From Zoogloea sp. (GTDB lineage: Bacteria > Pseudomonadota > Gammaproteobacteria > Burkholderiales > Rhodocyclaceae), in NCBI RefSeq assembly GCF_028693495.1, contig NZ_JAQUVG010000022.1, forward strand, positions 1-38,208: 38,208 bases of DNA, in the 5' to 3' direction. Shown here piece by piece: positions 1-38,208 of this stretch; within the stretch, counting starts at the first letter, position 1; each line of letters starts with the position of its first letter. The translations under genes and the position numbers were made by a program. Under the pieces are notes generated by a model. The model ran no database searches and was not told the origin of the DNA. It saw only the letters and a list, made by a program, of their open reading frames with translations.

Positions 1-15
1 GCCATTGCCCGACAA

Positions 16-1037
<1,022 letters not shown>

Positions 1038-1041
<4 letters not shown>

Positions 1042-1682
1042 GTTTCACTTTGTCGTGTCAGCACATGCCGGATGGCGGTCGCAAAGGGCAGGTGTGCAGT
1101 ATTCTGGATTTCTTCCTGCAGCAGCGGGAGCCACTCGTCCTCGCTGAACGTCTCGGCCATCTCGGCGAAGGCTTCGGCAGTCTGGATGTAGCCGGCCACC
1201 TCGGAGCGCCGGATCTGGTTCAGTGCCCCATCGAGGCCCAGGATGCGGATGGTTTCTTTGGCGCGATGCTGGTCGTGTGGCTGCAGGTTCGCCCGTGGGC
1301 GGATGGTTCCGTTTGGCGTGAAGACAAGGAGGGTTTCCGGGTCTTCCACATCCGGTTTGATCAGATCTTGGTGCGGGTAGGCGCCGCACTTGTCCTTGTG
1401 GTCACCACAGGTGCCCGGTCGGTTGCACGAGCCGAACAGGTTGGGCCACTCGAAGGTGCCCTGCGGGTAGCGGCTGCGCTGGCGGAAGTGCTCGACATGA
1501 CGATTGTCTTCGCCCATCGGGCCTTCACAGTAGGCGCAGCGGTCGCCCTGCATTGCGTTGAGTTTGCCCCAGATTGCGGCGCGCTCGGCCACGGTTGGGC
1601 AGGTATTCGACCACGAGTCTTTGCCATGCTGGTATTGGCTCAGGCCGTTAGGCGGCACAGGGTCGCGATGGAGACGGTGCAC
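1038..1682 (-). CDS. ptuB: PtuB-like HNH endonuclease (Septu defence)
   Basis: This 214-residue protein matches the TIGR02646/PtuB family of HNH nucleases. Visible features are CAYCEG (C49, C52), HVEHFRQRS (H62, H65), the W-P-N-L-F block around residues 79-83, and a second cysteine set ([14 protein letters not shown]) at 85-100. In known Septu systems PtuB is the nuclease effector and works in a complex with the ATPase PtuA, degrading DNA after phage infection. The ptuA-like gene lies just upstream with a one-base gap, and the DUF1156 gene overlaps its stop by four bases, so the three are almost certainly co-translated. Length and motif order are normal. The odd feature is its place inside a helicase/methylase operon. 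Confidence 0.82.
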
Positions 1683-1683
1683 G

Positions 1684-3071
1684 TCAGCCCTCCGCGCTAC
1701 GATGTGTTTGGGGCAAACGCTGCTTGAAGCCCTGAAGGCGGATCAGACGATCGCACTCGCGCATGACCGGGTGGTCTGCGCCAAAGTGCTTGACCAACTG
1801 CGCACGCAGCGCCTGGCCGTCATCGTGGTCGTGCAGATTCTGCTGAATCAGCGCCTGGTAGTCGGCCAGCATCCGGGCTTCCGGAACGTCGGGTACGGGG
1901 TCCACGTTCATGATCCGGGCGAGCAAGTCAGCGCTGGACACGCCGCGGGTCATGGAAAGTGGTGGCTGCGCGACCATCCGGCCAGTCGAGTCCGCGCCAA
2001 GGATGCGTATGTTCTCGCGCTTGACAGTGCTGAGCACCTGCGGGCTGTGGGTGGTGAGGATGAATTGGGTGTTGGTGAAGGTCTGCATCAGATCGGTGAC
2101 GATCCTTTGCTGCCAGCTTGGGTGCAAATGCAGATCCACCTCGTCGATCAACGCGATAGCGGGCAGATCCAAAGGGTTCACTATCTGATTGCCCTGAGGA
2201 GCAAGGCGACTATTGGCCTGCGCCATCCGCCGGGCCAGGTCCATGGTCAAGCCCAGGACGACACGATAGCCGTCACTCAACTGGCTGACGCGCAAGGTGC
2301 GCATTTGGCCGTCGGGCATGATTTTGTCGATCACAAAACGCAGCGGGCGAATTTCTGTGCGCGGGTTCTTGTGGCCCGGCAACAGACGCTCGATGGCCGT
2401 CCTGACGGTCTGCAATTCAGGGTGGCGGTAATCGAAATCGCGCCGAGCCTCACGCTCGCGCCGCTCCACGTCCTCCATCGCATTGAACCACTCGAAGGCT
2501 GAACGGAAGCGGGAGTCCGGGTCCAGAGCGCCGGCGAGCGCGTCGAATCTGGAAAAGTTCTTCTTGAAGCCACGGCGACGTTGAACTTCTTCCCGGATGG
2601 CGCGATTGGTGCCGTAGTAGGCGATGATGGGAAGCAAATACGCCCGCTGATCTGCTTCCGCCTGGACCAAGCTCAGCGTGAATTCGTCAACCTCCTTCAG
2701 GCCACGTGCCAGCAAGGCCCGTTGTGACTCCGCGAGTTGTTGTCGGATCGTGGCAGCAGTCACCGCGGCGTCGCGCCTACGCCCAAGCGCCCAGACGATA
2801 GGCTTGTCCTCGTAGGTGCGCGCTTCCCAAGCCAGAAGCATGAATGGCTCGCGGCGCTCTCCGGAAGAAACGCGCAGGTCGGTCTCTTTGGCAGTTCGAC
2901 CTGCGATGCCTGGTAATTTGGTGAGATAGCGACCAAAGCCAATTGCGATGGCGTCCAGAAGCGCCGTCTTTCCCGCGCCGTTCTCGGCGATGATGACGGT
3001 GAGACGTTTGCCAAACTCCAGCGTGAGGTCATCGAAGCACCGGAAGTTCTTGAGGTGTAATCGTTCGAGTT

Positions 3072-3075
<4 letters not shown>
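1684..3075 (-). CDS. ptuA: PtuA-like AAA/ABC-type ATPase (Septu defence)
   Basis: This 463-residue ATPase belongs to the SMC/RecF-like overcoming-lysogenization family used by Septu and some retrons. It begins [16 protein letters not shown], has Walker A AENGAGKT at residues 30-37, an ABC-signature-like LSDGYR near residue 265, Walker B plus acidic residue in [12 protein letters not shown] near 315, and an H-loop TTHSPQVL near 345. PtuA proteins form the ATP-binding scaffold that holds and controls PtuB. The gene overlaps the end of the helicase gene by four bases (ATGA) and leads directly into the ptuB-like gene. All motifs are intact, so the Septu pair may still work although the methylase is broken. 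Confidence 0.82.
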
Positions 3076-6614
<3,539 letters not shown>

Positions 6615-6710
6615 GAATGTGAGCGGGCAGGCGGGCGGCGACTCGACGAGCAGGATTGCGGATTATGAAGGATGAGGCGAAAAACCTCGACTCTGGCTTC
6701 GGCCAACGAA

Positions 6711-6903
6711 GGTGTAAGCCTCGGGAAGGGGAGTGGTAGACGACCAAGTTACACCAACGCCTGCCGCCCGGCCGGTAGCCCTGATGCCTGCGGCAGCGGG
6801 TCCTGCCGCAACTGCGACAACACCACGCCAAGCGGGCGACGCTCAACGAGCGGCGCGCGCTTGGCCTACGTAGCCCGTGCGCGCCCGGCGCACGGGCGTA
6901 TGT
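6711..6903 (+). ncRNA. Structured RNA-like element, copy A
   Basis: This gene-free stretch (6615-7093) holds a set of helices found again at 12325-12529. P1 pairs GGTGTAA (6711-6717) with TTACACC (6749-6755) around a conserved purine-rich segment. P2 at 6827-6865 is a 39-base hairpin closed by GCCAAGCG/CGCTTGGC with a three-base loop. After the 7-base spacer CTACGTA comes P3 at 6873-6897 (GCCCGTGCGC/GCGCACGGGC), followed by GTATGT. P3 differs in sequence but keeps its pairing in copy B, which supports selection on structure. A further hairpin (ACGCGTCG/CGACGCGT, 6915-6935) follows. The element lies about 190 bases before the gene at 7094. I do not recognise the family. The strand is taken from the flanking plus-strand genes; a folded single-stranded DNA site is the alternative. 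Confidence 0.6.
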
Positions 6904-7093
6904 CTATCCCTCTCACGCGTCGCCCCTCGACGCGTCGTCACTGCTTCACCTCCCGGGAACCTAAGCACCTCGTCTCAAAGGGGCTTAGCTTGGTTTCGAT
7001 GTCGCTCCTGCGTGGGATCTTACTGGTCGAGGCGGTCCGGTGGGCGGACCCCCGTCACGGATACCCGAGATCGTCGGGAGAGAGGTCCCCAGC

Positions 7094-7507
7094 ATGAAAC
7101 GGAAACCGAACACCACAGATGAGCCCGTCGCCGTCGTCAGTGAGGACGATATCGAGGGGTGCCGCAATTCGCTCCTGTGGAGCCTGCGCGCAGTAGGGAC
7201 GGCCGCAGGCTTCCTTAGCCTTGAGGATGAAGAATTCCAGCAGTGGGTCGTCGAAGACAATGACTACTTCTTGATGGTCGTCCAGCTCCTCAAGATGCTG
7301 GCTGCCGACCAAGGTTATGCGGAGAGTGTGGCGGACATGCGGGAGAAGGCGGTAAGGAAGATTGCCAAGGCCATCGCTGCCCGGAATGATCCTGATACCG
7401 AGGCGCTCATCTGCGCCGAGATCGACTTTGAGCAGCTTCCGTCGATGCCCGATTTCCCCGGGGAGATGATCGATGCGCTGCGTCCGTCTGTCCGCGTCGC
7501 CCACTGA
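7094..7507 (+). CDS. Hypothetical protein, 137 aa
   Basis: I do not recognise this protein. It is acidic, probably all-helical and soluble, with a tryptophan- and phenylalanine-containing middle (LLWSLRAVGTAAGFLSLEDEEF) and no signal peptide or catalytic motif I can name. The ATG at 7094 follows a GAGAGG ribosome-binding site. An upstream in-frame GTG at 7040 would add 18 residues with poorer composition. It is the first gene after RNA element copy A. The next gene begins 14 bases after its stop, so the two are probably translated together. Confidence 0.62.
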   Translation: MKRKPNTTDEPVAVVSEDDIEGCRNSLLWSLRAVGTAAGFLSLEDEEFQQWVVEDNDYFLMVVQLLKMLAADQGYAESVADMREKAVRKIAKAIAARNDPDTEALICAEIDFEQLPSMPDFPGEMIDALRPSVRVAH

Positions 7508-7521
7508 GCCGGAGCGTGACC

Positions 7522-7782
7522 ATGAGCTATTGCCAAGTCTTCAGCCGTCAAATCGTAGATCCGAACGGGGATCTCATCGCTCTCAACCAGAACTGTAGGG
7601 TTCATCTCGAGCTTGATGTCCCGGCCGTCGTCGTACGTGAAGGGAACTTCATCCTCGGCTTCTACGAAGGGTGGGCGTGTGATGAACTCGTGTTCATCCG
7701 GGACGAACTCATCGCCGTCCTGCTGGACCCCTTCCATGCTCCGGCTCCCGACTGGTGCCCGCTCTTTGGCGCTGAGGGTTGA
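7522..7782 (+). CDS. Hypothetical small protein, 86 aa, paralogue of the gene at 9004
   Basis: The ATG at 7522 lies seven bases after a GGAG ribosome-binding site. A GTG two codons earlier is possible but less likely. The protein is clearly related to the 83-residue product at 9004-9255. Both have F-(S/T)-RQI-(I/V)-DPNGD near the N-terminus, a lone cysteine about ten residues later, EG followed by an IRDE motif, and end with DP..AP-PDW. It looks like a small mixed alpha/beta fold. I know no function for it. Retention of two diverged copies either side of the gene at 7888 suggests partner or subunit roles. Confidence 0.68.
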   Translation: MSYCQVFSRQIVDPNGDLIALNQNCRVHLELDVPAVVVREGNFILGFYEGWACDELVFIRDELIAVLLDPFHAPAPDWCPLFGAEG

Positions 7783-7834
7783 GGCAGTGTGATGATTCGT
7801 TCAGTCTTGCTTAGCAAGCGCTGATCGTTGTCGG

Positions 7835-7872
7835 CCCGGAACGGTGTGATGCCGTTCCGGGATTTTGTTTTT
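7835..7872 (+). terminator. Hairpin and T-tract leader before the gene at 7888
   Basis: A perfect 10-base stem CCCGGAACGG / CCGTTCCGGG with a 7-base loop is followed by ATTTTGTTTTTG. It has the form of an intrinsic terminator but ends only a few bases before the GTGGAGG ribosome-binding site of the next gene. It therefore either ends transcription from the upstream pair or acts as a 5' leader attenuator. Confidence 0.75.
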
Positions 7873-7887
7873 GTGGAGGTTGAGATT

Positions 7888-8910
7888 GTGTCCAAGGAAT
7901 TGAAGGCGCTGGAGTACCCTGCGTGGTCCGAGTTCCTCGCGTTCGAGCAGGCTTACCTGCAGTGCCTGATCGACATCGCTCACGCCCGCCGCGGTCGTCC
8001 GGTTGTTCGGGACGTGGTTAAGGACGGGGTTGTCCAGGTGACTACCGTCCCGAGGGAAGCGGGCCTCTACACTCCGGATGTACGTGGATACATCGATGGG
8101 GGCCTTGTGTTGCTGCGGCAAGGGGCGGTCGGCGCCTGGTTGCTTAAGGTCCGTCAGCTCCGTCTGGATGGCACGGTCTGGGCGGCGCGGCGGGATTTCA
8201 AGGTCGGCCAGGATGCGCTCGGCGGTGACGAGCAGGGGCTGAACGCGTGGCATACGATTCGTGAGTACCAGGAGCGGGAGCGCGACCTGCGCTTCTTCGG
8301 CGAGTACGCGATGCTGTCGGCGCGCTTCCACTGGAACACCTGGAATCCCCACACGACCACGAAGGCCGATGTGGAGCGTGTCGCCAAGCTGCAGGTTGAG
8401 CTCCGATCAGAGCTGGATAAGCTCATGGCCGACCGTTACCTGCGTCGCCACCTGTCGCCCCAGGATCTCGCCGCGGTTCCGCACTTGATGCAGATGTTGG
8501 ACGGGGTGCGCCAGTCCTTCGAGTTTGTCGTGAAGGAGGCGCCGGGACTGCACCCGTTCCAGCGCTACCACCCCGATGACGGGCGTGGCCTACGGCAGGC
8601 CGTTGCGGTTGAGTTGGTCGACCTGTGCTTGTTGTGCTTCGGGCAGTGTCCTGCGTCGATGCTGGAAGAGTTGCTGGCGGGCATGGGGGCCGAATTGCCC
8701 TCGGCCTTGTCCAAGTGGCTGCGGGAGCAGATCAAGACCGGTGAAGCCCATCTCGAATCCCAGGCGCAGATGCGCAACTTCGTGAATGTCGGGCTCCCCC
8801 GCGACCAGGAGGACGATCCCCGGCGCCCTGCGTATGCGGTATTCCCCTGGTTGGATAGTGCTCTGGCGCGGCATGTCGTTGTCGACGGGGGGGAAGCTAA
8901 GGCGGGGTAA
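7888..8910 (+). CDS. Hypothetical protein, 340 aa
   Basis: I do not recognise this soluble, mostly helical protein. I chose the GTG at 7888 because GGAGG lies about ten bases before it and the hairpin leader ends just upstream; the frame is open further up, but that part overlaps the hairpin. Recognisable stretches are WNTWNPHTTTKADVERVAKL in the middle and a C-terminal segment HPFQRYHPDDGRGLRQ, with no clear nucleotide-binding or nuclease motif. No signal peptide or membrane segment is visible. It lies between the two paralogous small genes, in the block with the PolB. A replication-accessory or defence role would only be a guess from position. Confidence 0.68.
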   Translation: MSKELKALEYPAWSEFLAFEQAYLQCLIDIAHARRGRPVVRDVVKDGVVQVTTVPREAGLYTPDVRGYIDGGLVLLRQGAVGAWLLKVRQLRLDGTVWAARRDFKVGQDALGGDEQGLNAWHTIREYQERERDLRFFGEYAMLSARFHWNTWNPHTTTKADVERVAKLQVELRSELDKLMADRYLRRHLSPQDLAAVPHLMQMLDGVRQSFEFVVKEAPGLHPFQRYHPDDGRGLRQAVAVELVDLCLLCFGQCPASMLEELLAGMGAELPSALSKWLREQIKTGEAHLESQAQMRNFVNVGLPRDQEDDPRRPAYAVFPWLDSALARHVVVDGGEAKAG

Positions 8911-9003
8911 TGTCACGGGCTTGGCTTCCTAGCGTGATTTCACGGTCAGGCATCCTGAAATCCCGGCCTTGAGCCGGATCTTTCAACCACCAGGAGCCTC
9001 ATC

Positions 9004-9255
9004 ATGAGCAAGAGCCGTCGTTTCACCCGCCAAATCATCGACCCCAATGGGGACTATATCTCCCTCAACGATCGCTGCAGCGCCAGCATCATCCAAGAGC
9101 GTGTGGCCGTCCTGAAGGAAGGGCTGCGGATCATTGGCTACTACGACAAATGGCCTGATCTGGACAAGCTCAAGTACATCCGCGACGAGTTCATTCGTGT
9201 CATGCAGGACCCCCGTAACGCGCCTGACCCCGACTGGACGGTGCTCGCCGCTTGA
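9004..9255 (+). CDS. Hypothetical small protein, 83 aa, paralogue of the gene at 7522
   Basis: The ATG at 9004 follows a CAGGAG ribosome-binding site. The protein shares with the 86-residue product at 7522 the blocks FTRQIIDPNGD, EGLRIIGYYDKW, KYIRDEFIRVMQDP and APDPDW at about the same spacing, so the pair arose by duplication. It has no transmembrane segment or known catalytic motif. A weak CCGGC/GCCGG hairpin at about 8963-8977 precedes it, in keeping with the leader pattern of this region. The function is unknown. Confidence 0.7.
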   Translation: MSKSRRFTRQIIDPNGDYISLNDRCSASIIQERVAVLKEGLRIIGYYDKWPDLDKLKYIRDEFIRVMQDPRNAPDPDWTVLAA

Positions 9256-9323
9256 GTAGGTGCATGTGTCATGGGGATGGCCTGTGCGCGGTCCCCGTTT
9301 CGATCCTCGATTGGAGATGTGTG

Positions 9324-9506
9324 ATGACTGAACCCTCCTTCCAGTTCGATCCCGCGGGGGGTCGGTCCGAGCAGTTCGATACACGCGATACCCCGTCTGG
9401 CGGCTTGCCGCCCGGCGGCGTGGTTTTTATCGGCATGGATGCCGAATGGATTGCCGTGGCCGACGACTGGTGCGATCTCCCCCTCTCCCGGATCTTCGAA
9501 GAATGA
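9324..9506 (+). CDS. Hypothetical small protein, 60 aa, with a DAEW motif
   Basis: The ATG at 9324 follows TTGGAG. The open frame extends upstream into a GTG overlapping the previous gene, but that start has no matching ribosome-binding site. The product is acidic. Its centre, GGVVFIGMDAEWIAVADD, resembles the exonuclease I motif EVLIGLDAEWGHDPAT of the PolB encoded next. It may be a regulatory mimic or a degenerate duplicate of that part of the polymerase. A GGGGA/TCCCC hairpin at 9273-9296 lies in its leader. Low information content limits confidence. Confidence 0.5.
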   Translation: MTEPSFQFDPAGGRSEQFDTRDTPSGGLPPGGVVFIGMDAEWIAVADDWCDLPLSRIFEE

Positions 9507-9540
9507 TCCTTTGATCCGGAACCTTCCCTCCACAGCTTGC

Positions 9541-9570
9541 GGGCATGGCGACAACGCCATGCCCTTTTTA
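9541..9570 (+). terminator. Hairpin and T-tract leader before the PolB gene
   Basis: A perfect 10-base stem GGGCATGGCG / CGCCATGCCC with loop ACAA is followed by TTTTTA. The CAGGAG ribosome-binding site of the polymerase gene begins six bases later. It is a textbook intrinsic terminator in form, placed as a 5' leader. Confidence 0.8.
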
Positions 9571-9588
9571 TTGCGCAGGAGTGCCTGC

Positions 9589-12330
9589 ATGAGTCCCAAT
9601 GTGTTGAATGCCACGACACCGGCCGATGACCCGCCGGCGATCGTCCCCTACACGCCATCCGTTTCCGATATCGTTTTCGATCCCCTCAAGATGCTGGAGC
9701 GTGAGCGCCAGATCCAGCTCAACGAGCTCCAGATCCTGTCCTCCGCCCCGCCGGGCGTCCTGCTCGAAGGGACCGGTCCGGAAGTGCTCATTGGACTGGA
9801 TGCCGAGTGGGGTCATGACCCTGCCACCCAGAGCAATCTGGTCACGAGCATCCAGTTCCATGTCGTCGGTGAATGCGGCGAGTTCGCCCACATCCACTAC
9901 GTCAAGGGCGGGCGGAAGGATGACCGGCCCAAGTTTGCCAAGCTCCTCACCGAGGTCATCCTGATGGCCATGGAGGCGGGTGTCATCCTCGAATGGCCGA
10001 AGAGCGTGACCGTGTCGGCCTTCTTTCTGCGGGCTGATCTGACCGCGTTCTCCGACCTGGCGCGCTTCAAGACCCAGCTCGATAGCGTCGGCGGCAGCGT
10101 CGGCACGCGGGGTGAAGGCATCGCCTTCGACGCCCACATCGAGCCCCAGGACATCGAGCGCCTAACCCGCTCTCGGCGCTTCATCGTTGATGATGAGGGC
10201 CGTGGTCGGGTGTTGCAGGTCCGCTTCGTCGATCTGGTGCGCCACACCCCGGTCGGTACAAACCTCGCCGAAGTGGGCGTGCTGCTCGGCCAACAGAAGA
10301 TCGAACTGCCGCCGGGCGCCATCGAGAACATGCCGCAGCTCTTGATCGACGACCCGGTTCTCTATGCCGAGTACGCCGCCCAGGACGCCCTGATCGCCGT
10401 GTATTTCCTGTGCCGTCTCAAGGAGAGCATCGCCCGCCTGCTCGGTAAGCCCAAGCTCCCGCTCACGAACAGTGGTGTGTCAGTCAGCCTCTTCAAGAAG
10501 ACCTTGAAGGACGCCGGCCTCAAGTTCAACGAGGTTTTCGGTAGGCGGACGCAGTCCGTCAGCGTCTGGGATGAAGAGAACGGGCGGGTCCGGACGGTCA
10601 GCGAAGGTGCCCCGCTGCCGATGCGGACCATTCATGCCGCCTTCGTCACCATGACGGCCCACGGTGGTAGAGGGGAGTGCTTCCACGTCGGCCCGACGCC
10701 CGTGGGCGTCTGGTACGACATCGACCTGGCCAGCGCCTACACCACAGTGCTCGCTATGCTTGGTCTGGTGGACTTCGAGCACCCCTACGTGTGCCTGGAT
10801 ATCAAGCAGTTCATCGGCCATGTGCTTGGTTTTGCGTTGGTCGAGTTCCGTCATAGCGCGCACGTCCGCGCCCCTGTGTTTCCGGTCGAAGGGGAGGGCC
10901 AGAACCTGTTCTTCGTGCGAAGCGGTATCTCCTACTGCACGGCGCCGGAGATCGAGGCTGCGCTCCACATCGACCCGGACATGGAGATCCGCATCCTCCA
11001 CGGCGTCATCTACCCGTGGAAGGACGCGAACGTCCGCCCCTTCGAGCCTTTCGTGACCACCATTCGCGACCAGCGTGCCCAGTACCCCAAGGGCAGCTTC
11101 GACAACGAGTACATCAAGCTGTGCGGCAATGGTCTTTTTGGACGCACAGGCATGGGCTTGAAGCCGAAGAACGTGTTCGATGCCGGGGCGCTCAAGAGCG
11201 TGCAGCTGGAGCCCGACGAGATGACCAACGAGGTCTTCTTCAGCTTCACGATGGGCTTTGTCCGCGCCCTCATTGCCGAGCTGATGAACAGCGTGCCGCG
11301 CCATCGCACGCTCGTCAGCGTGACGACCGACGGCTTCCTGACCGACGCGCCCCTCGCCGAGATCGACCAGGGCGGGCCGCTGGCCAGCCGCTTCAAGGCA
11401 GCGACGGCCCGCGTAGCGCCCGGCAAACCGATCCTGGAGGTCAAGCACCGAACCCGGCAGATCGTCTCAGCCCGTGTCCGTGCCCAATTCACCGGGCTGA
11501 TCGACCCGAGCCCGGAGCTCGAGGATGAGAAGCGGTTCGTCCTCGCCAAGGGCAACGTCATCCCCGAGATCGACCTGCCGCCAGGGGAGGTCACCAAGCC
11601 CATGATCAAGGCGCTGCAGAACGCCTACATGCTTGATCTGTACCTGAACCGCACGCCCACCTCGAAGACAATGATGCGGCCCTTCGTGAGCCTGCGCCAG
11701 CAATGGACGGAAGACCTTGACGTCTTCCGCATCGAGCGGCCGGTCCGTCTCGGGCTGGAATTCGACTGGAAGCGCAAGGCGCTTAACCCGCGCATGCAAA
11801 CGGTCGGGGAGGGGGCTGCAGTCAAAGGCGAACACATTGCGCTGGATACCGAACCATGGGACACCGTCGAGGAAGCCGAGGCGGTGCGCGTCGTCTTCAA
11901 CAAGGCTTGGCGGGAGGAGCGTTGCCTCAAGACCCTGGAAGACTGGACCCACTGGGCGGACTTCTCCGGCGGCGCCATCAAGCGCAGGCGCAAGAAGGCT
12001 GATGGTGGGGCGGGTATCCACCGGACCCGGGAGGGCGAGGTCGGTGTGTTGCGCCGCACCTTCCTGCGTGCCTATGCCCAGGAGGCGTGGGGCCTCAAGA
12101 AGACCGAGACCTATGGCGTGATCGCCGCCTGGCTCACCGACGCCGGCTACCCGACCACGGAAACCGAGCTCAAGAACGCCAAGCGGGCCAAGCTGGGTGA
12201 AGGGGTTGTCGGGCTGAATGACGAGGTCAAGGCGCTGCTGGCGGTGCTGCGTGGGCGTTTTCCGGAGCTGGAGGTGGCGAGGTTCGTCGGCGACGTCGAT
12301 GCGCGCCTGATTGACGCCGAGTCAGTGTAG
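9589..12330 (+). CDS. Divergent family B DNA polymerase with 3'-5' exonuclease domain
   Basis: This 913-residue protein has an N-terminal DnaQ-like proofreading domain: Exo I LDAEW (D71, E73), an Exo II-like TAFSDLARF (D156) and Exo III YAAQD (Y262, D266). The polymerase core follows with motif A DLASAYT (D379), motif B KLCGNGLFG (K510 to G518) and motif C SVTTDGFL (D581). These match the viral/organellar PolB family, including protein-primed and primer-independent (pipolin) types. They differ from its usual motifs: NS-YG has become NG-FG, and DTD has become TTD. The two catalytic aspartates that bind metal in characterised PolBs are kept. The ATG at 9589 follows CAGGAG; open frame upstream overlaps the terminator. 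It probably replicates or repairs the mobile element. About 300 residues C-terminal to motif C are not recognised. Its stop codon lies in helix P1 of RNA copy B. Confidence 0.72.
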   Translation: MSPNVLNATTPADDPPAIVPYTPSVSDIVFDPLKMLERERQIQLNELQILSSAPPGVLLEGTGPEVLIGLDAEWGHDPATQSNLVTSIQFHVVGECGEFAHIHYVKGGRKDDRPKFAKLLTEVILMAMEAGVILEWPKSVTVSAFFLRADLTAFSDLARFKTQLDSVGGSVGTRGEGIAFDAHIEPQDIERLTRSRRFIVDDEGRGRVLQVRFVDLVRHTPVGTNLAEVGVLLGQQKIELPPGAIENMPQLLIDDPVLYAEYAAQDALIAVYFLCRLKESIARLLGKPKLPLTNSGVSVSLFKKTLKDAGLKFNEVFGRRTQSVSVWDEENGRVRTVSEGAPLPMRTIHAAFVTMTAHGGRGECFHVGPTPVGVWYDIDLASAYTTVLAMLGLVDFEHPYVCLDIKQFIGHVLGFALVEFRHSAHVRAPVFPVEGEGQNLFFVRSGISYCTAPEIEAALHIDPDMEIRILHGVIYPWKDANVRPFEPFVTTIRDQRAQYPKGSFDNEYIKLCGNGLFGRTGMGLKPKNVFDAGALKSVQLEPDEMTNEVFFSFTMGFVRALIAELMNSVPRHRTLVSVTTDGFLTDAPLAEIDQGGPLASRFKAATARVAPGKPILEVKHRTRQIVSARVRAQFTGLIDPSPELEDEKRFVLAKGNVIPEIDLPPGEVTKPMIKALQNAYMLDLYLNRTPTSKTMMRPFVSLRQQWTEDLDVFRIERPVRLGLEFDWKRKALNPRMQTVGEGAAVKGEHIALDTEPWDTVEEAEAVRVVFNKAWREERCLKTLEDWTHWADFSGGAIKRRRKKADGGAGIHRTREGEVGVLRRTFLRAYAQEAWGLKKTETYGVIAAWLTDAGYPTTETELKNAKRAKLGEGVVGLNDEVKALLAVLRGRFPELEVARFVGDVDARLIDAESV

Positions 12331-12529
12331 GTAGCGGGAAGGGGAGTGATATACGACAGAGTTACACCGATGCGGGCGTGACGAGTGGCTGTTACGGCGG
12401 TGAGGCAGGCTTGCCGTCATCCTCCAGCGCTCGGGTGGCGGCTGTTGCGACTTGCCAAGCGGGCGACGCTCAGTGAGCGACGCCCGCTTGGCCTAGGTAG
12501 GGCTTGCGCGAAAGCGCGAGCCCGTATGT
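12325..12529 (+). ncRNA. Structured RNA-like element, copy B
   Basis: This copy has the same layout as copy A. P1 pairs GTGTA (12325-12329, including the PolB stop codon) with TACAC (12363-12367) around a 26-base segment nearly identical to copy A. P2 at 12454-12492 is a 39-base hairpin with GCCAAGCGGGCG/CGCCCGCTTGGC and a three-base loop. A 7-base spacer CTAGGTA is followed by P3 at 12500-12523 (GGGCTTGCGC, GAAA tetraloop, GCGCGAGCCC) and GTATGT. A mismatch inside P2 of copy A is paired here, and P3 is replaced base by base with pairing kept. It lies 83 bases before the GIY-YIG/LRV gene, so it may be that gene's leader or an independent RNA. Confidence 0.6.
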
Positions 12530-12612
12530 CCCTTGGGTTACGTGTCTCTAGTTTCGGGCTAGGGGGGCAGTATTTGGGTAAAGTTGCGGAGAGAAAAGTA
12601 GGCGAGGGCTCT

Positions 12613-14502
12613 ATGAAGGGTTGGTTGTACGTTATTTCGAACCAAGCGGTGAAGGGGATGGTGAAGATCGGCGCTACGGCGAGGGACCCCCTCGCTTACG
12701 CGGCGGGGTTAGATAAGGGAGGCCTGCCTTTTCCGCACAAGGTGGGTTACGAGGCGCTCGTGCCTGACATCGAGGAGGCGGAGAGGATCGTTGCTACTGC
12801 CCTGGCCGATCAGGCTGAAGGGAAAGGGTGGTTCTCCTGCACTGTCGCTGAGGCAGTGAGGAAGATTGCAGGTGCCATCTCCGGCTCGATCTTGATGGAG
12901 ACCCGTTACGATGAACAAAGCCGAATTGACAAGTGGTACGACGAGGTTACCAACCCCGATCCGGCTAGGCGTGCTGTCGTGCTATCTGATCCTTCGTGTC
13001 CTCCCGACGTTCTGCAGTTTGCATTGGGGAGGGAGGAGGATGAAGGCGTTCTCTTAGCCATGCTGGCGAATCCGTCGTGCGAGGCTCTCGGAAGCGAGCT
13101 CACTGAGTTCGCGGACAGAATGAAAGGGAACCGTGCGGTACTTCTTGCCATGGCTTCGAATCACCGTCTGCATTCTGAGGTGCTCGAATCTGTCTACTTG
13201 GCGAGAGTGGGTGGGGAGTCACCAGATAGCGTAACCCTTGCTCTCGTGAGAAACCCGAGATTTCCTGTGGGGCTGCTGGTGGATGCGATGCTGGAGTGTG
13301 ACGCGCCTAATGAAATTATCCCTGCTGTCGTAGCTCGGTGGGATTGCGTGTCGGAAGCACTCGCCATGGCTGTCTATGTGAGCCCAGACAACCCCGTGTT
13401 GAGGGCTATGGCCAAGAGGCATCATCGATGGTCCCCCGAAGCGTTTCGAACGCTTCTCGAAGATAGCAAGGAGTCCTGCCCTCCATGTGTCGCTGAGCAT
13501 CCGGATTGCCCTCCGGATATCTTGGAGGAGCTTTGGAGATCGGGAGATATGGAAACAGCTGAGGCAGTGCTGTTAAATCCTGCTTGCCCGCCGCGGATAC
13601 TTGTTGAGGCCTCTGTGGCGGGGGAGGCTGAAACGCGTTCGGCTAGTGCAGTAGCGCAGCTCGCCGATCTGGCGATGTCTAATCCGTCGAATCCACTAGT
13701 CCTCGTGCAAGCAGCGGCGAGCACGGATGAGTTTCATGCGCTTGCTCAGTCTCCGTTTCCCCGAGTAGTCCTGCGTACTGCCGAAAACCCCGCCTGCCCT
13801 TCGGAGATCCTTGCCCTACTTTCTAAGCACGGGGATGCTGACGTGCGCAGAGCCGTGGCAGGTAACCGGTCCAGCGTTCCTGCAGTTCTCTCTGCCCTGG
13901 CTTGCGACTCCTCAGAATCCGTTAGGGTGGCCGTCGCTGAGCGTTCTGATTGCCCAAGGGAGGCGCTCGCCAGACTGGCCTGCGACTCATCCGAGAGCGT
14001 CAGGATTACCGTCGTTTTGCATCCGGGGTGTCCTGCGGAGGCCCTCGCAAACCTTGCGGACGACAGGGTGCCGGTGGTTCGAGCCGCGGCAGTCCGGAAT
14101 CCTAAATGCCCGCGTGACGTTCTCGAGAGCTACGCTGCGCATGAGCTGTTTGAGTGGCGTCTCATCGTGCTTGATAACCCTGCATGCCCGGAGCCTGTTG
14201 TCGAGATGCTGTTAAAAGATGCTGATCCGCGGGTAGTCGCCGCCGCTAGGCGGATCAAGTTAGGGCCAAAAAAGCCCAAGGCTAAAAGAGTGAAGGAGGA
14301 GCCGATTGAGGTCATCCGGGAACGGTTCCGCAACTATGTGCGTAGGACATTAGGTGCTGTGATTGAGGAGTCTGAACTGCTTCGCTTGGCGGAACTCCCA
14401 GGTGACGCGAAGAAGAAGTTCGCACAGGCGTATCCGAGTCAGGCGAAACAGCTCGCGCTTTTTGAAAAGTACCTTCTTCCGAGGCTCTCGAAGAGGGGGT
14501 GA
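12613..14502 (+). CDS. GIY-YIG/T5orf172-like domain fused to leucine-rich-variant repeats
   Basis: This 629-residue protein starts at the ATG at 12613, after GAGGG; the longer frame upstream runs through RNA copy B and is unlikely. Residues 3-75 (GWLYVISN, VKIGAT, EEAERI, WFSC) resemble the T5orf172/MUG113 branch of GIY-YIG domains, which bind or cut DNA. The arginine usual in the middle of the domain seems to be absent (DPLAYAAGL), so nuclease activity is uncertain. Residues from about 110 to 560 carry roughly 24-residue repeats of the form NP-CP--L--LA-D----VR-AVA, typical of LRV/HEAT-like solenoids, many with a cysteine before the proline. A basic stretch (GPKKPKAKRVKEE) and a short helical C-terminus follow. 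Codon use is less GC-rich than in the neighbours, pointing to separate acquisition. A target-sensing effector is a plausible but unproven role. Confidence 0.65.
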   Translation: MKGWLYVISNQAVKGMVKIGATARDPLAYAAGLDKGGLPFPHKVGYEALVPDIEEAERIVATALADQAEGKGWFSCTVAEAVRKIAGAISGSILMETRYDEQSRIDKWYDEVTNPDPARRAVVLSDPSCPPDVLQFALGREEDEGVLLAMLANPSCEALGSELTEFADRMKGNRAVLLAMASNHRLHSEVLESVYLARVGGESPDSVTLALVRNPRFPVGLLVDAMLECDAPNEIIPAVVARWDCVSEALAMAVYVSPDNPVLRAMAKRHHRWSPEAFRTLLEDSKESCPPCVAEHPDCPPDILEELWRSGDMETAEAVLLNPACPPRILVEASVAGEAETRSASAVAQLADLAMSNPSNPLVLVQAAASTDEFHALAQSPFPRVVLRTAENPACPSEILALLSKHGDADVRRAVAGNRSSVPAVLSALACDSSESVRVAVAERSDCPREALARLACDSSESVRITVVLHPGCPAEALANLADDRVPVVRAAAVRNPKCPRDVLESYAAHELFEWRLIVLDNPACPEPVVEMLLKDADPRVVAAARRIKLGPKKPKAKRVKEEPIEVIRERFRNYVRRTLGAVIEESELLRLAELPGDAKKKFAQAYPSQAKQLALFEKYLLPRLSKRG

Positions 14503-14694
14503 GGTCGGGGTGTTATGGCCGTCAGGGTGTGGTCGGGTGAGTGACGAGGTTAAGGAATTGATCGGTACCCGGCTGATGCAGCGTAAGCACTGACCTCCGC
14601 TTTTCGCGTTGCAGTTGAGGATGCAGGTCACGGGAGTGTAAGGGCCCGACTACTCGACGCCATATCATTCCTGTGATCCGCAAGGGTCACGCCA

Positions 14695-14770
14695 GCCCCG
14701 GCCGCCACAAGGTGTCCGGGGCTTTCTTTTGTCCACGCTCCCGATGCCGCGCTCCGTGGGCATCGGCTTT
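14695..14770 (+). terminator. Two consecutive hairpin/T-tract leaders before the radC-like gene
   Basis: GCCCCGG (14695-14701) pairs with CCGGGGC (14716-14722) and is followed by TTTCTTTT. A second stem CCGATGCC (14741-14748) / GGCATCGG (14759-14766) is followed by CTTT and then the TGGAGG ribosome-binding site. The rest of the gap 14503-14783 shows no convincing gene. Confidence 0.65.
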
Positions 14771-14783
14771 CATGGAGGCCCGC

Positions 14784-15395
14784 ATGTCCGACCCCACCCC
14801 CGCTATCCGTTCCCTGCCCACCTCGACCCTGCTCGGCCTCGTCATCGGCGACGTGGCCGCCGAGGCTATGTCCAGGCGCCCGCTGGTGGAACTCTTTCAC
14901 TTGTGCGCCCGGCGGCCCCAGGTCTGCGAAACCGAAGCCGATTACCGTGCCGTCCGCATTCTCGACGCCGCCCGGGAGTTGCTGACCCGTGCCTTGAGTG
15001 AATCCGTTCAACTCGGTGACCCGCTCGATAGTCCCCAGAAGGTGCGCGACCTGCTGCGTCTGCGCTACGCCGATTTGCCGCATGAAATCTTCGCGGTGGT
15101 CCTGCTCGACGCCCAGAACCGGGTCATCGCCGACTGCGAACTCTTCCGCGGGACGCTGACCCAAACCTCGGTCTATCCGAGGGAGATCGTCAAGCTGGTG
15201 CTTGAGCACAATGCGGCCGCCGTTCTCTTCGCCCACAACCATCCATCCGGTGTGCCTGATCCGAGCCAGGCCGACATCCGGCTCACCGAAACGCTCAAGC
15301 AGGCGCTGGCCCTTGTGGATGTACGCGTGCTCGACCACTTCATCGTCGCCGGCAACGCGACGCCGCTGTCCTTCGCCGAGCGCGGCCTGATCTGA
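14784..15395 (+). CDS. RadC-like JAB-domain protein
   Basis: This 203-residue protein carries the MPN/JAB metal-binding motif of the RadC family: HNHPSG followed by [11 protein letters not shown] near residues 151-167, with an upstream glutamate in the YPREIVK region. Mobile elements often carry short RadC homologues without the full HhH region, and despite the name no DNA-repair role has been shown for the family. The ATG at 14784 follows TGGAGG; open frame before it overlaps the hairpin leaders. Its presence supports the view that this region is an ICE- or plasmid-like element. Confidence 0.85.
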
Positions 15396-15433
15396 CGACC
15401 TTGTCTTTCACCTCATCCATCTGGAGGATCAAT

Positions 15434-15568
15434 GTGCTTACTTCTCTGCTTTCCCGCATGGGTCTTGCGGCGGTGCCGGGACTCGGGCCGGTCGTGTCCG
15501 TGCTCGTGCCCGTGGTCGCTTACGTCGTGACCCAAAGAAAGGTCGACGTCCGCCTGACGATCGACTGA
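15434..15568 (+). CDS. Small membrane protein, 44 aa
   Basis: A GTG at 15434 lies six bases after a strong GGAGG site (15423-15427). The 44-residue product has a hydrophobic centre (VPGLGPVVSVLVPVVAYVV) long enough for one membrane helix, followed by a charged tail QRKVDVRLTID. An ATG two bases earlier opens another frame rich in cysteine and arginine, which looks non-coding. The gene is followed at once by the leader of the next gene. No family is recognised. A holin-like or membrane-anchored small toxin are possibilities, but nothing specific points to either. Confidence 0.5.
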   Translation: MLTSLLSRMGLAAVPGLGPVVSVLVPVVAYVVTQRKVDVRLTID

Positions 15569-15593
15569 ATCTCGTTACCCCCTTTCCCTTTTC

Positions 15594-15631
15594 GCCCCCG
15601 TGGTCTTCGTGACCCCGGGGGCTTCTTCTTT
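15594..15631 (+). terminator. Hairpin and T-tract leader before the gene at 15646
   Basis: GCCCCCG (15594-15600) pairs with CGGGGGC (15616-15622), with GGTC/GACC pairing inside the loop. TTCTTCTTT follows and leads straight into the CTGGAG ribosome-binding site. Confidence 0.65.
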
Positions 15632-15645
15632 CTGGAGCCTTGAAC

Positions 15646-16233
15646 ATGAACAGCCCTGAAACCATCGTCCAGACACCGTACCGAAAGGTGATCGAAGCGC
15701 GTGCGCCCACCCTCAGCGGCAGCAGCGGCATCCGCTACGCTGTGCTCACCGACCCTGGCCGCAGCCGGGTCTTTCTGACCATCCTCGCCAACGAGGGCGG
15801 TGGCAACTTCAACCGCGAGATCGTCGCCTTCGACGACATCGAGGAAGCCATCGCCGACCAGCCCGCCGAGACGCCATTTGGCGTGAAGGTCTTCCGGGTG
15901 GCCTTCATCGGCAAGTCGAACAACAACGCGGGCTTCCTGGCCGCCGTGCTGGTCCACGCCGGGCTGCTGATGCCGAGCGAGGCTAAGCACAAGTACCTCA
16001 AGACGGGTGACTGGCCGGCCTTTGAAGCCGCCGCGCTGGCCTGTGATGAAGCCGAGACTTTCCTGTTCCCGCCCACCTTGCCCGAGGTTGAGCAAGCGGC
16101 CGTGACTGGGGGTGCGGTCGTTCCCGAGTCGGACAAACCCGAGAAGAAGAACCGGCGTGGCGGAAACCGTTTGATCCCGGTCGAGGTCGCGCCTTCTGAG
16201 ACGGCGGAGGGCGACGATGCAGATCATCCGTGA
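15646..16233 (+). CDS. Hypothetical ICE/plasmid-type protein, 195 aa
   Basis: The ATG at 15646 follows CTGGAGCC. The protein appears soluble and has a globular first 150 residues (including FLTILANEGGGNFNREIVAF and FIGKSNNNAGFLAAVLVHAG), then a charged, probably disordered tail (PEKKNRRGG). I recognise no catalytic motif. Its 3' end overlaps the next gene by 17 bases, so the two are translationally coupled. The leader hairpin shows that it begins a transcription unit or is attenuated. Confidence 0.6.
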   Translation: MNSPETIVQTPYRKVIEARAPTLSGSSGIRYAVLTDPGRSRVFLTILANEGGGNFNREIVAFDDIEEAIADQPAETPFGVKVFRVAFIGKSNNNAGFLAAVLVHAGLLMPSEAKHKYLKTGDWPAFEAAALACDEAETFLFPPTLPEVEQAAVTGGAVVPESDKPEKKNRRGGNRLIPVEVAPSETAEGDDADHP

Positions 16234-16618
16234 CCTGGCGGTCCTCGTCGGCTTGGACGACGCCTTTCTGCGCCAGTTGATCGCCCAGCGCATCGAGGAA
16301 CGCTGCGACGGGCTGTGCTATGACCCGGACGTGATCGGCTTCTTCATCGTTATGGCGCCGGACGACGGTGTGGGCGAGGTTGAGGCCGCGCTTGGCACAC
16401 AGCTCCTGCGTAACCCTGTGTCTGGCGTCGAGTATGGACATCCTGACTTCGCGCCGCTCTTCGAGTACGCCGGCCGACATGCCCGCTGGTACGAACTCGT
16501 GTTTCTCGGTGCCGGGGATGAGGGCGTCACGCTCTTCGTGCCACGCAACCCGGACGTCGAGCCGCGCCTGCTGGCGCTGGCCGCCGAGTATGCCGTCAGT
16601 GAGCAGGTGGAGGTCTAG
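16217..16618 (+). CDS. Hypothetical protein, 133 aa
   Basis: The ATG at 16217 follows GGAGGGCGACG and lies inside the end of the previous gene. The product is acidic and soluble, with segments such as YDPDVIGFFIVMAPDDGVGEV and YELVFLGAGDEGVTLFVPRN that suggest an alpha/beta fold. No known domain is recognised. The overlap implies expression with the 195-residue protein, possibly as partners. Confidence 0.6.
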   Translation: MQIIRDLAVLVGLDDAFLRQLIAQRIEERCDGLCYDPDVIGFFIVMAPDDGVGEVEAALGTQLLRNPVSGVEYGHPDFAPLFEYAGRHARWYELVFLGAGDEGVTLFVPRNPDVEPRLLALAAEYAVSEQVEV

Positions 16619-16676
16619 CCGGTGGGCCGCTCCGGCCCTAATGACCACCCGCCTCTACCCGTGTTTGAACCCCGAT

Positions 16677-16711
16677 GCCCGATGCCTTAACCGCATCGGG
16701 CGTTTTGCTTT
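16677..16711 (+). terminator. Hairpin and T-tract leader before the gene at 16724
   Basis: A perfect 9-base stem GCCCGATGC / GCATCGGGC with a 7-base loop is followed by GTTTTGCTTT and then CTGGAG, the ribosome-binding site. The layout is the same as before the genes at 7888 and 15646. Confidence 0.75.
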
Positions 16712-16723
16712 CTGGAGCTTGAA

Positions 16724-17008
16724 ATGAACGCTGCAACTGAATTTCGTTTTCCGTTTGGTGACGTCGTCGCCACCCCCGGAGCCGACGCCCTGCTGCGTGA
16801 GCACAACGTGGCCCCGGTCCGTCTTCTGGCAAGGCACTTGTCCGGAGACTGGGGGCAGGTTTCGTCAGATGATGCGCAGGCCAACGAGGCCGCTATCGTA
16901 ACGGGGGGCCGGATTCTGTCGAGCTACGCGGTAGGTGGACAAACCGTCTGGCTCATCACTGAAGGCGACCGGTCGGCGACGACGTTCTTGCTGCCCTGCG
17001 AGTACTGA
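16724..17008 (+). CDS. Plasmid/ICE-associated small protein, 94 aa
   Basis: The sequence resembles a small family often seen on plasmids and integrative elements of proteobacteria: an N-terminal VVATPGA segment, a HLSGDWG block and a C-terminal WLITEGDRSATTFLLPCEY. From memory, family members are annotated only as hypothetical and no biochemical role is known to me. The ATG at 16724 follows CTGGAG at normal spacing. The next gene starts two bases after its stop, so the pair is coupled. It is a useful marker of mobile DNA here. Confidence 0.7.
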   Translation: MNAATEFRFPFGDVVATPGADALLREHNVAPVRLLARHLSGDWGQVSSDDAQANEAAIVTGGRILSSYAVGGQTVWLITEGDRSATTFLLPCEY

Positions 17009-17010
17009 CC

Positions 17011-17385
17011 ATGCTGGCCAGCCACCACCCCGTTCCGCTTGATGCGGGTGTCGCCCGCCTGGTCGAGCAACTGGACGACAACCGCCGGGAGGCCTTTGAA
17101 GAGCGTGCCGGCATCCTCCAGTTCGATGCTCGGCTGCCGCGTCTGGACGCCGAGCGGCAGGCCCTGATTCAGACCCTGGCTCGTCATGGCTTGCCTGGGC
17201 GGGAGCTCTTCATCGCCCTGCAGGCCGAGTTTGAGGGGGCGGTGCAGTGGGTGCTCGTTTCCGATGAAGCTGAAGGCCGAGCGCGCCTGTTGAGGCTCGG
17301 CGCCTCAACGGTCGTGCGGGTCGATACCCGCGAGGTGCTTGAGGTGCAGTTTGGTGGGCTCGCCTGGCTGAGCACGACGGCGTAG
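17011..17385 (+). CDS. Hypothetical protein, 124 aa
   Basis: The start is two bases after the upstream stop, with re-initiation likely. The first part is helical and contains EERAGILQFDARLPRLDAERQA, here cited only as a helical ERAGI..F...L.R..AE pattern common in small plasmid-borne proteins. A beta-rich second half follows (VQWVLVSDEAEGRA, VLEVQFGGLAWL). No catalytic motif is seen. It is followed by about 290 bases (17386-17674) without a convincing gene; that gap holds several GC-rich inverted repeats, such as GGGGC/GCCCC near 17431-17450, but no clear RNA gene. Confidence 0.6.
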   Translation: MLASHHPVPLDAGVARLVEQLDDNRREAFEERAGILQFDARLPRLDAERQALIQTLARHGLPGRELFIALQAEFEGAVQWVLVSDEAEGRARLLRLGASTVVRVDTREVLEVQFGGLAWLSTTA

Positions 17386-17674
17386 CGCCCCGCCAAGCCG
17401 GCTGAACCGGCCGGTAATGGACCGGGGCGTGGCAGCCCCGGGCGCGCCTGAGTCCGCGCCGGTCGATCACCTCAGCCTCTGCAAGCTGTTATGAGCGTGC
17501 GTCCCCATCGCCGTGCCAGCGGACGACGGAGACGTAAGACCTGAGCTGCCGGCCCGCTTTATCACCCATCCCCCCTCCCGACTTGCCGCCCCGCATTCCG
17601 TGGGTCGGCTCCTTTTTTGGCGCGGAAGCCAGAACAAACTGATAGCGAGTTGCCGATTCGGCCCTCGCCATGCT

Positions 17675-17716
17675 CGGCCGCCCCGGTTCCTATCCGGTCG
17701 CGGCCGTTCTTTTTTC
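17675..17716 (+). terminator. Hairpin and T-tract leader before the integrase gene
   Basis: CGGCCG (17675-17680) pairs with CGGCCG (17701-17706), with CCGG/CCGG pairing inside. TTCTTTTTTCTTGT follows, and the AGGAAAGG ribosome-binding region of the integrase comes directly after it. Confidence 0.6.
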
Positions 17717-17738
17717 TTGTCAGGAAAGGACCATCACC

Positions 17739-18944
17739 ATGGCCGAGAGCAAGACTTTCGATTTCACCAACCGGCGCATCAAGGCGCTGCCGCCCCAGTT
17801 GCCCACCGCCGCCGCCAACGCCGCGGCTTACTCCGACTCCGCCGTGAGTGGCCTCAAGCTTGAGGTCACCAAGACGGGCCGGAAGACCTTCATCTTCCGG
17901 TTTGTGCTGGACGGCCAGCGCGGTTACGCCCGTATCGGCGAGTTCCCGGCGATCGATGTGGCCGAAGCCCGCAAGGCGGCAATGGAAATGAAGGGGCAGG
18001 TCGAGCGCGGACTCAACCCGAACGATGTCCGTGATCGCTCCCACGCCGTGATCCCGACCTTCCGGGATTTTGCGATGGACGAGTTCGTTCCCTACATCCT
18101 GGAGATGGGGAAGCGAACCGCCAAGGATGACATTTCCAAGCTCAACCACCACCTGCTGGCGCGCTTCGGCGACATGAAGCTGACCGCCATCGGCCGCCGC
18201 GACATCGAGCTCTATCACGCGGCCGTGCGCGACAGCCACACTCCCGCCACGGCCAACCGGCACTTGGCGTTGCTCAGCGCGATCTTCCGCCGAGCGGTGG
18301 AATGGGAGCGTGTCGAGAAGAATCCCTGCACCGGGGTCAAGATGTTCCGCGAGAACAACGCCAGCGAGCGCTTCCTGACCGAAACCGAGATCGCCAAGCT
18401 GGTGCAGGCGATGGATGCCGACCCGAATCGCACCGCTGCCGCTGCACTCAAGATGCTGCTGCTGTGCGGAGCCCGCCGGAACGAGGTCGCCAAGTTGAAG
18501 TGGAGCTCGTTGGACCTGGAGCGTGGCGTCTGGCTGCTACACGGTGATCACACCAAGAACGGCAAGACCCGCCGGATCGCGTTGAGCGATGCCCTGGTCG
18601 AGCTCCTGCAGGCTCGGCCCAGCCGCGGTGTGTCCGAATGGGTCTTCCCGGGCCGTGATGGCCCCGAGAAGCCTATCGACAACCTGACCAAGCCGTTCAA
18701 CCGGATGCTGAAGGCGGCCGGGCTGGAAAAGGCGCGCATTCACGATCTTCGTCACACGCACGCTAGCATGTTGCTGGCGAGCGGCGTGGATGCTGTTGTC
18801 GTAAAAAATGCCCTTGGCCACAGCTCCTTGAATGTCACATCTCGGTACCTGCATCTAGTCGATACCAGCCTGAAGTCGGCCTCGGAAGCGATGGCGCGGG
18901 TGGTGGGTCGGGCGGCCGAAAGCGCTGTCACTGAAGTAGTTTAG
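17739..18944 (+). CDS. int: Tyrosine recombinase/integrase (DUF4102-type N-terminus)
   Basis: This 401-residue phage/ICE-type integrase has an arm-binding N-terminal domain (SDSAVSGLKLEVTKTGRKTF, then ARIGEFPAIDVAEARK), a core-binding domain at about 100-190, and a C-terminal catalytic domain. Visible catalytic residues are the Arg in LLCGARRNEVAKL, Lys in HTKNGKTRRIAL, the HDLRHTHASML box, the His of LGHSSLNVTSRY and the Tyr of SRYLHL. It would integrate and excise the element by site-specific recombination. The ATG at 17739 lies after AGGAAAGG. It is the last well-supported plus-strand gene before slyD and the tRNA-Lys genes, consistent with a position near the right end of the element. Confidence 0.93.
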   Translation: MAESKTFDFTNRRIKALPPQLPTAAANAAAYSDSAVSGLKLEVTKTGRKTFIFRFVLDGQRGYARIGEFPAIDVAEARKAAMEMKGQVERGLNPNDVRDRSHAVIPTFRDFAMDEFVPYILEMGKRTAKDDISKLNHHLLARFGDMKLTAIGRRDIELYHAAVRDSHTPATANRHLALLSAIFRRAVEWERVEKNPCTGVKMFRENNASERFLTETEIAKLVQAMDADPNRTAAAALKMLLLCGARRNEVAKLKWSSLDLERGVWLLHGDHTKNGKTRRIALSDALVELLQARPSRGVSEWVFPGRDGPEKPIDNLTKPFNRMLKAAGLEKARIHDLRHTHASMLLASGVDAVVVKNALGHSSLNVTSRYLHLVDTSLKSASEAMARVVGRAAESAVTEVV

Positions 18945-18976
18945 TGGGGCGAGCGAGCCGCGAAGAAAGAAGACGG

Positions 18977-19020
18977 AACCGGGGTGGCCTGAGGGCCACT
19001 CCGGGTTTGTGCCGAATTTT
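18977..19020 (+). terminator. Terminator after the integrase gene
   Basis: A stem of about 11 pairs, CCGGGGTGGCC with GGCCACTCCGG and loop TGAG, is followed by GTTTG and a run of T at 19016-19021. It lies 33 bases after the integrase stop. Confidence 0.6.
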
Positions 19021-19148
19021 TCTTGGCGGCTGGTATGAGTCCGACCTTGAATTCCGTGCGTTCGCACCTACATTCGATATGCCCTATTCACGCCGGGGCG
19101 ATGAAAGCAGGCTGTTGGTAATCGCCTCCTTCTCACGAAGGAGTGCGC

Positions 19149-19451
19149 GTGTATCAGTTGTCTGATGTATTGGTCTGCTTGCTGCACCTTGTGCGGTGTG
19201 CGGTTTGTTTAAAGCTGGCGTTCTTGATGGCAAGTTCGGGGGATGTGCCTCGTGCCATCATCGAGTTGATTAAGGCTGTGGCCCATGGTTACCGTGCTTG
19301 GTCTGCTCGAAACGCGCTGAAAATCGCCGGAGTTTCTCTATCGCGTAGATGCGCTTTGTTTGTCAAAAAGTTGCCCCGAAAGCTGAGTCTCTTTCGCCGA
19401 GGGGATCGTAAACGTTGTCCTCGAACCAGGGAGGGTGGCAAGAATCGATGA
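19149..19451 (+). CDS. Possible small basic protein, 100 aa
   Basis: A GTG at 19149 lies five bases after AAGGAG. The frame encodes a basic protein with a hydrophobic N-terminal part (VLVCLLHLVRCAVCLKLAFL) and an Arg/Lys-rich end. Composition is unlike the neighbours and no family is recognised, so it may be chance. Otherwise the stretch 18945-19587 holds only the integrase terminator and a CTTCACGG/CCGTGAAG inverted repeat at 19512-19542, which lacks a T-tract and could be a protein-binding or attachment-site element. Confidence 0.3.
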   Translation: MYQLSDVLVCLLHLVRCAVCLKLAFLMASSGDVPRAIIELIKAVAHGYRAWSARNALKIAGVSLSRRCALFVKKLPRKLSLFRRGDRKRCPRTREGGKNR

Positions 19452-19587
19452 TTGCAGTTAGTTCTACGCTGTAAAGCCTTGTCCATCCGGGAGGCGATGT
19501 CCTCCTGATAACTTCACGGTATGTAAGTGGTATGCCGTGAAGGAAGTGCGTGAGTTTGATCAACTGGACCTAACTTGAGGTTTCCTT

Positions 19588-20175
19588 GTGCCTGTTCCCG
19601 AGCCGTTCGAGCAGTTCACGCTAGATCTCCTTCCTGAGGAAGAAGTGTCTTTGCGTGCTTCAACTGCTGACGATGGGGATGATGACTTCGTCTTGTTCGT
19701 GACCGATGAGAAGTCTTTGTTGGACGTCCCGGTACGAGTCGCGCGGGTTCCGGCATTCGGTGATCGTGATGTGCTTATCGAGAGCATGCTGCCCGCAAGC
19801 CGATCCTTGCTGCACCTTGTTTATGAGGTGCTGGTAAATGGTGAGTGGAAGCTGCAAGAGCTGCGCATTAAGGATGCCGCGCCACTCCGGTTTGCTTGTC
19901 CAACCAGTCCAAGAGTCTATGGCGGGAATGAGCCTCTTGAACGATTACGACCACTTATCGGTCTCCGCCCGGAAGTTCGGGCCCCGCCAGTGATTGGCGG
20001 CAGCCTTGGATCACGAAGCCCTTGCCGCACTGGAAGGGCTTCTTTTTTTGTGGAAGCTGGTTATCAGGTTTGTGGCTTGCCGGATCAGTCTTCGCTCTCG
20101 GCGGTGCCGTTGGCCAGTTCTTCAGCGGTGGCCGGGCGGACCGCAGCGACCGTGCAGGTGAAGACCAGGGCTTGA
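19588..20175 (+). CDS. Hypothetical protein, probably missing its native 3' end
   Basis: A GTG at 19588 follows TTGAGG at seven bases. The first 110 or so residues look like a real acidic globular protein (for example PEEEVSLRASTADDGDDDFV and LVYEVLVNGEWKLQELRI). After about residue 115 composition changes. The frame then reads through the terminator-like hairpin at 20015-20049 and 91 bases into the 3' end of slyD on the opposite strand. That suggests the original end was lost or replaced when the element's right boundary formed. No function is recognised. Confidence 0.4.
   Translation: MPVPEPFEQFTLDLLPEEEVSLRASTADDGDDDFVLFVTDEKSLLDVPVRVARVPAFGDRDVLIESMLPASRSLLHLVYEVLVNGEWKLQELRIKDAAPLRFACPTSPRVYGGNEPLERLRPLIGLRPEVRAPPVIGGSLGSRSPCRTGRASFFVEAGYQVCGLPDQSSLSAVPLASSSAVAGRTAATVQVKTRA
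20015..20049 (+). terminator. Orphan hairpin and T-tract at the presumed element end
   Basis: A perfect 9-base stem GAAGCCCTT / AAGGGCTTC is followed by seven T and then GTGGAAGCTG. The tail closely resembles the leader TTTTTGTGGAGGTTG before the gene at 7888, yet no plus-strand gene follows. It faces the 3' end of slyD and may be a remnant of an element leader. Confidence 0.7.
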
Positions 20176-20561
20176 CCGGCCAGAGGGTGGTTGCCATCCA
20201 GGGTTGCCTCATCACCATTGATCTCGGTAACGCGGTAGACGATGACTTCGTCGTCGTCGTCTTCATCCGTTGCTTCGCCTTCCAGCTCCATGCCGATTTC
20301 GATTTCTTCGGGCAGCTTGTCGAGGGGTTCGATCTGCACCAGTTCTGGGTCGTATTCGCCGAAGGCCTCGTCGGCGTGGAGCCGGACGGTGACCGTGTCG
20401 CCGATGGTCTTGCCGTCGAGCGCTTCCTCCAGCTTGGGAAACAGGTCGTCGTGGCCGCCGTGCAGGTAGATGAGGGGCTCCTTGCCGTCATCGACCTCCA
20501 CGCCCTCAGGGTTGGTGACGCGGTAGTTGAGGGTGACGACGCTGTTCTTGATGACGTTCAT
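20085..20561 (-). CDS. slyD: FKBP-type peptidyl-prolyl isomerase, SlyD-like
   Basis: This 158-residue protein begins VIKNSVVTLNYRVTNPEG and has the FKBP flap/active-site region LIYLHGGHDDLFPKLEEALDG, the insert-in-flap domain (GEYDPELVQIEPLDKLP) and NHPLAGQALVF near residue 130. These are typical of SlyD/FkpA-like cytoplasmic prolyl isomerases with chaperone activity. The histidine-rich nickel-binding tail of E. coli SlyD is absent; the protein ends acidic (ANGTAESED). I use the ATG at 20561, preceded by CAGGAA on the minus strand; the frame is open to 20840 but that part overlaps the tRNA terminator. It marks the start of core chromosome. Confidence 0.88.
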   Translation of the reverse strand: MNVIKNSVVTLNYRVTNPEGVEVDDGKEPLIYLHGGHDDLFPKLEEALDGKTIGDTVTVRLHADEAFGEYDPELVQIEPLDKLPEEIEIGMELEGEATDEDDDDEVIVYRVTEINGDEATLDGNHPLAGQALVFTCTVAAVRPATAEELANGTAESED

Positions 20562-20766
20562 GGGTACGGATTCCTGGATGAAGGATCGAATGATGGGGGC
20601 GATGTGGGTTCGTCGGCTTGCAGGGATGGGGCGCTGTAGTGTCGCAGGTAAAGATGAACGCTTGGGGGGGCGCTGGAGCGAACTGCCGATTGGTCGCCCG
20701 CAACGGATGGCTTGGCCGGGGAAAAGGCTACCCGGAAATGGACCGAACCACGGACTAAATGTCCGC

Positions 20767-20806
20767 GTAAAAAGACTTAGGCCACCCGGAGGTGGCCTAA
20801 GTCTTT
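20767..20806 (-). terminator. Strong terminator after the tRNA-Lys pair
   Basis: A perfect 16-base stem AAAGACTTAGGCCACC / GGTGGCCTAAGTCTTT with loop CGGA (as read on the plus strand) is followed on the minus strand by a T-run. It ends the tRNA transcript before slyD. Confidence 0.9.
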
Positions 20807-20814
20807 GAAATTCT

Positions 20815-20890
20815 TGGTGGGTTGTGAGTGGCTCGAACACTCGACCTACGGATTAAGAGTCCGCTGCTCTACCAACTGAGCTAACAACCC
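20815..20890 (-). tRNA. tRNA-Lys (anticodon CTT)
   Basis: The minus strand gives a 76-base cloverleaf: acceptor GGGTTGT/ACAACCC, D-loop AGCTCAGTTGGTAGAGC, anticodon loop CTCTTAA, T-loop GTTCGAGCC, discriminator A and encoded CCA. The anticodon CTT reads AAG codons. It lies 13 bases downstream of the second tRNA-Lys and shares its transcript. Confidence 0.95.
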
Positions 20891-20903
20891 AATTCCCTGA
20901 AGC

Positions 20904-20979
20904 TGGTAGGTCGTGCGGGATTCGAACCTGCGACCAACGGATTAAAAGTCCGCTGCTCTACCAGCTGAGCTAACGACCC
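20904..20979 (-). tRNA. tRNA-Lys (anticodon TTT)
   Basis: A 76-base cloverleaf lies on the minus strand, with acceptor GGGTCGT/ACGACCT (a G-U closing pair), anticodon loop CTTTTAA, T-loop GTTCGAATC and encoded CCA. It reads AAA and AAG. It is the first gene of the tRNA transcript. tRNA genes are common integrase targets, but no partial copy of its 3' end was found near the integrase. Confidence 0.95.
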
Positions 20980-20996
20980 CTTCAGAGAAGTTGCGC

Positions 20997-21024
20997 ATTA
21001 TAGAGACTTTTAAAGACGTGTCAA
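20997..21024 (-). promoter_or_regulatory. Consensus sigma-70 promoter for the tRNA-Lys genes
   Basis: On the minus strand TTGACA (21019-21024) and TATAAT (20997-21002) are both exact consensus hexamers, separated by 16 bases. The tRNA 5' end lies 17 bases after the -10 box. Such a strong promoter is expected for a stable RNA. Confidence 0.88.
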
Positions 21025-21039
21025 CAGTCTCTGGATTGG

Positions 21040-22137
21040 TCAGTCTCTGAGTTGGTGACGGAGGGAGAGGGTGGCGCCAGCGAGGATGGCTGCGGTGGTG
21101 ATGAAGGCACCGAGGCTGAGGGTGGACAGGCCGCTGAGGCCCTGACCAACGGTGCAGCCGAGGGCGGTGACGCCACCGGCGCCCATCAGCATGGCGCCGA
21201 TGATGTGGCGGGCCAGGTCCTGGGGGTCGCGGAAGCCCTCCAGGCGGAAGCTGCGGGTGCTGAGGGCGGCCAGCGCGGATCCGGCGATCACCCCCACCGC
21301 CAGGGCGATGCCGATGGTGACGGTTCGGCTTGTGTCGGTCCAGAGCATCAGCAGGTCGAGGGTGTAGGCGTAGGGGGCCACGAAGCTGAGGGATTCCATG
21401 CGTCCGCTGTTGGTGGCGAGGAAGGCTGGGGCAAGGGTCTCCGGATCTTCGGCGATATGGGCGAAGTGACCGCTGAGGAGCCAGCCGGCGACGATGGTGA
21501 GGCCGATGATGAGGCTGCCCAGGAGCGGTGCCGGTTGCCAGAGGCTGCGGCTGGACAGGGCGAAGAGGCCCAGGCTGCCACCGATGACGAGGCTGCAGGC
21601 CAGCCAGGCGCTGGCGCTATCGAGACCGAAGCGGGTGCTGAGCAGGCTGGGCAGGTCCTGGGGGCTGCCGAGGGGGAGGGCCAGGGGCTCGAGATAGGCG
21701 ACCCGCCAGCTCCCGAACAGGCCGCGCAGCGTCATGTAGGCCGAGATTCCGAGGAAAGCGAAAACCACCAGGGATTTGAGGTTTCCGCTGCCCAGGCGGA
21801 CAAGGGTCTTGGCTCCGCAGCCGGACGCGAGGGTCATGCCCACGCCGAACATCAGCCCGCCCACCAGATGGGACATCCAGGCCAGCCGGCTGCCGGTATA
21901 GACGCTGTCGTGGACGTCGATGAGACCTGACAGGTGAAGTCCGGTGGTGCCCAGCAGTGCGATGGCGGCGGCCAGTGCCCACATGCGCATGCGGGTCCAG
22001 TCTTGCATGATCAGGATGTCGGCGACCGCACCCATCGTGCAGAAGTTGCTGCGTTGATTGGCGAAACCGAACACCCCTCCCAGGCCGAAAGCCAGCCAGG
22101 CGATGGTGGCAGGGGTAAGGAGCGCGGTGCTGTCCAT
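21040..22137 (-). CDS. YeeE/YedE (TsuA-like) thiosulfate/sulfur transporter
   Basis: This is a polytopic membrane protein of 365 residues made of two related halves, as in the YeeE/YedE (TsuA) family that takes up thiosulfate. Three cysteines match the family's conserved set: NFCTMGAV (C33), ASGCGAKT near 107 and LGCTVGQG near 335. About nine hydrophobic segments are visible. I chose the ATG at 22137 (MDSTALLTPATIAW); the frame is open further up into queC but that part is Arg/Pro-rich and non-membrane. It is the last gene of the queC-side minus-strand run. Substrate assignment is by family. Confidence 0.8.
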   Translation of the reverse strand: MDSTALLTPATIAWLAFGLGGVFGFANQRSNFCTMGAVADILIMQDWTRMRMWALAAAIALLGTTGLHLSGLIDVHDSVYTGSRLAWMSHLVGGLMFGVGMTLASGCGAKTLVRLGSGNLKSLVVFAFLGISAYMTLRGLFGSWRVAYLEPLALPLGSPQDLPSLLSTRFGLDSASAWLACSLVIGGSLGLFALSSRSLWQPAPLLGSLIIGLTIVAGWLLSGHFAHIAEDPETLAPAFLATNSGRMESLSFVAPYAYTLDLLMLWTDTSRTVTIGIALAVGVIAGSALAALSTRSFRLEGFRDPQDLARHIIGAMLMGAGGVTALGCTVGQGLSGLSTLSLGAFITTAAILAGATLSLRHQLRD

Positions 22138-22154
22138 GGCGGGCTTTCCAACGC

Positions 22155-22838
22155 CTAACGGTAGTGGGTGGGGTCCGCCACGCCGGCGGCTTCGAAGCCA
22201 GCCCGGCGCAGCCGGCAGGCGTCGCACAGACCGCAGGCGCTGCCATCGTCATCGGCCTGGTAGCAGGAGACGGTGAGGCCATAGTCCACGCCCAGGGCCG
22301 TGCCACGGCGGATGATGTCTGCCTTGGAGAGGCTGATCAGGGGGGCGTGGATGCGTAGCCGGTGGCCCTCGACGCCGGCTTTGGTGGCCAGGTTGGCCAT
22401 GTTCTCGAAAGCTTCGATGAAGGCCGGGCGGCAGTCCGGGTAGCCGGAGTAGTCAACCGCGTTCACGCCCACGTAGATGTCCCGGGCTCCGAGGACTTCG
22501 GCCCAGGCCATGGCGATGGAGAGCATGATGGTGTTGCGGGCCGGGACGTAAGTGATCGGGATGCCTCCGTCCACGCCGTCGGTGGGAACGACCAGTGAGG
22601 CGTCCGTGAGGGCGGAGCCGCCAAACTGGCCCAGATCCACGTGGGCGGTGCGGTGGGCGACGGCACCGAGGGCCTGGGCAACCCGCTGGGCGGCCGTGAG
22701 TTCGGCGGCGTGGCGCTGGCCGTATTCGACCGACAGGGCATAGGGATCGAAACCGGCGGCACGGGCAATGGCGAGGCAGGTGGCGGAGTCCAGTCCGCCG
22801 GAGAGGAGGACGAGGGCACGGGGGCGTGGAGGGGTCAT
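22155..22838 (-). CDS. queC: 7-cyano-7-deazaguanine synthase
   Basis: QueC converts 7-carboxy-7-deazaguanine to preQ0 using ATP and ammonia in queuosine biosynthesis. The 227-residue product has the PP-loop [10 protein letters not shown] at residues 12-21, the substrate region [10 protein letters not shown] and [15 protein letters not shown], and the C-terminal zinc-binding cysteines (SCYQ, then CGLCDAC). All are intact and the length is normal. It lies 40 bases downstream of queE, so the two successive enzymes of the pathway are adjacent. Confidence 0.95.
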
Positions 22839-22878
22839 GGCTTCTCCAGGGGTGTGGCGTGTAGGGGGGGAGTCCGCG

Positions 22879-23538
22879 TCAGCGACCGGGTTCGTTGCCC
22901 CAGATGATCTTGTGGAGCTGGACCTGCATGCGTACCGGCAGGCGATCCCGGAGGATCCAGGCGGCCAGGTCGGCGGGCTTGAGTTGCCCCTGCACCGGCG
23001 CCATCAGGACCGGGCAGCGTTCGGTCAGGTGATGTTCGGCCATCTTGGCTCTGGCCCATTCGTAATCGGCCTCGCTGGCGAGTACCAGCTTGACCTCGTC
23101 GCGGAGGGTCAGCAAGGGAAGATTGGCGAGCAGGTTGCGGCCTTCCTCTCCGGAGCCGGGCGCCTTGAGGTCCATGATCCGGGAAACCCGTGGATCCACC
23201 CCGGAGATGTCAAGGGCGCCGCTGGTTTCCAGGGACACCGAGTAGCCTGCATCGCAGAGGGCGGTGAGCAGGGGCAGGCAGGCTTTCTGGGAGAGGGGCT
23301 CCCCGCCGGTGACGCAGACCGTCTGGCATCCGTAGCCCGCCACCTCGGCCAGGATCTCGTCCAGGTTCCGGGGGCTGCCGCCGGTGAAGGCGTACTCCGT
23401 GTCACACCAGCTGCAGCGCAGGGGGCAGCCGGTGAGCCGGATGAATACCGTGGGCAGGCCGGTGCGCGAGGTTTCCCCCTGCAGGGAGTGGAAAATCTCG
23501 GTGATGCGAAGGGTGACGGGGCGACCGGTGGAAGACAT
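22879..23538 (-). CDS. queE: 7-carboxy-7-deazaguanine synthase (radical SAM)
   Basis: QueE is the radical-SAM enzyme that forms the 7-deazapurine ring for queuosine. The 219-residue protein shows [14 protein letters not shown], the cluster motif [10 protein letters not shown] (C-x3-C-x2-C) and GGEPLSQ. The C-terminus ([14 protein letters not shown]) is typical of the proteobacterial form. The ATG at 23538 fits the usual N-terminus [13 protein letters not shown]; an ATG 11 codons earlier adds a stretch that does not look conserved. It follows cpoB by 80 bases on the minus strand, as in many beta- and gammaproteobacteria. Confidence 0.94.
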
Positions 23539-23618
23539 GGCAGAGGCTGCGCGGTGAGGCGGAAAGATCAAGGGACTGCCGCCCCGGCGCCTGGCGCGGG
23601 GCGGGCAGGGGTAGGGCC

Positions 23619-24362
23619 TTACTTCTTCAGACGCTGTTTGGCGATCTGGGCGGCGGAGCTGTTCGGATACTTGCCGATCAGCTTTTCCAGGCTGCGGGTC
23701 GCACCGGGGTTGTCATTGCGGGCCTGCTGGGTGTTGGCCAGACCCAGCAGTGCATCCGGGGCCCGGCTGTCGTCAGGCCATTGGTTGGCTACCTTGGCGT
23801 AGTGCTCGGCGGCTCCGGTGGCGTCCTTCAACTGGTAGAGGGCACTGGCGGCCCAGAAGTGGGCGCTGGGCAGGAAGCTGCTGTTGGGATAGGCCTTGGT
23901 GAAGGCGATGAAACCGCTTGCTGCTTCCCGATGCTTGCCACCCCGGAGCAGGGTGAGGGCTGCCTCGTAATCCCGGCTCTCGGCGGCCGGGTCCACGGGG
24001 GCCTGGAGCGTCTGCTGGGGAGCGTCGCCGGGGGCGCCGCTCTCCACCTTGCGCAGGCGGTTGTCCAGGTCCACGTAGAAGTCCTTCTGCCGCTTGTTGG
24101 CATTCGCCAGATCGTTGGTGAGGACCTCGTTCTCGCCGCGCAGGCGGGAGATCTCGGTTTTCAGCAGTTCGATCTGGTTGGCAAGCTCAAGCTGGGCCCG
24201 GGCGCTGGCCTCCAGCTTGTCAAGACGGGTGGCATGCTCGTTGCGCAGGGTGTTGATGCGCGCACGGGCTTCCTCGTCGTCAAACAGGCCTGCCTGGGCC
24301 TGGGCGGCCAGGCTGCTAACCAGGAGCCCGGCCAGCAGGCGGGGCAGAAGGGGGCGGAACAT
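23619..24362 (-). CDS. cpoB: Cell division coordinator CpoB (YbgF)
   Basis: This 247-residue periplasmic protein has a signal peptide (LLAGLLVSSLAAQAQA), an N-terminal coiled coil at about 30-105 that trimerises in the family, a Pro/Ala linker, and C-terminal TPR repeats from about 125 (DYEAALTLLRGGKHREAASG and following). CpoB links Tol-Pal to peptidoglycan synthesis during constriction. Its start codon overlaps the pal stop by one base (TGATG), so it is translated with pal. Length and order match the family. Confidence 0.92.
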   Translation of the reverse strand: MFRPLLPRLLAGLLVSSLAAQAQAGLFDDEEARARINTLRNEHATRLDKLEASARAQLELANQIELLKTEISRLRGENEVLTNDLANANKRQKDFYVDLDNRLRKVESGAPGDAPQQTLQAPVDPAAESRDYEAALTLLRGGKHREAASGFIAFTKAYPNSSFLPSAHFWAASALYQLKDATGAAEHYAKVANQWPDDSRAPDALLGLANTQQARNDNPGATRSLEKLIGKYPNSSAAQIAKQRLKK

Positions 24363-24913
24363 CAGAATTCACCCGAGTAGAGCATGTCGCCGCGACGGTT
24401 GGCAGACCAGCAGGCTTCGCTGGCGTCGTTGCAGCTGGGCTTTTCTTCGCCGAGGCTGACGGACTCGACCTGAGCTTCAGAGACGCCAAGCAGGGTCAGG
24501 GCCTTCTTGACGGCGTCGGCACGCTTCTGGCCGAGGGCCAGGTTGTACTCGCGGCTGCCGCGCTCATCGGTGTTGCCCTGGATCAGCATCTTCATCTTGG
24601 GGTTGGCCACCAGGAACTTGGCGTGGGCTTCCACCAGCGGACGGTATTGATCCGTGATCACGTAGCTGTCGTAGTCAAACAGCACGCTGCGCTTGGACAG
24701 GATGTTCTTGGGGTCCTTCAAGGCGGCGATGCCGGCGCCGGCGGCAGCGTTGGCGTCCACCGGCACGACACGGTTGGCATCCACACCGCTGGCGGAGGCG
24801 CTGGAGCGGTCTTCGACGGCCGCGCCGGACTGGCCGTCGGTGGACGGGGCGGAGGAGCAGGCGGCCAGCAGGCTGACCGTCAGCAGGGAAAGGGCGAGAC
24901 GGGGGTATTTCAT
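24362..24913 (-). CDS. pal: Peptidoglycan-associated lipoprotein Pal
   Basis: The 183-residue precursor has a lipoprotein signal ending LLAAC, so the mature protein is anchored by a lipidated cysteine in the outer membrane. The C-terminal OmpA-like domain contains VLFDYDSYVI, the peptidoglycan-binding stretch QGNTDERGSREYNLALGQKR and RRGDMLY near the end. Pal holds the outer membrane to the cell wall and is loaded by TolB. Compared with many homologues there is an extra cysteine pair (SCNDASEACW), which may form a disulfide. It lies 62 bases after tolB. Confidence 0.95.
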   Translation of the reverse strand: MKYPRLALSLLTVSLLAACSSAPSTDGQSGAAVEDRSSASASGVDANRVVPVDANAAAGAGIAALKDPKNILSKRSVLFDYDSYVITDQYRPLVEAHAKFLVANPKMKMLIQGNTDERGSREYNLALGQKRADAVKKALTLLGVSEAQVESVSLGEEKPSCNDASEACWSANRRGDMLYSGEF

Positions 24914-24975
24914 GGTTTGAGCTCCGTGAGCGGTCGCAAGGCGTTAATGGGTATGTCTTGTTTTTATGGGGTGTG

Positions 24976-26262
24976 TCAGTTGCGTGGTTGCGGACCCCAG
25001 GCGGGTTCGCGGACATCGCCCGATTGTACAGACAGCCGCTGCTTGACACGACCATCCGACGACACTGCAGCCAGCACACCCCGTCCACCGACTTCAGTGG
25101 CGTAGAGGATCATGCGACCGTTGGGGGCGAAGCTGGGTGACTCGTCCTTGGACGAGTCAGTGAGGATCTGGGTCTGGCGGGAGGCCAGGTCGAGCAGGGT
25201 GACCTGGAAACGGCCGCCGTTGCGGGAAACGTACACCAGGCTCTTGCCATCGGGTGAGGGACGCGGGCTGACGTTGTAGCCGCCTTCGAAGGTGACCCGC
25301 TGGGCGTCGCCGCCGCTGGCCGGGACCCGGTAGATCTGCGGGCTGCCGCCCCGGTCGGAGGTGAAGTAGATCCATCCGTCGGAGGACCAGGAGGGTTCGG
25401 TGTCGATCCCGGAGGATGAGGCGAGCCGGCGCACGCCGGAGCCGTCAGCATTGACCGTGTACAGCTGGGACTGGCCGTCCTTGGTGAGCACCACCGCCAG
25501 GCGGCTGCCATCGGGAGACCAGGAGGGTGCGGAGTTGGAGCCCTTGAAGTTTGCCGCCACGTTGCGCTGGCCGGTGGCGAGGGAGTGCACGTAGACCACC
25601 GGCTTCTTGGCTTCGAAGGAGACGTAGGCCAGCCGGCTGCCGTCCGGCGACCAGGTGGGGGAGATGATCGGCTCCCGGGAGGCCAGTGCGGTCTGGGCGT
25701 TGCTGCCGTCCGCGTCGGCGATCTGCAGTTCGTAGCGGGAGCCCACCTTCAGCACATAGGCGATGCGCGTCGAGAATACGCCGGGCTCGCCAGTGAGCTT
25801 CTCGTAGATGTAATCGGCGATGCGATGGCCCGTGGTGCGGTACTGGTTGGGCGTCATCACCAGGGCCTGGCTGCCCAGGGCGGCCTGCTTGGGTGTGTCG
25901 AAAAGGCGGAACAGGACCTGATAGCGGCCCGCCCCGGAAGGGCTCAGGGTGCCTACCGCAAAGGCGTCGGCACCCCGGGAGCGGATCCGGTCGAAATCCG
26001 GCGGGGTGTCGGCGCCCATGGGGGAGGGGCCGAGCTCGACCATTTTGAAGAGACCGCTGCGCTCCAGGTCGGCACGGACGACATCGGTGACGGCACGGGG
26101 GAGGGCGTTCTCCCCCTGAAAGGCGGCGATGGCCACCGGCATGCGGTTGGCGCCGGCACCGGTGATCTCGATGGCGAGCTGGGCCTGGGCCAGGGAAGAC
26201 GCAAGCACCAGCGCACAGCCCGGCAGGGCGCGGCGCAGAAGGGACAGGATGCGTGAGGTCAT
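24976..26262 (-). CDS. tolB: Tol-Pal system protein TolB
   Basis: This 428-residue periplasmic protein has a signal peptide, an N-terminal alpha/beta domain (to about residue 150) and a six-bladed beta-propeller with repeats such as SPTWSPDGSRLAYVS, APSWSPDGSRLAVVL, EPSWSSDGWIYFTSD and SPRPSPDGKSLVYVS. TolB shuttles between Pal and the TolA complex. The end, VREPAWGPQ, is typical. It starts 18 bases after the tolA stop. Confidence 0.96.
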   Translation of the reverse strand: MTSRILSLLRRALPGCALVLASSLAQAQLAIEITGAGANRMPVAIAAFQGENALPRAVTDVVRADLERSGLFKMVELGPSPMGADTPPDFDRIRSRGADAFAVGTLSPSGAGRYQVLFRLFDTPKQAALGSQALVMTPNQYRTTGHRIADYIYEKLTGEPGVFSTRIAYVLKVGSRYELQIADADGSNAQTALASREPIISPTWSPDGSRLAYVSFEAKKPVVYVHSLATGQRNVAANFKGSNSAPSWSPDGSRLAVVLTKDGQSQLYTVNADGSGVRRLASSSGIDTEPSWSSDGWIYFTSDRGGSPQIYRVPASGGDAQRVTFEGGYNVSPRPSPDGKSLVYVSRNGGRFQVTLLDLASRQTQILTDSSKDESPSFAPNGRMILYATEVGGRGVLAAVSSDGRVKQRLSVQSGDVREPAWGPQPRN

Positions 26263-26280
26263 GGGCGGGGGCTCAAGGGT

Positions 26281-27268
<988 letters not shown>

Positions 27269-27272
<4 letters not shown>

Positions 27273-27682
27273 TGGGCGCCCTTGCCGACCTGAGTTTGCA
27301 GGCCGACCTTATTGACGCCCGCGTTGCGCAGGTCGTTGAGGGTGTTCATCACCAGTTCGTATTTCACGTTTTTGTCCGCGGCAATCACTACCGGCTGTCC
27401 CGGATTGGCGGCCACGACCGACTGCACCTCGGCAATCAGGTCCCGGCGGGTCAGCGCCTTTTCCGGGGCATTGCTGGTGGTGCGCAGGGCCAGCTCGCCG
27501 TCCTGCTTCACCTGGACGACCATGGCATCGGTGGGCGGTGCAGGGACTTTATCGACGCTGGGCAGGTTGACCGAACCGGACTGGATCATCGGTGCGGTGA
27601 CCATGAAGATCACGAGGAGCACCAGCATCACGTCGATGTAAGGGACGACGTTGATCTGGTTCATCAGGCGGCGTTGACGCAT
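27269..27682 (-). CDS. tolR: Tol-Pal protein TolR
   Basis: This 137-residue ExbD/TolR protein has a short cytoplasmic N-terminus (RQRRLMNQINVVPYIDV), one membrane helix with the key aspartate in YIDVMLVLLVIFMVTAP, and a periplasmic domain ending in KVGLQTQ. The aspartate is part of the proton-conducting path formed with TolQ. tolR lies 16 bases after tolQ and its stop overlaps the tolA start. Confidence 0.95.
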
Positions 27683-27698
27683 GGCGGCGGGGCTCCGG

Positions 27699-28373
27699 TC
27701 AGCGCAGCTGGCGCTGGAGGATGTTCAGGAACTCCTCGGTGAAACTTTCGAAGCGGATCGCGGTGCGGTCGATGTCGTGGGCGAAGCGGTTGTAGGCCAC
27801 GACTGCCGGAATTGCGGCGAACAGGCCGATGGCCGTGGCCACCAGGGCTTCGGCGATGCCGGGCGCCACGTGGGCGAGGGTGGCCGAGCCCACGTTGGAG
27901 AGGCCGCGGAAGGCGTTCATGATGCCCCACACGGTGCCGAACAGGCCCACATAGGGTGAGACCGAACCGACGGAGGCCAGGAAGGCCAGGTGGGCTTCCA
28001 GATCATCCACCTCCCGCTGGTAGGTGGCCCGCATGGCCCGCCGGGCGCCATCCATCACGGCGCCATGATCCATCGTCTTGCCGCGCAGCTTGGCGAACTC
28101 CCGGTAGCCAGCCTCGAAGATGCGCTCCATGCCGGCCGCTTCGTGACGGCTGGTGGTGGCGCTCTGGTAAAGGGCGTTCAGGTCGCCGCCACTCCAGAAG
28201 TCCCGCTCGAAAATGTCGGTTTTCTTCTTGGCGTCACGAATCTGGAACCATTTGCGGAAAATCCAGTACCAGGACATGAAGGACACGGTGGCCAGCATGG
28301 CCATCACCAGTTTGACCAGCAGGCTGGCATTGGCGATCAGGGACAGGATCGAGAGATCTTCAGTGACGTTCAT
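27699..28373 (-). CDS. tolQ: Tol-Pal protein TolQ
   Basis: This 224-residue MotA/TolQ/ExbB family proton-channel subunit has three membrane segments: LVKLVMAMLATVSFMSWYWIF near the N-terminus, one around GLFGTVWGIMNAF, and ATAIGLFAAIPAVVAYNRF. The conserved threonine and glycine positions of helices 2 and 3 are visible. With TolR it powers TolA movement. It follows ybgC by six bases. Confidence 0.95.
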   Translation of the reverse strand: MNVTEDLSILSLIANASLLVKLVMAMLATVSFMSWYWIFRKWFQIRDAKKKTDIFERDFWSGGDLNALYQSATTSRHEAAGMERIFEAGYREFAKLRGKTMDHGAVMDGARRAMRATYQREVDDLEAHLAFLASVGSVSPYVGLFGTVWGIMNAFRGLSNVGSATLAHVAPGIAEALVATAIGLFAAIPAVVAYNRFAHDIDRTAIRFESFTEEFLNILQRQLR

Positions 28374-28379
28374 CGGGGT

Positions 28380-28820
28380 TTAAACCAGGGTGGCGAGGTG
28401 GTGACGCATGGGGGTGGGGATGGCGATGGCCCGCTTGCCACTGCGGGACACGCAGGCAATGGTGACTTCCGCCTGGAAGATCGGCTGGCCCTTGCGAAGT
28501 ACCTGCTGGGAAAAGACCAGGCTGGCCCGTCCCAGTTTGCTCAGGATGGCGTGGACGTCCAGCAGATCGTCCAGCAGGGCAGGCTGCAGATACTCGGCCT
28601 GAACCCGGCGTACCACGAAGAGGACGTCCTGTTCGTGGGCCATTTGCGCCTGTTCAAAGCCGATGCTGCGCAGCCAGTCGGTGCGGGCACGTTCGCAGAA
28701 CTTCAGATAGTTTGCGTAATAAACGACGCCCCCCGCATCGGTGTCTTCATAGTAGACCCGGACGGGCAGCACGAAGCAGGGCTTCGGTGCAGTGTCGGAA
28801 GGGGTGGGGGGGGCAGGCAT
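28380..28820 (-). CDS. ybgC: Tol-Pal-associated acyl-CoA thioesterase YbgC
   Basis: This 146-residue hotdog-fold thioesterase has the catalytic block VYYEDTDAGGVVYYANYLKFCERART near the N-terminus, including the active-site aspartate. It hydrolyses acyl-CoA or acyl-ACP thioesters and is usually the first gene of the tol-pal operon, as here. It lies divergently from dksA; the operon promoter is expected at 28821-28990, though I saw no clear hexamers for it. Confidence 0.93.
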   Translation of the reverse strand: MPAPPTPSDTAPKPCFVLPVRVYYEDTDAGGVVYYANYLKFCERARTDWLRSIGFEQAQMAHEQDVLFVVRRVQAEYLQPALLDDLLDVHAILSKLGRASLVFSQQVLRKGQPIFQAEVTIACVSRSGKRAIAIPTPMRHHLATLV

Positions 28821-28989
28821 GGCAGCATTTTACAGTACGGGGGGCTTGTGATCGAAACGGCTTGGTTTCGTTCAATGTTTCAGAATGTAGGCATCCCCCC
28901 TTCTGGTTCCGGGTAGCCCGTTGTAATTGCAGCGCTCCTGTGCCTAGAATCGCGGTCTTGACGCAGGGTTGGTGCGATTCGTGCATGCA

Positions 28990-29020
28990 TTGACACCTGT
29001 TGTTGTGCTGATTTACGGCA
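28990..29020 (+). promoter_or_regulatory. Possible dksA promoter
   Basis: TTGACA at 28990-28995 is an exact -35 consensus. A weak -10 candidate (TACGGC or CACAAT) lies 18 to 23 bases downstream, about 100 bases before the dksA start. Only the -35 match is convincing. Confidence 0.3.
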
Positions 29021-29115
29021 CAATGCGTCCGATAACGTGCAAGAGTCGCCATGCTGGGTCGCCGGCTACCCGCCGGTTTTTGGGCCTGACAGCCGATTCA
29101 TGGGAGGAAAGAGAC

Positions 29116-29550
29116 ATGGGTGCAACCACCGCGAGTAATGACAAGCTGTTGACCGAGGCCGAAATTCTGGTAATGCCGGAAGACGACTACATGAACCCGG
29201 CTCAGCTGGAGTTCTTCCGTGATCGCCTGACCCGGATGCGCGAAGAACTGCTGGACAACGCGGCCAGCACCGGAGCTCACCTGCGTGAGAACGAGCTGGT
29301 GGCCGACCCGGCCGACCGGGCTACCGTCGAGGAAGAACATGCCCTCGAACTGCGGGTTCGCGACCGTGAGCGCAAGCTGCTCAAGAAGATCGATGAGGCG
29401 CTCGGGCGTATCGCCGAGGGAGACTACGGCTGGTGCGAGGAGACCGGTGATCCGATCGGGATTGGCCGCCTGCTGGCGCGCCCGACCGCGACCCTGTCCA
29501 TCGACGCCCAGGAACGCCGCGAGCGTACCCAGAAGCTGTACGGGGAATAG
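29116..29550 (+). CDS. dksA: RNA polymerase-binding transcription factor DksA, cysteine-poor form
   Basis: DksA binds in the RNA polymerase secondary channel and, with ppGpp, adjusts rRNA and amino-acid promoters. The 144-residue protein keeps the coiled-coil tip motif DPADRA (D64, D67, A69) and the following VEEEHALELRVRDRERKL. In the globular region the four zinc cysteines of E. coli are reduced to one: WCEET (C107, T110) and LSIDA (S128, A131). The fold must therefore be stable without the zinc site, as in the zinc-independent DksA2 of Pseudomonas. The ATG at 29116 follows GGGAGG; upstream in-frame starts lack a site. Its neighbour is a zinc-homeostasis cluster. Confidence 0.93.
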   Translation: MGATTASNDKLLTEAEILVMPEDDYMNPAQLEFFRDRLTRMREELLDNAASTGAHLRENELVADPADRATVEEEHALELRVRDRERKLLKKIDEALGRIAEGDYGWCEETGDPIGIGRLLARPTATLSIDAQERRERTQKLYGE

Positions 29551-29597
29551 CGGACCGTCCGGTCTGCCCCGGTGCGGCGGGACGGCCATCCATTTTC

Positions 29598-30674
29598 ATG
29601 ACCGTTCCGGCTCATCTGGTTCCTGTCACGCTGCTCACCGGTTTCCTGGGCGCAGGGAAGACCACCGTTCTCAACCATCTCCTGCGTCAGCCGGGGATGG
29701 CAGGGACGGTAGTGCTCATGAACGAGTTCGGTGCGGTTCCTCTTGATCATCTGCTCGTCGAGCGCATCGACGAGAATTTTGTCCTGCTGGAATCCGGCTG
29801 CATCTGCTGCACGGTGCGCGGTGATCTGGCCCGTTCCCTGCGGGATCTCTTCATGCGCCGTTTGCGCAGGCAGCTCCCCGCCCTGGACCGGGTGGTGATT
29901 GAAACCACCGGTCTGGCTGATCCCGCGCCGGTGATCTTCACCCTGATGAAGGACTTCTTCATTGCCGAACGTTACCGCCTGGACGGCGTGGTGACGGTGG
30001 TGGATGGGGTTTTTGGCGTGGCCCGGCTCGCCTGCCAGCCTGAAGCGGTCAAGCAGGTGGCCATGGCGGACCGGCTGTTGCTGACCAAGGGTGATCAGGC
30101 CTCGTCTGCCGCTCTGGATGCCCTTGAGGCGCTGCTCTCCGGGCTCAATCCGGCAGCCCCGCGCCTGCGGGTTGTGGCCGGGCAGGTGGATCCCGCTGTT
30201 CTGCTGGATTGCGGGCTGTGGAGTCCCGCCACCAAGACGGCTGATGTGGCCCGCTGGCTGGCCGACGAAGCGGTGCTCGCCCAGGCCCGCGCCCGACCAA
30301 ACCCCTATGCCCCGCGCAAGAACGCACTGCCCGCCGAGCCGGATCGCCATGACGCGTCCACCCATGCCTTTGTGGTGAGGATTTCCGAGCCGGTGGCCTG
30401 GGGGGAGTTCTCGACCGCCCTTGACCTTCTTCAGGGATTGAAGGGAGCGCAGTTGCTGCGGGTCAAGGGCATCGTGAATGTCCGGGGGGAGTCGCGACCC
30501 CGGGTGATCCAGTGTGTTCACCACCTGCGCTATCCGGACGCCACCTTGCCTGCCTGGCCTGATGACGACCGGGATACCCGTCTGGTGTTCATCGTCCGTG
30601 ATCTGGAACGGGACATCGTGGACAAGGCGTTCGCCTGTTTCTGCGTGGCCCATGCAGAGGGCCCCGGGCGATGA
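29598..30674 (+). CDS. COG0523 GTPase (CobW/ZNG-type metallochaperone)
   Basis: This 358-residue G3E GTPase has Walker A GFLGAGKT at 15-22, the metal-binding GCICC at 67-71, switch region IETTGLADPAP, and the base-specificity LTKGDQ. The C-terminal CobW domain ends near CFCVAH. Members help load zinc or cobalt into client proteins. Given the znu-like genes downstream, a zinc role (ZigA/YeiR-like) is more likely than cobalamin synthesis. Its stop overlaps the next start by four bases. No Zur-type palindrome was found in the 47 bases upstream. Confidence 0.88.
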   Translation: MTVPAHLVPVTLLTGFLGAGKTTVLNHLLRQPGMAGTVVLMNEFGAVPLDHLLVERIDENFVLLESGCICCTVRGDLARSLRDLFMRRLRRQLPALDRVVIETTGLADPAPVIFTLMKDFFIAERYRLDGVVTVVDGVFGVARLACQPEAVKQVAMADRLLLTKGDQASSAALDALEALLSGLNPAAPRLRVVAGQVDPAVLLDCGLWSPATKTADVARWLADEAVLAQARARPNPYAPRKNALPAEPDRHDASTHAFVVRISEPVAWGEFSTALDLLQGLKGAQLLRVKGIVNVRGESRPRVIQCVHHLRYPDATLPAWPDDDRDTRLVFIVRDLERDIVDKAFACFCVAHAEGPGR

Positions 30675-31033
30675 TCCGGCTGCGCCGAATGTCCACACTG
30701 CTGCGCGCTGTCCTGGCACTGTTGCTGGTATGCGCCCAGGTGTTCGCGGCGGCCCATGCCATGGGGCATCTTGCTGATCTGGCGATCCAGCTGCGCCATG
30801 AGCCAGGCGCCGGTGTCACGCCCGATCCGGGCAGCCTTCCCGACACAGTGCACCACGGGCACTGCCTGCAATGCCTTGCTTCGGCCTGTCTGGGTTCAGG
30901 TCTTCCGGCGGCCACCTTCCTGCTGACTGCCGGCCTGCCCATCCAGCTTCTCCCCGTGGCCGTTCTGCCGGTCACCCGGGCTGTCCGTCTTCCCCGGCCG
31001 CATAGCCGGGGGCCTCCCCTTTCTCCTGCCTGA
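30671..31033 (+). CDS. DUF2946-like small secreted protein
   Basis: This 120-residue protein has an N-terminal hydrophobic signal or anchor (LLRAVLALLLVCAQVFAAAHA), several histidines, the motif VHHGHCLQCLASAC and a second hydrophobic segment (LLTAGLPIQLLPVAVL). The HxxCxxC-like pattern resembles DUF2946, which occurs next to metal transport genes. It overlaps the GTPase gene (ATGA), so it is part of the zinc operon. A periplasmic or membrane zinc-binding role is inferred from residues and position. Confidence 0.65.
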   Translation: MIRLRRMSTLLRAVLALLLVCAQVFAAAHAMGHLADLAIQLRHEPGAGVTPDPGSLPDTVHHGHCLQCLASACLGSGLPAATFLLTAGLPIQLLPVAVLPVTRAVRLPRPHSRGPPLSPA

Positions 31034-31111
31034 TCCGTTCCTTTGTCCGGTGCTGCCCCTGCAGAGCCGGCTGACTTCCTTTTGTTTGGACTGATCCCGG
31101 GAGATCTCCTC

Positions 31112-32551
31112 ATGATGTTTCTTCGTCCTGCCACCGTGTGCGTGGCCCTTGCTGCTGCCTTTCCGACCCTCGCTTCCGCTGCGTCCGATGCGGACCTCAA
31201 GCAACTGCGTCAGCAACTCAAGGAATTGCGTGATTCCTATGAGCAGCGTATTCAAGCCCTCGAAAGGCGTCTTGCCGATACCGAGAGCCAGGCTGCTTCT
31301 GCGGTCACCCGTGCCGTTGCGGCAGACCAGACTGCGACCAGTGCCGTTCAGTCGGTAGCCCAGGTGGAGGCCCGCACCGTGCAGGCCCAGGCTGCCGCCG
31401 ACAGCGCTGCCCGCAGCCCCGTCGCCGCAAGTGCCTTCAATCCGTCCATTTCGCTGATCATCGATGGCAAGTTCACCCGCTTCCAGCGAGATCCGTCGGC
31501 CTACCGGATCGATGGCTTCATCCCCTCCGGCGGCGAGGTCGGCCCCCCGCGCAAGGGCTTTTCCCTGGGGGAGTCTGAATTGGCCATTTCTGCCAATATC
31601 GACCACCTGTTCCGCGGCAATGCTCGTTTTGCCCTGGCTGAGGACGATGGGGCAGGCGTCGTTGAAGTGGAAGAGGTGAATATCGAGACCTTGTCCTTGC
31701 CCGTGGGCCTGAAGGTCAAGGCGGGCCGTTTCCTGTCCGGCGTGGGGTATCTGAACCAGCAGCATCCCCACGAGTGGGACTTCAGTGATGCGCCTCTGGC
31801 CTACAAGGCTTTCTTCGGCTATCGCCTGCAGAACGATGGCTTGCAGGTGCGCTGGGTGGCTCCGACGCCCCTGTTCCTGGAGTTTGGTGCGGAGATGGCG
31901 GGGGGCGAGAAGTACCCGGGGGCTGAACGTAATCGCAATGGCGCAGGCCTGTGGACGGCGTTTGCCCACCTGGGCGGCGACATCGGCGCCTCCGCCGCCT
32001 GGCAGGCAGGCCTCTCCCATGTGCGTGCGAATCCCCGGGAGCGGGGTTTCGAGGATGCCGGGCTGGCCCATGCCTTCACTGGGCGCAGCCAGACCTGGAT
32101 CGCCGACTTTGTGTACAAATGGGCACCCAATGGCAACAGCAGGGACCAGTCTCTGAAGATTCAGGGGGAATACTTCCAGCGCAGCGAGAAAGGGGATCTG
32201 GCCTACGATGTGGACGGCGCAGCCACCGATCACGCTGCCCGCTTCCGCCAGTCTGGCAGTTATCTGCAGGCGGTTTACCAGTTCATGCCCAGGTGGCGGG
32301 TGGGGGTGCGCGGTGATTGGTTGAAGTCCGGGACCGCCCGCGTGGCTGACCTGACTGCGGGGGAGCTGCCCCTGGTGCTGGCAGGCCACGATCCCAAACG
32401 CCACACGGCGATGGTGGATTGGTCTCCCTCCGAGTACTCCCGGGTCCGTCTGCAACTGGCCAGGGACATGTCCCGCGACCGCGAGACCGACAACCAGGTG
32501 TGGCTGCAGTACATCATGAGTCTGGGTGCCCATGGCGCTCACAGGTTCTGA
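31112..32551 (+). CDS. Outer-membrane porin-like protein of the zinc cluster
   Basis: The 479-residue precursor has a signal peptide ending near TLASAAS, a coiled-coil segment (LKQLRQQLKELRDSYEQRIQ) followed by an Ala-rich helix, then a long beta-rich domain with alternating aromatic residues (for example YKWAPNGNSRDQSLKIQGEY). The end, VWLQYIMSLGAHGAHRF, finishes with the aromatic residue typical of outer-membrane barrels. The first ATG at 31112 follows GGGAGA. It probably provides outer-membrane passage for zinc or a zinc carrier. It is placed between the DUF2946-like gene and znuA-like gene. Substrate is inferred from neighbours only. Confidence 0.72.
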   Translation: MMFLRPATVCVALAAAFPTLASAASDADLKQLRQQLKELRDSYEQRIQALERRLADTESQAASAVTRAVAADQTATSAVQSVAQVEARTVQAQAAADSAARSPVAASAFNPSISLIIDGKFTRFQRDPSAYRIDGFIPSGGEVGPPRKGFSLGESELAISANIDHLFRGNARFALAEDDGAGVVEVEEVNIETLSLPVGLKVKAGRFLSGVGYLNQQHPHEWDFSDAPLAYKAFFGYRLQNDGLQVRWVAPTPLFLEFGAEMAGGEKYPGAERNRNGAGLWTAFAHLGGDIGASAAWQAGLSHVRANPRERGFEDAGLAHAFTGRSQTWIADFVYKWAPNGNSRDQSLKIQGEYFQRSEKGDLAYDVDGAATDHAARFRQSGSYLQAVYQFMPRWRVGVRGDWLKSGTARVADLTAGELPLVLAGHDPKRHTAMVDWSPSEYSRVRLQLARDMSRDRETDNQVWLQYIMSLGAHGAHRF

Positions 32552-32561
32552 GGAGGAGATG

Positions 32562-33467
32562 ATGATCAAACTGATCCGTCGTCTGTTCGTGCTGGCCCTG
32601 GCCCTGGGCGCCTGGCCTGCTGTAGCAGCGCTGAACGTCTTTGCCACTGTCCCGGAATGGGCGGCCCTGGCCAAGGAGATTGGTGGGGAGTCCGTACAGG
32701 TGTTCTCCGCCACCACCGCGCTGCAGGATCCTCATCGCATCGAGGCGCGTCCGTCCCTGATCGCCCGCGCACGCAGCAGCCAGCTGGTGCTTGCTACGGG
32801 CGCCGATCTGGAAATCGGCTGGTTGCCCCTGGTGCTGCGGGAGTCGGGCAACTCCGCGCTCCAGCCTGGCCGTCCGGGGTACTTCGAGGCCACCGCCGCG
32901 GTGCGCATGCTTGAGGTCCCGGTCCGGGTGGATCGGGCGGACGGTGACGTCCACGCGGCCGGCAACCCTCACATTCAGACGGATCCCCGCAATCTCCTCA
33001 AGGTGGCGGAGGCCCTCGCGGCGCGTCTGGTCCAGCTGGATGTAGCCCATGCGTCCACCTATCAGGCTAATCTGGCAAGTTTCAGCGCACGCTGGAAGAC
33101 GGCCCTGACCCGCTGGGAGCAGGCGGCTGCACCCCTGCGGGGCATGCCCGTGTGGGTCCAGCATCGGTCCTTTCCCTATCTGTCCGACTGGCTCGGTTTG
33201 AAGGAGCTGGGGGCTCTGGAGCCTAAACCCGGAGTCGAGCCGGGGAGCGCCCAGTTGGCCGGCATTCTCGAGCGTCAGAAGGGCACGCCAGCAAAAATGG
33301 TGCTGCGCCCGGCCTACTCCCGGCCGACCTCCTCGGCCTGGCTGGCAGAACGGGCAGGAATTCCGGTGGTGGTGTTGCCCTTCACGGTAGGGGGGACTCC
33401 GGAGGCGGGCGACCTGTTTGCCCTCTTTGACGATACGGTGCGCCGCCTGCTGGCCGCCGCACGCTAA
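32562..33467 (+). CDS. znuA: Zinc/manganese ABC transporter substrate-binding protein (ZnuA-like)
   Basis: This 301-residue cluster A-I metal-binding protein has a signal peptide (LFVLALALGAWPAVAA) and candidate metal ligands in ALQDPHRIEARPS, GNPHIQTDP and VQHRSFPYL. The usual His/Asp-rich loop is absent, and the fourth ligand near VLPFTVGG is not obvious. Two ATGs lie at 32559 and 32562; AGGAGG at 32551-32556 favours the second. It delivers zinc to the ZnuB-like permease. The tight spacing with znuC and znuB shows a single transporter unit. Confidence 0.85.
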   Translation: MIKLIRRLFVLALALGAWPAVAALNVFATVPEWAALAKEIGGESVQVFSATTALQDPHRIEARPSLIARARSSQLVLATGADLEIGWLPLVLRESGNSALQPGRPGYFEATAAVRMLEVPVRVDRADGDVHAAGNPHIQTDPRNLLKVAEALAARLVQLDVAHASTYQANLASFSARWKTALTRWEQAAAPLRGMPVWVQHRSFPYLSDWLGLKELGALEPKPGVEPGSAQLAGILERQKGTPAKMVLRPAYSRPTSSAWLAERAGIPVVVLPFTVGGTPEAGDLFALFDDTVRRLLAAAR

Positions 33468-33477
33468 GGAGATGAAG

Positions 33478-34050
33478 ATGGTCGAGCCCCTGCTGCAGGT
33501 GGAAAGTTTGTGTGCCGGCTATACGGCAGCGGTGGCTGGCCCCTTCAGTTTCAGCGTGGGCCGGGGAGAAATCCTCGGCCTCGCCGGGCCCAACGGCGCC
33601 GGCAAGTCCACCCTCTTGAAGGCCCTGTGGGGGGGCGTGCGGGTGTTTTCCGGGGCTGTCCGCAAGGCTCCGGGCCTGCAGATTTCCCACCAGGCTCAGG
33701 GCTTCGATGACCTCCGGGGCGTGCCCCTGACCGGCCGCGAACTGCTGGCCTTGACCGGAGCCTCCGAGGCCGGCCTGCCGCCCTGGCTGGCCGGGCGTCT
33801 GGAGGCGCGCCTTGATCGCCTGTCCGGTGGGCAGTTGCAGTTCCTGCGTCTGTGGGCCTGCCTGGCGGCGCCGGCCGACCTGATCCTGCTGGATGAGCCC
33901 ACCAACAACCTGGACAAGGCGGGCGTGGCCCACCTGGTGGATTGGCTGGGCAAGGCTCATGGGGAGCAGGGTATTGTGCTGGTCTCCCATGATCATGGTC
34001 TGATCGATGCCGTATGTACCCGGGTGGTTTCCGTAGGCGAAGGAACATGA
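33478..34050 (+). CDS. znuC: ABC transporter ATPase (ZnuC-like), short form
   Basis: The 190-residue ATPase has Walker A GPNGAGKST, signature LSGGQLQFLRLW, Walker B LILLDEPTNNLD and the H-loop VLVSHDH. It is shorter than typical ZnuC (about 250), lacking the C-terminal regulatory part. The ATG at 33478 is preferred because AAGGAG lies six bases before it. The stop overlaps the znuB-like start by four bases. It powers the metal transporter. Confidence 0.86.
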   Translation: MVEPLLQVESLCAGYTAAVAGPFSFSVGRGEILGLAGPNGAGKSTLLKALWGGVRVFSGAVRKAPGLQISHQAQGFDDLRGVPLTGRELLALTGASEAGLPPWLAGRLEARLDRLSGGQLQFLRLWACLAAPADLILLDEPTNNLDKAGVAHLVDWLGKAHGEQGIVLVSHDHGLIDAVCTRVVSVGEGT

Positions 34051-34838
34051 ATACGGACCTGCTGTTTGATCCCCTGTTCCGGGTGCCGTTCCTGACCGGT
34101 CTGCTGCTGGCGGGGCTGCTGCCGCTGATCGGCATGTACCTGCGCCTGCGTAATGAGTGGCTGGCGGCACTCGCTTTCGCCCAGATGGCGTCAGCGGGGG
34201 CCCTGCTGGCCATGGTGCTGGACGGGCCGATGATTCTTGGAGGATTGCTGGCTGCGGTGGCCGCAGCACTGGTCAAGGGGCTTGTGGCCCGGGCTGGCGC
34301 CAGCGCCTATGCCCTGATGATGCTGCTGGCCTGGGGGGGCGGTATCCTTTTGGTGGCGAATCACCCTCTGGCCGAACAGGCGGGGCACGCCCTCTTCGAC
34401 GGGCAGCTCTATTTTACCGGAGAGGGGCACCTGCTCGCGGTGGCGCTCACCGTCGTGCTGGCGCTCCCTCTGCTGCTGCGTCTGTCCCGCCCTCTACTGC
34501 TGGCCCGGTTTTTCCCGGAATTTTACCGGGCCCGGGGGCTGAGTGTACGGCCCCAACTGCTGCTCTTCGACTTGCTGGCCGGTCTGGTGGTAGCCCTGGC
34601 AACGGTCAGTCTGGGGGTGATGGCCGCCTTTGCCCTGGTTTTTGTGCCCCCCCTGATGGCTTATCGTCTTGCGGCAGGCTGGCGCGCTGGTCTGGTCTGG
34701 TCTGCGCTTATTGGAATGGGCAGCTTCGTCCTGGCCTTTGGCCTCTCCCTGGTGTTCGATCAGCCTTTCGGGCCGGTATGCGCAATGCTTCTGGTTATGC
34801 TGAATGTCATGCTCGCTGTGAAATCCGTCCGGGAGTAA
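34047..34838 (+). CDS. znuB: Zinc/manganese ABC transporter permease (ZnuB-like)
   Basis: This 263-residue ABC-3 family permease has about eight hydrophobic segments (for example FLTGLLLAGLLPLIGMYL and LGVMAAFALVFVPPLMAYRL). The family's FAQMASAGALL stretch near residue 45, which contacts the ATPase or forms the path, is visible. The start overlaps the ATPase stop (ATGA). With the upstream genes it forms a complete uptake system. Confidence 0.87.
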   Translation: MNTDLLFDPLFRVPFLTGLLLAGLLPLIGMYLRLRNEWLAALAFAQMASAGALLAMVLDGPMILGGLLAAVAAALVKGLVARAGASAYALMMLLAWGGGILLVANHPLAEQAGHALFDGQLYFTGEGHLLAVALTVVLALPLLLRLSRPLLLARFFPEFYRARGLSVRPQLLLFDLLAGLVVALATVSLGVMAAFALVFVPPLMAYRLAAGWRAGLVWSALIGMGSFVLAFGLSLVFDQPFGPVCAMLLVMLNVMLAVKSVRE

Positions 34839-34907
34839 TTCACCGGGAGCGTGCATTCGTCGATGGTATGCTGTTCAATCACGGAAAATGAACAGGAGGA
34901 TGAAGGA

Positions 34908-36116
34908 GTGGTGCTACCCTTTTTCGGCAAGAAGCCTGTCCCTGCCGGAAGTTCCGCTCCCCGTTCCCGGGCCGGCACTGGCGCGGCGCCCTCCCGGTCC
35001 CCTTCCGCCGAGTCTGCCAGCAGGCATTCGGGGGGGCCCCGGACCGAAACCTCCAGCCTGGACTTCACCATTGCCGGTGGCGATCTCAAGGGTGTGCTGG
35101 CCGAATGTGCCGGCAAGCTGAACGTTGAGGAGGGCGTGGGCGAGATGGTCCCGGCGGTCGAAGAGGCCGCGATCCTGTATGCCAATGGCGCCGATGGAGA
35201 TGCCCGGCAAGTGCTGGAAAGCGCTCTTGAAGGGATGTTGTCCACCCACGACCGTTTTGTCCTGTGGGGCATGCTGCTGGATCTGCTGCGTCTCTCCGGC
35301 CAGAAGGAGCGGTTTGAAGCCTTGAGTCTGGCCTATGCCACCGAATTCGAGCGCTCGCCGCCGCCCTGGCAGGATTTGTCCGGTCAGGCGCCCCGTGCCG
35401 GAGGGGGCCGTACCCAGACCGTAACCCTCAGTGGTGTGCTCGCTGCTTCGGCTGCCGCCCAGTTCGCCCAGCTTATCCAGATTGCCATGCGGACCCGCAG
35501 CATGCGCATCGAGCTGACCCGGCTGCGGGGGGTGGAGCCGTCAGGCGCCGAGTTGCTGTTGCGGGCTGTGAGGGGTTTGCGCCGCGCAGGGGTGAAACTC
35601 ACCCTGGCCGGTGTCGCCCACCTGGTGAACCTGCTGAGCGTGCAGGTCAGGCCTGGTCATCGGGAGAACCAGACCCACTGGCTTCTCCTGCTCGAAGTCC
35701 TGCAGTTCACCGATGAGTCGGATCGCTTCGAGGAGCTGGCACTCGATTACGCCATGACCTTCGAGGAGTCCCCGCCGTCTTGGGAGCCGCCTCTGGCCCT
35801 TACGACCAGCCAGGTTGAGGCGGTCAGCGTCTCCGAGGAGCCTGATGCCTATGTGCTGGAAGGGGAAATTGCCGGTCCCAACACCGAAATCCTGCGCAAG
35901 ATCACTGCCTTCGCGGGGGACCGTACCAAGGTGGAAATTGACTGCAGCCGCCTGCGGCGGATGGATTTCGTCTCCGCGGGCACCCTCTTCAACATCGTCT
36001 CCCAGCTCCATGCCCAGGGGCGGCTGGTGATCATCAAGGGCGTCAATTCCATGGTCGGTGCCCTGATGCAGGTGATGAGCCTGCATCAGGTGGCCCGGAT
36101 CGAGCCGCGAAGCTGA
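34908..36116 (+). CDS. STAS-domain protein
   Basis: The likely start is a GTG at 34908 after AGGAGG, giving VVLPFFGKKP, an N-terminus of the style MALPFFGKK seen in related proteins. The 402 residues include a disordered Ser/Pro/Arg segment, a helical region (about 75-165), a first STAS-like unit (VTLSGVLAASAAAQFAQLIQ, near 185-270) and a C-terminal STAS domain (EIAGPNTEILRKI, then SAGTLFNIVSQLHAQG). STAS domains bind partners or nucleotides in regulatory pathways. Partners are not visible here. It lies between the zinc cluster and hslV. Confidence 0.72.
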   Translation: MVLPFFGKKPVPAGSSAPRSRAGTGAAPSRSPSAESASRHSGGPRTETSSLDFTIAGGDLKGVLAECAGKLNVEEGVGEMVPAVEEAAILYANGADGDARQVLESALEGMLSTHDRFVLWGMLLDLLRLSGQKERFEALSLAYATEFERSPPPWQDLSGQAPRAGGGRTQTVTLSGVLAASAAAQFAQLIQIAMRTRSMRIELTRLRGVEPSGAELLLRAVRGLRRAGVKLTLAGVAHLVNLLSVQVRPGHRENQTHWLLLLEVLQFTDESDRFEELALDYAMTFEESPPSWEPPLALTTSQVEAVSVSEEPDAYVLEGEIAGPNTEILRKITAFAGDRTKVEIDCSRLRRMDFVSAGTLFNIVSQLHAQGRLVIIKGVNSMVGALMQVMSLHQVARIEPRS

Positions 36117-36194
36117 GGCTCCGGTTTCGATAAAGTTTCCATCGGGGCGTGATCACCCCCTTGTTTTTCCTCTCACTGTCCCCAGCTAAGCGCG

Positions 36195-36734
36195 ATGGAA
36201 CAATATCACGGCACCACCATTCTCTCTGTCCGGCGGGGCCGGCACGTGGCCCTCGGCGGCGACGGTCAGGTCACCCTCGGCAGCATCGTCATCAAGGCCA
36301 GCGCCCGCAAGGTCCGGCGGATCTACCAGGACCGCATCCTGGCCGGTTTCGCGGGCGGCACGGCCGATGCCTTCACCCTTTTTGAACGCTTCGAGGCCAA
36401 GCTTGAAAAGCATCAGGGCAACCTGGTCCGCAGTGCGGTCGAGCTGGCCAAGGACTGGCGTTCCGACCGGGCCCTGCGCCGCCTCGAGGCCATGCTGGCG
36501 GTGGCGGATCTGGACAACTCCCTGGTCATCACCGGCAACGGTGACGTGCTGGAGCCGGAGCAGGGCATCGTGGCCATCGGCAGCGGTGGCGCCTACGCCC
36601 AGTCTGCTGCCCGGGCCCTGATCGAGAACACCGACCTGCCGCCGGAAGAGGTCATCAAGAAGTCCCTGACCATCGCCGGCGACCTGTGCATCTACACCAA
36701 CCACTGTCACACCATCGAAGTGCTCAAGCCATGA
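36195..36734 (+). CDS. hslV: ATP-dependent protease peptidase subunit HslV
   Basis: This 179-residue proteasome-like peptidase has its catalytic threonine after a short propeptide (MEQYHG then TTILSVRR). Family motifs [29 protein letters not shown] and [11 protein letters not shown] are intact. It assembles as two hexameric rings capped by HslU. The stop overlaps the hslU start (ATGA). No clear heat-shock promoter was seen in the 78 bases upstream. Confidence 0.96.
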
Positions 36735-38071
36735 CCCAGATGACGCCTCCGGAGATCGTCTCCGAACTCGACAAGCACATCGTCGGCCAAGGCAAGGCCA
36801 AGAAGGCGGTGGCCGTGGCCCTGCGCAACCGCTGGCGGCGGGCCCAGGTGGCCGAGCCCCTGAAGAGCGAGATCACTCCCAAGAACATCCTGATGATCGG
36901 CCCGACCGGTGTGGGCAAGACCGAGATCGCCCGCCGCCTGGCCCGCCTGGCCAACGCGCCCTTCATCAAGATCGAGGCCACCAAGTTTACTGAAGTGGGC
37001 TATGTGGGCCGGGATGTGGATACCATCATCCGCGATCTGGTCGAAATCGCCATCAAGAGCCACCGGGAACAGGCCATGAAGAAGGTCCGCGACCGGGCCG
37101 TGGACGCGGCGGAGGACCGGGTCCTCGATATCCTGCTGCCACCGGCCCGCCCCACCGTGGGCTTCGGCAGCGAGTCGGCACCCTCTACCGAGGAAAACGC
37201 CACCCGTCAGAAATTCCGCAAGAAGCTGCGGGAAGGGTTGCTGGACGACAAGGAGATCGAGATCGATGTGGCCGTTCCCGGCATGACCGCCGAGATTATG
37301 GCGCCTCCGGGGATGGAGGAACTCACGGGCCAGCTCCAGAGCATGTTCCAGAATCTGGGCGGTGGAAAGAAGAAATCCCGCAAGCTCAAGATCAAGGAAG
37401 CCATGAAGCTGCTGGCCGATGAGGAAGCGGCCCGGATGGTCAATGAGGAAGACCTCAAGACCGAAGCGCTGCGGATGGTGGAGCAGAACGGGATCGTCTT
37501 CCTCGATGAAATCGACAAGATCGCCACCCGCTCCGACAGCCACGGGGCCGACGTATCTCGCCAGGGTGTCCAGCGCGACCTTTTGCCCCTGGTGGAGGGC
37601 ACGACGATCAGCACCAAGTACGGAATGGTCAAGACCGACCACATCCTGTTCATCGCCAGTGGGGCCTTTCACCTGTCCCGCCCGAGCGACCTGATTCCCG
37701 AGTTGCAGGGCCGCTTCCCGATCCGTGTGGAACTGGACTCCCTCTCGGTGGAGGATTTCGAATGCATCCTGACCCAGACGGACGCCTGTCTGACCCGTCA
37801 GTACGAAGCCTTGCTGGCCACGGATGGGGTGACGCTGGCGTTCGCGCCTGAAGGCATTCGCCGCTTGGCCGAGATTGCCTGTCAGGTCAACGAAAAAACC
37901 GAGAACATCGGTGCCCGCCGTCTGTACACCGTGATGGAAAAACTTCTTGAGGAGCTGGCCTTCGAGGCCGGCAAGGCCGGCGAGCAGCATGTGGTCATCG
38001 ATGCCGCCTACGTGGATGGCCGCCTCGACATGCTGGCCCAGCGGGAAGATCTGGCAAGGTATGTGCTGTAA
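36731..38071 (+). CDS. hslU: ATP-dependent protease ATPase subunit HslU
   Basis: The 446-residue AAA+ unfoldase has Walker A GPTGVGKT, Walker [12 protein letters not shown], an intermediate domain around residues 110-240, the pore-loop region GYVGRD, sensor 2 region [18 protein letters not shown] and the C-terminal ARYVL that docks into HslV. The ATG at 36731 fits the usual start [17 protein letters not shown]. It overlaps hslV and ends the operon, followed by a terminator. Confidence 0.97.
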
Positions 38072-38093
38072 CACGCAGTGAGATGGAAGAGGT

Positions 38094-38126
38094 GAGGGGG
38101 GCCGCGTAGCGGCCCTCTTCCTTTTT
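38094..38126 (+). terminator. Terminator after hslU
   Basis: The stem GGGCCGC / GCGGCCC with loop GTA, extended by imperfect pairing, is followed by TCTTCCTTTTT. It lies 23 bases after the hslU stop. Confidence 0.82.
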
Positions 38127-38150
38127 GAACACGCCTGGTTTCAAATGCCC

Positions 38151-38199
38151 TCACCCCTCACCCCTCACCCCTCACCCCTCACCCCTCACCCCTCACCCC
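38151..38199. repeat. Heptanucleotide tandem repeat (TCACCCC)x7
   Basis: Seven uninterrupted copies of TCACCCC fill 38151-38199 after the hslU terminator, then the pattern decays into CCAACCCTC at the window edge. It is a simple repeat with no spacers and is likely to vary in copy number. Confidence 0.92.
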
Positions 38200-38208
38200 C
38201 CAACCCTC

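Follow-up and report, generated by a model that had tools for sequence, protein, structure and literature searches.

The window, that is, the whole stretch of 38,208 nucleotides analysed here from a Zoogloea sp. contig, contains part of a mobile island bearing antiviral defence genes. One piece of HmaB (profile positions 1-315 of 967) lies at the left end of the window, and the remainder (positions 321-966) is at the right end of another contig of the same genome, C64, so that C64 most likely continues the window leftward. Repeats of a tRNA-Lys region are found at 2781-3049 and 4027-4294 of C64, and at 20602-20867 of the window, beside two tRNA-Lys genes (20815-20979). If C64 and the window adjoin, the island measures about 28 kb and its order is: repeat, copy C of the element studied here, a leftward Hma block with PtuA of Septu, copy A, rightward small genes with PolB, copy B, an LRV-repeat gene with RadC, integrase, and repeat. 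Copies A, B and C are placed at the borders of cargo blocks. The features in the window are as follows.

6711-6755, + strand: copy A, P1 box, a 7-bp inverted repeat flanking a purine-rich core
6756-6826, + strand: copy A, linker of 71 nt, fast-changing, with no significant structure (fold z -1.18)
6827-6865, + strand: copy A, P2 hairpin of 39 nt
6866-6872, + strand: copy A, spacer CTACGTA
6873-6897, + strand: copy A, P3 hairpin, then GTATGT (6898-6903)
12324-12368, + strand: copy B, P1 box, whose 5' arm contains the final codon of the PolB frame together with its stop (GTG TAG, 12325-12330)
12369-12453, + strand: copy B, linker of 85 nt (fold z 0.01)
12454-12492, + strand: copy B, P2 hairpin, nearly perfectly paired
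12493-12499, + strand: copy B, spacer CTAGGTA
12500-12523, + strand: copy B, P3 hairpin, re-paired with changed sequence, then GTATGT (12524-12529)
17670-18944, + strand: the island's tyrosine integrase, outside the element (Pfam Phage_integrase, E 2.5e-33; Arm-DNA-bind_3, E 2.4e-15)
20602-20867: right island repeat, reaching into a tRNA-Lys gene (20815-20890); its partner at 4038-4297 of C64 is 94% identical

The original prediction described two copies of an RNA-like element with three helices in the same order: P1 around a near-identical purine-rich segment, P2 as a 39-base hairpin, a 7-base spacer, and P3 followed by GTATGT. All of these features were found at the positions given. The conserved element, about 200 bases long and with a potential three-hairpin fold, is real. 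A and B share, in identical order and orientation, a 45-nt P1 box, the 39-nt P2 hairpin, the 7-nt spacer and the P3 hairpin, and their identity is 36/45 in the P1 box, 35/39 in P2, 6/7 in the spacer, 14/24 in P3 and 27/68 aligned bases in the linker. The P1 core pattern (up to three mismatches) matches twice in the window, compared to a mean of 0.00 in 100 shuffles, and the P2-to-P3 stretches of A and B are matched by BLAST with an E value of 3e-10. Pairing was also kept as had been claimed: all ten pairs of P3 are retained from A to B, with three double changes and one wobble, and a G-G mismatch in P2 of A is a G-C pair in B.

A BLAST search with copy A revealed a third place in the same genome, on C64 at 4673 (copy C), and a pattern search of this genome returned the same three places, all of them forward. 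Copy C keeps P1 with one mismatch, and its P3 is paired by a different sequence. The P2 pairing of A is broken in it (three pairs flagged), and a different hairpin is predicted at the P2 position (z -3.60, for a segment picked after the fold was seen). An exact-pattern scan of 84,980 species genomes gave a single match, in Zoogloeaceae bacterium EBPR_Bin8 (locus L014). This copy is an orthologue of copy A. The start and an inner piece of hmaA are present at the locus, and the element stands behind a 94-aa frame that looks winged-helix-like by eye and has no Pfam match. No second copy was found in the EBPR_Bin8 genome (G906). A model search of 148 of its relatives yielded copy D, in genome G962, where a P1 box is present and P2 and P3 are absent, beside Phd-like and BrnT toxin-antitoxin genes. 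Across the five copies, 27 of the 45 columns of the P1 box are invariant. All five lie in one orientation in islands with tRNA-Lys-derived repeats; the L014 locus begins at such a repeat (97% over 101 bases), and copy D is 1.4 kb away from one.

Only three carrier genomes were found in all scans. Within genome sets that may overlap, the pattern with up to three mismatches was present in one of 399 genomes of the order, and model R1 matched convincingly in one of 249 genomes of the family, in both cases the genome of the window; R1 further matched convincingly in two of the 148 relatives of G906, and model R2 in two of 396 relatives of G962. In the Zoogloea genome the three copies all lie on C64 and C96, none being found outside the island, and in the genomes searched the element is confined to islands. 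The remaining matches were taken as due to chance: 40 genomes of the family with R1 (E 0.03-0.9), one among the relatives of G906 (G960, R1, E 0.008), in which the P1 core is not aligned, two among the relatives of G962 (G1170 and G1323, R2, E 0.02 and 0.05), the latter inside a long ORF, and R2 matches in L014 (E 0.61) and in the window (E 2). Pattern searches and one PolB scan of viral contigs gave no useful match; in plasmids A had no match and B a single one (E 0.6), and in phages B matched two records (E 0.7), not useful either (records of the Zoogloea genome itself may be left out of these three collections). As a conserved structure the element is well supported, though very rare, and any role for it is putative.

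Comparison of A with L014 shows how unevenly the element is conserved. The boxes are identical at 111 of 116 positions and the linker at 40 of 71 (Fisher p 5e-11, for box, linker and flank segments chosen after the alignment was seen), which argues for constraint on the boxes. The linker also falls below the flanks (p 6e-7), which are identical at 92/107 positions upstream, partly hmaA coding, and 49/54 downstream; it has changed faster than its surroundings, and the flanks may be constrained too. It is aligned without gaps or indels, and most of its changes are transitions; its first part is identical at 28 of 57 positions (p 0.0018; 20 transitions, 9 transversions) and is still homologous. 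Folding of the linkers revealed no structure (z -1.27 to 0.36), and a coding signal was not detected (phase counts 13/8/10). A coding element was dropped: the frame that stays open across both A and L014 is interrupted by a stop in B (by eye), and the linker is without codon-phase bias. A leader peptide started at GTG was discarded as well, its length differing between copies (by eye). Considered as a guide, the linker of A has its best other match in the Zoogloea genome at E 0.06.

When A, L014 and B are aligned, pairing is kept in 97.1% of 102 cells, and both sides have changed in 4 of the 34 pairs (three in P3, one in P2). This was reached in 4 of 500 shuffles, a shuffle count over three sequences only and not a probability; when the structures were slid by one to three columns, 26 to 48% of cells paired, with zero or one double change. 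Relative to A and B, L014 brings a compensatory change in P2, from C-G to U-A, and another is seen in copy D, where the seventh pair of P1 is G-C. Overall, there are four double changes among A, L014 and B and one in P1 of D, for at most five copies, two of which are incomplete. Homologues with significant covariation had been proposed as a check, to which the five copies that could be found give no more than a partial answer. The element had also been taken to bear the signature of a selected structure. Its conservation and the pairing-preserving changes agree with this. The absence of P2 and P3 from D and the broken P2 pairing of A in C speak against a structured RNA and against one fixed three-helix unit. 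Template switching could moreover produce compensatory changes without selection, and it can also keep inverted repeats alike; such repeats may in addition function at the DNA level.

Folding of the whole element on the + strand gave z scores of -1.98 (A), -4.15 (B), -3.17 (L014) and -3.34 (C). When both strands were compared, z was lower on the + strand in three of four copies (A, L014 and C); in B the two strands were about level (z -4.56 on the - strand compared to -4.41 on the + strand). Folded alone, the P1 box had no unusual stability (z -1.73 in A, 0.14 in B, -0.96 in C). Read on the + strand, exchanges leave G-U pairs at three places (pair 7 of P1 in B, P3 in B, and pair 6 of P1 in C) and an A-C at one (pair 1 of P1 in B); this hints weakly at a + strand RNA, with too few exchanges to decide. 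Neither promoter-like nor T-tailed terminator-like sites were found inside A or B, and none of the nine terminator-like sites in 6500-13000 lies within them; the hairpin with T-tract of an intrinsic terminator is not seen there.

No known RNA family had been recognised in the element, and indeed none is matched at threshold. Over the window, only two tRNAs reached the Rfam gathering score; lax thresholds added two matches around A, five around B and five in L010 (C64) and L014, all below gathering scores, the best being BjrC68 at B (16.2 bits compared to 39). The element resembles orphan structured noncoding RNA motifs of the Rfam type in that it combines a sequence box with hairpins and pairing-preserving changes in non-coding DNA; it differs from them in reaching no gathering score, in its far fewer copies and in that any transcript is putative. 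Integron cassettes end in attC, and the element likewise is a potentially folded site at a gene end, in one orientation and one per cargo block; however, attC core sites were not seen by eye, no integron integrase was noted, and the blocks comprise several genes. In A, B and L014 a GTAG stands before a GC-rich hairpin, as in REP and BIME hairpins, but here the genome has only three copies, which are confined to one island and carry a conserved box of 45 nt. The HK022 put RNA is a cis-acting phage RNA of two hairpins with a short spacer. Two hairpins and a short spacer are present here too; by this general description, the element differs in its extra P1 box and in copy C, which has no rightward gene behind it.

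The copies had been noted to bracket the PolB block. This is right for the positions of A and B, but a link to PolB did not emerge. No PolB was seen among the ORFs of C64, of L014 and those listed for L098 (the locus of copy D), and the locus (L017) of a second PolB of the genome, on C167 (37% by BLASTP), had no convincing match to R1. The bracketing is therefore considered incidental, and a PolB-linked RNA, such as a retron-like template, was dropped as the common factor. An Hma-linked element was dropped as well: among HmaA relatives of 35-96% identity (26 loci, with flanks of up to 1.5 kb), R1 had two weak matches (E 0.051 and 0.45) taken as chance, and R2 had none in 29 Hma-relative loci or in six longer stretches. 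Each copy had further been said to precede a gene of unknown function, which applies to the two copies in the window; copy C is turned towards the HmaC 3' end.

From the sequence comparisons, we tentatively propose that the element is a structured noncoding RNA on the + strand, borne by tRNA-Lys islands near the ends of their cargo blocks. A box conserved in sequence, together with hairpins conserved in structure and a spacer free to vary, fits a structured RNA best, without amounting to proof. The RNA would be read from the + strand near the block ends. The P1 box, with its 7-bp closing stem and nearly invariant purine-rich core, would probably be the sequence-specific part, contacted by a protein or an RNA; P2 and P3 would be hairpins kept mainly for their fold and probably stabilise or end the RNA; the linker would only space the boxes. 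Our confidence is slightly lowered because the P1 stem alone is no more stable than shuffles and the 94-aa winged-helix-like gene lacks a family match. If the element is an RNA, its family is one not yet described and is linked to a single kind of defence island.

The main rival, somewhat unlikely in our view, is a DNA-level border: each block would end in one element marking the junction, and blocks would be gained or lost either when the shared boxes recombine with one another or through a recombinase that recognises the folded strand. It explains positions at least as well as an RNA, since A, B and C separate the tRNA-Lys repeat, the Hma-Septu block, the PolB block and the LRV block, in one orientation. 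Hma relatives of about 90% DNA identity are without the element, and among nine loci similar in 6500-9500, similarity ends at 6613, the hmaA start codon, in six, and at 6596 and 6615 in two; in the last, L072, of the same genus, it ends at 6696, fifteen bases before the element, and the contig ends 190 bases further. The P1 arm also supplies, in the same frame, GTG and the stop to PolB (B) and to the 94-aa frame (L014); in PolB this stop lies 12 residues beyond the part that is homologous to the second PolB. Frames of A, C and D were not counted, since they have 12 codons only, no stop, and an antisense position to the BrnT gene, respectively. The linker is less well explained: its constant length and point mutations are unexpected from exchange between copies. 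Moreover, no block was observed in both states, having the element and lacking it, at a given site; no recombinase was noted beyond the tRNA-Lys integrase; and, the 94-aa frame having no Pfam match, only one sure gene ends in the element. The farther-reaching proposal of a cassette-like system in tRNA-Lys defence islands, with the element as the hinge through which whole blocks (Hma/Septu, PolB, LRV) come and go, appears quite improbable; every multi-gene defence block would then close with a folded site, in which the P1 box serves as recognition core and P2 and P3 are hairpins read by structure. If it is a border site, the element offers a tangible way into the open question of how islands assemble their multi-gene defence blocks.

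Two further explanations need no RNA either. Several copies in one island, with no function known, and the REP-like GTAG before P3 in A, B and L014 could point to a non-autonomous repeat of MITE or REP type that spread a single time within this island and has since decayed and become inactive. This is unlikely: the many scattered copies of REP or MITE families are not seen in the genome, boxes are more conserved than flanks between A and L014, and neither terminal inverted repeats nor target duplications were seen by eye. The P1 box could also be an operator, a candidate protein-binding DNA site for leftward genes, with P2 and P3 as incidental hairpins. The box does lie about 100 bp upstream of leftward starts in A (hmaA, 6614) and D (BrnT, 9429), and D has the box alone; but B stands between two rightward genes, C lies at the HmaC 3' end, L014 has the 94-aa frame between the hmaA remnant and the box, Hma-relative loci are without such a box, and P2 and P3 are conserved as well, which makes an operator very unlikely. 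As regards the linker of B, at a non-coding place (per the ORF list) of C101 in the same genome, which has no P1 box and no R1 match, 26 of 30 bases match it (E 0.0017).

Most of the features considered here lie in the window and on two other contigs of the same genome, C167 and C64, of which the latter most likely continues the window leftward.

Features in the window and on contigs C167 and C64
window 7516-7782 and 9004-9255: pair of small paralogues encoded in the block that precedes PolB
window 9439-12330: PolB-like protein, window copy
L017 9076-11964 (contig C167): PolB-like protein, second copy
window 12613-14502: gene behind copy B of the element, with a PDC-S57-like N-terminus followed by LRV repeats
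C64 2225-3049, C64 4027-4297 and window 19837-20867: duplicated tRNA-Lys region and neighbouring FKBP-like gene

The two PolB-like proteins are 37% identical. For the window copy, no match was found in Pfam, PHROG, NCBIfam, PADLOC or PDB sequences; tblastn showed a resemblance to polymerases encoded by small plasmids of Staphylococcus and Fusobacterium (24% identity, E down to 5e-24). Among 274 genomes of the class, only this one had a PolB match. By eye, the neighbourhood of the C167 copy includes a helicase of the restriction type as well as a DnaJ-like frame. The small paralogues share 46% identity, and no family match was found for either. A short frame 5' of PolB (window 9252-9506) carries GMDAEW, which resembles by eye the exonuclease-like motif GLDAEW of PolB; it is perhaps a PolB remnant.

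Behind copy B, the PADLOC candidate PDC-S57 matches the N-terminal part of the gene (E 2e-11). The linker of copy B (window 12369-12453) matches contig C101 of the same genome at 26 of 30 bases (L057 1501-1530; E 0.0017 for the genome); this part of C101 is non-coding by its ORF list, and no P1 box was found there.

The copies of the tRNA-Lys region and FKBP-like gene on C64 and in the window are 94% identical, and because of this duplication the islands seem to be arranged in tandem. The short island of the set holds a PIN-domain gene.

In L014, the EBPR_Bin8 locus with the orthologue of copy A, only the beginning and one internal piece of the defence gene hmaA remain (L014 939-1098 and 1-200). 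Transposase-like frames were noticed by eye: one starts directly behind the L014 element, and a fragment follows D, the lone P1 box of relative G962.
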